From Corynebacterium diphtheriae (GTDB taxonomy: Bacteria; Actinomycetota; Actinomycetes; Mycobacteriales; Mycobacteriaceae): DNA of 64,000 nucleotides. The position numbers were made by a program, and so were the translations under genes. Below, piece after piece: positions 1 to 64,000 of this stretch. Numbering within the stretch: position 1 is the stretch's first letter; the number at the start of each line of letters is the position of its first letter. Below the pieces are notes generated by a model that worked only from the letters and a program-made list of their open reading frames with translations, made no database searches and had not been told where the DNA came from. The stretch spans positions 1,550,001 through 1,614,000 of the forward strand of contig NZ_LN831026.1 in the NCBI RefSeq assembly GCF_001457455.1, given 5' to 3'.

Positions 1-60
1 CGATGCCCATCCAAGAAGTGAGTCGGTGAGATCTGCAATTGGATGAACTGGCTCGGTCAT
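1..60 (-). CDS. 5' end of an unrecognised protein (partial)
   Basis: The first 20 codons of a minus-strand gene run off the left edge (reads MTEPVHPIADL...). An AGAGGA ribosome site lies a few bases before the ATG. It follows smc in the same direction after about 100 bases. Twenty residues are too few to name a family. The start is convincing because of the ribosome site and the clean frame. Confidence 0.55.
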   Translation of the reverse strand, partial: MTEPVHPIADLTDSLLGWAS

Positions 61-164
61 GAATCCTCTTTCTTTCGGTGTCTTGACAGGTCGTGAGATG
101 AAAAAGACAAGACAAAAACAATACAACGAATTCGCGTGCGATCTTAAATCGTTCGCAGGTTAGT

Positions 165-3100
165 CTACTCTGCGGGTTGAGGCTCAGGAAGCTTGGTGAC
201 GTCTGGTGTCATTCGCTGCGAAATTACCCGCGTAATACCGTCACCACGCATGGTCACCCCATACAAAACGTTTGCTACATCCATTGTCGGCTTTTGGTGT
301 GTAATAACGATCAGCTGTGAGTCATCACGTAGTTCTTGGAACAGTGCAATAAGTCGACGCAGGTTGACGTCGTCAAGCGCCGCCTCGACTTCATCCATCA
401 CATAGAACGGAGATGGGCGCGCACGGAAGATGGCAACCAACATCGCCAATGCAGTCAACGACTTCTCGCCACCTGAAAGCAACGACAGGCGCTTGACTCG
501 TTTCCCAGGAGGTCGAGCTTCTACTTCGATACCAGTCGTTAACATATCGTGTGGTTCGGTGAGCACAAGACGTCCCTCACCACCTGGAAATAAGGTGGCA
601 AATACCCGAGGAAACTCGGCTTCTACGTCTTTCCAAGCGTCGGTAAAAAGTTGCAGAATTTTGGCGTCTACGTCGTTGATAACGCCATGAAGATCACGTC
701 GTGCTTGTTCCACGTCAGCTAACTGCGTAGACAGGAATTCATAGCGCTCTTCTAGTGCTTTGAATTCTTCGAGCGCCAACGGATTGACTTTTCCTAAGGC
801 ATTGAGATCTTTTTCCGCATTTTTCAGGCGCACTCGTTGTGCTCCAATATCAAAGCCTTCATGAGGTGTGTAATCACGCATGAGATCTGAAATCGCAATG
901 CCTAATTGCTCAACAATTTTCTCGTGAGCTTCTTCAAGGCGTACCTGCGCTTGTCCTAATGACAATTCCGCAGCATGAGATTTCTCCGTTAAACGATTCG
1001 CGTTCGTTCGAAGCGCGGAAACTGTATCTTTCGCCGCAGACACTCGAGCAGAGATGACTCCACGTTGTGCGATCGCATTTTCTTTCCACTGAGTTGCACG
1101 AGCAAGCGCATCGTCAACACGCTCAGCTACCACGAGGCATTGCTGCGCCACCACGCTCGCAATTTCCGCTTTTCGACGCTGCCGCGCCACAGCTTGATCA
1201 TGACGTGCCCTCGCCTGACGCTCATATTCTGCTTGACGACGAAGCCCATCACCGCGTCCTCGGATATGTTCGGCTTTGTCTTGTGCAGTACGTAGGCTCA
1301 ACCGAGCCTCTACTTCCATAGATCGCATATGAGATAACGCAGCTGCGGCTTCATCACGTTCGCTGGTTGAAGGTTCCTCTTCTGAGTTATCTTCTTCTAC
1401 TCGCGACAATCGATCAGAAGTCTCTTCCCACAGCAGTCGTAGTTGGCTCAACCGGTCTTGGGCTTCCTGGACCCGCAACGCGTGCCGACGAAGTTCCTGT
1501 TTCCTAGCTTCTGCCTCATGCGAGACAGCTTCTACTCGCCGAGATAAGTTTTCAACGACAATTTCTTGTTCGCGGCACACTGCTTGCGCCTGAGCGGACC
1601 GCACGCGTGCCTCATCAGCAGCCTGATGCGCACCGTTGAGCGTGCCAGCAAGCTCCACCCGTTGCAGGCGAGCTACTTCTAAATCCTTTTCAGCTTGGTC
1701 GATTTCAGCAGCAATCTCGACAGCAGATCGCTCTGCAGACCCAACGGCAACCCAGCCATGGCCCCACATCGTTCCGTCTACACACACAGCACGCAACCGC
1801 GGATCGTGGTTGACCACTTCACGTCCGTGTTCATAGGAATCTACGAGCACCACATCTGCCAAAATTTGAACGATCGTTGAACTTACCTCTGGAGCTAATT
1901 CAACATAATCCAGCAGCCACGAGGCGTAATGAGGCAAATCCGTAGCGAGTCGCCAATCATGGTCTTCGCCTGGAGTTATAACGATGTGACGCGCCAGTGA
2001 TTCAATATCAAGTGCTTGTAGTTCAGCTGTTGTAGTTTCTCCTACTAGCGCCTCAGCAACCGGCCCCAACGCGGCCGCAATTGCTTTTTCCATGCCGCGC
2101 TGAGGAATAATGTAGCGGTCGACCCCATAGAAACTTTGCAGCTTTTCCCATTGTTCGACCGCATTTCGAGTCATCCGATGCGATTCGAGCGTCTCAATCT
2201 TGGACTCCAACCGCGATATCGATTTATCGATGTCGCTTTGTTGTTCTCGTAGCTGTTCCAATCGACTATCTGCGGCACGAGATTCATTCAGAGCAGCATC
2301 ACGTGACTGCGATAATGGTTCAATGCGTGAACGTGCTTCTTGCGCCTGCGTTTGACAGTCTTTGTGCTCTGCGTCCTTGCTCCGAGCTTGAGCAGCTATA
2401 TCGGATTCCGCTTCACGCAACCGCTCTAGCTCTGCTTCAGCAGCAACAATGTGCTCCCGCTGCTGACTTTCAAGAGTTAGGAGCCGAACAATTCCTTCGC
2501 GGCGATCAGCAATAGCACGAACCTGGGCCAAATGCTCTCGATCCGCACGCTGTGCTCGCTCCTCAAGCTCAGCAACATTGTCTTGGATCGATTCCAACCG
2601 TTCGCTCAGAATGTCTACGGTTTCTTCTGCTTCTGCATATTCGGCATCAGCGCGTGCAGCTTTTTCTGCCAACTCATCTGGATCCGGACCCGAATACCGT
2701 ACTTCTGAAAAGTTTTTCGCACGATCCGTAGCAATCCTTTGTGTAGCAGAAACCCGCTCAGCTAATGAGGACAGTTCAAACCACAACTGCTGGGATTTTT
2801 CCGCCTCAGGATTAATCTTCCCCAAAGCATCTTCCGCCTCAAGTTGTGCTCCTGTTGCTTCTTCTAATTGTTCGGTGACTTCCTCAAGTTTTTCCGCAAT
2901 GGAATCATGATGCGACTGCGCGTCTTTTAACGAGCTCGCTAACGAATGAATCTGATAACCAGCAATGCGCAATCGAGCATCGCGGACTTCAGATTGGATG
3001 GTTGCGGCCTTGCGTGCTGCCTCAGCCTGCCGAGCCAAGGGCTTGAGCTGCTTACCAAGTTCTGCTGTGAGGTCACTAAGACGATCGAGATTCGCCTGCA

Positions 3101-3650
3101 TTCCTACCAACTTGCGCTGAGCTTTTTCTTTTCGTCGTCGATGTTTCAGCACACCAGCAGCTTCTTCAATAAAAGCTCGGCGATCTTCAGGCCGCGATTC
3201 CAAAATTTGAGATAGTCGCCCCTGACCAACGATCACATGCATTTCACGGCCTATGCCGGAATCGGACAAAAGCTCCTGGATATCCATCAGACGCGCTTTA
3301 TGCCCATTAATTTCATACTCGCCGCCACCATCTCGAAACATTCGGCGAGTTACTGATACCTCGGTGTACTCGATAGGCAAAGCACCATCAGAATTATCGA
3401 TCGTCAAAGTTACTTCGGCGCGACCTAGCGGCTTGCGATCTCCTGCCCCAGCAAAGATCACATCTTCCATTTTGCCGCCGCGCAGGTTCTTAGCTCCTTG
3501 TTCCCCCATAACCCACGCGAGCGCATCCACAACGTTCGATTTTCCGGAACCATTAGGGCCAACAACTGCACAGATTCCGGGTTCGAATTTTAGCGTGGTG
3601 GCAGACGCAAACGATTTGAATCCCTTAAGCGTCAGCGACTTTAAATACAC
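165..3650 (-). CDS. smc: Chromosome segregation protein SMC
   Basis: SMC ATPase of 1161 residues, the core of the condensin that compacts and helps separate sister chromosomes. The N-terminal head has the Walker A motif GPNGSGKS at residues 31-38. Long heptad-rich coiled coils flank a hinge at about residues 500-650. The C-terminal head has the signature LSLLSGGEKS from about 1055 and Walker B FYVMDE at about 1082-1087. Length and domain order are normal for actinobacterial SMC. The start is GTG at 3650, with no strong ribosome site, 24 bases after the acylphosphatase stop, so the two are probably co-transcribed. Orthologous order (SMC next to acylphosphatase, MutM and RNase III) is known from mycobacteria. 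Confidence 0.97.
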   Translation of the reverse strand: MYLKSLTLKGFKSFASATTLKFEPGICAVVGPNGSGKSNVVDALAWVMGEQGAKNLRGGKMEDVIFAGAGDRKPLGRAEVTLTIDNSDGALPIEYTEVSVTRRMFRDGGGEYEINGHKARLMDIQELLSDSGIGREMHVIVGQGRLSQILESRPEDRRAFIEEAAGVLKHRRRKEKAQRKLVGMQANLDRLSDLTAELGKQLKPLARQAEAARKAATIQSEVRDARLRIAGYQIHSLASSLKDAQSHHDSIAEKLEEVTEQLEEATGAQLEAEDALGKINPEAEKSQQLWFELSSLAERVSATQRIATDRAKNFSEVRYSGPDPDELAEKAARADAEYAEAEETVDILSERLESIQDNVAELEERAQRADREHLAQVRAIADRREGIVRLLTLESQQREHIVAAEAELERLREAESDIAAQARSKDAEHKDCQTQAQEARSRIEPLSQSRDAALNESRAADSRLEQLREQQSDIDKSISRLESKIETLESHRMTRNAVEQWEKLQSFYGVDRYIIPQRGMEKAIAAALGPVAEALVGETTTAELQALDIESLARHIVITPGEDHDWRLATDLPHYASWLLDYVELAPEVSSTIVQILADVVLVDSYEHGREVVNHDPRLRAVCVDGTMWGHGWVAVGSAERSAVEIAAEIDQAEKDLEVARLQRVELAGTLNGAHQAADEARVRSAQAQAVCREQEIVVENLSRRVEAVSHEAEARKQELRRHALRVQEAQDRLSQLRLLWEETSDRLSRVEEDNSEEEPSTSERDEAAAALSHMRSMEVEARLSLRTAQDKAEHIRGRGDGLRRQAEYERQARARHDQAVARQRRKAEIASVVAQQCLVVAERVDDALARATQWKENAIAQRGVISARVSAAKDTVSALRTNANRLTEKSHAAELSLGQAQVRLEEAHEKIVEQLGIAISDLMRDYTPHEGFDIGAQRVRLKNAEKDLNALGKVNPLALEEFKALEERYEFLSTQLADVEQARRDLHGVINDVDAKILQLFTDAWKDVEAEFPRVFATLFPGGEGRLVLTEPHDMLTTGIEVEARPPGKRVKRLSLLSGGEKSLTALAMLVAIFRARPSPFYVMDEVEAALDDVNLRRLIALFQELRDDSQLIVITHQKPTMDVANVLYGVTMRGDGITRVISQRMTPDVTKLPEPQPAE

Positions 3651-3674
3651 TCGTGGGATTCTAGCAAACCTGCA

Positions 3675-3962
3675 CTAGCGAGTGCGGAACCCTACTTCCC
3701 CCTTGGGTGAAGACCAGCGCTCCACAACCGTATCAACTCGGCCTGGGCGCCCCGAATGATCATGCGCGGAAAGCCTGCGCAATAATTCTTCGCACAAATG
3801 CTTTGGGCCTTCGGCCACTACGCAGACGCGACCGTCGACAAGATTGGAAGCAGAACCAGCCAATGCGAGTTCCTTTGCTTGGGAGTACACCCACCAGCGA
3901 AATCCCACTCCCTGTACTGTGCCAAGTACCCACGCAGTGAGCCGTGCATTCGCATCATGCAT
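3675..3962 (-). CDS. acyP: Acylphosphatase
   Basis: Small cytoplasmic enzyme of 95 residues that hydrolyses carboxyl-phosphate bonds. The family signature GTVQGVGFRWWV lies near residues 14-25 and contains the phosphate-binding loop and the catalytic Arg (FRWW). The second half of the active site, an Asn, is in SNLVDGRV at about residues 39-46. Its ATG overlaps the stop of the upstream symporter by one base (TAATG), which suggests translational coupling. It lies between the symporter and smc, all on the minus strand. Confidence 0.93.
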   Translation of the reverse strand: MHDANARLTAWVLGTVQGVGFRWWVYSQAKELALAGSASNLVDGRVCVVAEGPKHLCEELLRRLSAHDHSGRPGRVDTVVERWSSPKGEVGFRTR

Positions 3963-5428
3963 TAGACTTCGCGCACAATCTTGTGATCGCGACGCGTGAC
4001 CGGATCAGACCCGTCCCAGCATTCGACGTTACGAACATTCGGAAGCATATCGCGGTGGAATACTGGATCAAGTCCCTTAGCCTTTTGCTGGTTGTAGTTC
4101 TTAAGCAGAGCAACCGCCACGCCACCCAGAGGCACGATAGCGATCAGGTTAATAACCACCATGGTTGCAGCGAATGTATCGCCCAAAGCCCAGACCAACG
4201 GCAATGGACCAATTGCGCCACCAAATACACAAGCGACAACGATCAAACGGAAAATCGTCATAGTGATCTTCGATTGCGTAAAGAACTCAATATTGGACTG
4301 TGCCAAGAATGTATTACCGATAACCGATGAGAACGCCAAGAAGAACAAAATAACAGTGATGAAGTGTGTACCCCACGCACCGACTTCTCCGCTCAATGCC
4401 TGCTGGGTAAGCGTGGCACCTCTAACGTCTGCACCATATTCTGGATCGCTCAGCAAAATGATAAACGCGGTAATCGAGCACACGAGAATGGTGTCAAAGT
4501 AAACGCCCAAAGTCTGTACCAGTCCTTGCTTTACTGGGTGCGAAACATTAGCAGTAGCTGCTGCATTGGGAGCAGAGCCTTGTCCTGCTTCATTAGAGAA
4601 CAAACCACGACGCATTCCGTTCATGAAAGCCGCTCCAACAGTGGCACCTGCGATCTCTTGGAAACCCAAAGCATGCGAAATAATGTCTCCGAACATGCCA
4701 GGAATCTTTTCGATGTTAAGTACCAGCACAATAATGCCGATGACCATGTAAGCCAGCGCCATGAGAGGAACCACAATTTGGGTGAAGTTCGCAATGCGCT
4801 GCACGCCACCAAAAATGATGACACCAGTCAGCAATGCCAATACTGCGCCAACGATAATTTTGAATTGATTATCGCTCGTACCCAGCGATTCTCCTACAGC
4901 CTCAGCAATAGAGTTCGACTGAATCGAGTTATACACAAAGCCGTAAGTAAAAGTGATCGCTACACCAAAAACGACGGCCAACCATTTCGCGTTCAGTCCA
5001 CGCGTCATATAAAACGCAGGGCCGCCACGATAGGTGCCGTCATCAGTTTTAGTTTTCCACAGCTGTGCCAGTGTTGATTCCACGAATGCAGTTGCACCAC
5101 CCAACAGAGCAATCATCCACATCCAGAACACGGCACCAGGACCGCCTAGGGTGATTGCCACTGCAACACCTGCAACGTTTCCGGTTCCCACACGTGAAGC
5201 AGCAGAAATTGTAAACGCCTTGAATGCAGAGATACCTTCTGCGTCAGTATGAGATTTTAGGGTGTCGTTCTTTTCCACGACTGCTCGGAACATATCCGGA
5301 ATCATCCGAATTTGGACGAGGATCGTGCGCCACGCGAAATAAAAACCGGCTGCTATTAGAAGAAATGGAATGATCTTCCAATAATTATCGTTAATGTCAT
5401 CTGTGATGAACGTCTGCAGGCTTTCCAT
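3962..5428 (-). CDS. Sodium:alanine symporter family (AGCS) protein
   Basis: Integral membrane carrier of 488 residues with about ten hydrophobic segments, belonging to the AGCS family of Na+ (or H+)-coupled alanine/glycine importers. Family signs are the block SAASRVGTGNVAGVAVAI (about residues 74-91), GGPGAVFWMWMIALLGG, and SNEAGQGSAPNAAA near the middle. The substrate is inferred from the family only. The gene starts the short unit with acyP and smc through a one-base overlap. In mycobacteria this slot holds a different gene, so the symporter is a corynebacterial addition to the cluster. Confidence 0.92.
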   Translation of the reverse strand: MESLQTFITDDINDNYWKIIPFLLIAAGFYFAWRTILVQIRMIPDMFRAVVEKNDTLKSHTDAEGISAFKAFTISAASRVGTGNVAGVAVAITLGGPGAVFWMWMIALLGGATAFVESTLAQLWKTKTDDGTYRGGPAFYMTRGLNAKWLAVVFGVAITFTYGFVYNSIQSNSIAEAVGESLGTSDNQFKIIVGAVLALLTGVIIFGGVQRIANFTQIVVPLMALAYMVIGIIVLVLNIEKIPGMFGDIISHALGFQEIAGATVGAAFMNGMRRGLFSNEAGQGSAPNAAATANVSHPVKQGLVQTLGVYFDTILVCSITAFIILLSDPEYGADVRGATLTQQALSGEVGAWGTHFITVILFFLAFSSVIGNTFLAQSNIEFFTQSKITMTIFRLIVVACVFGGAIGPLPLVWALGDTFAATMVVINLIAIVPLGGVAVALLKNYNQQKAKGLDPVFHRDMLPNVRNVECWDGSDPVTRRDHKIVREV

Positions 5429-5527
5429 AGAGTGAAATAGTACTGGCCCATGCAGCCATCACGTAAATTTACCTATGGTTTTGATAACGTTTTCCGCGAC
5501 AATGCTATGTCGATCACTCATTGTGGC

Positions 5528-6418
5528 CTAGTGCATAAGCTGACAACGTGGGCAAAAATGACTCGAGCGGTTAGCAAACTTTTCGCGGATAATATTCGTA
5601 CCACAGCGATCGCACGCTTGGCCTTGCTGGCCGTATGCATGAAGCGATACATCAAAATACCCCGATTGGCCATTGACGTTAACATAAAGAGAATCGAAGC
5701 TAGTTCCTCCTTTGTCTAAAGCCGCGTTCATGACTCGCTGACCGTGTTCGAGCAAATTACTTAATTGTGCGACAGACAAATGCGACGCAGAAGTTTGTGG
5801 ATGGATTCGTGCAGCCCACAACATCTCATCGGCGTAAATATTGCCTATTCCAGAGACAATTTCTTGGTTAAGCAGAACTCTTTTAATCTCACTATTTTTC
5901 TTGCGGATCAATCGCGCTAGATTTTCTCTTTTAAGTTGAGGGTCCAAAAGATCACGCGCTATGTGAGTGATCTGTTCTGGAACGCAACCGTGAGCAGTTT
6001 CTACAAATGTGGTGGGCGCCCAATAACCAAAAGTGCGCTGATCGACAAACCAAAGTTCGAAGCATTCCTGAGCATCTGAGCGAACAATTGTGGTACGAAT
6101 TCTACGATGAGGATGCAGAGTCGAGTTTTGAGCTTTTATCAGCATTTGACCGCTCATTCCCAAATGAACCAGTAGCCCTTGCTGGGGAGATCCGCATGCA
6201 GAATCACCATGGCTTGTAAGCTCAAACCACAAAAATTTGCCACGGCGACCTATGCGCGTGACCTCACGACCTCGTAGCGACCCTATGAGTTCGGCGGCCC
6301 CGCCTTCGACTGTCCTAATGCTGCGGGGGTGCTCAACGGCAACATCAGTGATAGTTGCGCCAAGCACATAAGGTGTAAGCCCGCGACGTACAACCTCAAC
6401 TTCGGGAAGCTCAGGCAT
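5528..6418 (-). CDS. mutM: Formamidopyrimidine-DNA glycosylase
   Basis: Base-excision repair glycosylase/AP lyase of 296 residues that removes 8-oxoguanine and formamidopyrimidines. It begins MPELPEVE, where Pro2 is the catalytic nucleophile and Glu3 the acid. The Lys of RGKFLWFEL (about residue 60) fits the conserved DNA-contact loop. A C-terminal zinc finger has Cys269, Cys272, Cys289 and Cys292. The start is fixed by the family N terminus and a GGAGG site just upstream. It lies 17 bases after rnc in the same direction. Confidence 0.96.
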   Translation of the reverse strand: MPELPEVEVVRRGLTPYVLGATITDVAVEHPRSIRTVEGGAAELIGSLRGREVTRIGRRGKFLWFELTSHGDSACGSPQQGLLVHLGMSGQMLIKAQNSTLHPHRRIRTTIVRSDAQECFELWFVDQRTFGYWAPTTFVETAHGCVPEQITHIARDLLDPQLKRENLARLIRKKNSEIKRVLLNQEIVSGIGNIYADEMLWAARIHPQTSASHLSVAQLSNLLEHGQRVMNAALDKGGTSFDSLYVNVNGQSGYFDVSLHAYGQQGQACDRCGTNIIREKFANRSSHFCPRCQLMH

Positions 6419-6435
6419 GAAGATCCTCCGAGTTG

Positions 6436-7185
6436 TTAGACAAACGCGGGATTATCTTGAAGGAAGCCAACCGCTTTGTGGGCTGCAGCTTGCTCCGCAA
6501 GTTTTTTGTTTGTTCCAACACCAGTTCCTAGCACAGTGCCATGAACTGCAACCTCTGCTGTGAAAGTTTGCTCATGCTCTGGACCTGTAACAGTAGAAGT
6601 ATATGTTGGCATCTCAAGGTTGCGCTCTGCCAAACGCTCTTGCAAGGTGGTTTTCCAGTCTTGGTGAAGACCCGTAGCGCTTGCCGTATCAATTTTGTGC
6701 TTGAACAGACGAAGCACCGTGCCCCGAGCAATTTCAAAACCATGCGCTAGGTAGATAGCGCCGAGAAGCGCCTCCGTCGTATCTGCGAGAATTGAGTCTT
6801 TGCTGCGACCGTCGTGAAGCTGTTCACCTTTACCCAGCAAAATGTGCTGCCCTAGGTTAATTTCGCGAGCAATGTCTGCAAGCCCATAACGGCTCACAAT
6901 ATTCGCGCGCATCTTGGAAATATCGCTTTCAGGGCTCGAGGTGTACTGCTGATACAACTGCCCTGCGACAGAAAGTCCTAAGACGGAATCGCCTAGAAAT
7001 TCTAGGCGCTCATTGTTGGGCAGCATGCCATTTTCGTTTGCAAACGAACGGTGTGTTAACGCCAGCACGAGTAGCTCACGTGGGATGTCAACCCCCAACG
7101 CATCAATCAGTGGTTGGTGATCAACGCTCTCGAATTCAAGTCGTAGCGCCTGCTCACCAGTGACGCGCTTTTTTCTCCTGCTCAC
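6436..7185 (-). CDS. rnc: Ribonuclease III
   Basis: Double-strand-specific endoribonuclease that processes rRNA and structured mRNAs. The 249-residue reading has the catalytic signature NERLEFLGDS at about residues 58-67, and a C-terminal double-stranded-RNA-binding domain (about 175-245). An open frame extends to a TTG at 7209, but the better start is the GTG at 7185. That GTG overlaps the TGA of the preceding DUF177 gene (GTGA) and has GGAGAA eight bases upstream. The overlap implies coupled translation. Confidence 0.95.
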   Translation of the reverse strand: MSRRKKRVTGEQALRLEFESVDHQPLIDALGVDIPRELLVLALTHRSFANENGMLPNNERLEFLGDSVLGLSVAGQLYQQYTSSPESDISKMRANIVSRYGLADIAREINLGQHILLGKGEQLHDGRSKDSILADTTEALLGAIYLAHGFEIARGTVLRLFKHKIDTASATGLHQDWKTTLQERLAERNLEMPTYTSTVTGPEHEQTFTAEVAVHGTVLGTGVGTNKKLAEQAAAHKAVGFLQDNPAFV

Positions 7186-7712
7186 AGGAACTTCTCCAAT
7201 CCAGCCCAACGAGGATCAACTAGTTCTGTTTCTCCTGCAATACCATCAGGTTCTGGCACCTCAGAATCCGACTGCACACAACCGCCTTCACACTGTGGAT
7301 TAAACGGCAGTGACATCCCCGCCTCATCGATAACAGCTTGCAGAATATCCACAGTGTCACCGGTAATAACCGTGACATCGTCGTCTTCACCGTCACCGTC
7401 ATCTCCAGTGATAAAGTCTTCGGTCAACGCAAACACTTCGTTAATATGAAATTGCGCCTGCGGTGCCATGTGCTGGAGACACCGCACACACTCACCAGAG
7501 AGCTCCGCAGACACATCTGCATCCACCATTAATGCATCTCCGAGTGGAGTAATGGTGGCATTGACTGTAACGTCACCGTTTTCGGGAATCGCAATCATCG
7601 CAGGGCCAATTCGGACAGGGCTGGGGCCTGTCTGCTGCATCGACGCTGGAACTGCACTGCCGCGTACCAAAGTTCCAACGTTAAAAACAAAGGGAGAAGA
7701 CTCAGTATTCAT
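7182..7712 (-). CDS. DUF177 (YceD-type) protein
   Basis: Acidic protein of 176 residues with the DUF177 pattern: a CVRCLQ pair near the middle and a CEGGC pair near the C terminus that could bind metal. In many bacteria this family is encoded directly before rpmF (ribosomal protein L32) and is linked to rRNA or ribosome biology. Here, as in mycobacteria, it precedes rnc and overlaps it by four bases (GTGA). Molecular activity is unknown. Confidence 0.88.
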   Translation of the reverse strand: MNTESSPFVFNVGTLVRGSAVPASMQQTGPSPVRIGPAMIAIPENGDVTVNATITPLGDALMVDADVSAELSGECVRCLQHMAPQAQFHINEVFALTEDFITGDDGDGEDDDVTVITGDTVDILQAVIDEAGMSLPFNPQCEGGCVQSDSEVPEPDGIAGETELVDPRWAGLEKFL

Positions 7713-7752
7713 CGTTGCACTAGTGTACTCGCGTCACGATATCTTCGGTGAA

Positions 7753-8466
7753 TTATGACTGTGAATGGTTCCCACCGCCGGACGCGCCGGCACCACGTCG
7801 CAAAGCTGCTCGATCACGAGAGATCGTCCGCAATGTAGACGACAAGGATTCCTCGAGATCCGCTAGCTTGTTTTCTACAAAGGTGTCGCATTCTTTGCGC
7901 AGTCTGTTGGAGTCTGCATGCGCCGCGTCTACTACCCTATGGGCCTCTTCGTTCGCACGACGGACCACTTCAGCTTCGCTCACCAGTCGCTGTTGTTCTG
8001 CAAGTCCATCGTCAACAGAGCGCTGGTATTGATCATTACCGCTTGCGATAAGTCGCTCGGCCTCAGCCTGCGCACGATTTACGGTATCGTCCGCTTCACG
8101 ACGGGCACCGTCCACGAGACGATCTGCCTCGTCCTGAGCTTGGCGTACCACGCGTTCTGCGTGTTCTTCAGCGTCTGCGACTAATGCATCGGCTTCTTCA
8201 CGGGACTGCGTCACATTACGATGAGCTTCCTCGTTAGCCTCATCAATTGTTGTGCGTGCGCGTTCTTGCGCACCGCGCAAAATCTCATCTTGTTGATCGA
8301 TCACATCTTGAGCATCATCAATTTCATTAGGCAGCGCATTACGTGCCTCATCGATCAAAGCAAGCATATGATGCCGTGGAACCATACAGTTTGAGGTCAT
8401 CGGGACGCCGGTGGACTTTTCTAGTATGTCAATAAGTTCATCGAAGCATTCGAATACGCGGTACAT
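7753..8466 (-). CDS. SepIVA/DivIVA-like septum protein
   Basis: Coiled-coil protein of 237 residues starting MYRVFECFDELIDILEKS. The N terminus, the phrase VPMTSNCMVPR, and the position before DUF177-rnc-mutM match mycobacterial SepIVA, a DivIVA-domain protein required for septation. Residues about 60-200 are a continuous charged coiled coil (repeated EADRL/EAERL blocks). The Gly/Ser-rich tail is short. The frame is open to a TTG at 8484 and has another ATG at 8475. 8466 was chosen from the family N terminus because no good ribosome site separates the options. By family it should act at the inner membrane/septum; this is inference from homology and gene order. Confidence 0.85.
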   Translation of the reverse strand: MYRVFECFDELIDILEKSTGVPMTSNCMVPRHHMLALIDEARNALPNEIDDAQDVIDQQDEILRGAQERARTTIDEANEEAHRNVTQSREEADALVADAEEHAERVVRQAQDEADRLVDGARREADDTVNRAQAEAERLIASGNDQYQRSVDDGLAEQQRLVSEAEVVRRANEEAHRVVDAAHADSNRLRKECDTFVENKLADLEESLSSTLRTISRDRAALRRGAGASGGGNHSQS

Positions 8467-8594
8467 GATAAACATGGTAACCAAGTAACTGTTGTGTCGC
8501 TTGTTAATATCAACGCGTGTTGCCCCTTTATAGAGTTCTACCTCTTATTATTGCAACAAAAAGACCCCTCTGACACTAGTCAATTTTTTCGACC

Positions 8595-8608
8595 GACTAG
8601 TACTAGAG
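8595..8608. repeat. Left copy of a 14-bp direct repeat (probable target-site duplication)
   Basis: GACTAGTACTAGAG occurs here, ending exactly where the TGTCATGTCC terminus begins. It occurs again at 15692-15705, starting exactly after the opposite IS terminus. Its centre CTAGTACTAG is a palindrome. The position fits a duplication made on insertion of the whole 8609-15691 block. Duplications of 4-15 bp are known for IS481-type elements. Confidence 0.75.
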
Positions 8609-8687
8609 TGTCATGTCCATAAACTTCCTGGACTCCGCGTCAAAAAACTAACTGGACTCCGAGTCCAAGAAGTCACTAGACATCACA
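8609..8687. mobile_element. 79-bp MITE-like IS end fragment
   Basis: The stretch 8614-8687 matches 15618-15691, the right end of the IS, with a single difference in 74 bases and in the same orientation. It holds two complete 24-bp repeats (8624-8647, 8648-8671). Its outer left end TGTCATGTCCAT resembles the IS left end TGTTATGTCCAT, and its inner right end is the IS right end, so it has terminal inverted repeats itself. It forms the left border of the composite block. Confidence 0.8.
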
Positions 8688-8695
8688 ATAACAAC

Positions 8696-9479
8696 CTAGT
8701 CGCGGTAAACCTCAGGGTCCTTGTTGAGCCAAGCGTAAACGCCACCAATGAGGAAGCCACCGCCGATGACGTTGCCGATCCACACCAGGGACCAGTTGGT
8801 CAGCACAGCACCCAAGGTGAAGCCGTCAGGCAGCGGGGTGGAGCAGAAGAAGGTTAGCGTCATCAGGCAGAAGTTTGCGATAACGTGCTCGAGGCTCAGG
8901 CCCACGAAGCAGGCGATAATCGGCACGATGACGAAGAACTTGGACACGATCTCCTTGGCAAAGACGGCACCAATAATGGCCATGTTGACCACGAAGTTGG
9001 CGAGCATACCTTCAACCAACAGGCCTGCAGGGTCTTTCTCCAGCTTGCCCATGGACAAGGTGGAAATGAGGTGGGTCGGGTCGACATGGCCCAGCTTCGC
9101 AGACATGCCCATTGCCGCTGCGAAGAGAGCCGCACCGACGAGGTTGAAGAACGTGGTCACGATGAGCAACCACAGGCCCCTTGCCCCAGCCAACCTGCTT
9201 ATTGATGGCGCCGTAGACTACATACATCATGCTGCCGGTAGCCAGTTCGGCGCCCAGGATAACGATGGCAAAAAGGCCGAGGCCGAAGAACAGAGCGAAG
9301 ACAGGAGCTCCGAGGCCCTCTGCATGCTTTTCGACGGCCTGTCCCAGAACCGGCAACGCCGTGCCGATGACTAGGTACACGCCCGTCAGAATCGAACGGA
9401 CGGCAAAGCGGCCAAAAGACGCATCCAGAAGCGTGACTTTCTTGTTTACCGCGGCAGCCGCGGTTTCATTGAGAGACAT
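8696..9479 (-). pseudogene. Formate/nitrite transporter (FNT) family gene, frameshifted
   Basis: Two overlapping frames together give one FNT-family channel of about 260 residues. The 5' frame (from ATG 9479) covers the first helices up to YVVYGAINKQVGWGK. The second frame (8696 to about 9180) continues with LWLLIVTTFFNLVGAAL and ends WLNKDPEVYRD. The switch falls at a run of four C (plus strand 9177-9180). Removing one base restores a continuous protein, so a single-base insertion is the likely lesion. FNT proteins are pentameric channels for formate, nitrite or hydrosulfide; the substrate here is unknown. As read, no full channel is made. A sequencing error is possible. Confidence 0.85.
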
Positions 9480-9627
9480 GTTTTTAAAAAAATTACTCCG
9501 GCCGCGCCATCCAACTCAAGTTTCCCCACGACACCCCCACGTCCACCATGTTATCCCTGTGATTTTTGGGACACCCGTTAAAATGGGCATGTTCATATTC
9601 TCTACGCGCGCAAAGGAGCGTTTCCTC

Positions 9628-10941
9628 ATGGGCCGCCACAGCGCTCCCGATGACGGTTCTAAGTCCCGGCGTCTGTTTTCTGAGCTTCGCCGCTACTCCA
9701 CGGTCCGATCCCACAACTCCCAATCAGCTTTGGACGCTACCCGCAATCCGGCCCCGCGCCGCCGCTCGGACTCTGCTGTCGGCTCCGCCGACGCGCACGC
9801 CCGCCCGGTCCAGCACATGCCGCAGCGCCCTCGCCAGCAGATGCCCCGCCAGCGGCGACCACGTACCGACTACCCTTCCCAGGTCGCGCCGCAACGCAGC
9901 GCACAGCGTGGCCCGCAACAGACACAGCAGTTCGCACCGCAATCCCCCTATCGCGCCGCCACGAATCGCACCACAGCCGCTGGAGCCGCAGCTGTCCGCG
10001 CCGCAGGTCACTCACAATCCGCAACGCAGCGCGCCAAGAATGCGTGGTGGCGTTCCGGCAAGCTGCGCATCGCCGTCGGCGTTGTGGCCACGATTGCCAT
10101 TGCCAGCACCATCCACCAGGCCGTCAAGCCGCCAGAGGGTCTGGAAGAGCGCCAAATTGTCGCCGAGTCCGCCCCGGTCATTGAGCCTTCGGCCGCGGTG
10201 GAGCTCTACATCCCGCACCTGCAACTCCACGCGGAGTTCGAGCCTGGCAATTGCCGCGTGCTCAACGGCTCCATTAATCCGAAGACCATGGATAAGGCGT
10301 GCACGTACACTGCCGATGACAAGCCGTATTCTCTCCCCGGCACCGACGCCCCCGACATCTCGGTTATCGCCGGCCATACCGGCGCGGGCGTGTCCGCCGT
10401 GTTCAATGATCTCTATGACGGTTCCGCCATGGAGCACAAGGTCACCATCGGCGACAAGCTTTACCTGCGCACCAAGAACTCCGGCGATGACTGGCTGGTC
10501 TACGAGGCCACCGACCTGCATGCCCCCGACAAGTCTGGACTTGCCGATGACGCCTCCGTTTGGGGCGACGGCCCCATGCCCGGCCGCCTATTGACTATTA
10601 GCTGTATCCAGCCAGCTAACCTTTTGGAGGCCGCAGTGAAGAACGCCGTGGTGGGCTGGCAGTACCGGGGCGTTGCCACCGCCGATGGCGGCTCCGGCCA
10701 GGAAACCCTGCCGGAGGAAATCGACCAATTCGCCCCGCCGGCCGACGCCCCCACCCAAGACCCCGCGAACGGCCCAGCCGGCGCACCGGCTGAAGCCCCC
10801 GCAGAAGCACCGATCCCAGCCGCCCCGGTCGAGGAGGCTCCAGTCCAGGACGCCCCCGTTGAGGCTCCTGCCGAGGCCCCGGTCGAAGCACCAGTCGAAG
10901 TCCCAGCAGACCAACCCGCCCCCGACGTCGCTCCGCACTAA
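9628..10941 (+). CDS. Sortase-family transpeptidase with Pro/Ala-rich tail
   Basis: Membrane-anchored protein of 437 residues. Residues 1-140 are Arg/Gln/Pro-rich and probably cytoplasmic. One helix follows (KLRIAVGVVATIAIAS, about residues 145-160). The outer domain carries sortase residues: His250 in VIAGHTG, Cys326 in LLTISCIQP and a candidate Arg347 in WQYRG. The last 70 residues are APAEAP-type repeats. Sortases cut C-terminal sorting signals and join proteins to the cell wall or pili. The start is ATG 9628 with AAAGGAG upstream; the longer open frame from 9229 overlaps the divergent FNT gene and is rejected. Composition is much richer in G+C than the flanking chromosome. The sortase class is not assigned. 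Confidence 0.8.
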   Translation: MGRHSAPDDGSKSRRLFSELRRYSTVRSHNSQSALDATRNPAPRRRSDSAVGSADAHARPVQHMPQRPRQQMPRQRRPRTDYPSQVAPQRSAQRGPQQTQQFAPQSPYRAATNRTTAAGAAAVRAAGHSQSATQRAKNAWWRSGKLRIAVGVVATIAIASTIHQAVKPPEGLEERQIVAESAPVIEPSAAVELYIPHLQLHAEFEPGNCRVLNGSINPKTMDKACTYTADDKPYSLPGTDAPDISVIAGHTGAGVSAVFNDLYDGSAMEHKVTIGDKLYLRTKNSGDDWLVYEATDLHAPDKSGLADDASVWGDGPMPGRLLTISCIQPANLLEAAVKNAVVGWQYRGVATADGGSGQETLPEEIDQFAPPADAPTQDPANGPAGAPAEAPAEAPIPAAPVEEAPVQDAPVEAPAEAPVEAPVEVPADQPAPDVAPH

Positions 10942-11103
10942 CCGCACTCCCTAGTCAAGCCTCTTCAACGCGGCCGATTCCGTCCCGTTGCATCGTGGCC
11001 AAACTCAGCGCCAGCGCCACAGCTGCCCCTGCCCCGCTAGTTCCAACGCTACACCTCACCGCGCCGCCCGCCAGCATTCAACTAGCCCCCCCGGAAAACG
11101 CCG

Positions 11104-11129
11104 AAGACCCCGGCCGGAGCCGAGGTCTT
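11104..11129 (-). terminator. Terminator of the rplN-rplX-rplE unit
   Basis: On the minus strand AAGACCTCGGC and GCCGGGGTCTT pair (one G-T wobble) about 15 bases after the rplE stop, with a short T run beyond. It ends the ribosomal unit inside the element, so the unit is self-contained. Confidence 0.75.
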
Positions 11130-11143
11130 GGTGCGGTACCGCT

Positions 11144-11695
11144 TTACTTGAATGGGAAGCCGAGCTCGCGAAGCAATGCGCGGCCTTCCTCGTTGTTGGT
11201 AGCGGTGGTAACGACGGTGATGTCCATACCGCGTGGGCGATCGATCTTGTCAACGTCGATTTCGTAGAACATGGTTTGCTCGGAGAGGCCGAACGTGTAG
11301 TTACCGTGACCATCGAACTGCTGGTCAGACAGGCCACGGAAGTCACGAATACGTGGCAGTGCGACGGTCAGCAAACGATCCAGGAACTCCCACATGCGGT
11401 CGCCACGAAGGGTAACGCGAGCACCGATTGGCATGCCTTCACGGAGCTTGAAGTTAGCGATGGACTTCTTGGCACGGCGAAGCTCTGGCTTCTGACCGGT
11501 GATCAAGGTGAGGTCCTCAAGTGCGCCGTTGATCAGCTTGGAGTCACGAGCAGCGTCGCCGACACCCATGTTGACAACAACCTTGACAACACCAGGGATC
11601 TGCATGACGTTCTCGTAGGAGAACTCATCGTTGAGCTTGGTGCGGATCTCTTCGCGGTAGCGGGTCTTCAGACGTGGAGTGTAGTTCTCGCTCAT
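11144..11695 (-). CDS. rplE: 50S ribosomal protein L5
   Basis: Complete L5 of 183 residues, a 5S rRNA-binding protein of the central protuberance. Conserved blocks are [48 protein letters not shown] and the C-terminal [11 protein letters not shown]. It starts two bases after the rplX stop and is followed at once by a terminator. Normally part of the spc ribosomal operon; in corynebacteria rplN-rplX-rplE form the end of one block of it. Here it lies between IS ends in another neighbourhood. The sequence shows no sign of decay. Confidence 0.97.
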
Positions 11696-11697
11696 GA

Positions 11698-12012
11698 TTA
11701 GATGTCCTTCCCGTTACGACGCGAGATACGGACCTTCTTGCCGTTCTCATCGAAGCGGTAGCCAACGCGGGTCGGATTGCCGTCGGAGTCCAAAACCATG
11801 ACGTTAGAAACGTGGATTGGAGCTTCCTGGGTGACGATTCCGCCAGACTCAGCGCCGAGCTCTGGAGCAGAGTTAGCAACGTGCTTCTTGATGCGGTTAA
11901 CGCCCTCAACCAAGACCTTTTCGGTCTTAGGGAAAGCCTGAATGACTTTACCCTTAGCACCCTTGTCTGGGCCGGAGATCACGAGAACCATATCGCCCTT
12001 GTGGATCTTCAT
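11698..12012 (-). CDS. rplX: 50S ribosomal protein L24
   Basis: Complete L24 of 104 residues, an assembly-initiating protein binding the 5' end of 23S rRNA. It has the KOW motif at the start ([21 protein letters not shown]) and the typical [10 protein letters not shown] block. Two-base gaps separate it from rplN and rplE, so the three are one unit. It looks intact and of usual length. Confidence 0.97.
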
Positions 12013-12014
12013 AA

Positions 12015-12383
12015 CTAGATCACCTCCGGTGCGAGAGAAACGATCTTCATGAACTTCTTGTCACGAAGCTCGCGAGCAACTGGGCCGAAGATACGGGTAC
12101 CACGTGGCTCGTTGTCGTTCTTGATCAAAACAGCAGCGTTTTCATCGAACTTGATGTAGGAACCGTCTGGACGACGGGTTTCCTTCTTTGCACGGACGAT
12201 AACAGCCTTAACGACTTCGCCAGCCTTAACGTTGCCACCTGGGGTAGCTTCCTTGACGGTAGCGACGATGACGTCGCCAATGCCAGCAAAACGTCGGGTG
12301 GAGCCACCGAGAACGCGGATGCACAGAATCTCTCGTGCACCGGTGTTATCGGCAACCCGCAGACGCGATTCCTGCTGAATCAC
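12015..12383 (-). CDS. rplN: 50S ribosomal protein L14
   Basis: Complete L14 of 122 residues with near-invariant blocks: [35 protein letters not shown] and [14 protein letters not shown]. The family start corresponds to GTG at 12383 (reads MIQQES), which has AGGAG at the proper distance upstream. The longer frame to 12584 is not supported. First gene of the rplN-rplX-rplE unit; its promoter region lies in the 535-base divergent spacer within the element. Confidence 0.97.
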
Positions 12384-12918
12384 TATGGGTCTCCTGACCT
12401 GGATCGAATGTGTGGCAGATTTCCGTCCTTGCCGCACGCGGTCTACAAACTTGCGATGCTCAAGCCTTGACAACGGACTGCACCGAAGGGTCTCGGACCG
12501 GCGGTTCGGAAACGCACCACTACGAGCCGACCAGGTTTCGCAACCCATACACTCAGCCACACGCAAGCGCTTGTACCAAAACACTGCCTTTGCTTGCGGA
12601 CGCCCCCACCTCCCTCACCCCCGTTACCTCCCCCTTCCACCCTCTTGGTGTTAGGTTTCGAATTCAAACCAGCACCCCACCTAAAGAAACTTAACCCTTC
12701 TACCTGCAGTTTCCCTCGCACGACGAGCAACTTTAGTGCGCTTTAAGGGGAGGGAACGCGCGTTCTAAAGAGCTCCTGCACGGCACCGAAAACCGGACTT
12801 AAGAGATGTTCATCAATATTTTTAACGTGACAGCTGTGAAAACGGTTGTTATTATGATTTTGTCCAGAAGTACTAGAACTTTCGGCAAGTACCCAAATTC
12901 CCTCAGAAGGAGAAACGC
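12384..12918. promoter_or_regulatory. Divergent spacer between rplN and the secreted-protein gene
   Basis: No convincing gene lies in these 535 bases. They must hold the rplN promoter (leftward) and the promoter of the secreted protein (rightward; TATGAT at 12853-12858 is a possible -10). On the minus strand at 12603-12642 five G runs (GGG, GGGGG, GGGGG, GGG, GGGGG) are separated by loops of 3-7 bases, which meets the usual pattern for a G-quadruplex. No -35/-10 pair for rplN was found with confidence. Confidence 0.45.
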
Positions 12919-13737
12919 ATGAAGCGTTTGCCACAGACCCTGACCGCTGCTGCCCTGACCGGCGCACTCACCTTCGGCGGCGCAGCTGTTGCTCAAGCTC
13001 AAAATTCGGATCCGGTAGAGACCGCCACCACCGACTATGCTGAACGCCATGATGTTGCTGCCGATCCGATTACCGTCGATGGTGTCGAGTACTTCAAACA
13101 GGAAGACGGTTCTTGGCTGTCCAAGCCGGTCGCAGGCAACCCTGTTCGCTTGACTGCTGAGCAGGCAGAAAAGTTCGTTAAGGAGCAGCAGGACACCTCC
13201 GCAATTCCTGCACCTGCCACCAAGGTAGACTCCAATCTCAACACTTGGTACCAGAGCATGAAGGATCCGTCGGTTTACGTCAAAGACCCGGCTCTGGTGA
13301 ATGAAGAGATCACCCCCGAGATGCGTGACGCTTACGCAAAGGCATTCCCTTCTGAAGAAACGAAGCCTGAAGATACGAAGCCTGAATTCGACAAGAAGAA
13401 GCTGGCTTGGTTAGCGCTGCCCGCTGCATTGATCATCGGTGGCATCACCTGGTACTTGTCCCAAGATGGCAAGACCTACGTCAAGGACGAGGCACGCAAG
13501 AACCAGGAGCCGACCGCTGAGGAAAAGGCTGCTTCCGAGCAGTTGCTGAACGCTAACAAGGACAAAGTTATGGCCCAGGGCGGTAAGCTCGCTGACGGCG
13601 CGAAGACCACCGGCACTACCCGCGGTATGTCCGCTGAGACCGGCTCCAACACCGTTGCACGCGGCCTGGCTGGCTTGGCCGTAGCTGCCATGGTTGCAGC
13701 TGCTGCATTCGCTGCACGCCGCAAGTTCTTCGCCTAA
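12919..13737 (+). CDS. Secreted, membrane-anchored protein with sorting-signal-like C terminus
   Basis: Protein of 272 residues with a signal peptide (about 1-27, cut after VAQAQ or AQA). The outer region has several WY-containing segments. A hydrophobic segment lies at about 161-179 (LAWLALPAALIIGGITWYL). The C-terminal end is SAETG, then a hydrophobic stretch, then ARRKFFA, which looks like a degenerate sortase sorting signal (LPxTG type). The start is supported by AGAAGGAG upstream. It is divergent from rplN; related corynebacteria also carry a secreted protein gene next to rplN. Function is unknown; attachment by the nearby sortase is inference. Confidence 0.75.
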   Translation: MKRLPQTLTAAALTGALTFGGAAVAQAQNSDPVETATTDYAERHDVAADPITVDGVEYFKQEDGSWLSKPVAGNPVRLTAEQAEKFVKEQQDTSAIPAPATKVDSNLNTWYQSMKDPSVYVKDPALVNEEITPEMRDAYAKAFPSEETKPEDTKPEFDKKKLAWLALPAALIIGGITWYLSQDGKTYVKDEARKNQEPTAEEKAASEQLLNANKDKVMAQGGKLADGAKTTGTTRGMSAETGSNTVARGLAGLAVAAMVAAAAFAARRKFFA

Positions 13738-13778
13738 GCGAGGACCTTCCTACCTCGTAGGAGCCTAAAGAGAGACTG

Positions 13779-13823
13779 GCTGCGCCGGTCGGGCTTGTGC
13801 CCGGCCGGCGCAGCTATCGTTTT
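13779..13823 (+). terminator. Terminator after the secreted-protein gene
   Basis: A perfect 10-bp stem, GCTGCGCCGG with CCGGCGCAGC, is followed by TATCGTTTT, about 40 bases after the stop codon. Confidence 0.85.
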
Positions 13824-13917
13824 ACGGCCATTACAACGGCATAAGCACTAAGCCAGAAGACATACTCTGTCTGCTTCACCAAGGTATTTCTGCCCCATGG
13901 TCTGCCCCCTTATACAA

Positions 13918-13959
13918 CTCATCCCCGCTCCGAACCCTATCTTCAGTAGCGGGGATGAG
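13918..13959. terminator. 12-bp inverted repeat next to the IS left end
   Basis: CTCATCCCCGCT and AGCGGGGATGAG pair perfectly around an 18-base loop, just outside the IS terminus and between two convergent genes. It could stop transcripts from either side; the T run is poor, so the role is open. Confidence 0.4.
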
Positions 13960-13969
13960 AGGTTAGCGT

Positions 13970-15571
13970 TTAACTGTTATGTCCATGAGGTTTTTGGACT
14001 TGGAGTCTAGGGACTTTGTGGACGCGGAGTCTCCCCGCTTTTTGGACGGGGAGTCCACGGAGTTTTTGTACTGGTGCTAGCTTGGCTTCTTTCCGGCGGC
14101 TTGACCGTGGCCCAGAGAGGTTGGATTTTAGCTCTAGGTGTTGTCGGTGCCACATGCCGACAACGTGGTTAATGTTGATTTGACCGCCGGGTGGACGCTG
14201 ATTCAGTTGGATCGGTAGCGGAAATGAAAACAATTTCTCACCATCGTGATCAGTAAAAAATTCCACATAGTCATCAGCTACGCTGCTGTAGATGGCTCGA
14301 TTTTTGAAGCGCAGCCCGACATAGAGACCGTGTCCCATGACGCGTACCACCCCGCTTTTGTTAATCCACAGCTTGTCTGGGATAGGCCAGAGTGCATTTA
14401 CACCGGTAGAGCGTGGCATTACGGTTAAAGAATCGGCGTAGGGTGTATCTTGCTGGATCGCCTGAGTGTCGTTACCTGGTGCCCTGCCTGAAGCTGCCAC
14501 TTCAGGCAGGGCATTATCTGTCGCGACCACCGTGTCGACTGCTAAGGCATCCACCCGGTTGTCGGGGTGAATCCGATGATAATGTTTCGCGATTTTCGTC
14601 CATAAAACATCTGGGTCAATCGGCTGCGTCGGTGGCTGGGCATGCGAGATAATCTCCCAAGCTTGGGCTGGGGTCATGTGCATCTTGCCCCTGAGAAGTC
14701 CTTGGTGGCGACGGCGTGTGTTGTAGAAGTTGCGGTAGTCGACAATCAGCTGTTGGGCCTGCGCCAGCGTCGTCGAGGTACGAGCATCCAAAAACTTGGT
14801 CATGGATTGGTGTGATCGCTCGTCTTTGCCTTGCGTCGTGGGAGCAAAGCCCGCACTTGATTTAACTTTCAGGCTGGCGAGCCAGCGTTCGGTGTGCGAC
14901 AGCCGGCCGCGATGGTAGGTGGCAAAGGAATCACCGTTGTCAGAGAGGACTTCTTGGGGAAGTCCGTAAGCATCAATGGCTCCACTGAGCGTGATGCGGG
15001 CATCGGTGCCGTTTTCTGGAGTTCCAAAAGCTTGGGAGCCGACGTCGAAGCGGCTGGCATCGTCGACGACTTGGTAGATAGTCACGTGCGTGTGAGGCAC
15101 AGCGAAGAGCCTGTAGACAAACGCATCAATCTGCCACAGTTCATTGACTTCGCCCCTAGCAAAGTCCTTGTAGGACTTACGTGGTCGTTTACGTGCATTG
15201 ATGTCAGCGACGCCAGCCTCGTGCAACCATTGTGCGATTAAAGCTCGTGACGGTGGTTGGTCGTAGCCGAGTTCGTCGAGGAAGAAGTAGAAGATTGACC
15301 ATGGGCCGCAGTCTTGGCCGCGGGCTTGTAACGTACCGCGAGCTTGCAGGACCTGTTGTCGAATCGTGTCATCGTAGACCCGTCGCGGGTTCAGCGGTGC
15401 CGTGCTGTCCGGCACAATGCCAGCCCGCCCGCGTTCGGCGATACGTGCTTTGATGTTGTAATACGTCTGCTTCTATACGCCGATGTTCTTGCAGAACTGC
15501 TGGACCGTGATGCCCTCACGGATGGGGTCGAAATCCGCTATCTTCTTGCGGAGCGTAATAGGAATTGCCAT
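13970..15571 (-). pseudogene. IS481-type DDE transposase, broken by an in-frame TAG
   Basis: Reading from ATG 15571 gives a 533-codon transposase with a stop TAG at codon 33 (15473-15475), inside an N-terminal helix-turn-helix (ITVQQFCKNIGV*KQTYYN). Beyond it the frame is open from GTG 15415 to 13970. The integrase core is clear: WQIDAF (first Asp), VLSDNGDSF (second Asp) and QGKDERSH (Glu). The C-terminal tail is an 8-residue repeat (VQK, VHK, VQK endings) encoded by the IS left-end array, and the stop codon lies just outside the IS. One base change would restore the gene. A shorter protein from the GTG would lack the helix-turn-helix. Confidence 0.85.
13991..14086. repeat. Left-end array: four 24-bp repeats
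   Basis: Units start at 13991, 14015, 14039 and 14063 with the pattern TTTTTGGACnnGGAGTC then seven variable bases. The fourth unit is degenerate. They lie inside the 3' end of the transposase frame and encode its 8-residue repeats. Confidence 0.85.
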
Positions 15572-15579
15572 CCCCACAT

Positions 15580-15675
15580 TGTCAAGAAGCCAGAGTCTAA
15601 AAAGTCGTTAGACATCCTGTCCATAAACTTCCTGGACTCCGAGTCAAAAAACTAACTGGACTCCGAGTCCAAGAA
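15580..15675. repeat. Right-end array: four 24-bp repeats
   Basis: Units at 15652-15675, 15628-15651, 15604-15627 and 15580-15603, read on the minus strand, share the pattern of the left array (for example TTCTTGGACTCGGAGTCC). Decay increases inward. Spacing and distance from the terminus (16 bases) mirror the left end exactly, as expected for transposase-binding sites. Confidence 0.85.
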
Positions 15676-15691
15676 GTCACTAGACATCACA

Positions 15692-15705
15692 GACTAGTAC
15701 TAGAG
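15692..15705. repeat. Right copy of the 14-bp direct repeat
   Basis: GACTAGTACTAGAG starts immediately after the IS right terminus and is identical to 8595-8608. Confidence 0.75.
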
Positions 15706-15731
15706 GGGGCCACTGCACACGTTAACAGAGC

Positions 15732-17493
<1,762 letters not shown>

Positions 17494-18660
17494 ATGCCCC
17501 ACCCCAATCGCACGTTCAAGATTGTGATCGCTCCAGATTCTTTTAAATCCACCGCTACCACTTCACAAGCTGCAGCTTTTATTGCGGAAGGCATTCAAGC
17601 AGCCGCTCAAAGCAACGAGTGCGAAGGCATAAACGTTGAGATAACAACGGTTCCCATGGCGGACGGTGGCGAAGGTACGTCGTCATGCTTCGAAGGAATC
17701 GACATCACGCTTCCGACAACAGATGCCAATGGCCGACTCACCGAAGCGACTTATCGTTTCGACCCACAATCGGAAACTGCGTACATTGATGTGGCAGCAG
17801 CCTCCGGATTACCTGCAGTAGAAGATGAACTTCGCCCGCTTACTGCAGATACTTACGGCACCGGTGTCCTTATTGCGGATGCACAAACTCGAGGTGCTCG
17901 ACGCATTGTATTGGGACTAGGCGGAACTGCCACCACCGATGCCGGAACCGGAATTTTAGTGGCATTAGGTGCAACACCTATGAATAAGCAAGGCCTGCCC
18001 CTACGCCAAGGCGGTGGAGCCCTCGGCGAGCTTGATTATCTCGACACCGCCCAAGTAAACATCCCTGCGGCTGCCATGTCGTGGGTACTGCTTACCGACG
18101 TTAACTCCCCTGCAACTGGTCCTGAAGGCACAGCACATACCTTTGCTGCCCCAAAAGGAGCCTCCGCGGAAGACATAGCCATGTTAGAAAACGGGATCGC
18201 AACAATCTGTGCTGTTTCCGGTGTTGATCCAACAACCCCAGGTCTAGGTGCCGCAGGCGGACTTCCCATTGGAATCACATGGCTTTCTAGCCTTATCCAT
18301 GGCAACAATAACAATGTGGTTATCATGCCCGGCGCGCAGGTGGTTGCCAACGCATGCAATCTTGAAGAACACATTGCGAATGCCGATCTCGTGATTACTG
18401 GTGAAGGCCGCTTGGATCATACTTCGTTTAATACCAAGGTCGTTGGCACTATCGCCCGTCTCGCAGCACAGCATGACGTAGACATGATGGTTCTTGCCGG
18501 TAGCGTAGAGCCTAGTTGCTCTCAACAATTCGATCATTTATCGATGACAGCAGTCGAGCTACCTGACTTCAAGGAGCATTTGAGCGTGCGAGATCAGATC
18601 CGTTCCGCAGCGCAACAGGCCTTTACTACTTATGCGCTGACAAAAACGGTCCAAGGATAA
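17494..18660 (+). CDS. glxK: Glycerate kinase
   Basis: Kinase of 388 residues of the GckA/GlxK family that phosphorylates D-glycerate. Seen are the N-terminal KIVIAPDSFKST, the block VPMADGGEGTS, GLGAAGGLPIGITWL and the C-terminal GEGRLDHTSFNTKV. The frame is open further upstream, but ATG 17494 was chosen because AAGGATAGG precedes it and the family N terminus begins there. The last 31 bases overlap the convergent gene that follows. Confidence 0.9.
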   Translation: MPHPNRTFKIVIAPDSFKSTATTSQAAAFIAEGIQAAAQSNECEGINVEITTVPMADGGEGTSSCFEGIDITLPTTDANGRLTEATYRFDPQSETAYIDVAAASGLPAVEDELRPLTADTYGTGVLIADAQTRGARRIVLGLGGTATTDAGTGILVALGATPMNKQGLPLRQGGGALGELDYLDTAQVNIPAAAMSWVLLTDVNSPATGPEGTAHTFAAPKGASAEDIAMLENGIATICAVSGVDPTTPGLGAAGGLPIGITWLSSLIHGNNNNVVIMPGAQVVANACNLEEHIANADLVITGEGRLDHTSFNTKVVGTIARLAAQHDVDMMVLAGSVEPSCSQQFDHLSMTAVELPDFKEHLSVRDQIRSAAQQAFTTYALTKTVQG

Positions 18661-19058
18661 GCTGCTGGAACTTCGTAGCGTTGCTCGTCTGTGAAGTCGA
18701 GTGCATCGTTACTCAAGCGTGCGGCGGGGGTGAGCAGGCGCGAATATGTCATTGCCGTCTCGTTGAGTGATCCGTTCAAACCATCAACCACGATGGTAAA
18801 TCGCTGGAGGGATAACTCATCGAGCGCTACGACGTCATCGCTGAGCTCATCTGCGGTTTCCGCACCTCGATCGCGCAGATATGTAGTGGTTAGTTCTTCG
18901 CGAACACTGTCTGGTTGAGGAGATTGCGGTTGATGATCCACGTGCGCGCTGTGCACTACGTTGTCTCGCACCAGCAGCGCTGTGAGAGCGTCGATACGCT
19001 CGATAAGATGACGGGCTGCAGGTTCGTCAATTAAACAGTCAAACACAATCCTAGGCAT
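18630..19058 (-). CDS. Conserved-looking protein of unknown function
   Basis: Acidic protein of 142 residues (MPRIVFDCLIDEPAARHLIE...). No family recognised. The C terminus overlaps the glycerate kinase end by 31 bases. A TAGGCT box six bases before the ATG suggests a leaderless transcript. It faces away from the HIT-like gene across only 31 bases. Real coding is likely from the start context and lack of any other gene here. Confidence 0.6.
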   Translation of the reverse strand: MPRIVFDCLIDEPAARHLIERIDALTALLVRDNVVHSAHVDHQPQSPQPDSVREELTTTYLRDRGAETADELSDDVVALDELSLQRFTIVVDGLNGSLNETAMTYSRLLTPAARLSNDALDFTDEQRYEVPAAYPWTVFVSA

Positions 19059-19089
19059 GTGCTTAGCCTAGCGAATATCCTTGAAAGAT

Positions 19090-20418
19090 ATGAACGGCCA
19101 CATGTACTCTCACCCCACCGCTATCCAGACAATGTCTGATGGAACCATAAAGCAGGTCAACCCGTTTTCGGGCACGGAGGTGTGGACAGTCCCAGGCCGT
19201 GGCCATAGACCACTATCTACGCCACAAGGGAATATCACTCCGATTACACCAAGTGATCACTCAAATACTTGCGCTTTTTGTTCGGATCGTTATCTCGATA
19301 CTCCGCCTGAAAAGGCTCGTATCGTTCGTGACGATGACGGCTGGACAATACTTCGAGGAGTGTTGCCGGATCGTTTGCACGATTCAGTTCCTGCGTTTCG
19401 TAGGGTTTCTAATCTGTTCGAAATTGTTTCTTATGATTACTGGCGCAACAACTACGGCTTCAGTATGGATCTTGAAACCACAGATTGGATGCAGTCCTAT
19501 ATCAGCACCGAAAAAGGCCGAGAGCATGTGCTTGCCACGGTGCGCACAAAACTCCAGGCCGCAGGAATACAGGAAATGCCTGACGACGCCACCTTGTTCC
19601 CCCAAGGCGAAGCATTTTTCGGAGGCGGCCATGACCTCATCATCGGACAACGTCATTTTGTCCCTGATGCAACACAAAGTGATCAGCTCGCGTCTGCTGG
19701 GACGCTGAGTCCGGACGAGCATTTTGCCTTTATTTTCTTTACTGTCGACGCACTGCGCGAAGCTTATCAGCGCAATAGGTATGCACCCTATGTGGCAGTA
19801 TTCCAAAACTGGTTAAAGCCAGCTGGCGCATCCTTTGACCATCTGCATAAGCAGCTTGTTGCCATCGATGAGCGTGGCGTGCATGGGGAAACGGAAATAG
19901 CCAAACTACGCAATTACCCCAACATGTACAACGAGTGGGCTGTTGACTACGCAGGCCAGCGCAATTTGATCATCGCGGAAAATGATCATGCAGTCTGCTT
20001 TGCTGGTTTTGGTCACCGTTATCCCACATTGGAAGTTTTTTCTCGTTCGGCTACCCCTGAGCCATGGTTACAAACGAATGAAGAAATTAAGGCGATGAGT
20101 GATCTCATTCATGCATGTCATGCTGCAGCTGGCCCACACGTTCCGTGCAATGAAGAATGGCACCACAAGCCTATCGATCTTGATATCGCAATGCCATGGC
20201 GAGTGATGATCAAGTGGCGCGTATCAACACTGGCAGGTTTTGAGGGAAGTACCAAGGTGTATCTCAACACTTTGTCTCCGTGGGATGTCCGTGATCGGGT
20301 CGTGCCTCGACTTTATGAGCTCAGAGACAGTGGTGCCATCGATGGTTCTATTCGGATTGCCACCGAATGTTCCGTGCGTCGAAATAGTCTTTTGTACAAC
20401 AAAAATCTCAACATGTAG
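19090..20418 (+). CDS. HIT/GalT-like protein (DUF4921 type)
   Basis: Protein of 442 residues. FDHLHKQLV in the middle resembles the histidine-triad motif of GalT-type nucleotidyltransferases, and CAFC near residue 57 may be part of a metal site. Long similarity is to actinobacterial DUF4921 proteins as remembered; reaction and substrate are unknown. A TTG begins the frame at 19081, but ATG 19090 has a TATCCT -10-like box eight bases before it and probably starts a leaderless mRNA. Confidence 0.7.
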   Translation: MNGHMYSHPTAIQTMSDGTIKQVNPFSGTEVWTVPGRGHRPLSTPQGNITPITPSDHSNTCAFCSDRYLDTPPEKARIVRDDDGWTILRGVLPDRLHDSVPAFRRVSNLFEIVSYDYWRNNYGFSMDLETTDWMQSYISTEKGREHVLATVRTKLQAAGIQEMPDDATLFPQGEAFFGGGHDLIIGQRHFVPDATQSDQLASAGTLSPDEHFAFIFFTVDALREAYQRNRYAPYVAVFQNWLKPAGASFDHLHKQLVAIDERGVHGETEIAKLRNYPNMYNEWAVDYAGQRNLIIAENDHAVCFAGFGHRYPTLEVFSRSATPEPWLQTNEEIKAMSDLIHACHAAAGPHVPCNEEWHHKPIDLDIAMPWRVMIKWRVSTLAGFEGSTKVYLNTLSPWDVRDRVVPRLYELRDSGAIDGSIRIATECSVRRNSLLYNKNLNM

Positions 20419-20461
20419 CGCAACTACAGCGAGTTATATGCTTTCCCCTATGGTGGAGTTT

Positions 20462-21766
20462 ATGACTTTTAACGAAGCCAAATCTTCCACTATGAAAACA
20501 GTGCTCGCACACAGTATGGAACGCTTAGAGTGGCAGCGCGACATATATAAGCGCATGCACCAGCATCCAGAATTATCGGGCACCGAGCAGTGGACCGCCC
20601 AAATGATCTGCAACGAACTGGATCAATTTGATTGCAAGGTCACTACCCATATTGGTGGCTATGGAATTGTCGCTGTTTTTCACAATGGCGACGGCCCTTG
20701 CGTTCTCATGCGCGCCGATTTCGATGGTTTGCCAGTACTAGAGCTCACGGGTGCCGAGTTTGCGTCGACACGCAAACAAGATCGCAATGGCACTTTGGTG
20801 CCCGTCATGCATGCTTGTGGTCATGACATGCATACCACTGCGCTTTTGGGATGTTGTGCAGCCCTGAATGCTCATCGCGATGCGTGGTCAGGAACGTTTG
20901 TGGCATTGTTCCAACCATCGGAAGAAAATGGTCAAGGTGCCGCAGCCATGGTCGCCGACGGATTAGGCCGCGCAATCCCGCGCCCCGATGTCTGCTTTGG
21001 TCAGCACATTGTGCCAGGACCTGCTGGCCAAGTGATGACAATGCCTGGACCTGCACTCGCGGCCTGCGATTCTATTGAGATAATTATCACGGGCCGCTCC
21101 GCACACGGTTCCATGCCCCATAACGCCATAGATCCCACATATATTGCCTCGATGATCGTGATTAGATTGCAAGGAATTGTCGGGCGTGAAATCCCACCAG
21201 ACCAATTCGCAGTCGTGTCTGTGGGCACGTTAGAGTCAGGAAATTCGAATAACACCATTCCAGGTACAGCCCGCATTGTTGTGAACTGTCGCATGTACGA
21301 CGAGGGGGTACGCGATACCCTCTACTCCGCAATTGAACGCGTCGTACGTGCCGAGTGCGCAGCCCAGTCGACAACCGTCGATCCAACATTCAGGTACTTC
21401 GCACACGGCCCCTTGACCAGTAACAATAGTGAAGTCTTTGCTGCGGTTAGACCACAACTCGACGCCCACTTTGGCGATAAGTCAACACAAGCAGAAAAGT
21501 GGACAGCGTCGGAAGACTTTTCCAACATTCCGGACGCATTTCAGGCACCATATCTTTTTTGGACAGTCGGTTGTACCCCTCAACAACAATGGGAAGCTGC
21601 GTGTGAAGCAGGCACCATCGATCAAGACATTCCTGTGAACCATTCAGGAACGTTCCTGCCAGATTTTGTCCCGACAGTCACCTCGTCAACGCAAGCTGCA
21701 ATTATTGCCGTACTCAGTTATCTCACCCCAGATACTCACCCTCAAAGTGACTTAGCCCATAATTAG
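20462..21766 (+). CDS. M20-family amidohydrolase/peptidase
   Basis: Metal-dependent hydrolase of about 434 residues of the M20D type (aminoacylase, hippurate hydrolase, indoleacetyl-amino-acid hydrolase relatives). Seen are the metal-binding HACGHDMHTT, the catalytic PSEENGQGAAAMV with Glu-Glu, and a dimerisation domain with GRSAHGSMPHNAIDP. Substrate is unknown. The frame is open from 20240 inside the preceding gene; ATG 20462 has GGTGGAG just upstream, with 20450 and 20438 as alternatives. Confidence 0.85.
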   Translation: MTFNEAKSSTMKTVLAHSMERLEWQRDIYKRMHQHPELSGTEQWTAQMICNELDQFDCKVTTHIGGYGIVAVFHNGDGPCVLMRADFDGLPVLELTGAEFASTRKQDRNGTLVPVMHACGHDMHTTALLGCCAALNAHRDAWSGTFVALFQPSEENGQGAAAMVADGLGRAIPRPDVCFGQHIVPGPAGQVMTMPGPALAACDSIEIIITGRSAHGSMPHNAIDPTYIASMIVIRLQGIVGREIPPDQFAVVSVGTLESGNSNNTIPGTARIVVNCRMYDEGVRDTLYSAIERVVRAECAAQSTTVDPTFRYFAHGPLTSNNSEVFAAVRPQLDAHFGDKSTQAEKWTASEDFSNIPDAFQAPYLFWTVGCTPQQQWEAACEAGTIDQDIPVNHSGTFLPDFVPTVTSSTQAAIIAVLSYLTPDTHPQSDLAHN

Positions 21767-21830
21767 GTTCCGATCGGAATGCCCATTTGGCTCCGAGAAC
21801 ACAAAACAGACAAGTAAGATAGCACTTCGA

Positions 21831-21858
21831 ATAAGTACATCGTAAGTGTCGTACTTAT
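21831..21858. promoter_or_regulatory. Inverted repeat upstream of glgP
   Basis: ATAAGTAC and GTACTTAT form a perfect 8-bp inverted repeat with 12 bases between, about 30 bases before the glgP start. It could be an operator or a leader hairpin. No known regulator site is recognised. Confidence 0.4.
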
Positions 21859-21888
21859 AGAGCATAAGAAATACTTTTAGGAGTAGGT

Positions 21889-24318
21889 ATGAGCAAACAT
21901 CGCTCCCCCGAAACAGGACACGTGTCCACCTCGGTTTCCCACCCTGCCTGCGCTGATATGAACATCGCCGGCTACGTCCGTGCAGCATCAGGCACTGCCC
22001 CCGCAGATGCAACCGACCGCAAGTTCTGGTTCGGACTCTCCGCTGCAGTCATGCAGCAACTAGCCGACAATTGGGATGCCACAACCAAGGCATATAGTGC
22101 AACGCGCCAGCAGCACTATTTTTCTGCGGAGTTCCTCATGGGACGTGCACTTCTCAATAACCTCACCAACCTAGGCTTAGACGAGTCCGTCGCCGAAGAG
22201 GTTCGTAACAACGGCCACGAACTCGCCGACGTACTCGAAGCAGAAAACGATGCAGCACTAGGCAATGGTGGTCTTGGACGCCTAGCAGCATGCTTCCTCG
22301 ATTCATGCGCTACCCAAGACTTCCCAGTTACCGGCTACGGAATCTTGTACCGCTACGGCCTGTTCAAGCAGACCTTCGACAACGGTTTCCAAACCGAGCA
22401 CCCTGATGCATGGCGCGAAGATGGCTACCCCTTTACCATTCGCCGTGACGATCAACAGCGCACCGTCACATTCGACGACATGGTTGTCCGCGCTACCCCA
22501 TACGACATGCCAATCACCGGCTACGGCACCGATAACGTAGGTACACTGCGCCTATGGAAGGCCGAACCAGTAGAAGAATTCGACTACGACGCCTTTAACT
22601 CACAGCGCTTCACCGACGCAATCGTTGAACGCGAACGAGTCATGGATATTTGCCGTGTCCTCTACCCTAACGACACCACTTACGCCGGCAAGGTGCTGCG
22701 TGTACGCCAGCAGTACTTCTTCGTTTCTGCATCCTTGCAGCAGATGATCGACAACTACATCGAGCATCACGGCACTGACCTACGTGACTTCCACAAGTAC
22801 AACAGCATTCAGCTCAACGACACCCACCCGGTGCTCGCCATCCCTGAGCTCATGCGCCTGCTTCTTGATGAACACGACATGAGCTGGGACGATGCTTGGG
22901 CAGTAGTTCAAGGCACGTTTGCTTACACCAACCACACGGTTCTCGCCGAAGCACTGGAACAGTGGAATGTTTCCATCTTCCAGCAGTTGTTCTACCGCGT
23001 GTGGGAAATCACTCAGGAAATCGATCGCCGCTTCCGCGAGGAAATGCAAGCTCGTGGCGTTGACCAAGGCCAGATTGACTACATGGCACCCGTCCAAGAC
23101 GGCAACGTTCACATGGCATGGATCGCCTGCTACGCAGCATTCTCCATCAATGGCGTGGCAGCGCTGCACACCGAGATCATCAAAGCCGAAACGCTGCGCG
23201 ATTGGCATGAGTTCTGGCCAGAAAAGTTCAATAACAAGACAAACGGTGTGACACCTCGCCGTTGGCTCAAGATGTGCAACCCACGTCTGTCTGCGTTGCT
23301 CACCCGCCTATTGGGCTCCGATGCTTGGGTAACCGATTTGTCCGAGCTGCATAAACTCCGCGAATTTGTCAATGACGACGCGGTGATGAAGGAGCTACTG
23401 GAGATCAAGACTGCCAACAAGGTTGATTTCGCCCGCTGGATTGAGGATCGTCAAGGAATCACCGTAGATTCCGATTCCATCTACGACACTCAGATCAAGC
23501 GACTTCACGAGTACAAGCGCCAGCTCCTCAATGCCTTGTACATCATGGATCTCTACTTCCGCATCAAGGAAGATGGTGAAACCAGTATCGCGCCACGCAC
23601 CTTCATCTTCGGTGCAAAGGCTGCACCTGGCTACATCCGTGCAAAGGCTATTATCAAGCTGATCAACGCCATTGCTGAGCTAGTAAACAATGATCCTGAG
23701 GTTTCCAAGACGCTCAAGGTAGTGTTCGTAGAAAACTACAACGTTTCGCCCGCAGAGCACATCATCCCGGCTTCTGATGTTTCCGAGCAGATTTCTACCG
23801 CAGGTAAGGAAGCATCCGGCACGTCCAACATGAAGTTCATGATGAACGGTGCACTAACTCTCGGTACTCTCGATGGTGCCAACGTGGAAATCCTCGATGC
23901 GGTTGGCGACGACAACGCCTACATTTTCGGTGCTAAGAACGAGGAGCTTCCGGAGCTCAAGGCTCACTACAACCCTTACGAGAAGTACGAGACTGTCCCA
24001 GGCCTCAAGCGCGTTCTCGACGCATTGGTCAACGGTACTGTCAACGACGACAATTCCGGTTGGTTCCACGACTTGCGCGGTTCGCTTCTCGACGGCAACG
24101 GCTGGGAGACTCCCGACGTTTACTACGTCCTCGGCGACTATGCCTCCTACCGTGAGACTCGCGATCGTATGGCCAACGATTACATGTCTGATCGTCTGGC
24201 ATGGGCTCGTAAATGCTGGATTAACATTTGCGAATCCGGCCGCTTTTCCTCCGACCGCACTATCTCCGACTACGCACGTGAGGTATGGAAGATCGACGCA
24301 ACGCCGATTAACCACTAG
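21889..24318 (+). CDS. glgP: Glycogen/alpha-glucan phosphorylase
   Basis: Phosphorylase of 809 residues releasing glucose-1-phosphate from alpha-1,4-glucan. The N-terminal part has YFSAEFLMGRALLNNL and LGNGGLGRLAACFLDS. The C-terminal part has the pyridoxal-phosphate site EASGTSNMKFMMNG with the cofactor Lys at 649. Length is typical. AGGAG lies upstream of ATG 21889. It stands alone between its operator-like repeat and a strong terminator; its partner glgX is elsewhere in the window. Confidence 0.96.
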   Translation: MSKHRSPETGHVSTSVSHPACADMNIAGYVRAASGTAPADATDRKFWFGLSAAVMQQLADNWDATTKAYSATRQQHYFSAEFLMGRALLNNLTNLGLDESVAEEVRNNGHELADVLEAENDAALGNGGLGRLAACFLDSCATQDFPVTGYGILYRYGLFKQTFDNGFQTEHPDAWREDGYPFTIRRDDQQRTVTFDDMVVRATPYDMPITGYGTDNVGTLRLWKAEPVEEFDYDAFNSQRFTDAIVERERVMDICRVLYPNDTTYAGKVLRVRQQYFFVSASLQQMIDNYIEHHGTDLRDFHKYNSIQLNDTHPVLAIPELMRLLLDEHDMSWDDAWAVVQGTFAYTNHTVLAEALEQWNVSIFQQLFYRVWEITQEIDRRFREEMQARGVDQGQIDYMAPVQDGNVHMAWIACYAAFSINGVAALHTEIIKAETLRDWHEFWPEKFNNKTNGVTPRRWLKMCNPRLSALLTRLLGSDAWVTDLSELHKLREFVNDDAVMKELLEIKTANKVDFARWIEDRQGITVDSDSIYDTQIKRLHEYKRQLLNALYIMDLYFRIKEDGETSIAPRTFIFGAKAAPGYIRAKAIIKLINAIAELVNNDPEVSKTLKVVFVENYNVSPAEHIIPASDVSEQISTAGKEASGTSNMKFMMNGALTLGTLDGANVEILDAVGDDNAYIFGAKNEELPELKAHYNPYEKYETVPGLKRVLDALVNGTVNDDNSGWFHDLRGSLLDGNGWETPDVYYVLGDYASYRETRDRMANDYMSDRLAWARKCWINICESGRFSSDRTISDYAREVWKIDATPINH

Positions 24319-24326
24319 TGCATAAC

Positions 24327-24373
24327 AAATCCACCGTGGAAAGGTTTATCCCCTGACCACGGTGGATTTTTAT
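24327..24373. terminator. Bidirectional terminator glgP / pyk
   Basis: AAATCCACCGTGG pairs with CCACGGTGGATTT around a 17-base loop. T or A runs on both sides allow it to end both convergent transcripts. Confidence 0.9.
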
Positions 24374-24383
24374 TATCCAAGGT

Positions 24384-25805
24384 TTATAGACCGTTGAGGT
24401 CCTCACCTAGGTGGTGTACATGGATCATGTTGGTATTGCCTTGGACTCCTGGAGGGGTTCCGGCTACGAGCACGATCATATCGTCTTCGCTGTAGGTATC
24501 GAGAGCAAGCAACTGCTCATCGATCGTACGCATCATCTCGTCTGTGTCCTTAACCTCGTCGGTAAGGAAGGTTTCTACACCCCAAGTCAAAGCCAACTGA
24601 GAGCGGACTTCTTGGTGAGGGGTAAAGACCAATAGCGGCAGCTGCGAGTGCAAACGGGCAACACGCTTTGCGGTATCACCTGAAGAGGTGAATGCTACAA
24701 GTGCCTTTGCATTCAAACGCTCTGCAATGTCGCGTGCAGAGTAGGAAATCACGCCACGCTTGGTGCGTGGAATATGAGCCAAGTTTGGTACGCGGCCATC
24801 AATCTCAGCGTAGGAAACGATACGTGACATTGTACGGACAACGTTAGCTGGATCGATACCGACTGAAGTCTCACCGGACAGCATAACGGCATCTGCACCG
24901 TCAAGAACAGCGTTAGCTACGTCAGAAGCCTCAGCACGGGTTGGGCGTAGGTTCTCGATCATGGAATCGAGCATCTGGGTTGCCACAATCACAGGCTTAG
25001 CGTTTTCACGAGCAATCTGGATGGCACGCTTCTGGAACAGCGGCACCTGCTCCAACGGGCACTCAACACCCAAGTCACCGCGAGCAATCATGATGCCGTC
25101 GAAAGCCAATACGATGGACTCCAAAGCGTCCATAGCTTCTGGCTTCTCAAGCTTTGCGATCACTGGGCAACGGCGACCTTCTTCATCCATGATGGCATGA
25201 ACAAGTTCCACGTCTGCTGGGGAACGGACGAAGGACAACGCGATAATGTCAACACCGAGCTTGAGAGCGAATCGCAAATCAGCAATGTCTTTTTCAGACA
25301 AAGCTGGAACAGAAATATCCATTCCAGGAAGGGAAACACCCTTGTTGTTAGAAACTGGGCCGCCTTCTACGACCTCACAAACAACATCGTTTCCATCTAC
25401 TTCAACACAGCGCAATGCAACCTTGCCGTCGTCGACCAAAAGACGATCGCCAGGCTTCGCATCTTTAGCGAGGTTCTTGTAGGTGGTAGACACACGGTCG
25501 TGTGTACCTTCAATGTCATCAACAGTAATACGAACGATTTCACCGTTCTCCCACACCGTTGCGCCATCGATAAAGCGACCGAGACGAATCTTTGGTCCCT
25601 GCAGATCGGCAAGAATACCAACAGCGCGTCCGGTTTCATCCGTAGCTTCGCGGACCCACTGGTAATTCTTCTCATGATCTGCGTGGTCGCCGTGTGACAT
25701 ATTCATACGTGCGACATTCATGCCGGCTTTAACCAGTCCAAGAATTCCCTCACGGGAAGCGACTGCCGGCCCTAATGTACAAACAATTTTAGTTCGACGT
25801 TCCAT
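24384..25805 (-). CDS. pyk: Pyruvate kinase
   Basis: Last glycolytic enzyme, 473 residues, converting phosphoenolpyruvate and ADP to pyruvate and ATP. Seen are RRTKIVCTLGPA at the start, NMSHGDHADH, the active-site region VIAKLEKPEAMD, GIMIARGDLGVE and TQMLDSMI. The C-terminal domain is normal. As in mycobacteria it lies just after lgt. Operator-like sequences lie 130-190 bases upstream. Confidence 0.97.
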   Translation of the reverse strand: MERRTKIVCTLGPAVASREGILGLVKAGMNVARMNMSHGDHADHEKNYQWVREATDETGRAVGILADLQGPKIRLGRFIDGATVWENGEIVRITVDDIEGTHDRVSTTYKNLAKDAKPGDRLLVDDGKVALRCVEVDGNDVVCEVVEGGPVSNNKGVSLPGMDISVPALSEKDIADLRFALKLGVDIIALSFVRSPADVELVHAIMDEEGRRCPVIAKLEKPEAMDALESIVLAFDGIMIARGDLGVECPLEQVPLFQKRAIQIARENAKPVIVATQMLDSMIENLRPTRAEASDVANAVLDGADAVMLSGETSVGIDPANVVRTMSRIVSYAEIDGRVPNLAHIPRTKRGVISYSARDIAERLNAKALVAFTSSGDTAKRVARLHSQLPLLVFTPHQEVRSQLALTWGVETFLTDEVKDTDEMMRTIDEQLLALDTYSEDDMIVLVAGTPPGVQGNTNMIHVHHLGEDLNGL

Positions 25806-25929
25806 GCCCTAAACACTAACCCTGTTAGCGGATCACCGCTAGGAATCGGGCCGTGTGAAAGGCAACTAAATAGCCAGTTGGGTGCCATCACACGCCAAAA
25901 TCACACACCATAAATGCCCACAAGCGGGC

Positions 25930-25986
25930 ATTTTCGGACATATTCGGACAAAATTCAACGTACCAAAAAATTGAAAGCGATTTCAA
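25930..25986. promoter_or_regulatory. Operator-like repeats upstream of pyk
   Basis: On the minus strand TGTCCGAA occurs twice 10 bases apart (25933-25950 region). At 25971-25986 TTGAAAGCGATTTCAA is a near-perfect 16-bp palindrome with a central CG, the form bound by LacI-family regulators. Both lie between lgt and pyk. Confidence 0.4.
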
Positions 25987-26014
25987 TCACACTTGACGAA
26001 TCAGATGTGAAGCT

Positions 26015-26866
26015 TTAGCTCGAAATGGATTCACGCCCACGTCGTAACGCGAACAAAGCCCCCACTGCTATAGCGCAAACAACCACCGAAACAATCACGT
26101 TGATTCGAAGTCCAAACACCATCGTGGCGTCGTCGGCACGCATATTTTCAACAACAAATCGACCCGCAGTGTAGCCAGCCACGTACAGCGCAAATACCCT
26201 GCCATGCCCCAACTGGAACTTCTTATCGGCCCACAACAGCACCGCGAAAACTACAAGGTTCCATATCATCTCGTATAAAAACGTCGGATGAACAGTAGCC
26301 ATCACCTCGCCCGTGGAATGCCCCGTTAGCGGCGCAAATTTCCCCGATGCGTCTACGCGGTAATAGATCTCCAGTGCCCAAGGCACAGAGGTTTCACGGC
26401 CATAAAGTTCTTGGTTAAACCAGTTGCCTAATCGTCCAATGGCTTGCGCCAAAATAATTCCAGGTGCGACAGCATCTGCGAACGGAGCAAAAGCAACACC
26501 TTTTTTCTTGAGATAGACGTAAACCGCAATGGTGCCAAGCGCTACCGCTCCCCAAATTCCCAAACCACCATTAGTAATTTTAAAAACATCAACTGGGTTG
26601 CAATCAGCACAAAAATACTTTTGGTTATCCGTCAGGACGTGATACAAACGACCACCAATGATTCCGGCAATTACAGCGACAATACCCGCATCGATGACCA
26701 GATCAGGGTTACCGCCTCGTTGCTGGTAGCGAACTGAACCAATCTTCATCGCAACGAAAATACCAACGATAATGCACAGCGCATACGCGCGAATCGGTAC
26801 TGGGCCAAGGTGCCATACACCTTGAGGAGGCGATGGAATAGCCGCAAGATATTGGATGTTTCCCAC
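26015..26866 (-). CDS. lgt: Prolipoprotein diacylglyceryl transferase
   Basis: Membrane enzyme of 283 residues that adds diacylglycerol to the Cys of prelipoproteins. The family signature [16 protein letters not shown] is present, with about seven hydrophobic segments. It provides substrates for LspA, encoded at 55.1 kb, and serves lipoproteins such as those at 39.2, 55.7 and 56.8 kb. It sits between the trp relics and pyk, the same order as in mycobacteria. Confidence 0.95.
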
Positions 26867-26936
26867 TAATTTTTCTCCACAGTATTTTGGTCTCAGGACA
26901 AAGCCACACTGTGGACCATCTTAACCGTTGCTTTCG

Positions 26937-27749
26937 CTAACGTGAGGGACACGAGGGATGCTGGCCTGCAGCAACCAAGGCACGCGTCGCCCCTCGAGGC
27001 GATTGCGCCGTCACGATGCTTTGACCAATCACCACGGCGTCTGCCCCAGCCGAGGCGTAGTCTAAAAGCTCTTTAGCATTACGAACCCCTGAAAGCGCCA
27101 CTCGGACCACGTCGCTAGGAAGTCCTGGAGCGATCTCACAAAAAGCCGCTCGGTTAAGGGTCATCGTAGAAAAATCTCTCGCATTAACACCGATAATTCG
27201 AGCACCAGCATCTAAGGCACGAGATGCCTCCGCAGTATCACGTACCTCGACAAGCGCAGCCATCCCCAGGGACTCCACCCGATCAATCAATGCAACAAGT
27301 CGTGACTGCGCAAGCGCAGCTACCCGAAGCGGCACCATATCAGCTCCATAGCAGCGAGCTTCATGAATCTGATAGGGATCAACAATAAAATCGCGACACA
27401 TAACTGGAACGGACACGTGACGACGAATCTTCGCCATCTCCGTCAAAGACCCATGAAACCGCCGGCGCTCTGTGTGACAAGCAATCAACGCCGCACCGCC
27501 GGACTCGAGCTCAAGAGCCAGATCTACCGGCGAAGGAATCTCCGCAAGCAAACCTTGGCCAGGTGCTGCCCTTTTGATCTCCGCGATGATTCCACAGCCA
27601 CTTGCTAACAATGCCCCACAAGCATCCCTAGGTGGCGCGCACAGACGAGACTGCGCTTTGATGTCCTGGAATGAAACCTGCGCTTCGCGCGCGGCAACGT
27701 CTTCCACAACACCAGCGATGATCTCATCGAAGACTGTAACCATAGCCAT
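26937..27749 (-). CDS. TrpC-like protein with altered catalytic residues
   Basis: TIM-barrel protein of about 270 residues that aligns along its length with actinobacterial indole-3-glycerol-phosphate synthase (TrpC), including the end AGQHPSCP. Key changes are visible. The general-acid Lys of RKDF is Arg (VMCRDFIVDPYQ). The Glu of AESGV is Leu (VALSGV). EIKRA is kept. Its place next to a Trp-associated membrane protein and lgt equals that of mycobacterial trpC, but trpE, trpB and trpA are absent. It is either a degraded enzyme or one with a new role. Start chosen at ATG 27749; a TTG at 27764 is upstream. Confidence 0.85.
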   Translation of the reverse strand: MAMVTVFDEIIAGVVEDVAAREAQVSFQDIKAQSRLCAPPRDACGALLASGCGIIAEIKRAAPGQGLLAEIPSPVDLALELESGGAALIACHTERRRFHGSLTEMAKIRRHVSVPVMCRDFIVDPYQIHEARCYGADMVPLRVAALAQSRLVALIDRVESLGMAALVEVRDTAEASRALDAGARIIGVNARDFSTMTLNRAAFCEIAPGLPSDVVRVALSGVRNAKELLDYASAGADAVVIGQSIVTAQSPRGATRALVAAGQHPSCPSR

Positions 27750-27861
27750 CCCACAGGGTCTCAAGCGACGTTTGCCACTTCTTAGGCTACTTGTTTGCCT
27801 ACCAAGTTAAAAAATCATTCGGGTACACGGTCACAATGAAGCATTACCGTAGCCGAATCTA

Positions 27862-28491
27862 CTAGCGATCAGTCGGATCAATATCTGCGTCGATAGCGTC
27901 CCAAAGCACGCGCCCCGAATCCGGAGCTTCTTCCAACTCCGACTCGATTTTTTCGTTCCGAGCCTGCTGGCGTTCAAACCGCGATTTTTGCACAGAATCC
28001 TGACCCGGATTCATAGTCGCAATAATCGCTGCAATGAGTGCGAAACCCGCACCACACATTGCCAAAATTACTGAAGGCGCCTGCACAGAAATATGTGTGA
28101 TTTCTGCCCATCCGGTGAGCGCAGCACCGTCTTTCGCATGACCCGTCGCTGCATGCGACGTCAAGATATTTAGCGCACGAGTTGCATCGGGTTCATTGAA
28201 AAGTAATTGAACTGGCGCCCACAACCCCCCAGCTGCGGCCACAGCTGAAACTACGGCCACGAAGCGTCGCCCAGCGCTACGCAAGACAAGAATAGCGGCA
28301 CAAGCAGCTATAAGCACTAAAGCAACAGCTGTCGTCTCCGTGCTCCATGTCGCTCCCAGCATGTCAACTTGTTTTGCACCCGATTTGTCATCAAATGCTT
28401 CAACATGCAGCCACGGCATTCGCGAGGAGCCCCACAATACGATTCCTCCGAGTCCGATAGCCAAAGCCGAGACTATCTTCCTACCAGCCAT
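27862..28491 (-). CDS. Trp-operon-associated membrane protein
   Basis: Protein of 209 residues with four hydrophobic segments and a charged C-terminal tail. Start MAGRKIVSALAIGLGG and the GSSRMPWL turn fit the actinobacterial 'Trp biosynthesis associated' membrane family, encoded between trpE and trpC in mycobacteria. Function is unknown. Here it lies between hisI and the TrpC-like gene with no other trp gene near. Confidence 0.75.
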   Translation of the reverse strand: MAGRKIVSALAIGLGGIVLWGSSRMPWLHVEAFDDKSGAKQVDMLGATWSTETTAVALVLIAACAAILVLRSAGRRFVAVVSAVAAAGGLWAPVQLLFNEPDATRALNILTSHAATGHAKDGAALTGWAEITHISVQAPSVILAMCGAGFALIAAIIATMNPGQDSVQKSRFERQQARNEKIESELEEAPDSGRVLWDAIDADIDPTDR

Positions 28492-28537
28492 GTGCGTTGC
28501 CGCCCTTCCAGCTCACGTTTTTGATCCGTACCAAAAA

Positions 28538-28888
28538 TTAAATGATAACGTCAGCGTCAAAGCAGGTGCGGTCACCTGTGTGACATGCTCCACCTTGCTG
28601 AACCACTGTCATCAACACGGTATCGCCATCACAGTCCAATTGCAGACCTGTAACCTGCTGAGTGTGACCTGAAGTAAGGCCTTTAATCCAATATTCGTTT
28701 CGGGAACGAGAAAAATACGTGCCCTTCCGCGTAGCAATGGTATACGCCAACGCATGAGCATCCATCCAAGCCAGCATGAGAACTTCCCCATCTGTGGACT
28801 GAACAACTGCAGGCACTAACCCAGCACTGTTGAATTTGACTCGCTGCGCGATGCTGGGATCGAGCTCATAGGATGCTGGATCGTCCAT
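28538..28888 (-). CDS. hisI: Phosphoribosyl-AMP cyclohydrolase
   Basis: Third step of histidine synthesis, 116 residues, opening the purine ring of PR-AMP. Metal-binding block [21 protein letters not shown] is present near the C terminus, with [10 protein letters not shown] and [11 protein letters not shown]. No PR-ATP pyrophosphatase (HisE) domain is fused. AAGGAAGG lies before ATG 28888, 21 bases after hisF. Confidence 0.96.
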
Positions 28889-28909
28889 GTGATATTCCTT
28901 CCTTATGTA

Positions 28910-29686
28910 CTAGCTTCGAACTTCGTAGCCAGCAGCCGCTACCTGCTTTTTCACTTCAGAAATTGTGACTTCACCGAAATGGAAAATTGAAGCTGCAAGA
29001 ACTGCATCAGCACCACTAGCTATTGCTGGGGGAAAGTCCTCAGGTTTACCTGCACCACCTGAGGCAATCACGGGGATAGATACCGCATGGCGGACTTTTT
29101 CAATCAGTTCCAGATCAAATCCACGCTTTGTTCCGTCGCCATCCATAGAGTTCAACAAGATTTCGCCCACGCCCATCGCCTCGCCTTTCTTCGCCCACTC
29201 AACAGCATCGATTCCAGCGGAACGAGTTCCGCCGTGTGTGGTTACTTCAAAGCCCGACGGCTGCGGCTTGCCTCCTTCTGGGACTCGGCGAGCATCCACG
29301 CTTAAGACGACACACTGAGCACCGAAACGCTGAGAAAGCTCTTGAAGTAACTCAGGACGAGCGATCGCAGAAGTATTCACACTGACTTTGTCAGCACCTG
29401 CACGCAGTAGTTGGTCTACATCCTCGGCGCTGCGAACACCACCGCCAACAGTTAACGGAATAAACACTTGGTCTGCTGTTCGCCTCACAACTTCAAGCAT
29501 GGTTCCTCTGCCATCTTGAGATGCTGAAACATCGAGAAATGTTAGTTCGTCGGCACCCTCGGCATCATAACGAGCAGCCAACTCGACTGGATCGCCGGCA
29601 TCTTTAAGCCCTTCAAAGTTAACTCCTTTAACCACGCGACCGTTTTTCACGTCCAAACATGGAATGACTCGAACTGCGACTGGCAT
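28910..29686 (-). CDS. hisF: Imidazole glycerol phosphate synthase, cyclase subunit
   Basis: TIM-barrel subunit of 258 residues that joins ammonia from HisH to PRFAR to form imidazole glycerol phosphate and AICAR. Seen are [17 protein letters not shown] with the first catalytic Asp, [24 protein letters not shown] and the second catalytic Asp in [19 protein letters not shown] precedes the ATG. Its partner hisH lies two genes upstream. Confidence 0.97.
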
Positions 29687-29776
29687 GGTGTTAGCTCCTT
29701 GTGTGAAACAAATTCATAGGGACTTAAAACTGCGTAACTTTTGTCAAACAACAGCCGGAAAAGTAACGCGAGATAG

Positions 29777-30562
29777 CTATCTCATTGTGTCAATGGTAGC
29801 CATCAACACTTCATGGGATTGGGCCGAACCTACAATTACCCCCTGTGAGGTAGGAGTCCACTGATTGCCATCAAGGTCAGTAACTACTCCCCCAGCCGCA
29901 CGAACAAGCATGATGCCTGCAGCGTTATCCCATAGATTGGGGCTTAGGCTCAAAGCCGCATCAAAAATGCCTGCAGCCGCATACGCTAAATCAATTCCTA
30001 CTGATCCTGTGATACGCGGCCGTAGATATGTTTGTGCTAGGGCACCTAATAGACCTTGGCGAACAACCGTAGGAAACGACGATTCTCGTGGCGAGGCGAT
30101 CGATGTGAATCCAACGTGGGAAACATGGCGTTGGTCCCGAGCATTCATTTGGGGTTGAACCTGGCCATTCAGTAACAATGGTGAATCAGCGTACGCACCG
30201 AAACGCTGTCCGACCATAGGAACTGAGGTCAGCCCGATAACGGGCTCCCCATCCGCAATGAGACTTATCAATATCGATGACATAGGATTGCCTGCCGCAT
30301 AGTTGGCAGTGCCATCGATAGGGTCAACCACCCACATGGGTGTTCCTAGCTTTCCACCGTATTCCTCACCAAAAACAGGAATTCCAGTCATCATGACCAG
30401 TTGGGTGCGCAGATATTGCTCGATTTTCAGATCCATATCGGTGGCAAAATCACCGCCGTTTTTAAACGTTGTAGGAGCTGAACCTATGCCCTGAATGAAT
30501 AGACGCTCGGCATCATCGAGTATTGCCTCTGCAATATGATAAAGGTCCCGAACATCGGTCAT
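29777..30562 (-). CDS. impA: Inositol monophosphatase family protein
   Basis: Mg-dependent phosphatase of 261 residues with the three family metal-site blocks: [22 protein letters not shown] and [15 protein letters not shown]. Substrate could be inositol-1-phosphate or, given the his genes, histidinol phosphate; the first is usual for this slot in actinobacteria. ATG overlaps the hisA stop by four bases (ATGA), so it is coupled to hisA. Confidence 0.9.
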
Positions 30563-31287
30563 AGCGCGGCGAGCGCCTCCTTAAGGGTAAAACGGCCTTC
30601 ATACAGCGCTTTGCCAATAATGGCAGAATCAATACCTTCGTCTTCATATCGCGCAAGCTCCAGCACATCCTCCAAGGTAGAGATACCACCAGAGGCTACA
30701 ACCTTGGCATCGGTTGCCGCGGAAACGTCGCGAAGCAAATCGATATTTGGACCGCTTAGCGTCCCATCCTTAGATACATCGGTGACCACAAATCGTGTGC
30801 ATCCTTGGCTATCAAGGCGCTCGAGTACCTCCCAAAGATCTCCACCATCAGAGACCCAGCCATTGCCACGAGTACGCCACTGGCCATCGATATTTCGCAC
30901 TGCTATATCGACAGCGATGGCATCTCCGTATTCGCCTAGAACTTTCTCGATCCACGCTGGTTTTTCCAAAGCGGCAGTTCCGATGTTGACACGACGCGCA
31001 CCGGTAGCAAGTGCTCGCTTAAGCGATGCGTCATCACGAATGCCGCCGGTTAGCTCAACGTTAATATCTAGGATTTTCACAACTTCCGCCATCAACTCAT
31101 GATTCGATCCACGGTTGAAAGCTGCATCTAAATCCACGAAATGTAGCCACGATGCCCCCTGTTCCTGCCATTTCAGTGCAGCCTCAATTGGGGAACCGTA
31201 CGACTTTTCGGTTCCGGCTTCACCTTGATCCAAACGAACCGCCTGACCATCGACAACATCGACGGCGGGGAGAAGTGTGAAAGTCAT
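30559..31287 (-). CDS. hisA: ProFAR isomerase
   Basis: TIM-barrel isomerase of 242 residues acting before HisF/HisH. The N terminus [18 protein letters not shown] holds the first catalytic Asp, and [15 protein letters not shown] the second. Related actinobacteria use a bifunctional PriA here; corynebacteria that gained a TrpCF fusion are known to have a HisA-only form, which would fit the broken trp context. The frame extends to 31326; ATG 31287 matches the family and has TACACT eight bases upstream (probably leaderless). Confidence 0.94.
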
Positions 31288-31384
31288 AAAGCAATAGTGT
31301 AGACGCTTATCCACAACAAGGCTCACCCTAGCGGGGTTGAAGCCCTACCCCACCGAATCCTCAAGCTGTCCCGCATTGCCGGTT

Positions 31385-32017
31385 TTACAGCAGATCAATC
31401 CAATTCCGCAGGAGTTGTGCACCAGCATCCCCAGATTTCTCTGGGTGGAACTGGGTAGCCATCAACGCACCGTTTTCCACAGCGGCAACAAATCGATCAG
31501 ATTCATGCTGAGCCCACGTTACTAATGGTGCACGTGTTAAACCGTCGCCATCGAACTCCCACCAACGCACACCGTAAGAGTGCACAAAATAAAAACGCGT
31601 ATCAGCGTCGAGTCCAGCAAAAAGTTGTGAGTCTTGCGCTGCTTCCACCGTGTTCCAACCCATATGCGGTAGAACACGAGCCTCAAGCTTTTCGACGTTT
31701 CCTGGCCACTGCCCACATCCAGTAGCAGAGATGCCGTGTTCGTTGCCAGAATCAAACATAATCTGCATACCTACACAAATGCCCATCACAGGGCGTCCCC
31801 CTGCCAAGCGCTGACCAATCATTCGGTCACCTTGGACCTCTTTTAGTCCCTTCATGCATGCATCAAAAGCACCCACTCCTGGTACGAGGAGACCGTCCGC
31901 AGCCAGTACTACATCCGGATCGTTTGTTACCTCGACTTCTGCGCCAACTCGTTCCAACGCTCGTTGCGCTGAACGTAGATTCCCAGAACCGTAATCGAGA
32001 AGTGCCACTTTCTTCAT
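31385..32017 (-). CDS. hisH: Imidazole glycerol phosphate synthase, glutaminase subunit
   Basis: Class I glutamine amidotransferase of 210 residues feeding ammonia to HisF. Starts [14 protein letters not shown]. The nucleophile Cys is in [13 protein letters not shown] and the His-Glu pair in [12 protein letters not shown]. Normal length. It follows the MFS gene and precedes hisA on the same strand. Confidence 0.96.
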
Positions 32018-32083
32018 GGTTTCTCATCCTAACTGGTTATCAACCACCATTGCGGGGTGCTCGTGCCGAACTACCCCCACACG

Positions 32084-33496
32084 TTAATCTGCAACAGACG
32101 CCGCTACACGACGCGCACGATGCCGACGTTGCACACCGCGATCAGTTAGCTCTGCGATGAATCCAATAGCTACAAGAACCGTTCCTCCAGCAAAAGCCAT
32201 GGCATAACCAGCGTGTGCCGCCACCATTCCCAATATGATGGCACCTACACCAGTGCCCGAATCGAACGCCGCATTCCAAATAGTCGATGCCTGTCCAATT
32301 TTTTCTCGAGGGACTCGCAGAAACATTTCCAGCAAAGCTTCATTTTGCACCAGCCCGAAACCAGCACCGAACAAGATGGCGGCACAAATCAGTGTTGCCA
32401 GTGGCCACCCCAGCGCGAGTACGGCAACGAGCCCAGCTAGGCCTAATGCCGATAAAATCAGACCAGGAATCATCGTTGTTCCTGGACGATTCAATTTGTC
32501 AGCTAGCATGCCTGCGAAAAAGCGGAAAATCATTTGCGCAGCGCCCACGATAGAAAGCATGATGCCAGCTAAGGCAGCTCCACGAGCTGGATCGATGTCG
32601 CGTACTGAAGCCGGTAAGAAGCTCGAAACTGCTCCATACCCCATAGAAACACTGGCCAATGCCAATGCTGGAACAACTGTCACGATCAAACCGTGTGGCC
32701 GTGGACGACGATGAATACGCGCACTGATTTTTGCCCGCGGCTTAGCAGGAATGGCAAATTTTGCTTTTTGGACCACCTTAGAATGAATAATCCGTTGCCG
32801 GCGCTCATACTTTAACTCAGCACGTCGCCAAGCAGGGTCGTTGATAGCCACTCCAGCTTCGTCATTTCCTGCCGCATCTGAGCTAGAAGCATCAGATTCC
32901 ACATTGGGAATTGCTACAGCCATGAACGCAGCAATCAAGGCAATGCCGCCGCCTATAAAGAACACCACATCAAAGCTGTATCCAGCATTAACCAGCAAAA
33001 GGCCTGCAGGAAGCGCCACCATTTGAGACGCACCTACTGCAACGCCGAGTAACCCCGAGGCTTTGCCGAGCATGCCTGCTGGAACTATTTCCCCAATAAG
33101 CGCATATTGAGCAACACACAACGAACCAAATCCGATACCACGAATTGCCGCAACGATCAGTACAGAAGCTGGATCGAGTGATACTGCATACCACAACGAC
33201 GGCAAACCGAGAAGTAGCGCTGCAACAATCATGACCGCTCGATACCCAAAAGCATGGATCAAACGAGAAGTGCATATTTGAGTCAGCACTGTAATAGCCA
33301 TGAAGGTAGCAGTAGTCGCTCCCGCAAGCGCATCCGACTGCCCTGAGGCAATCACTGCCAAAGGAATAACTGGCAGCATGAGCGAAAACGCCGCGAAAGC
33401 TGCTGCAACGGCAATAAGTGTTGAGGTAAAACCTGGAACTTTCCATGGTTGTGTAGGCGCTGCAGGCTGGATGGAGGTAGCTTCGAGTGTTTTCAC
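32084..33496 (-). CDS. MFS transporter in the his cluster
   Basis: Carrier of 470 residues with about 12 hydrophobic segments and a long charged central loop (around 205-265). Family features are GIGFGSLCVAQYALIGE and the paired GFGLVQNEALLEM half. Substrate unknown; position between hisB and hisH suggests a link with histidine or a precursor, which is inference. GTG start at 33496 with AAGGAG upstream. A terminator precedes it, so it may start its own unit with hisH. Confidence 0.85.
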   Translation of the reverse strand: MKTLEATSIQPAAPTQPWKVPGFTSTLIAVAAAFAAFSLMLPVIPLAVIASGQSDALAGATTATFMAITVLTQICTSRLIHAFGYRAVMIVAALLLGLPSLWYAVSLDPASVLIVAAIRGIGFGSLCVAQYALIGEIVPAGMLGKASGLLGVAVGASQMVALPAGLLLVNAGYSFDVVFFIGGGIALIAAFMAVAIPNVESDASSSDAAGNDEAGVAINDPAWRRAELKYERRQRIIHSKVVQKAKFAIPAKPRAKISARIHRRPRPHGLIVTVVPALALASVSMGYGAVSSFLPASVRDIDPARGAALAGIMLSIVGAAQMIFRFFAGMLADKLNRPGTTMIPGLILSALGLAGLVAVLALGWPLATLICAAILFGAGFGLVQNEALLEMFLRVPREKIGQASTIWNAAFDSGTGVGAIILGMVAAHAGYAMAFAGGTVLVAIGFIAELTDRGVQRRHRARRVAASVAD

Positions 33497-33559
33497 AGGC
33501 TCCTTCCTTAGAGGTCGACGAGGATTAAAGGACTATTGAGTATGGGGGAACAAAATAGA

Positions 33560-33586
33560 AAGGCTGAGAAGTTACTTCCCAGCCTT
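33560..33586 (-). terminator. Terminator after the hisDCB unit
   Basis: AAGGCTG and CAGCCTT flank an inner AAG/CTT pair, with a TTTCTATTTTG run on the minus strand. It divides hisD-hisC-hisB and the 71-residue gene from the MFS gene. Confidence 0.75.
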
Positions 33587-33664
33587 AACAAATTTTTATC
33601 GCTACTTCGAGCCTAGCGCGAGGTATATAAAAGTCAACCGAGTCCCCCTACTACAGCCTACTGG

Positions 33665-33880
33665 CTACTGATAGATACCTACCGCCCACACGACGCCACC
33701 TGCTGCAGCCATTGCAGCGAGAACTCCGAGAACAATCACCATGAGCCTGTTATCGGCTTTATATGCGGCCCAAGCTCCACCAACTAATAAGCCAGATACC
33801 AAAAACAACACGTACACCATCAAAAAACTTGCTGGTGGGATTGTAGACTGAGCTACAACCGAAGTGTGGATTGCGGTCAC
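33665..33880 (-). CDS. Small membrane protein downstream of hisB
   Basis: Protein of 71 residues with two hydrophobic segments (FLMVYVLFLVSGLLVGGAW and VIVLGVLAAMAAAGGVVWAV) joined by AAYKADNRL. GTG start with AAAGGAG upstream, two bases after hisB, so it is translated from the his mRNA. No family recognised; position between hisB and the terminator suggests a corynebacterial accessory of this operon. Confidence 0.75.
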   Translation of the reverse strand: MTAIHTSVVAQSTIPPASFLMVYVLFLVSGLLVGGAWAAYKADNRLMVIVLGVLAAMAAAGGVVWAVGIYQ

Positions 33881-33882
33881 GT

Positions 33883-34491
33883 TTATAGCGCTCCTTTAGT
33901 TGAGGGGATTCCAGTGAGACGGTCATCGGGACCGACTGCTTCACGGATCGCTCGTGCGACAGCTTTAAATTCAGCTTCGGTGATGTGATGCGGATCCCGA
34001 CCGTAGTGGCATAATACGTGCAATGTAATTTTTGCGTTAAGCGCCAAAGATTCAAAAAAATGCTCATTTAAGACGGTCGGATAATGACTACCGATAACAG
34101 AATGCACTAGGTAATCAGGTTCGCCTTTGGTGACAAAGTAGGGACGCCCAGAAAAATCGACGATGGCTTCACACAACGTCTCATCCATTGGTAGCTGGAA
34201 AGAGCCGAATCGTTTAATTCCGCGTTTATCTCCTACAGCTTGTGCTATTGCCTGTCCCAGCACAATCGCGGTGTCTTCCACTGTGTGGTGGGCGTCGATG
34301 TGTGTGTCTCCTGTGGCCTTAACCTTCAAATCAAATGCACCATGGACTCCAAAGGCAGTAAGCATGTGATCGAAAAAAGGTACACCAGTGTCAATTTCGA
34401 CCGTGCCTGTTCCATCGAGATTTATTTCGACGCGAATATCTGATTCGCTTGTGACACGAGAAATTGAACCAATTCGAGGTTGGGTTGCCAT
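33883..34491 (-). CDS. hisB: Imidazoleglycerol-phosphate dehydratase
   Basis: Mn-dependent dehydratase of 202 residues without a fused phosphatase. Metal ligands are in [15 protein letters not shown] and [16 protein letters not shown]. Family start is clear. An 82-base gap with hairpins separates it from hisC. Confidence 0.96.
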
Positions 34492-34542
34492 AGTTAAAGG
34501 TCACCATGCTTTCTGCGTTTTAGAGTCTAAAATGTTTGTACT

Positions 34543-34570
34543 GCATAAAAGGTAAACCCCACTTTTATGC
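34543..34570. repeat. Hairpin between hisC and hisB
   Basis: GCATAAAAG and CTTTTATGC pair perfectly around 10 bases, just after the hisC stop. A second palindrome, TTTTAGA-G-TCTAAAA, lies next to it. It may act as an internal mRNA processing or partial termination site. Confidence 0.45.
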
Positions 34571-34572
34571 GA

Positions 34573-37043
<2,471 letters not shown>

Positions 37044-37385
37044 AATTTTACGTTTCCTCAATATTTTTCGATGTTTTCCGTAAAAACACCGCCTACGATG
37101 GGACTAAAGCACACATTATATGCAGCCATCTCCACAACAAGGCGTATGGAGCACCCCCGTCATGGTGAAAAGCCATCACGAGGCCACACTCCATGAAAGT
37201 TTTCACGGCCATTTTCGCCTCACTCGTTGTATTGGGTCATTCTATCGTTGTAGATGCACCTGCATAGAGATATTTTTCTGCTTCTACCCCCTAATCTCGG
37301 TAGCGCATCCCTTCATGTTTCAATGATCTGCCAGCTGCTAGACTGCTAAAGTTCTCACGGATTATTCAATACACAAGGAAAGAAG
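37044..37385. promoter_or_regulatory. Divergent spacer with structured hisD leader
   Basis: No gene is seen in these 342 bases. On the hisD side (37144-37190, minus strand) a long hairpin forms: GGAG...CCTCGTGATGG, loop, CCATGACGGGG...CTCC. A following CTCCA...TGGAG pairing would compete with it, the form of an attenuator. A GGCGGTGTTTTT stretch follows closer to hisD. A T-box leader has been reported before hisD in C. glutamicum, but the typical T-box core is not seen here. The rest would hold the YbjN-gene promoter. Confidence 0.4.
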
Positions 37386-38441
37386 GTGCAAGGGGTGGGC
37401 ACACATTCAAACGATCCAACATTAGGGGTTCAATTTTCTTCTGTTTCCTGCAATCCCATCACTATGCACAGTGTGGAAAACATCCTGACACGACTTGGTT
37501 TCGTCCATCGCCGGATTATGGTGCACCACAGCAGCGTGATCGAAATCGAATGGCGCGAATATAGCCTCATTGTTGGCCTCGTCAATGAAAACGCTTGTGG
37601 AACAATCACTGAAGTAGACACTCATCATCAGGATTCAGCACAGGCTAATCCGCAATTGATTGTCGAGGGCTTTTTAAACGGCCAGTTACCATTAGATGAG
37701 TTTTCTCGGGTTGCAGAAAGTGTGAACTCGTGGAACAACGAGCGCGTCAGCCCGTCGGCACGCATTCGTGTTAATGATTCTGGATCGCTTTCTGTTGCTT
37801 TTAGGTCAAGCAACTCTGTTTCACTTCCGCAAACTGACTTGCAATTGGCAGAGTTTTTGCAGCTTGCAAGCGATGCCACTGCCCTTGCAGTTCGCACGTT
37901 CCTCGATGATTTTGCTGCATTGTCAGTAGACCACCAGCAGTTGTTCAATGCGCATCTCTATGAGGATGCTTCTTCTGATTTTTTCGATCTGGGAGACGGC
38001 ACTTCAGATGTGCCCTCTTTGGTCACGATGGACAGAATCTCTCCAATTATGGAAGAGATCACTTCCACTGCAGATTCTTTGGAGGTGTTATATGCACCAA
38101 TTTGGCATTCCGAAGCCATGATTGCCTGTGATCTAGAGTCCGGCCCTACCATCATGATGTGGGCGGAGTGGGATTCTGGGTTACAGCGCAGCGATTTTAT
38201 GCGGATATTTCTTATTTGTAATCGTTGGAATGATGAAGCGGTTGCCACGAAAGCTTTCATCGCGAATAAAGACGAGACGCTTAGAATTCGTGTAGAAACT
38301 CATATCGATGCTGGTGGCGGCCTTACCGACACGCAGCTGACTACGTTTCTCTCCGAGGGGTTTAACGCATTGATGCACAGCATCTCACAATTAAAAAGCC
38401 CCAAGTACGGGCTTTACGACGCCCCTCCGCATCAGGAATAA
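37386..38441 (+). CDS. YbjN-domain protein, two repeats
   Basis: Protein of 351 residues with two YbjN-type (type III chaperone-like) domains, about residues 20-175 and 205-335, each with an FSRVAESVNSWNNERVSP- or FMRIFLICNRWNDEAVAT-like block. This family is found in actinobacteria, role unclear. GTG start at 37386 with AGGAAAG upstream; a GTG at 37395 is an alternative. Convergent with the next gene, three bases apart. Confidence 0.7.
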   Translation: MQGVGTHSNDPTLGVQFSSVSCNPITMHSVENILTRLGFVHRRIMVHHSSVIEIEWREYSLIVGLVNENACGTITEVDTHHQDSAQANPQLIVEGFLNGQLPLDEFSRVAESVNSWNNERVSPSARIRVNDSGSLSVAFRSSNSVSLPQTDLQLAEFLQLASDATALAVRTFLDDFAALSVDHQQLFNAHLYEDASSDFFDLGDGTSDVPSLVTMDRISPIMEEITSTADSLEVLYAPIWHSEAMIACDLESGPTIMMWAEWDSGLQRSDFMRIFLICNRWNDEAVATKAFIANKDETLRIRVETHIDAGGGLTDTQLTTFLSEGFNALMHSISQLKSPKYGLYDAPPHQE

Positions 38442-38444
38442 CGC

Positions 38445-39086
38445 TTAGCTATCGGTATTACGGTTATCGGCTGAAACATTGTCATCGTCGCTTTGGTCAT
38501 CGATATTAATGAATAGCGATAGCCAAAAAGCACACCCGGCAACGAAAGGTGGCCACATCACTGCGTTGGCCCCTAATGCAACAGGCGGCGCGAAACGGAT
38601 GACTGTTCCGGGGAGGAGCTGGTCAGCATCAGTCGTGTGATGGATGAGCGAAGCAACCATGTCTCCGGTGGTGGCGAGGATCAATCCGCCGATAAGTGTC
38701 CATAACAAGAGCCACATCATGATGCGCACTTGATGGTTATGCGAACGCACTTTCCGCGCAAGGATATACGTGATGGCTAGGGAAAGAATTCCCGAAATGA
38801 CAATAAATTGCGCGAGAGAAAGAAACTCCACGTTTACTTCCGTGCCAACGCGCATTTGGTTATCTTCCACGATTTCCGCTGAATATGTGGGGCGAAACCA
38901 TGCCCATACAACTCCTGTGCCGGCGAATAACAAAGACACCATCACGACAATCGCTGAATACCACTGCGCCGAATGAAGCCACGGGCGAAAGCGTGATGTG
39001 ACCACGCCACTTCCTTGTTTTTCTGGGAGTGGATCAACATTCTCCGAAATGTGCGGAGCTGTCGAGGTGGTTGAAGTTTTTCGCAT
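38445..39086 (-). CDS. Membrane protein, DUF2567-like
   Basis: Protein of 213 residues: charged N terminus of about 35, a helix with outer segment, then three more helices (LSLAQFIVISGILSLAITYIL; IMMWLLLWTLIGGLILA; ANAVMWPPFVAGCAFWLSL) and an acidic tail. Resembles actinobacterial DUF2567 membrane proteins; the assignment is tentative and function unknown. Confidence 0.6.
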   Translation of the reverse strand: MRKTSTTSTAPHISENVDPLPEKQGSGVVTSRFRPWLHSAQWYSAIVVMVSLLFAGTGVVWAWFRPTYSAEIVEDNQMRVGTEVNVEFLSLAQFIVISGILSLAITYILARKVRSHNHQVRIMMWLLLWTLIGGLILATTGDMVASLIHHTTDADQLLPGTVIRFAPPVALGANAVMWPPFVAGCAFWLSLFINIDDQSDDDNVSADNRNTDS

Positions 39087-39131
39087 GAGACACAGGGTAC
39101 CGTGCCTGCCGGATCGATCAAGAATGTGTAT

Positions 39132-39165
39132 GCGTGCTCTGTACCAATCAGGTGACAGAGCACGC
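39132..39165. terminator. Hairpin after the lipoprotein gene
   Basis: GCGTGCTCTGT and ACAGAGCACGC pair perfectly around 12 bases, 15 bases after the minus-strand lipoprotein stop. The T run is weak, so termination is probable but not certain. Confidence 0.5.
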
Positions 39166-39179
39166 GTGCACTGCGGGGA

Positions 39180-39842
39180 TTAGTCGCAGAACGTCCATCG
39201 GCCGTTTTCGCGAGCAAAGCGCTGAACCGCAGAATTTGTCTGGCCATCTGCCGTCGAGGTCACTGTCGCAGATGCAGAATCACCATTGACCTGAATATCA
39301 GTCACGGAATCGATAGTAGGACGTGCGTGAGCGTACTGAGGGAAATCCGCCAATGGAACGTCAGGGATCTGGTCGATATTCATCGCTGCAAGCCCGCCAT
39401 TAGCTTCAAGGTAACGTGCGCAGGTGTTCTGAGGAATGTACCCCATAAACTGACGCACCGTGGTGGCGTTCATTATGCCACGCACAAGACCTTCGATGGC
39501 CTGTTGATCTTCAGCACTCGCAGGTGCGCCATCGGCAACAGGGGCTTGCGGAATGAATGAAATCTCTGGGTTGTCGATCGGTCCAGGAGCCGGCTGTCCA
39601 GGCGCCGGTTGCCCGTTTTCTGGCGCTGGCGCAGGCGCAGCTGATTCTGGTGCAGGCGCATCAGATGGCTCGCCAGGTTTTGCGCTTGCAGACTTTGAGG
39701 TCGACGCACCGGTTGAGGTCTTATTTGCCGACGAATCCGAGCTATCTCCATCGGAACCACAAGCTGTTAGCACCATGACACCGGCGGTAGCACAGGCAAG
39801 AACGGGAAGCTTAAGGATGGAAAGGTGAAGACTAATCGACAC
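39180..39842 (-). CDS. Lipoprotein with Pro/Ala-rich linker
   Basis: Exported protein of 220 residues. Signal peptide ends in the lipobox LTAC (Cys28), followed by a Ser/Lys-rich and then Ala/Pro-rich linker (to about residue 90) and a globular C-terminal domain ending RFARENGRWTFCD. The domain looks NTF2/DUF4878-like by its final strand pattern, which is inference. GTG start with AGAGGAG upstream. Confidence 0.75.
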   Translation of the reverse strand: MSISLHLSILKLPVLACATAGVMVLTACGSDGDSSDSSANKTSTGASTSKSASAKPGEPSDAPAPESAAPAPAPENGQPAPGQPAPGPIDNPEISFIPQAPVADGAPASAEDQQAIEGLVRGIMNATTVRQFMGYIPQNTCARYLEANGGLAAMNIDQIPDVPLADFPQYAHARPTIDSVTDIQVNGDSASATVTSTADGQTNSAVQRFARENGRWTFCD

Positions 39843-39999
39843 TGAGTATCTCCTCTGTGATCTGGGTTTCGTCGTGGGGTGCCACGAAGATTTGTATTCG
39901 ACTCTAGCTTTTAATACAAAAGTTGGCCGATCGATGTATTCGTTACGATGTTAATCGGATGATCATTCACATACATTACGGTGTTAGTATCGCCTACGA

Positions 40000-40012
40000 C
40001 ACGTTGTGTCAT
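40000..40012. promoter_or_regulatory. Palindrome before the TetR gene
   Basis: GACAC-GTT-GTGTC lies 55 bases before the chosen start of the TetR-family gene, a common place for self-repression. Confidence 0.35.
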
Positions 40013-40066
40013 ACATGGACCGCGTTCCCCCATCACGAGCAACCGAATCAGGATAGGCTGACTGCT

Positions 40067-40612
40067 GTGCAATTAAGTAAAGAGTCCATCATTTCTGCAA
40101 GCCTCGATATTTTGGATTCCTATGGTCTAGCCGACATGACAATGCGAAGGCTTGCAACTCACCTAGGCGTTGCCCCTGGAGCTTTGTACTGGCATTTTAA
40201 AAACAAACAGGCATTAATTGATGCCATTGCTCGCCACATCATGGCACCGCTTATCGACGCCTCCCCTTCGGCTTATCATCATGACATCCCTTCGTTAGCA
40301 TTCGACGTTCGATCCTTGATGTTGCGTCACCGAGATGGGGCCGAGCTTTTGAGTGCCGCACTGACAGACGCGTCGTTACGCAACGATATTATTTGCGTCG
40401 TTTCGGCCATTCTCGGCGGCTGCGACAAAGCCTACATCGGCGCATCAACATTGCTGAATTTTATTCTTGGTTCCTGCCTCATCGAGCAATCCGAGGTACA
40501 GCGTTTGGAAGTTGAATCTGGGACAGCTACAGCCGTTAAGAACCACGATCAACTCTTTATGAGCAGCCTTGAGATTATTATCGTTGGATTGAAAACACAG
40601 GGGTTTTCCTAA
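40067..40612 (+). CDS. TetR-family regulator
   Basis: Repressor of 181 residues. Helix-turn-helix at about residues 25-45 (MTMRRLATHLGVAPGALYWHFKNKQALIDA). The C-terminal ligand domain is diverse. GTG 40067 is the start from the family N terminus and an AGGATAGG upstream; the longer frame from 39923 has no such support. It lies 21 bases before glgX in the same direction, so control of glycogen debranching or co-transcription with it is possible. Confidence 0.8.
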   Translation: MQLSKESIISASLDILDSYGLADMTMRRLATHLGVAPGALYWHFKNKQALIDAIARHIMAPLIDASPSAYHHDIPSLAFDVRSLMLRHRDGAELLSAALTDASLRNDIICVVSAILGGCDKAYIGASTLLNFILGSCLIEQSEVQRLEVESGTATAVKNHDQLFMSSLEIIIVGLKTQGFS

Positions 40613-40633
40613 AAAGCAGTAGAGTGAGTAGCT

Positions 40634-42841
40634 ATGAACGACTCCCCTGTGACGTCCGATCGTCAAATCTGGCCCGGACAAAGCTACCCACTGGGCTCTA
40701 AATACGACGGAGCAGGTACGAACTTTGCTATCTTCTCTGACGTTGCCGAAAAAGTTGAGCTCTGCCTCATCGACACAGAGTGCAATGAGGAAAGAATCCT
40801 CCTCGACGAAGTCGATGCCCACATCTGGCACTGCTACCTCCCAGGCGTCAAACCTGGCCAACGCTATGGCTTCCGCGTCCATGGCCCCTATAACCCTGCT
40901 GAAGGCAAACGTTGCGATCCCAGCAAACTACTAGTCGATCCATATGCACGCGCTTTTGACGGTGAATTCGATGGACATCCATCGCTGTTTAGCTATGACA
41001 TCAACGATCCAGAAAATCCCGAGGGTCGCAATACAGAAGACAGTCTCGAACACACCATGAAGTCGGTTGTGGTGAATCCCTTCTTTGACTGGGGTTCAGA
41101 CCGCAGCCCAAACACGCCGTATAACGAGACCGTAATCTACGAAGCTCATGTCAAAGGCATGACGATGCGCCACCCAGACGTACCAGAATCCCTCCGTGGT
41201 ACTTATGCTGGTCTAGCGCATCCTTCGATCATCGAACATCTCAAAGACCTTGGCATCACTGCAATCGAGCTCATGCCAGTGCATCAGTTCCTGCAAGATG
41301 ACCGCCTCCGCGACTTGGGATTGCGTAACTATTGGGGCTATAACACCTTTGGTTTCTTTGCACCTCAACAAGATTATGCGGCGGCCCAAGAGCCAGGTGG
41401 CGCTGTCTCCGAGTTCAAAGGAATGGTGCGTGCCTTCCACGAAGCAGGCATCGAGGTCATCCTCGACGTGGTCTATAACCACACCGCGGAGGGAAACCAC
41501 ATGGGTCCCACGATCGCATTCCGCGGCATCGACAATGAGGCATACTACCGCCTCGTTGACGGAGATAAAGCCCACTACATGGACTACACGGGCACCGGAA
41601 ATTCACTCAACGTCCGAGATCCGCATCCATTGCAAATGATCATGGATTCCCTGCGTTACTGGGTCTCAGAGATGCACGTTGATGGTTTCCGATTCGACTT
41701 AGCTTCCACTTTGGCTCGTGAACTACACGACGTGGATAAGCTCGCTACATTCTTCGATCTTGTCCAACAAGATCCGATTGTTTCTCAAGTCAAACTCATC
41801 GCCGAGCCTTGGGATGTGGGCGAGGGCGGTTACCAAGTGGGTAATTTCCCGCCGCTTTGGACTGAGTGGAATGGAAAATACCGCGATACTGTCCGTGATT
41901 TCTGGCGTGGTGAGCCGTCGACACTCGGCGAATTTGCTTCTCGTCTTACTGGCTCTTCAGACCTGTACGCCAATAATGGTCGCCGCCCTACGGCTTCTAT
42001 CAACTTCATCACGGCTCACGACGGCTTCACGCTCAATGACCTAGTCAGCTACAACCACAAGCACAACGATGCAAATGGTGAAGACGGTCGAGATGGGGAA
42101 AGCCACAATCGTTCGTGGAACTGCGGCGAAGAAGGCCCCACCGAAGATCCTGAGATCAACAAATTACGTGCACGTCAACGACGTAATTTCCTCACAACGC
42201 TTTTGCTCAGCCAAGGCACCCCCATGATTGCCCATGGCGATGAAATGGCGCGTACTCAAGATGGCAATAACAATGTTTACTGCCAAGACAATGAGACGTC
42301 GTGGATGGATTGGGAGCTAGCAGACAAAAACGCTGCGTTGATGGAGTTCACCAAACGGCTCATCACGATCCGCCGTAACCATCCTGTGTTTAGACGCCGG
42401 CGCTTCTTGGCTGGGGGTCCGTTGGGATCAGAAGTAGGCGACCGCGATATTGCGTGGCTGGTTCCTTCTGGCAAGTTGATGGGTCAAAGCGACTGGGATT
42501 TCGCCTGTGGCAAGTCCCTCATGGTCTACTTCAATGGCAAAGCCATCCAAGAACCCGATGCGCGCGGCCAACGCATTGAAGATGACTCCTTCATCATGAT
42601 GTTCAATGCCTATCACGAGCCGATCGACTTTACTCTTCCTGACACCGAGTTCGGTCCAGCGTGGAAACTTATCGTCGATACCAATGTTGATACTGGCTAC
42701 CCTGACGAAGCAAAGACGCTTCGCGCAGGCGACTCGATTACCGTCGAAGCACGCAGCACGCTGATCCTTCGACTCGTCGACACCACACATAAGTCCCAAA
42801 CTGTGGAAAAGGATCGTCGAGACGACGACTACAGTGACTAG
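40634..42841 (+). CDS. glgX: Glycogen debranching enzyme
   Basis: GH13 enzyme of 735 residues hydrolysing alpha-1,6 branches of phosphorylase-limited glycogen. An N-terminal carbohydrate-binding fold is followed by the catalytic barrel: DVVYNHTAEGN, nucleophile Asp in DGFRFDLAS, acid Glu in LIAEPWDVG and the FITAHDGFTL site. Works with GlgP (21.9 kb). C-terminal tail is acidic. Confidence 0.96.
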   Translation: MNDSPVTSDRQIWPGQSYPLGSKYDGAGTNFAIFSDVAEKVELCLIDTECNEERILLDEVDAHIWHCYLPGVKPGQRYGFRVHGPYNPAEGKRCDPSKLLVDPYARAFDGEFDGHPSLFSYDINDPENPEGRNTEDSLEHTMKSVVVNPFFDWGSDRSPNTPYNETVIYEAHVKGMTMRHPDVPESLRGTYAGLAHPSIIEHLKDLGITAIELMPVHQFLQDDRLRDLGLRNYWGYNTFGFFAPQQDYAAAQEPGGAVSEFKGMVRAFHEAGIEVILDVVYNHTAEGNHMGPTIAFRGIDNEAYYRLVDGDKAHYMDYTGTGNSLNVRDPHPLQMIMDSLRYWVSEMHVDGFRFDLASTLARELHDVDKLATFFDLVQQDPIVSQVKLIAEPWDVGEGGYQVGNFPPLWTEWNGKYRDTVRDFWRGEPSTLGEFASRLTGSSDLYANNGRRPTASINFITAHDGFTLNDLVSYNHKHNDANGEDGRDGESHNRSWNCGEEGPTEDPEINKLRARQRRNFLTTLLLSQGTPMIAHGDEMARTQDGNNNVYCQDNETSWMDWELADKNAALMEFTKRLITIRRNHPVFRRRRFLAGGPLGSEVGDRDIAWLVPSGKLMGQSDWDFACGKSLMVYFNGKAIQEPDARGQRIEDDSFIMMFNAYHEPIDFTLPDTEFGPAWKLIVDTNVDTGYPDEAKTLRAGDSITVEARSTLILRLVDTTHKSQTVEKDRRDDDYSD

Positions 42842-42855
42842 TTAACGTCGACACG

Positions 42856-42901
42856 CACTGCGGCGCCCGATCATGCGATGACACGTTCGAGCGCCGCAGT
42901 G
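42856..42901. terminator. Hairpin after glgX
   Basis: CACTGCGGCGC pairs perfectly with GCGCCGCAGTG around 24 bases just after the glgX stop. No T run follows, so it is a weak terminator or an mRNA-stabilising stem. Confidence 0.45.
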
Positions 42902-42976
42902 AGCATGTCACTGCACACCTGTAGTGTCAGACATCTGAGCAAGCACAAACCATAGGAATTCAAGGAGCACAGCACT

Positions 42977-44323
42977 ATGTCCGGCCTCATCCCAGCACAC
43001 GGTTTAGGCTTCCGCGTTGATGCCTCGACGCTTACAGGTCAGTCGTCGCTACTGCGTGCAAGCCTAGGGCTTGACGACGTCCACCTGCAGGTTTCCGCCA
43101 TCACAGAAGTAAAATCGGTGTCTGTAGCTGACGCCTTTGACCGCGGACTAGTTACTGTTACTGCAGACAAAGAAATTGCTATTTGGTTCCCGCCTAACAG
43201 TGCAACCGAACAAGAACTTTTTGTTCGTACACTGTCAGCAGCAATGAATGGCGATGGCCCTATTCCCCAACCCGTGCCCCACTTAGATTTTGTGGCGGTC
43301 GATGTGGAAACAGCTAATAGCGACTGGGGTTCTATTTGTCAGATCGGTGCGGCTAAAGTACGAGATGGTCACGTTGTAGAAACCAAAGAGTGGCTATGCA
43401 CCCCACCAGGCGATTTGAATTCCTTCGACGAAGCTAACATCGCCATTCACGGCATTACCGCAGATATGGTCGCAACTGCGCCTAGCTTCGCTGAATGCTA
43501 CAAGCAATTTGCTGACTTCGCAGGAGATCTTCCTCTGGCTGCACACAACGCACAATTTGATATGACTGCTTTCCTGCGTGCTACCCAAGCTGCTGATATT
43601 CGCCTGCGCACCACCAATTTTGGTTGTTCTCTCGCTGCCGCGCGCGCAGCACACCTACCTATTGCGAATCATAAACTTCCCACTGTCTCACAACATCTTC
43701 ATGTTGAGCTTCGAAATCACCATAACGCTTGTGCGGATGCCGAAGCCTGCGCCGGAATTCTCATCGCTCTTACACAACGTCTGAACACCGAAATCACTGA
43801 TTTTGCCTCCGCATTTAACATGCTAGGGTTCCACACTGGTCAATTATCCGACGCTCGTGTGTATCCAGTTCTCAAAGTTCGTGGTGCCTCGAGCGCTCCA
43901 GCTTCACCTGATTCCGCTGCCGCTGCTATTCAAACCCCACCAGCAGAAAAACCCCGCAAAGCAACCAAAGCAGCACGGGCGCCGTGGTCGAAGGTGGCAA
44001 CTCCAGAAACAATCCCTGACCCTAATCCTGATGCCGATCCTCAGGGCCGGCTCTTTGGGCAATCTGTCACGCTTAGCGGCGATTTCGCCCCCTACGACAA
44101 AGGCGAGCTGTGGGCTGGAATTGCGAACCAAGGAGGCATTATTGGCAAAAACGTCACGAAAAAGACGACCATCCTTGTATGCGGCCCATGGGACAAACCG
44201 ACTTCTAAACAAAAACGTGCCGAAGAACTGCGCGCCAAAGGCCAAGTAATTGACCTATGGACTCAAGAAGACCTGTTTGCGCAACTAGGTCTTAATCCCG
44301 AGGACGAACAACCACCGTTTTAA
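42977..44323 (+). CDS. DEDDh exonuclease with BRCT domain
   Basis: Protein of 448 residues. A roughly 100-residue N-terminal domain (no family recognised) precedes a DnaQ-type 3'-5' exonuclease with VAVDVETAN (ExoI), AAHNAQFDM (ExoII) and HHNACADAEA (ExoIII). A Pro/Ala linker (about 300-345) leads to a C-terminal BRCT domain (LFGQSVTLSGDFAPYDK...). Probably a DNA-repair or proofreading exonuclease held to its target by BRCT. ATG 42977 preceded by AAGGAG. Confidence 0.88.
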   Translation: MSGLIPAHGLGFRVDASTLTGQSSLLRASLGLDDVHLQVSAITEVKSVSVADAFDRGLVTVTADKEIAIWFPPNSATEQELFVRTLSAAMNGDGPIPQPVPHLDFVAVDVETANSDWGSICQIGAAKVRDGHVVETKEWLCTPPGDLNSFDEANIAIHGITADMVATAPSFAECYKQFADFAGDLPLAAHNAQFDMTAFLRATQAADIRLRTTNFGCSLAAARAAHLPIANHKLPTVSQHLHVELRNHHNACADAEACAGILIALTQRLNTEITDFASAFNMLGFHTGQLSDARVYPVLKVRGASSAPASPDSAAAAIQTPPAEKPRKATKAARAPWSKVATPETIPDPNPDADPQGRLFGQSVTLSGDFAPYDKGELWAGIANQGGIIGKNVTKKTTILVCGPWDKPTSKQKRAEELRAKGQVIDLWTQEDLFAQLGLNPEDEQPPF

Positions 44324-44457
44324 TATCCCACGCAGAGGCCACAAAGGGGCCACACAAAGGGGGTAAAAGATAAATCTTTGGGAACCAACCCCCGTGCTCG
44401 TTACGTCTGAATATGTAGAGCTTTCATATCAACAGACAAGGAGCACTGGGGATCAAC

Positions 44458-45075
44458 ATGCAGTCTGACACCACTCCCAAGCACACCGACATTCTCACGT
44501 CCATTCAATTGTCGCTCACGCCACGCCGTGACCCAGCTTTTGAAGAAACAACCACCGACGAGCAAACGAGTGTTCAGATCGCACTATCTCCATGCCTTAA
44601 CGCCACTATTGCTAGTAGCAAGTATTCACTGGACGACTTAGACGTAAGTGCGCAATACCTGTGGGATACCGCAGCAGATAATCTGATCTATACCACGAGT
44701 AATGCACGTGGAATCCCTATCAGAACAAGACCCACCACTTTTCTTACCAAGCGTATGACCGAAGGTCTTCAGGTTGACGTCACCGGCGCACCCACGAGTG
44801 CATGGATCGCGCATCCACTTACCTTCGAAGTCATTTATCACCACTTGGCCAACATCTTGTGCGCAACCCCAGTTTTCTACGTGCCACATCCCCAATTATT
44901 AATCGCGGTTGCTTCTCACATTGTGAGCCCGCAATTGGAATCATGGCTGTCAACCTTTTCTACCCCGCTCGTCAAAGACGCCTTGATCTACCACGAAGGA
45001 TTCCCCGCACATATTAAGTCCACAGCTTGGCAACAACCGTTGCGTCACATGTCCAGTGATCAGTTATCGGCCTAA
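44458..45075 (+). CDS. Protein of unknown function
   Basis: Protein of 205 residues, mostly soluble, with a segment PVFYVPHPQLLIAVAS. No family recognised. ATG follows AAGGAGCACTGGGGATCAAC. The next gene, RelA-like, is in the same direction after 82 bases. Confidence 0.65.
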   Translation: MQSDTTPKHTDILTSIQLSLTPRRDPAFEETTTDEQTSVQIALSPCLNATIASSKYSLDDLDVSAQYLWDTAADNLIYTTSNARGIPIRTRPTTFLTKRMTEGLQVDVTGAPTSAWIAHPLTFEVIYHHLANILCATPVFYVPHPQLLIAVASHIVSPQLESWLSTFSTPLVKDALIYHEGFPAHIKSTAWQQPLRHMSSDQLSA

Positions 45076-45157
45076 CAGTGCCGCTTAGTGGTAGTATGTA
45101 GCGCCGATCATGGTCATCACTTACAAAGATCTTTCCCCGTAGCACCAAGGAGCATCA

Positions 45158-46177
45158 ATGCCTCAGTCACTGATTTCTGAGCTACATACTCAGTACGCTC
45201 AGTTCGTTCGGAAACATCCCCATGCCGAACGAGACTTCAGTGATGCGCTCGAAGATGTCCTGACCGATGCTGGTCTTACGTACGATCGCGTCAGCGCTCG
45301 CATTAAAAGTTGGCATTCTCTGAAAACCAAGGCCCGAAAGAAGAACGCGCAGGGTGCGTTTATTTATCCTCACCCATGGGACGATGTCCACGACATCATC
45401 GGTGTGCGGATTACAACTCTGCATTCCACCGAGATTCCACAGATTATCGAAGCCCTCGCCGATGTTTTCACGGTGGAGCGCTCCGTCGATAAGACTGCCC
45501 TTACTCGCATTTCGGGAAGCTTTGGCTACGGATCGCATCACCTTATTCTCAAAATCGACGATCGCGTCAAAGATCTCAACAATTACGTCGGCATGGTTTT
45601 CGAAGTTCAAATTCGTACCGTTTTGCAACATGCTTGGGCAGAATTCGAACACGATATTCGATACAAGCGTTCAGGTGACCTTGATCCCCAAATCGACAGA
45701 GCCTTTACACTAGCCGCGGGGCTTATCGAATTAGCAGATCAACAGTTTGATCTCATCGCAGCAATCCAAGAACCTCAAAAGCACAGCCCCAACCTTGAGG
45801 TCGACATTACTGCCGAAACGTTGCCGGGAGTTATCGCAATGCTTGTAGGTTCCCGTTTCCCACAATCACGCAGCGAGCACTATCGTTGGCTCGAAGAATT
45901 ACTCTTCGCACACTCCATCACTACTGCAGCTCAGCTGAAGGATTTGCTTAACGATCGCGACATCGAAGCAGTACGCAAGGCCTTGAACTACAAGTTCAAG
46001 CCAGGACAAGTACGCATTATCGACGACCTCCTGCTATACCGTTATGGCACCAAGCATATTGAAGCCACTGGGGAAACCGGAAAGAATCCTCGCCTCCGTC
46101 TCCCCCGACTTAACGAACGCCTCCGAATTCTTAACAAACATGCCCCTCGAAACCGCTCAGATTTACAACAATCCTGA
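45158..46177 (+). CDS. RelA/SpoT-domain protein (small alarmone synthetase type)
   Basis: Protein of 339 residues with a nucleotidyl-transferase domain of (p)ppGpp synthetases at about residues 20-190, without hydrolase or TGS/ACT domains. Seen are ARIKSWHSLKTKARKK, DVHDIIGVRI, GSFGYGSHHLIL and FEVQIRTVLQHAWAEFEHD. The GYxSxH block has Gly where Arg is usual, so activity could differ. The C-terminal 140 residues are helical. AAGGAG lies before the ATG. Confidence 0.85.
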   Translation: MPQSLISELHTQYAQFVRKHPHAERDFSDALEDVLTDAGLTYDRVSARIKSWHSLKTKARKKNAQGAFIYPHPWDDVHDIIGVRITTLHSTEIPQIIEALADVFTVERSVDKTALTRISGSFGYGSHHLILKIDDRVKDLNNYVGMVFEVQIRTVLQHAWAEFEHDIRYKRSGDLDPQIDRAFTLAAGLIELADQQFDLIAAIQEPQKHSPNLEVDITAETLPGVIAMLVGSRFPQSRSEHYRWLEELLFAHSITTAAQLKDLLNDRDIEAVRKALNYKFKPGQVRIIDDLLLYRYGTKHIEATGETGKNPRLRLPRLNERLRILNKHAPRNRSDLQQS

Positions 46178-46229
46178 ACAAACGTATCGTGGAAACAACA
46201 TACTTCAACGTTGAGGAGAATACGGATCG

Positions 46230-46355
46230 ATGACTTCATCCATTTTGGTGTTTCCAGATCTCGCAGACTTTATTGCCACATGGGCGCTAAGCATCGCGGA
46301 CTTCTTCCGCAAATTTGGAATTGATTTTCCACCACCAAGCTGGGGATTATCCTAA
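46230..46355 (+). CDS. Small amphipathic protein, 41 residues
   Basis: ATG 46230 with GAGGAG ten bases upstream opens a 41-codon frame (begins MTSSILVFPDLADFIATW, ends PPPSWGLS), followed at once by a strong terminator. Sequence has alternating hydrophobic and acidic/basic residues with IADFF and FGIDF. Size and style recall corynebacterial small pore-forming or surface peptides, but no homology can be claimed. Confidence 0.65.
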   Translation: MTSSILVFPDLADFIATWALSIADFFRKFGIDFPPPSWGLS

Positions 46356-46371
46356 TTCACCCGTAAATAAC

Positions 46372-46415
46372 GAAAGTCTTTCGCTCCTTATAGGTTTAAG
46401 GAGTGAAAGACTTTC
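46372..46415. terminator. Strong terminator after the small protein
   Basis: GAAAGTCTTTCGCTCCTTA pairs with TAAGGAGTGAAAGACTTTC (one mismatch) around six bases, followed by TTCTTCGTTT. It also separates the convergent S4 gene. Confidence 0.88.
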
Positions 46416-46439
46416 TTCGTTTCGCATGAACGCCCACTA

Positions 46440-46817
46440 TCAGCGCCTACCACGCAACCGATCGATGTCTCGGCGTTCTTTCTTCGTTGGCCGCCCCGCG
46501 CCTTTGTCACGACGTGGCATAGAAAGCAGAATTTCTTTCGGCGGCGGTGGCGGAGAATGATCAATGTAGCAGGCTTGGGCAATTGCAGCACCTACACGTT
46601 TACGAACTGTGCTAACAACCTCTACATCACGCTCGCGGTGATCAGCCCATACCCGTACTCGGTCCCCCGGAGTAACCAACTGCGAGGGTTTAACTGCAAC
46701 CCCGTTGAGTTTGATATGTCCTGCCTTGCACGCCTGCGCTGATAACGACCGTGTTTTGAGCAAACGAACAGCCCAAACCCACACGTCGATACGCACAGGT
46801 GCCGCATCCTCTGCCAT
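46440..46817 (-). CDS. S4-domain RNA-binding protein (Hsp15-like)
   Basis: Basic protein of 125 residues with an N-terminal S4 domain (VRIDVWVWAVRLLKTRSLSA...AGHIKLNG) and a basic C-terminal tail (KGAGRPTKKERRDIDRLRGRR region). Related to Hsp15/RlbA proteins that bind ribosomal RNA or stalled 50S subunits; role here inferred. Confidence 0.85.
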   Translation of the reverse strand: MAEDAAPVRIDVWVWAVRLLKTRSLSAQACKAGHIKLNGVAVKPSQLVTPGDRVRVWADHRERDVEVVSTVRKRVGAAIAQACYIDHSPPPPPKEILLSMPRRDKGAGRPTKKERRDIDRLRGRR

Positions 46818-46822
46818 GGGTG

Positions 46823-47053
46823 CTATACGTCCTTATGATTGACTATTTTTTGAACCTTAGACCAATTAACCCAACCACCCACCACGGCGATGACAAGGCC
46901 AATGAGAAGCCATGTTGCCGACTCTGCAATGAGTGCGAGAGCAATGCCGCCGACTACTCCACCGGCTATGGACACCACGGCGTTGCGAGAATACTTACGC
47001 ACTTCTAATTTGCGCTGTTCAATGCTATTAATAGGACGCCTTTGCATAGTCAT
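46823..47053 (-). CDS. Small two-helix membrane protein
   Basis: Protein of 76 residues (MTMQRRPINSIEQRKLEVRK...) with two hydrophobic stretches (AVVSIAGGVVGGIALALIA and WLLIGLVIAVVGGWV). The frame extends upstream, but ATG 47053 has TAGTAT seven bases before it and no ribosome site, a typical leaderless start. It ends five bases before the S4 gene. Function unknown. Confidence 0.65.
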   Translation of the reverse strand: MTMQRRPINSIEQRKLEVRKYSRNAVVSIAGGVVGGIALALIAESATWLLIGLVIAVVGGWVNWSKVQKIVNHKDV

Positions 47054-47078
47054 GGTGTAGATACTAATGCAGCACAGC

Positions 47079-47720
47079 TTAGGATACCGATTCGATCCAT
47101 GACACCCCAGCTTCTCGCAAAACCGCCGCGCCCGAAGTAAGAGAAGACAACAATCCCTGGGTCTGTTCCCGTTGCCCAATTTCAACGGCGATCGTCATCG
47201 TCACTCGGTTGCTATAGGAGACATCAACAATATCAATATCTCGGCGCCGTAACTCAGATTCCAACCTGCCAGCATCGCTATGGTTGGCCTCGATGGTATA
47301 AAGCTCTCGACGCCTACGTTGTACGCTGCGAACCAATTCAAGGCACTGTGATACCGAATCAGAGTACGCATGGACTAGCCCACCTGCGCCCAATTTCACT
47401 CCACCGAAATAGCGGACTACGACCGCAACGATGTCTAGCAGACCACTACCACGGACGACGTCGAGCATGGGAGTTCCTGCAGTTCCCGAAGGTTCACCAT
47501 CGTCGCTTGAACGTTCTACAGGAACTGCATCGTCAACATGGACTATGAATGCGCTGCAGTGATGACGTGCATCAGGGAACTCATTTTTCAGTTCATTGAT
47601 AACGTCTCTAGCTTCTTGTTCCGTCGTAGCCCGTCGAATTACCGTGATGAATCGTGACCGTTTAATCTCGATTTCGTTGCGAAATTCCTCGTGGGCAACA
47701 GGCCTACGGTAGAGGTCCAC
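47079..47720 (-). CDS. YigZ/IMPACT-family protein
   Basis: Protein of 213 residues with the IMPACT/UPF0029 N-terminal domain (DDGEPSGTAGTPMLDV, VVVRYFGGVKLGAGGL) and the second YigZ domain. Conserved but of uncertain role, related to translation or proline metabolism control. GTG start with AAAGGAG. Confidence 0.88.
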   Translation of the reverse strand: MDLYRRPVAHEEFRNEIEIKRSRFITVIRRATTEQEARDVINELKNEFPDARHHCSAFIVHVDDAVPVERSSDDGEPSGTAGTPMLDVVRGSGLLDIVAVVVRYFGGVKLGAGGLVHAYSDSVSQCLELVRSVQRRRRELYTIEANHSDAGRLESELRRRDIDIVDVSYSNRVTMTIAVEIGQREQTQGLLSSLTSGAAVLREAGVSWIESVS

Positions 47721-47743
47721 CGCTCTCCTTTTCGTCCGAGTCG

Positions 47744-49042
47744 TTACAAATTAACGAGGTAACTATACTCTGGCGTTCCAGGTTCTAGTCGCCGGCAATC
47801 AATCCGCGAAGCATTCATTCGCTCGAGCAAACCGTCAAGTTCGGAAGCAACTCCGAGTTGAAGTCCTACGAGCGCTGTTCCGGTTTCACGGTTGTTGCGT
47901 TTGAGATATTCAAACAAAGTGATGTCATCATCTGGGCCCAAGATGTCGTTCAGGAAAATACGTAGCTGCCCTAGCTCCTGTGGGAAATTGACGAGGAAGT
48001 AGTGCTTGAGTCCGCGATGAACGAGGGAGCGCTCCATGATTTCCCCATAACGCAGCACATCGTTGTTACCACCAGAGATGATGCAGACAACTACGTCCCT
48101 GCTTCCAAGTGACAGCTCTTTCAATCCAGTAACTGACAGCGCCCCTGCAGGTTCTGTAATGATGCCCTCGTTTTGATACAAGTCAAGCATCTCAGTACAT
48201 ACAGCACCTTCATTAACGCTGATGGGATGAATACGGCCTTGGTTGTGTTCGATGATGTGATAGTTAAGATCACCGATACGTTTCACAGCGGCACCGTCGA
48301 CAAATGGGTCAACATTATCCAAGGTCACAGGACCGTGAGCATCCAGAGCGGCGCGCATGGATGCCGCACCTTCTGGTTCTACTCCAACGATCGCGGTGCG
48401 TGGCGCCATATCAGCAAGATAGCTGACAACGCCGGAAAGCAATCCACCACCACCAACGGGCACGACGACGGTATCAAGTGTTTTACCCAGCGTTGTTAAT
48501 TGTGCCAAGATCTCTGCTGCTACAGTTCCCTGGCCGATAACGGTATCGCGGTTATCGAATGGTTCCACCATCGTTGCGCCTTCGACGCGAGCGTACTCAC
48601 GTGCAGCAGCTGCCGCTTCATCAAAATTGGCACCGGTGACTACGAGTTCTACAGCGTCGCCACCATGGACCATGATACGGTCGCGTTTTTGCTTAGGCGT
48701 TGCTGCCGGAACGTAGATTCGACCTTTGATACTCATGGTTCGGCAGGCGAAAGCCACACCTTGGGCATGATTGCCTGCCGACGCCGCCACGATCCCAGCC
48801 ACTCGTTGTTCCTCTGTCAGTTGCGAGATCGCATTGACAGCACCACGGATTTTATAGGACCGAACGTCTTGAAGGTCTTCGCGCTTGAGATAGACTTCGC
48901 ATCCCGTCATTTGCGACAACCGTGGGCAATGCTGCAGGGGCGTCGGTGCAATAGAAGCAGAAATTCGAGACTGTGCCATTTGAATATCAGCGGCGTGAAT
49001 TGCGCCGAAAGTGACCTGCTGGTTTTCTGCTTCTTTACTCAT
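47744..49042 (-). CDS. ilvA: Threonine dehydratase
   Basis: Pyridoxal-phosphate enzyme of 432 residues, first step of isoleucine synthesis. Seen are the cofactor Lys in VRSYKIRGAVN, AASAGNHAQGVA, PVGGGGLLSGV and a single C-terminal ACT-like regulatory domain (FLVNFPQELGQLRIFL). ATG 49042 has TAAAAT eight bases upstream and no ribosome site. Works upstream of the ileucine that IleS (60 kb) consumes. Confidence 0.95.
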   Translation of the reverse strand: MSKEAENQQVTFGAIHAADIQMAQSRISASIAPTPLQHCPRLSQMTGCEVYLKREDLQDVRSYKIRGAVNAISQLTEEQRVAGIVAASAGNHAQGVAFACRTMSIKGRIYVPAATPKQKRDRIMVHGGDAVELVVTGANFDEAAAAAREYARVEGATMVEPFDNRDTVIGQGTVAAEILAQLTTLGKTLDTVVVPVGGGGLLSGVVSYLADMAPRTAIVGVEPEGAASMRAALDAHGPVTLDNVDPFVDGAAVKRIGDLNYHIIEHNQGRIHPISVNEGAVCTEMLDLYQNEGIITEPAGALSVTGLKELSLGSRDVVVCIISGGNNDVLRYGEIMERSLVHRGLKHYFLVNFPQELGQLRIFLNDILGPDDDITLFEYLKRNNRETGTALVGLQLGVASELDGLLERMNASRIDCRRLEPGTPEYSYLVNL

Positions 49043-49084
49043 GGGCAACAATTTTAACCACGGGGTACTACTGCTGCCTAACAC

Positions 49085-52000
49085 CTACCCCAAAATGCCC
49101 GGCCCCATGGTGGCTTTCAGGTCACCCATGAGATTTCCACTGCGATTAACTCGGAGGTGTTCGCCCAAAATCATCACTGTTTTTTCTTCTCCATGAACCA
49201 CATTCAGGTACACGTCGGAATCTCCTTTGTTATTAGAGAGCACCTGTTTGAGCTTGGCAATATTTTCCATAGTGCACTGATCGGTTCGGAGGGTAAGACG
49301 CAGCGGTAGACCAGCACCATTGCCTGGTCCCAATTCTGGAACTTTGAGGTCGTCACAGAATAGCGACATTCGATCGTCACGAATGCTGACATGTGCCTTA
49401 GCAAGAATAATGTTATCTTCCACGATCTGCGGACCGACAATGGCGTAGATCTTGTTGAACACAAGCAGATCCACCTGTGCACCATGGTGGTCCTCCATCG
49501 TAACGATTGCCCACGGAGATCCGTCTTTCTTGGAGTAGCGACGATCTACGCCGGAAATGATTCCGCCAATGGTAACTTCTGCACCATTACGCAGCTCACC
49601 ACTCAAAATGGTGGTCAATGGAGTATCAGTTTGCGCCTCTAGTGCTTCTTCATAGCCATCGAGCGGATGGCCAGAGACATAAAGACCAAGCATTTCACGC
49701 TCGAGCGCAAGCTGATGCTTTTTGTCCCACTGTGCATCTGGAATTTGAACGGCGAAGACATTATTGACTTCTTCGGCGTCTGCACCAAGACCTGCAAAAA
49801 GATCAAACTGGCCTTTATCGGCGGCTTTCTTTGTACTGGTGACAGCATCCACTGCATCCTCATGGATCAGCAGCAATCCTTTGCGAGGATGATCCATAGA
49901 GTCAAAGGCGCCTGCCTTAATTAAGGATTCGGTCACACGCTTGTTACACGCAGTGATATCGATCTTGTCTAAGTAATCCGAAAAATCGGTGAAAGCACCT
50001 TTTTCTTCACGCGCCTTAATGATCGCAGCCACAACGTCTTCACCCACGTTACGCACTGCGCCAAGACCGAAGCGGATGTCCTCGCCAACTGGCATGAAGT
50101 TTAGGTGGGATTCATTCACGTCTGGCGACAACACCGAAATATCAAGATGCCTGCAGTTGGAAAGATAGATCGCAGACTTGTCCTTCTTATCTGCCACCGA
50201 CGTCAACAACGCCGCCATATATTCCGCGGTGTAGTTAGCCTTAAGGTAGGCGGTCCAATAAGACACCAACCCATAGCCTGCCGCGTGAGACTTGTTAAAC
50301 GCGTAGGATGCGAACGGCTCAATTGTTCCCCACAGTGCGTCGACAGCTGCTTTGGAATAACCATTGGAGAACATACCCTCAGAGAACTTCTTATACTCCT
50401 TGGCAAGAACTTCAGGTTTCTTCTTACCCATGGCTTTACGGAATCCATCTGCTTCGCCAGCAGTGTAGTTTGCTAGCTTGCGAGAAATCTCCATGATCTG
50501 CTCTTGATACACGATCAGACCATAGGTTTCTTCAAGGATTTCCTTGAGTGGTTCTTCGAGTTCGGGGTGGATTGGCTCAATAGGCTTTCGGCCATTTTTG
50601 CGATCTGCATAGTCCCAGTGCGCGTTCACGCCCATCGGACCTGGACGATACAGTGCGAGAGACGCCACGATATCGTTGAAGCCAGTTGGTTGCATACGCT
50701 TCAGCAATTCCTGCATGCCGCCGGAGTCAAGCTGGAACACGCCTAGGGTATCGCCACTAGATAGCAGCTTGTACACATTGGGATCGTCGGTTTGTAGGGC
50801 TTCAAGATCAAGCTCTTCATTTCGATTGATCTTAATGTTTTCTAGGCAGTCACCGATCACGGTCAGGTTACGCAGACCAAGGAAGTCCATCTTCAGCAAA
50901 CCGATGGCTTCGCATGCAGGATACGGCCATCCGGTGATCAAGGCACCGTCGTTAGCACGCTTCCACATAGGAATATGCTCAAGTAGCGGAACGCTGGCCA
51001 TAATCACAGCACAAGCGTGCACACCAGCTTGTCGCACAACACCTTCAAGGCCACGAGCGGTGTCGTAGATCTTGCGCACATCTGGATCAGTTTCAATCAG
51101 ATGACGCACCTCACCTGCCTCGCCGTATCGAGGGTGTTCTGGATCCATGATTCCGGATAATGGAATATCCTTCGCCATGATTGCTGGCGGAAGTTCCTTA
51201 GTAATACGGTCGGCCATTTTGTAGCCTTCTTGACCATATTGCACGCGCGCTGAGTCCTTCAACGCCTGTTTGGTTTTCACGGTACCGAACGTAATCACTT
51301 GGGCAATCTTGTCTTCGCCCCATCGTTGAGCCGCGTATCGGATCATCTCACCGCGTCGGCGATCGTCGAAGTCAATATCGATATCTGGTGCAGAGGGACG
51401 CTCTGGGTTCAAGAACCTCTCAAAAAGAAGTCCATGCTCCATAGGATCGATGTTGGTGATGGTCAATGCGTAAGCAACCAATGCACCAGCCGCGGAACCA
51501 CGACCAGGCCCCACTCTAATGCCGATGGAACGTGCATGTTTGATGAGCTCAGCCACGATAAGGAAGTAGGAAGGATAGCCCTTCATATCGATAACGTCGA
51601 TTTCAAATTCGGCGCGCTCGAGATAGTTCTGCGGTACTGCTCCCCCGTTAAACCGCATACGCAATCCTTCGTGGACTTCATGTCGCAACCACGATGTTGG
51701 GGTGTGGCCTTCAGGAACATCGGCAATAGGCATGCGGTCGTGGGGATGCGGTTCCCAGATCTCGCCGTAGTCTTGAACACGCTCTGCAATCCATAGCGTG
51801 TTATCGCATGCTTGTGGAACCAGTGAATCCCACGTTTCCCGCATTTGCTCAGCGGTTTTGATGTAATAGCCCGATCCGTCGAACTTGAATCGATCGGGGT
51901 CGCTCAAGGTTTTACCTGTTTGCACACACAGCATAGCTTCGTGCGCAGGAGCCTGCGATTCCAGCACATAATGACAGTCGTTGGTCACCAACGGGGGCAA

Positions 52001-52645
52001 GTCGAGCTTTCGGCCAATTTCTAGGAGCTCTGAGCGGACTCTATTCTCAATCTCGAGGCCGTGATCCATGAGTTCAAGGAAGTAGTTTTCTTTGCCGTAG
52101 ATGTCTTGCCACATGGCTGCGGCTTCCAAAGCTTGGTCAAATTGCCCGAGGCGAAGACGCGTTTGCACATCACCTGATGGGCATCCTGTCGTCGCAATGA
52201 TTCCAGTGGCGTGCTCTGCGATCAGCTCGGCATCCATTCGAGGCCATTTACCTAATTGGCCTTCATACGATGCCATCGAAGACAAGTAGAAAAGATTGTG
52301 AAGCCCTTCAACGTTTTCGGCCAGCATGGTTTGGTGGAGATAGGCACCAGAGGCTGAGACGTCGTCGGATTTTTGATGGGGTTCACCCCAGCGCACACGT
52401 TCCTTGTGCAAGCGCGATCCAGGTGCCATATAGGCTTCGATACCGATGATCGGTTTTACCCCGGCAGCTTTCATTGCCCGATAAAATGCATCGGATCCAA
52501 ACATGTTTCCATGATCGGTCATACCTACTGCAGGCATGCCCTGCCTGACAACTTCTTCTGCCAACATGTCCACTTTTGCCATTCCGTCGAGCATCGAATA
52601 CTCGGTGTGATTATGTAAGTGAACAAAGGAAGATTTTTTGGCCAT
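49085..52645 (-). CDS. dnaE: DNA polymerase III alpha subunit
   Basis: Replicative polymerase of 1186 residues. PHP domain first ([18 protein letters not shown]), then the catalytic Asp triad in [26 protein letters not shown] region, helix-hairpin and OB domain ([16 protein letters not shown]). ATG 52645 has TAGACT eight bases upstream (leaderless type). Length is typical of DnaE1. Confidence 0.97.
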
Positions 52646-52767
52646 AGGCAGACAGTCTAGTGGTTCTACTTCGCCAAAACGAGTGCCCAGCACACAGCAT
52701 ATTGGAATTAATTTCCATTAATATTTTTGGGTGACTTATCGGGGGCGAAACTTGCCCCTAACGTCAC

Positions 52768-53667
52768 ATGAAGAGTAAGTGTTCCCTAATGATCTACGGA
52801 ATTCTGGCGTATTTACTTTGGGGACTCTTCCCAGCATTTTTCCCGCTGCTCCTTCCCGCCGCACCGCTAGAAATCATCGCACACAGAATTCTTTGGACAG
52901 GTGTATTCATGGCCATCGCGGTCGTGATAACCCGCCAGTGGCGCGAGCTGCTATCTGCAGGAAAAGGTCAATGGTTACGCCTAGCGCTCGCCTCGGTTCT
53001 CATCGCTGCTAACTGGCTCATCTACGTGATTGCCGTGAACACAGGCCACGTTGCTGATGCCGCTTTTGGGTATTTTATTAACCCAATTGTCAACGTTGTT
53101 TTGGGTGTTGCTTTTCTGCGAGAACGCCTACGCCCTTTGCAATCGCTGAGCGTGGTGATCGCTGCGGCTGCCGTGGTAGTTCTGTCAGTTTTCGGTGGCA
53201 GCGCTCCTCTGCTTTCTTTAAGCCTCGCACTCTCCTTCGGCTTTTATGGGCTAGTAAAAAAGAAAGTCACAATCTCTGCAGCTGCTTCACTGACCGCCGA
53301 AACCTTTGTGTTGCTGCCATTAGCTTTGGGCTACATCATTTACCTCGAAATAACAGGTCCGGGCACTTTCGTTTCCCACGGCCCAGCCCATGCAGGATTA
53401 CTTATTAGCGCCGGTGCCATCACCGCAGTCCCACTTCTACTTTTCGGATTAGCCACGAAATTCATTCCGCTTTCAACGATCGGCATGTTGCAATACATGA
53501 CACCCACATTCCAAATGCTGTGGGCTGTCTTTGTGGTCAATGAGAATATCGAACCGCTGAAATGGGTAGGGTTTGGCATCATTTGGATTTCTGTCGCCAT
53601 GTACATTGGCGACGTCCTCCTGCAGCGTCGCCAAAGAACGTTACGGCTCCACAACAGGAGCAAGTAG
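52768..53667 (+). CDS. rarD: EamA/RarD-type permease
   Basis: Membrane protein of 299 residues with ten hydrophobic segments, of the RarD branch of the drug/metabolite transporter superfamily (chloramphenicol-sensitivity protein relatives). Seen are LLWGLFPAFFPLL, AANWLIYVIAVNTGHV and LQYMTPTFQMLWAVFV. Substrate unknown. An alternative ATG lies at 52789. Overlaps the convergent gene by 27 bases. Confidence 0.88.
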   Translation: MKSKCSLMIYGILAYLLWGLFPAFFPLLLPAAPLEIIAHRILWTGVFMAIAVVITRQWRELLSAGKGQWLRLALASVLIAANWLIYVIAVNTGHVADAAFGYFINPIVNVVLGVAFLRERLRPLQSLSVVIAAAAVVVLSVFGGSAPLLSLSLALSFGFYGLVKKKVTISAAASLTAETFVLLPLALGYIIYLEITGPGTFVSHGPAHAGLLISAGAITAVPLLLFGLATKFIPLSTIGMLQYMTPTFQMLWAVFVVNENIEPLKWVGFGIIWISVAMYIGDVLLQRRQRTLRLHNRSK

Positions 53668-54186
53668 ACCGATTCTCCCCCATGCAGCGTCAGGTGGAAG
53701 AACCTCCACCGTCGCAACGCGTTGCGACGCAGCCACGCGCCGGAGTTGATCACCCGGCGCATGCACCACGAGCGCCGCAATAGTTTCCGGATCACCGCCA
53801 CGCATCCGGCATTGCTCAGCAATAACGCGACCACGGTTGGCATTTCCTGTGGGCTCGGGCAGATCTAATGCGGGTCCTTGTCCGAGAAGTACGGCATTGA
53901 CCCGCATGATACCGGCTTTTTCTGCTATATCCCCTGCCGTGTTGGCGTCGATAAGCCGTGGAAACGCAACGAGCGCAAAGGCTGGTTCCGATGCCATCTC
54001 GAGAGATTTCTGTGCTCGAATGGCATAGTCTTGACTCGTTTCGTCCCGATTTCGCCCTAGTTGATCGCCGTTGATGTTCATTGGCTTCGCTGTTTTATCT
54101 GAGGTAGACAGCACCACTACCCCAAGCATTAACACTGCAATGCTCAACAGCGCTACAACGATGCGACGGCGATCAAAGGAATCCAC
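53641..54186 (-). CDS. Membrane-anchored protein of unknown function
   Basis: Protein of 181 residues with one N-terminal helix (IVVALLSIAVLMLGVVVLS) and an outer domain with FALVAFPRLIDANTAGDIA and AALVVHAPGDQLRRVAA. It ends the lspA-rluD transcript line, eight bases after rluD, and overlaps rarD by 27 bases. No family recognised. Confidence 0.65.
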   Translation of the reverse strand: MDSFDRRRIVVALLSIAVLMLGVVVLSTSDKTAKPMNINGDQLGRNRDETSQDYAIRAQKSLEMASEPAFALVAFPRLIDANTAGDIAEKAGIMRVNAVLLGQGPALDLPEPTGNANRGRVIAEQCRMRGGDPETIAALVVHAPGDQLRRVAASQRVATVEVLPPDAAWGRIGLLAPVVEP

Positions 54187-54193
54187 GTCTGTA

Positions 54194-55120
54194 TTACTCG
54201 CTTCTTAGCACATCGAGGGCATGCTGCAGATCTTTCGAATAAGGCGACTCGATCTCAACCCATCGGCCGTCCGCTGGGTGATGAAAGCCCAAAGACACGG
54301 CATGCAGCCATTGACGATCAAGACCTAGGCGTGCAGAAAGCACAGGATCCGATCCATACATGGGATCGCCACAACAGGGATGATGCAGGGCGGACATGTG
54401 CACACGAATTTGGTGAGTGCGTCCTGTTTCTAGATGAATGCGAAGTAACGACGCCTCGGCAAAAGCCTCAATCGTTTCATAGTGAGTAACAGCGTGTTTT
54501 CCGTCCGTTGTTACAGCAAAGCGCCAGCCAGCCGAAGGATGACGCCCAATAGATGCATCAATCGTGCCGCTCAGCGGATCCATATGTCCTTGCACTAGCG
54601 AGTGATAGGTCTTGGTAACCGTGCGTTCTTTGAAGGCTCGCTTGAGTACGGAATATCCGCGTTCCGAAGCAGCGACAACCATCACGCCAGAGGTACCGAC
54701 GTCAAGGCGCTGCACGATACCTTTACGCTCCGGTGGACCTGACGTAGAAATACGGAAACCAGCAGCGGCCAAGCCACCGATGACAGTTGGACCTTCCCAT
54801 CCCAGGGTGGGATGCGCTGCGACACCTACTGGTTTATTAACAGCAATCACATCATCATCGGAGTACAGGATGTCCATACCCTCAATGAGTTCTTCGCGTG
54901 GCGTGAGATCGCGGACTTCAGGAAGCGTGACATCGAGCCATTGCCCCTCAGACAAGCGGTCTGACTTTCCGACGCAATGCCCGTCGACAACTACATCGCC
55001 GGCAATAGCAAGATCCGCAGCTGCGGTTCGAGAAATACCTAAAAGTTTGCTCAGGGCGGCGTCGACACGCATGCCTGCTAGCCCCTCAGGGACCGGCAAC
55101 GATCTTTGTTCGCGGCTCAT
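54194..55120 (-). CDS. rluD: RluA/RluD-family pseudouridine synthase
   Basis: rRNA pseudouridine synthase of 308 residues: S4 domain ([20 protein letters not shown]) then the catalytic domain with Asp in [19 protein letters not shown] and RTHQIRVHM. The usual His before RLD is Gln. Overlaps the lspA stop by four bases (ATGA). Which rRNA site is modified is not decided. Confidence 0.92.
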
Positions 55121-55641
55121 TCCTTCCCCTCCTTACGGCCTTCCAACAGCATTGCGATCACAACAAGAACCACACCACAGCTAATGGCACTATCAGCGAC
55201 ATTAAAAACTGCAAAATTTCCTACCGAAATAAAATCCACAACGTGGCCGATAAAAAATGCTGGTGCTCGAAATAACCGATCAATAAGGTTGCCTAACGCA
55301 CCCCCCGCAATCAACGCGAGGCCGACAGCCTGCCATGGATCTTTGATTTTACGCATCGTAGCGACGATTCCAATGACAAAAATCAATTGGATACACGTGA
55401 ACACCCACGTAGCGTTTTCTCCAATTGAAAACGCCGCTCCGGAATTAAACAGCAACCGCAATCGGAACCAATCCCCCACGAGGTAGATGATGTTCCCATC
55501 ACGCAATGCCGAAAGCATCCACGTTTTTACCAGCTGATCAACAAGTGCCACGAGCGCGATGATCGCTGCCATAACACCAACCCACGTCTGGCTTTGTTTT
55601 TGACGTCGTGCCTCTGGATTACTCCTGTCCGTTAGACTCAC
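55117..55641 (-). CDS. lspA: Lipoprotein signal peptidase
   Basis: Signal peptidase II of 174 residues with four helices. The catalytic Asp pair is in [10 protein letters not shown] and VVDFI...FNVADSAI. It cuts diacylglyceryl-prolipoproteins made by Lgt. GTG start; the following rluD overlaps. Confidence 0.95.
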
Positions 55642-55701
55642 GCCTTATATCTTGGCAAAAATCCACCTCAAACTAACAACCGACAGGCTAACCCCGCTAA
55701 A

Positions 55702-56667
55702 ATGACGCTGGTGCGCCTACAAAAACGATCAATTTCCCGCAATCGTCATCACACCAGAATCGGTCTCTGCTGCATCACCGTTGCCGCGCTAAGCCTAAGC
55801 GCCTGCAGCTCTGAGAATTCCTCCTCGAAGGAGACTCGCCCCAAAATAGAACAAGCAATCGGCGCACAAGTAGACACTCCACGAGTCACACTTATCGACC
55901 ACGGAAACTCACCCCAACAGTTGGTGACCTATCGTGACGACGGCGCCCAAACAACCCGACGGATTAAAATTTCGGACGGATTAACACACCACACTGAAAG
56001 CGCTGCACAGCTCGATACCACAGCGCCACATGGCGGCGATGTTACATCCTTAACTACCGATGCCACGGTGTCGACTACCCGTAAAGATTCCCAGCGTTCA
56101 GTTACCGCGATCATTGATCACCCCACCATTGACGACCTAGAGCGCTCTAGAGATATCGATTCCACACATGGATTCCAACTCGGCTGGTTTGGCGCCGATA
56201 ATGGGCGCATCAGCTCCGTGAATCTCGCTGCCCCTGTTGATGCCAGCGACGATGGCCGCGCCCTCATGGAACGCTTTCTCATGAAGATGGTCAACATCCC
56301 CATAATCTTCCCCGAAGAACCAATTGGCCCTTCAGCCCGTTGGACCGTGGACTCACGTGTGGCAGGCGAAGCAACAATGCTGCAGACCACCACGTTTACG
56401 CTCACATCGATCAAAGGCAACAACGTTGAGTTGGATGTCTCCATCACCCAACGGCCAGCATTAGGCGCCATTGAAGCCCAAGGCACCACGTTGCACGTGC
56501 TTAATGCGAACACCACCAGTAACGGCAACCTCCGAGTTGATCTGTCACAGCCGTTACCGACTGAAGGTACGCTTCGCTATACCACCCGAGTGATTTATGG
56601 TGAGCGTGAAAAAGATGTTCGCGTAGTACAAGACTCGACCACTTCCATCGAGTTTTCAACCCCATAA
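55702..56667 (+). CDS. Putative lipoprotein
   Basis: Protein of 321 residues with a signal peptide and lipobox LSAC (Cys35), a Ser/Lys-rich linker and a long Thr-rich beta-type domain. No family recognised. ATG at 55702 gives a longer-than-usual n-region; an internal start is possible. Ends before a bidirectional hairpin. Confidence 0.7.
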   Translation: MTLVRLQKRSISRNRHHTRIGLCCITVAALSLSACSSENSSSKETRPKIEQAIGAQVDTPRVTLIDHGNSPQQLVTYRDDGAQTTRRIKISDGLTHHTESAAQLDTTAPHGGDVTSLTTDATVSTTRKDSQRSVTAIIDHPTIDDLERSRDIDSTHGFQLGWFGADNGRISSVNLAAPVDASDDGRALMERFLMKMVNIPIIFPEEPIGPSARWTVDSRVAGEATMLQTTTFTLTSIKGNNVELDVSITQRPALGAIEAQGTTLHVLNANTTSNGNLRVDLSQPLPTEGTLRYTTRVIYGEREKDVRVVQDSTTSIEFSTP

Positions 56668-56679
56668 AACAACAACATC

Positions 56680-56733
56680 GGGGCTTCTTATGGCCGCTCT
56701 CCTTCTAGAAGAGAAACCTCATATAGAAGCCCC
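56680..56733. terminator. Bidirectional terminator between two lipoprotein genes
   Basis: GGGGCTTCT and AGAAGCCCC enclose an inner TCTCCTTCTAGAAGAGA palindrome; T-rich ATTGTTTCT follows. It lies between convergent genes. Confidence 0.75.
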
Positions 56734-56755
56734 AGATTATTGTTTCTACTCATTT

Positions 56756-57376
56756 TTACTGAGGAGCTGGCGCCTCGGGTGCAGGTGCTTGTTCAGGCGC
56801 AGGAGCTTCTGGTGCCGGAGCCTGCTCTGGAGCCGGTTGTCCCTCCGGTGCTGGAGCTGCTGGATCAGCACACATCGCCGGAATCTGTTCAGGCGCCACA
56901 GTGTTCTTAATCAAGGTACAAGCCCACGACTGCGAGAGCTTCCACGTGCCATTTTCATAAATAAACTCAACATTTTCAGCCGGTTGCGCTTCCTTGCCGG
57001 GCAACGTGAAATTCACGGTTGCCAGAACAGAATTGGGAGTATAACCAGGCAGAATTGGTGGCACGACTTGGAAGTTAGCGCCAGATTCCTGCTTAGAAGC
57101 AGTCATGGTTTCAAACAACTCGGGGGCAGTTTCTCCGCCCTGAACTGTGGCAACTTTTTGTTCCACAGGAGCAGCCGGATCAGTTGCCACTGCCAAAATT
57201 GCATTGAGTTCTTCAGCAGTTGGTAGTTCCGCAGGAGCTGCTTCAGCGGCAGACGAGGCTTCGCTGGAGGTTGCGCTCTTCGAGGTCTTGGGATCCGACG
57301 AATCGTCGGAACATGCAGCAAGAGAGATTACTGCTGCTGCAGTAGCGGTCGCTGCCACGATCTTAGATAGCTTCAC
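56756..57376 (-). CDS. Lipoprotein, MTB12-like, with Pro/Ala/Glu repeat tail
   Basis: Exported protein of 206 residues: lipobox LAAC (Cys22), Ser-rich linker, an MTB12-type domain (about 53-170; LPTAEELNAILAVATDP, ATVNFTLPG, VEFIYENGTWKLS) and a tail of APAPEQ/APEAPAPE repeats. Similar low-molecular-weight antigens are secreted in mycobacteria; role unknown. The repeat tail may vary between strains. Confidence 0.75.
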   Translation of the reverse strand: MKLSKIVAATATAAAVISLAACSDDSSDPKTSKSATSSEASSAAEAAPAELPTAEELNAILAVATDPAAPVEQKVATVQGGETAPELFETMTASKQESGANFQVVPPILPGYTPNSVLATVNFTLPGKEAQPAENVEFIYENGTWKLSQSWACTLIKNTVAPEQIPAMCADPAAPAPEGQPAPEQAPAPEAPAPEQAPAPEAPAPQ

Positions 57377-57552
57377 AAATACTCCTCTAGTCGGCTCGTT
57401 GCCGTGATGATGTCAATCAAATTCTTCGGTCCACCACATGCACTCGAGCAGTCGGTCTACTAAGGCATGGTAGCCGTCGAAATAGCCATTCTCACATACG
57501 GCTCCCCTTATTGCTACATTTCTCACCGGAAAATATGGCAGTGTTGTAAATC

Positions 57553-58494
57553 ATGAGCAGCGGAACTGAATCATTGCCCAAAGTCATAGTCCTTACTACC
57601 GGCGGCACACTATCGTGCACCGCAGACCCCAATGGGGCACTTATCCCTACTGTTTCGGGCGACGAACTTGTTGCACCAATTCGTCAGCGCTTTGCCGGAG
57701 CACTCGATATTGAGGTTCGTGAATTACATCGACTTGATTCTTCGTCGATGACTCTGCGCGATATTGATGACATTGTCACAGCAACGCACAATGCTTTAGA
57801 AGATGACTCTGTTGTCGGTGTGGTAGTCACTCATGGAACAGATTCCCTCGAAGAAACGGCCATTGCTGTAGATACTTTCCACAGCGATCCTCGCCCCGTG
57901 GTGTTCACCGGAGCACAAAAACCGTTTAACCATCCAGAATCTGATGGCCCTGGAAATCTGTTTGAAGCAATCATGATCGCATCTGATACCTCAGCACGAG
58001 GCATCGGCGCCTTGATTGTGTTCGGCCACGCAGTGATCCCAGCTCGTGGCTGCATTAAATGGCACACTTCAGACGATTTAGCATTCGCAACTAACGGCCC
58101 AGAAGAACCGCGGCGCGCCGACCCCATTGCGCCTATTGCACTAGGCGATATTGTAGTCGATATCATCCCCGCCTATCCCGGCGCACCTCGACGGCTTATC
58201 GACGCCGCACTCGCTGCCGGCGCCCAAGGTCTTGTCATTGAGGCGATGGGGTCTGGCAATGTCGGAACGGACATTGGGGTTGCGCTTGGTGAGGCACTCG
58301 ATGCGGGGATCCCCGTCGTCATATCTACGCGAGTCCCCCGAGGGGAAGTATTTGGTGCTTACGGCGGTGCTGGTGGCGGCAAGACACTTGCATCCAAAGG
58401 GGCTGTCAGCTCAACATATTTCCGATCCGGCCAAGCTCGTGTTTTGCTGGCAATCGCCATTGCCAGTGGTGTGCATCCCGCTACGTTGTTGTAG
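57553..58494 (+). CDS. ansA: L-asparaginase
   Basis: Type I/II asparaginase of 313 residues hydrolysing asparagine to aspartate and ammonia. First catalytic Thr is in VLTTGGTLSC, second in VVTHGTDSLEETA. No signal peptide, so cytoplasmic. It ends one base before the stop of convergent dinB. Confidence 0.92.
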   Translation: MSSGTESLPKVIVLTTGGTLSCTADPNGALIPTVSGDELVAPIRQRFAGALDIEVRELHRLDSSSMTLRDIDDIVTATHNALEDDSVVGVVVTHGTDSLEETAIAVDTFHSDPRPVVFTGAQKPFNHPESDGPGNLFEAIMIASDTSARGIGALIVFGHAVIPARGCIKWHTSDDLAFATNGPEEPRRADPIAPIALGDIVVDIIPAYPGAPRRLIDAALAAGAQGLVIEAMGSGNVGTDIGVALGEALDAGIPVVISTRVPRGEVFGAYGGAGGGKTLASKGAVSSTYFRSGQARVLLAIAIASGVHPATLL

Positions 58495-59850
58495 TTAAGA
58501 CCAATCTAGACTGTTGATAGGATCTGCGCTGCTCAAAAGGGCGTCGTTAGTGTCAAACGTACGCACTTTGCCAGGTCCTGTGGTGCGGGTTTCAAAACGA
58601 ACTGTGATCTTTCCGTGCCCTAGCCCTTGTACCCAGCCGTGCCCATAGTCGGGATGCCAAATATCTTGAGTTGCTCGCCATCCGATTGCTGTGGGTGACT
58701 CCTCAGTCGTAGAGATCTCCAAGTCAGAATCGTGGGGGTCACTTACTCCTACCTCAAAATCGGTGTCTTTTACAGGAACTACTCGATCTAATTCGGGGAA
58801 AAGTATGTCTTGGCGGGCATCTTCAAGCCCAGAAAGACCAACACCGACGAGGCGTATTGGACCAACCTCATCGGGATATCGTGCCAGCTTTAATGCGGTA
58901 GCTGTAACTGTGTCTAGATTATCGGTCGCATAGGGCAATGTTGCTGAACGCGATTCGATCCTAAAATCCGCCATTCGGAGTTTTACGCTCACAGTTCGCG
59001 CCCCACGACCGTCGTCAAGCAATCGTCGATGACTTTCCCGTGACGCCCGAATGATGGCGGTATCCACCGCCCGCGAAGTAACAAGGTCTTTTGGGTATGT
59101 GTGTTCTACAGAGATCTGTTTTGCGATAGCACGTGGTGCCACTTCACGATCGTCGTGACCTTGGGCTAGACGCCATAAACTTCTACCCACCGTTGTGCCG
59201 AGGCTAATATCGATTTCGCGTTCGCTCATACGAGCTAGATCGCCAATTGTTTCCACCCCAAGCTGCTGCAACTTCGTCCGCGTGACCGGACCTACACCCC
59301 ACAAACGGCCTACGGGTAGCGGATACATTTTTTCTTCATGCTCCGACGCAGCACACAAGTAAATACCGTCAGGTTTAGCCAGATCGGAACAAATCTTGGC
59401 AACCTGTTTTCCCGCACCCCCTCCTACAGAAGCGGGCAAACCTGTCTCATCGCGAATTACTGCTCGCAATCGCTGCGCCCATGTATCAACTTCACTTGCG
59501 CTTGCACCGTAAAGCTCAGGCGGCTCGACAAACCCCTCGTCAATAGAAATCTTTTCAACGGTGCCGCCCATACGCTCCAAAATGGAAAAGACTCGTTGCG
59601 ACGCCGCTCGATACACCGCGAACCGCGGACTCACCACAACTCCTCGCATACCAATGAGCGCTTTGGCCTGATACATTGGCATAGCAGATCGGGCTCCAAA
59701 AGTGCGCGCCTCGTACGATGCCCCCGCAACCACTCCGCGACCACTCGCACCGCCCACAAGCACCGGCCGCCCCCGAAGCGTTGGACGAGTCAGTTGCTCA
59801 CAAGACGCAAAAAATGCATCCATATCAACATGAATCACCCACCGTTGCAT
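58495..59850 (-). CDS. dinB: DNA polymerase IV (Y family)
   Basis: Translesion polymerase of 451 residues. Catalytic carboxylates are in HVDMDAFFAS (Asp9, Asp11) and SIDEGFVE. It has HhH, little-finger domain and a C-terminal tail of about 90 residues beyond the usual core. No clear beta-clamp motif was identified. ATG 59850 has TAATGT seven bases upstream, likely leaderless. Confidence 0.93.
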   Translation of the reverse strand: MQRWVIHVDMDAFFASCEQLTRPTLRGRPVLVGGASGRGVVAGASYEARTFGARSAMPMYQAKALIGMRGVVVSPRFAVYRAASQRVFSILERMGGTVEKISIDEGFVEPPELYGASASEVDTWAQRLRAVIRDETGLPASVGGGAGKQVAKICSDLAKPDGIYLCAASEHEEKMYPLPVGRLWGVGPVTRTKLQQLGVETIGDLARMSEREIDISLGTTVGRSLWRLAQGHDDREVAPRAIAKQISVEHTYPKDLVTSRAVDTAIIRASRESHRRLLDDGRGARTVSVKLRMADFRIESRSATLPYATDNLDTVTATALKLARYPDEVGPIRLVGVGLSGLEDARQDILFPELDRVVPVKDTDFEVGVSDPHDSDLEISTTEESPTAIGWRATQDIWHPDYGHGWVQGLGHGKITVRFETRTTGPGKVRTFDTNDALLSSADPINSLDWS

Positions 59851-59910
59851 GCACCAAACATTAGTTCGACTTACTGGCTACTGTCTAATCCTCTACTTTT
59901 CAACGAAATA

Positions 59911-59955
59911 ACAGATGAGGGCAGTGCCACTTACCGCAGCACTGCCCTCATCTGT
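59911..59955 (-). terminator. Terminator after ileS
   Basis: ACAGATGAGGGCAGTGC and GCACTGCCCTCATCTGT form a perfect 17-bp stem with an 11-base loop; T-rich sequence follows on the minus strand. Confidence 0.88.
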
Positions 59956-59975
59956 TTGGTTACAAAGTAATTATT

Positions 59976-62900
59976 TTAAACCTTTTGAACCGTAGCTGTA
60001 ACACCTGCCACAATATCGTGCTCCGCAGGCTCACCAGTGACAACCTCAAAAGAGGTAGCAAGCACTTCGCCAGCAATCATATCAGTGTGACGCAACGCCC
60101 ATTCCTTCTTTTCTTCAGGAACAACAAGCTTGACCTCGATTCGGTCGGAAACCTCAAATCCCGAAGCCTTTCGAGCATCCTGCAAACCACGGATAACATC
60201 TGCAGCCCAGCCCTCAGCTTCAAGCTCTTCGGTCAAGGTCATATCCAAAACCACGAGGCCATCAACACCGTCGATCTGAGTGGTGGAATCAGGATCAGCA
60301 GCCACGAGACGCTCCGTAAACTCACCAGCAACAAGCTCAATGCCATCAGCTACGACAGCATCTCCACGGCGTTCATAGTTTCCAGACTTGACAGCCTTGA
60401 TAGCACGCTGAACATCCTTGCCTAGTCGAGGACCTGCAACCTTGGCGTTGACCACAACATCAAAGCGGCCGACGCTATCAACGTCAGAGGTAAGAGCAAC
60501 TTCCTTTACATTGACCTCATCGCGAATGATATCCGCGAAATCTGCCAATCGTGCCGATTCCGGCAACGCAACGGTAACCTTCGGCAGTGGCAAACGGTTA
60601 CGCAGCTTATGCGCCTTACGCACCGAGCTCGTAGCCGAGCAGACGCCACGAACCTCATCCATTGCGCGAACAAGATCATCATCCGCTGGGAATTGATCGG
60701 CTTGAGGGAAATCGGCCAAGTGAACCGAACGCTCCCCTGTGAGTCCACGCCAGATGACCTCAGACACCATAGGCAGCAGTGGCGCTGTCACACGGGTGAG
60801 AGTCTCAAGGACTGTGTACAAGGTGTTAAACGCCTCTGGATGCTCAGTATCACCTGCCCAGAAACGATCGCGAGAACGACGAACGTACCAGTTGGTCAAT
60901 GCATCGCAGAAAGTACGAACCTCATCACATGCACGTGCAATGTCCGTGTTATCCAAAGCATCGCCAACAGCCGCTACAACATCGTGCAGTTTAGCGAGGA
61001 TATAACGATCCAAAACGTCAGAGGAATCAACTGACCATTGTGCTGGCTTAGAAGAATACAACTGCAAGAAGCTATACGCATTCCACATAGGCAACAGCGC
61101 CTGGCGCACACCTTCACGAATACCCTGTTCGGTGACAATCAAGTTACCGCCGCGCAGAATGGGAGAACTCATCAGGAACCAACGCATAGCATCGGAGCCA
61201 TCTCGGTTGAAGACCTCATTAACATCTGGGTAGTTGCGGCGCGACTTCGACATCTTGGTGCCGTCGTCTCCCAGCACGATTCCATGCGCTACGACCTTCT
61301 TGAACGCAGGGCGATCAAACAACGCTGTGGCAAGAACATGCAGGGTGTAGAACCAACCACGGGTCTGACCGGAGTACTCCACGATGAAGTCTGCAGGTGA
61401 ATGGGTATCAAACCAGTCTTTGTTCTCAAAGGGGTAATGCTTTTGAGCAAAAGGCATCGAGCCAGATTCAAACCAGCAGTCCAAAACCTCTGGAACACGA
61501 CGCATCGTAGATTTACCAGTCGGATCATCTGGATTCGGACGCGTAAGTTCATCGATATGCGGCCGGTGCAAAGATTCCGGACAAACACCGAAATCACGCT
61601 CTAGTTCTTCCAAAGAACCATAGACGTCTACACGTGGGTAGTTTTCATCATCCGATACCCACACTGGGATAGGCGAACCCCAGTAACGGTTACGGGAAAT
61701 GTTCCAGTCACGCGCACCTTCAAGCCACTTACCAAACTGGCCGTCACGGATATGAGACGGCATCCAGTCGATCTCTTTGTTCAACTCGACCATGCGATCG
61801 CGTATCTTGGTGACCTCCACAAACCACGATGGCAAAGCCATGTAGATCAGTGGTTCGCCAGAGCGCCAAGAGTGCGGATAGGAGTGCTCAATGGTCTGAT
61901 GGCGCACAACGCGACCTGCTGCTTTAAGATCAGCAATGATGCTCTTATTTGCGTCAAATACGAGCTGTCCTTGGTATTCCGGCACCAAAGATGTGAACTT
62001 TCCGTCCATATCAACCGGAATGACTACCTCAATGCCATATTCCTTACAGGTATTCATATCGTCTTCACCAAAAGCAGGCGCCTGGTGGACGATACCCGTA
62101 CCATCTTCGGTGGTCACATATTCTGCTGCCAAAATCTGGAAAGCATTTTCATGATCAGCGAAGTAATTAAAGATTGGCTGATATATCAAACCAACAAGCT
62201 CACTACCTGGACGAACCGCGAGCACTTCATGGTCTTCGCCCAACTCCTTGGCATACGCACCGACGAGAGCCTCAGCCAGCAACACGCGCTGACCGCGAAT
62301 GGCCTCAGCGCCCTGATCGCCTACCTTCACCTCAACGTAGTTAACCTGGGGGTTAACAGCCAAAGCCAAGTTCGATGGCAAAGTCCATGGTGTAGTGGTC
62401 CAAGCCAGCGCATATGCACCCACGAGAGAGGCATCAGCTGCACTGTCATCTTTTACGCCAGTGATAGGGAACGTGACTGTCAGGGTTGGATCCTGACGCA
62501 TCTTATAGGAGTCGTCGAGTCGCGTTTCTTGATTAGACAAAGGCGTGTGCTCAGCCCAAGAATAAGGCAAGACACGAAAGCCTTGATAAATCAAACCTTT
62601 GTCATAGAGGGTCTTAAAAGCCCACATGACAGATTCCATGAAGTCCATATCCATGGTCTTGTAACCGTTATCGAAGTCCACCCAGCGCGCCTGACGCGTC
62701 ACGTAGTCTTTCCACTCTTGGGTGTACTCCAAAACCGACTTCGCGCAGTAATTGTTAAAGGACTCAAGACCCATTGCCTCGATCTCGCCCTTGTCTTTGA
62801 TGCCGAGCTGCTTTTCAGCCTCCAACTCAGCAGGAAGACCATGGCAATCCCAACCGAATACGCGATTAACTAGTTTGCCCTTCATGGTCTGGTAACGAGG

Positions 62901-63134
62901 CACGATGTCTTTAACGTATCCGGTAAGCAGATGGCCATAGTGCGGCAAACCATTGGCAAAAGGAGGACCATCGTAGAACACGTACTCAGGATTTTCCTGG
63001 CGGTTAGTCAACGAAGCTTTAAAAGTCTCATCGTCTTTCCAGTACTCCAAGACTTGGCGTTCCATATCTGGGAACACATTTGTTCCACCGGACATATCTA
63101 CGCGTGGATATACTCCACCAACTGCGTTTGACAT
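59976..63134 (-). CDS. ileS: Isoleucyl-tRNA synthetase
   Basis: Class I synthetase of 1052 residues charging tRNA-Ile. HIGH-type motif in [21 protein letters not shown] in [16 protein letters not shown], editing domain between them. Expression is under a T-box leader. GAAGGAG precedes the ATG; this site is the one masked by the T-box. Confidence 0.97.
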
Positions 63135-63385
63135 TTTTCTCCTTCACTTTCGCAAGCATTCTGCCTTAAAGTGCGGGGACGCGTTTCCGCGCGGTACCAC
63201 CCCGCTTGAGCATTCCACCAGAGGCATCTGATGTAAGCTCCGCTTCGTTCGTGAAGGAGATGACGGTCCCACCCGTTCGGTTCTACTGCACTTCAACAAT
63301 GCTGCAAAGCACTGATGAAAAGTGGTTCTTCCGAAGACTCCCCAGTGATAGCTGGATCAGCGTCGTCTATCCCGAAATTATACCC
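63135..63385 (-). promoter_or_regulatory. Translational (class II) T-box leader of ileS
   Basis: On the minus strand a TATAAT -10 (63377-63382) is followed by a short stem I with loop AGCTATCACTGGGG; AUC at 63347-63349 is the Ile specifier. Downstream GGGTGGTACCGCG (63190-63202) is the T-box core, then a stem whose 3' part can hide the GAAGGAG before ileS. Uncharged tRNA-Ile would open the ribosome site. This layout matches actinobacterial ileS T-boxes. Confidence 0.9.
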
Positions 63386-63470
63386 AGTGAAGTCAAATTA
63401 GAAACTCTTGCCCCCAACAGGGTCATTCTCAATCTTGTTGTCCCTTGGATTCTAGGTGGGAAAATAAAAA

Positions 63471-63508
63471 CACACGCACTGTAGGCAGTAAACCCTACAG
63501 TGCGTGTG
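63471..63508 (-). terminator. Terminator after wag31
   Basis: CACACGCACTGTAGG and CCTACAGTGCGTGTG pair perfectly (15 bp); TTTTTATTTT follows on the minus strand. Confidence 0.92.
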
Positions 63509-63531
63509 CACTACATTGATTCAGAAGAGAA

Positions 63532-64000
63532 CTAGACGTTCTTGTCTTCTGGAGCCGATGTACCACGGCTTTCTAACTCGTCGAGCTGCGTCTGTAGCAG
63601 AGTCTTGAGGCGAGTACGGTACTCGCGCTCGAAGGTGCGCAACTCGGAGATACGGCTTTCCAATGCATTTTGCTGCTGCTTGACGGTTGCCATGATTTCT
63701 GTGTGCTTACGCTCGGCATCTGCCTGCAAAGCATTAGCCTTCTCCTCAGCCTGGCGAACCTGCGCCTCAGCGCGAGTATTAGCATCCGATAGAGTCTGAG
63801 CGGACTTCTTCTCCGCATCATAAACGAGTGCCTTGGAACGAGCATCAGCATCAGCCAACTGCTTCTCAGCCTTCTGGCGGGCGTCTGCCAAGGTGGTCTT
63901 TGCCTTAGCCTCTGCATCGGAAACTTGCTTTTCAGCAGCTGCTCGAGCTTCGCTCAGCATCGACTTGGAGTTGCTGTCAGCTTCTGCGGTGAGACGATCA
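63532..64000 (-). CDS. wag31: DivIVA/Wag31 polar growth protein, C-terminal part
   Basis: At least 155 C-terminal residues of a coiled-coil protein run to the right edge (frame [21 protein letters not shown]...). Continuous Ala/Glu/Lys heptads end in [21 protein letters not shown] and the tail PEDKNV, as in actinobacterial Wag31, which recruits wall synthesis to cell poles. Position next to ileS supports it. The N-terminal membrane-binding domain lies outside the window. Confidence 0.88.

Follow-up and report, generated by a model that had tools for sequence, protein, structure and literature searches.

Ribosomal protein genes are held to resist interspecies transfer, their products having to fit many partners. 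In composite transposons of the IS481 family, two IS-derived ends enclose the cargo and a direct target duplication stands outside them; a duplication of 14–15 b is within the range of the family. We found the same arrangement at a locus of Corynebacterium diphtheriae in the window analyzed here, a stretch of 64,000 nucleotides from contig NZ_LN831026.1 (positions 1,550,001–1,614,000). The locus differed from such transposons in that one end was a mini-IS of 79 b, in that an essential ribosomal operon (rplN-rplX-rplE, hereafter rplNXE) was part of the cargo, and in that the cargo had probably been overwritten in part by the host. The rplNXE locus of Corynebacterium striatum ATCC 6940 (G211, L027) had the same gene order as this block. 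It differed in carrying the only rplNXE match of that genome, which was 85% identical to the block and not of host type, and in leaving two intergenic stretches of the block unmatched. Duplicate translation genes are known to undergo gene conversion in Salmonella, where tufA and tufB are two resident and nearly identical genes (PMC5485169), whereas the present case would involve a three-gene operon from another species that was about 15% diverged before conversion. No published account of this rplNXE duplication was found by a literature search of titles and abstract openings. We propose, with a probability of roughly 0.87, that an IS481-family composite transposon brought in a C. striatum-like chromosome piece and that the native operon then overwrote its rplNXE by gene conversion.

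Transposon unit and insertion site

The unit between the outer IS ends extended from 8609 to 15691 and comprised 7,083 b. The original prediction had placed IS481-type ends at 8609 and 15691 with a 14-bp duplication outside both. These ends proved to be real, belonging to a 79-b element on the left and a 1.7-kb element on the right, and the duplication was exact, with GACTAGTACTAGAG at both 8595–8608 and 15692–15705; no third copy was found within the window on either strand. The right element (13975–15691, minus strand) was a full-length element, probably of the IS481 family, with 96% identity to two copies in genome G001. The best model for its transposase was NF033577 (IS481 family), with an E value of 2.2e-36 and, for the open part of the frame, a score of 125.9 bits, short of the cut-off of 224. 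A premature in-frame stop, following the first 32 codons, interrupted the transposase frame, and an unbroken frame of the same IS was present in G001. Because of the interruption, ongoing movement is impossible with this IS copy alone.

The mini-IS at the left outer end of the unit (8609–8687, minus strand) consisted of an IRR-like terminus fused to approximately 74 b from the 5' end of the IS, and showed 97% identity with the end of the full IS in the same orientation. By eye, the IS termini were of the TGTGATG/CATAACA type. Among the matches listed from other genomes there was none to the whole 79-b mini-IS; the best, in G132, covered 77 of the 79 b at 99% identity and may be an ordinary IS end. 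The cargo was thus bordered on both sides by full or reduced IS ends in the same orientation, with the direct duplication outside the outer ends, as in a composite transposon. The position of the duplication indicates that transposition probably used the outward-facing end of the full IS and the IRR-like outer terminus of the mini-IS as transposon ends. The two G001 copies of the same IS were flanked by 15-b direct repeats, as read by eye, and the 14 b found here therefore fits. Elsewhere in the host genome, no other near-full copy of this IS was found, and C. striatum ATCC 6940 contained pieces of it at 93% identity.

The gdhA regions of ten relatives were compared with positions 5000–17700 of the window, block included, and no part of the block was matched in any of them. 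SepIVA and gdhA were adjacent without the block in five of the ten, at a distance of approximately 120–490 b (G184, G086, G234, C. striatum, and G050), which bore out the predicted interruption of the SepIVA–gdhA neighborhood. Approximately 2.3 kb of other sequence with other open frames lay between the two genes in G225, G148, and G138, and the compared stretches of G172 and G193 contained no SepIVA match. No fetched relative carried rplNXE between SepIVA and gdhA, and the assembly consisted of one contig. The name SepIVA itself could not be confirmed, as the product matched DivIVA/Wag31 models with scores under the cut-offs.

Cargo genes and their kinship with C. striatum

The secreted-protein gene and rplNXE had been listed earlier for the block and were both present, and two further genes had been missed: a formate/nitrite transporter (FNT) gene at 8696–9479 (minus strand) and a sortase-like gene at 9628–10941 (plus strand). 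The FNT gene was frameshifted; its open 3' part matched Pfam PF01226, and its DNA showed 91% identity with that of C. striatum G211. In the transporter tree (21 rows; L018, a partial match, was left out), it grouped with C. striatum (90/93) and G149 (97/94). The gene at 9628–10941, which we take to be sortase-like, was given a start codon chosen by eye, and the long ORF in which it lies (9229–10941) had no Pfam or NCBIfam match. It showed 74% identity over 494 b with C. striatum and was about equally close to several other species. The secreted-protein gene (12919–13737, plus strand), also without a match in Pfam or NCBIfam, showed 87% identity over 775 b with C. striatum G211, and a further 99 b matched at 94%.

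The gene order of the block, that is FNT, sortase-like, rplE-rplX-rplN, and secreted protein, was the same as in C. striatum ATCC 6940 (G211:C85, NZ_GG667519.1) and in the G149 matches to the block, and the C. striatum match spanned 8697 to 13975, corresponding to the inner IS ends. Two intergenic stretches aligned poorly with C. striatum, with only 25% at 10950–11137 and 43–56% at 12612–12918. Because these stretches and the sortase-like gene are not close to C. striatum, the cargo may be of mixed origin. By these comparisons, the donor would be a C. striatum-like strain other than ATCC 6940. The closest relatives of the flanking cargo lay outside the kin of the host, as judged from the transporter tree, from the identities, and from the named secreted-protein matches, which were led by C. 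striatum, and a foreign arrival of the block is strongly supported. The secreted protein led to seven named loci, six from Corynebacterium and one labelled Micromonospora.

The two halves of the secreted protein showed different relationships. When compared with the protein of the window, the C-terminal half gave 167–168/179 for C. diphtheriae-named proteins and 146/179 and 157/179 for two C. striatum proteins, which points to a host of the C. diphtheriae complex. In the N-terminal half, the C. diphtheriae-named proteins closely resembled the protein of C. striatum ATCC 6940 (107/118 for P0059), and the protein of the window matched P0014, representing another C. striatum type, at 77/98 versus 55/119 for the ATCC 6940 type. 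Two N-terminal allele types were each present in C. striatum and in C. diphtheriae-like proteins, and the C-terminal half followed the host (P0014, P0059, P0060, P0062, and P0073; L027:9336–10220). The gene looks like a mosaic, particularly in its N-terminal half, resulting perhaps from repeated exchange with C. striatum, and the secreted protein is possibly recombining and antigenically variable. The C. diphtheriae-named secreted proteins presumably sit in the same block.

Host-type tract in the ribosomal protein genes

Intact L14, L24, and L5 genes had been predicted in the block, and all three were confirmed by Pfam on the minus strand. rplN (L14; 12015–12383; PF00238) had a GTG start and was identical to the native gene, rplX (L24; 11698–12012; PF17136) differed from the native gene by one base resulting in R52L, and rplE (L5; 11144–11695; PF00281 and PF00673) had a donor-type stop and encoded 183 aa, compared with 187 aa in the native gene and 183 aa in C. 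striatum. A search of the genome for a second rplNXE, suggested with the original prediction, revealed a complete native copy at C1:393144–394441 of the same single-contig genome (2,463,666 b), approximately 1.17 Mb from the block. Because the native copy was still present, rplNXE had been duplicated, not moved. Upstream of the native locus lay the S10 operon and a set of ABC-type transporter genes, and downstream of it an amino-acid transporter and a serine dehydratase (names assigned by eye); the ABC-transporter-like set lay between the S10 operon and rplN, at approximately 6400–10010 of L005 (G000:C1:389400–393010).

The block and the native locus were 99.5% identical over 11147–12445. A four-way alignment of the block, the native locus, C. 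striatum, and G149, the rows of which were summed to give the identities, delimited a host-type tract at 11147–12425 with 1278/1279 identity to the native locus and 1086/1279 to C. striatum. The substitution underlying L24 R52L was the sole difference of the tract from the native sequence. The tract comprised the coding regions minus the last rplE codons, plus approximately 40 b upstream of rplN, and the identities switched sharply at both borders. At the left border (11138–11146), the block agreed with C. striatum in 9/9 positions and with the native locus in 2/9, these nine being the only donor-like bases adjoining the tract on that side. At the right border, the agreement was 20/20 with C. 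striatum and 15/20 with the native locus at 12426–12445, 50/55 versus 27/55 at 12446–12500, and 90/111 versus 57/111 at 12501–12611; in the alignment, the sequence upstream of rplN at 12426–12611 was of donor type. A stretch nearly identical to a second locus that switches sharply to other ancestry at both sides is the pattern of a conversion tract, and we infer that 11147–12425 is a gene-conversion patch. As for the terminator that the segment had been said to contain, a hairpin at approximately 11104–11129 was plausible at most (z −2.04, with 9 of 200 shuffles folding equally well), and the terminator scan made no call. A promoter scan of 10900–12960 gave nothing on the minus strand.

Direction of the proposed conversion

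In five 200-b rows of the tract, C. striatum and G149 were 91.5–99% identical, and both the block and the native locus showed 82–87% identity with C. striatum. With only 82–87% identity to C. striatum, the tract was therefore unlike the cargo expected of a donor with 91% transporter identity. The rplNXE of the host showed 88–89% identity with G225, G148, and G138 and 85% with C. striatum, and the S10 operon of the host showed 91% identity with G225 and G148 and 85% with C. striatum. For the rplNXE tree (32 rows), thirty loci (L032–L061) were considered: L032 was the block, 25 entered the tree, and L052, L057, L058, and L059 were left out. In this tree, the block and the native copy were sisters (100/99), separate from C. 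striatum, G149, G001, and G150 (100/100), and the fork separating the other 25 rows had a support of no more than 94/96. In AU tests on a 31-row tree, a grouping in which only the block joined C. striatum and G149 was rejected (p 2.7e-6), and one in which the block and the native copy joined the C. striatum group together was borderline (p 0.0502), a weakness of the present reading. The distances favor the native copy as the source of conversion and the block as its recipient, with the AU test of the reverse grouping being borderline.

Proposed history and alternative explanations

Read along the transposase strand, the unit would consist of the duplication, the full IS (15691–13975), 5.3 kb of foreign chromosome (13974–8688), the mini-IS (8687–8609), and the duplication. 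The cargo would be derived from the rplNXE neighborhood of a C. striatum-like donor and would have landed between SepIVA and gdhA in one transposition event, the ribosomal genes most likely being passengers of the transposon. After this arrival, rplNXE of the host would have replaced the donor alleles through homologous recombination, that is by gene conversion; arrival probably preceded conversion. To our knowledge, corynebacteria have no MutS/MutL system for mismatch repair, and its absence would make it easier for diverged sequences to recombine. The outcome would be two nearly identical operons, the second of which keeps the donor upstream region, from which it may be expressed, and the donor L5 stop. 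The event is real and, although assembled from known elements, unusual; host alleles most likely overwrote the operon in place.

The segment had originally been thought to have moved or been copied to its present site as a transposon. The unit is indeed transposon-like and has a target duplication; a copy of the unit from the spc region of the host is the part that failed, since the native neighbors differ and the block neighbors follow C. striatum. The identity of 1278/1279 within the tract would suit a transposition of the host's own rplNXE segment within the genome, yet the host retains its native copy, the identity ends at the tract edges, beyond which the native neighbors are different genes, and the genes next to the tract in the block follow the C. 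striatum locus. A plain move or copy of the host's own segment was rejected because the block neighbors are foreign, and transposition of that segment within the genome is extremely improbable. Two nearly identical copies of 1.28 kb can also confuse a short-read assembly, so that a mis-join or collapsed repeat might have put native rplNXE inside the block. However, a mis-join cannot create a 14-b duplication at the IS ends, donor-type reads would differ by approximately 15%, and the protein collection lists the L24 variant of the block on 7 contigs, the longest of which equals this genome in length; we regard such an artefact as very improbable.

Sequence identity alone gives no direction, and the acquired block might instead have brought the present alleles and overwritten the native copy, a course that the AU test of the block and native copies with the C. 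striatum group did not clearly reject. It is improbable nevertheless, because C. striatum and G149 are so much closer to each other within the tract than the block and native copies are to C. striatum, despite the 91% identity of the transporter, and because the rplNXE distances of the host parallel those of its S10 operon, both being closer to G225 and G148 than to C. striatum.

For conversion of the block by the native operon, we offer one tentative and on balance unlikely interpretation, namely that conversion acted as a quality filter. Cells would have retained the transposon, perhaps because of its variable secreted protein, only once host alleles had replaced the foreign L14-L24-L5. As a free duplicate, the acquired copy could then drift or supplant the native operon, and the block would act as a landing pad at which more sequence could be exchanged with C. 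striatum. The landing-pad part fits the two N-terminal allele types common to C. striatum and C. diphtheriae-like proteins. At this locus the order of events is readable: an essential operon would have crossed between species as transposon cargo, and only its coding part would then have been replaced. The tolerance of foreign ribosomal proteins, selection for conversion, and the effect of an extra copy all become testable here. In such strains, rplN, rplX, and rplE may be present in two copies, which matters for typing schemes assuming that ribosomal genes are single-copy.

Occurrence of second rplNXE copies and of the L24 variant

All 242 genomes of the genus set, which contained one genome per species, gave rplNXE matches, and 219 of them gave a single match. 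More than one match was obtained in the host and 22 others (23/242), and a complete second copy was seen only in the host. This search was limited to two scored candidates per genome, a number that still allows a second full copy to be seen, as in the host. Widespread complete duplication was rejected, as a repeat search of the 22 others gave partial pieces, contig breaks, and short matches. The rplN end of the operon was present as a partial second copy at G183:C1:1338030–1338596 (567 b, 86%) and at G058:C1:259127–259633 (507 b, 82%). Partial rplN copies at G143:C1:94664–94996 (333 b) and G144:C11:79564–79901 (338 b), both 86%, lay near FNT-type transporter genes, as if the rplNXE neighborhood had been rearranged there too.

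In the protein collection, native L24 was found on at least 1000 contigs, compared with the 7 carrying the R52L variant of the block. Among the 120 proteins listed, the host-type L24 (P0244) had 24 one-residue neighbors (P0243–P0279) and another hub, P0282, had 7. A drifting second copy could explain many of these one-residue variants. These variants were not counted as evidence of relaxed selection on the block copy, because sampling was uneven (at least 1000 versus 688 contigs), sequencing errors are possible, and the two copies are indistinguishable in such data. Some of the host-type variants, G14S, V71G, and R86C, were at positions otherwise invariant among the proteins listed. In a search with the L5 protein, no host protein was among the best 120.

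Carriage by a phage was rejected, there being no phage match in near mode. Plasmid carriage was likewise rejected: the 20 listed of 41 matching records covered the ribosomal tract only, at 64–76%, and none covered 80% of the query. One of the plasmid records, a 224-kb record of Tsukamurella tyrosinosolvens (NZ_LR134464.1), had annotated rplE, rplX, and rplN at 186795–188091 (76%), and this record may be a mislabelled chromosome piece.
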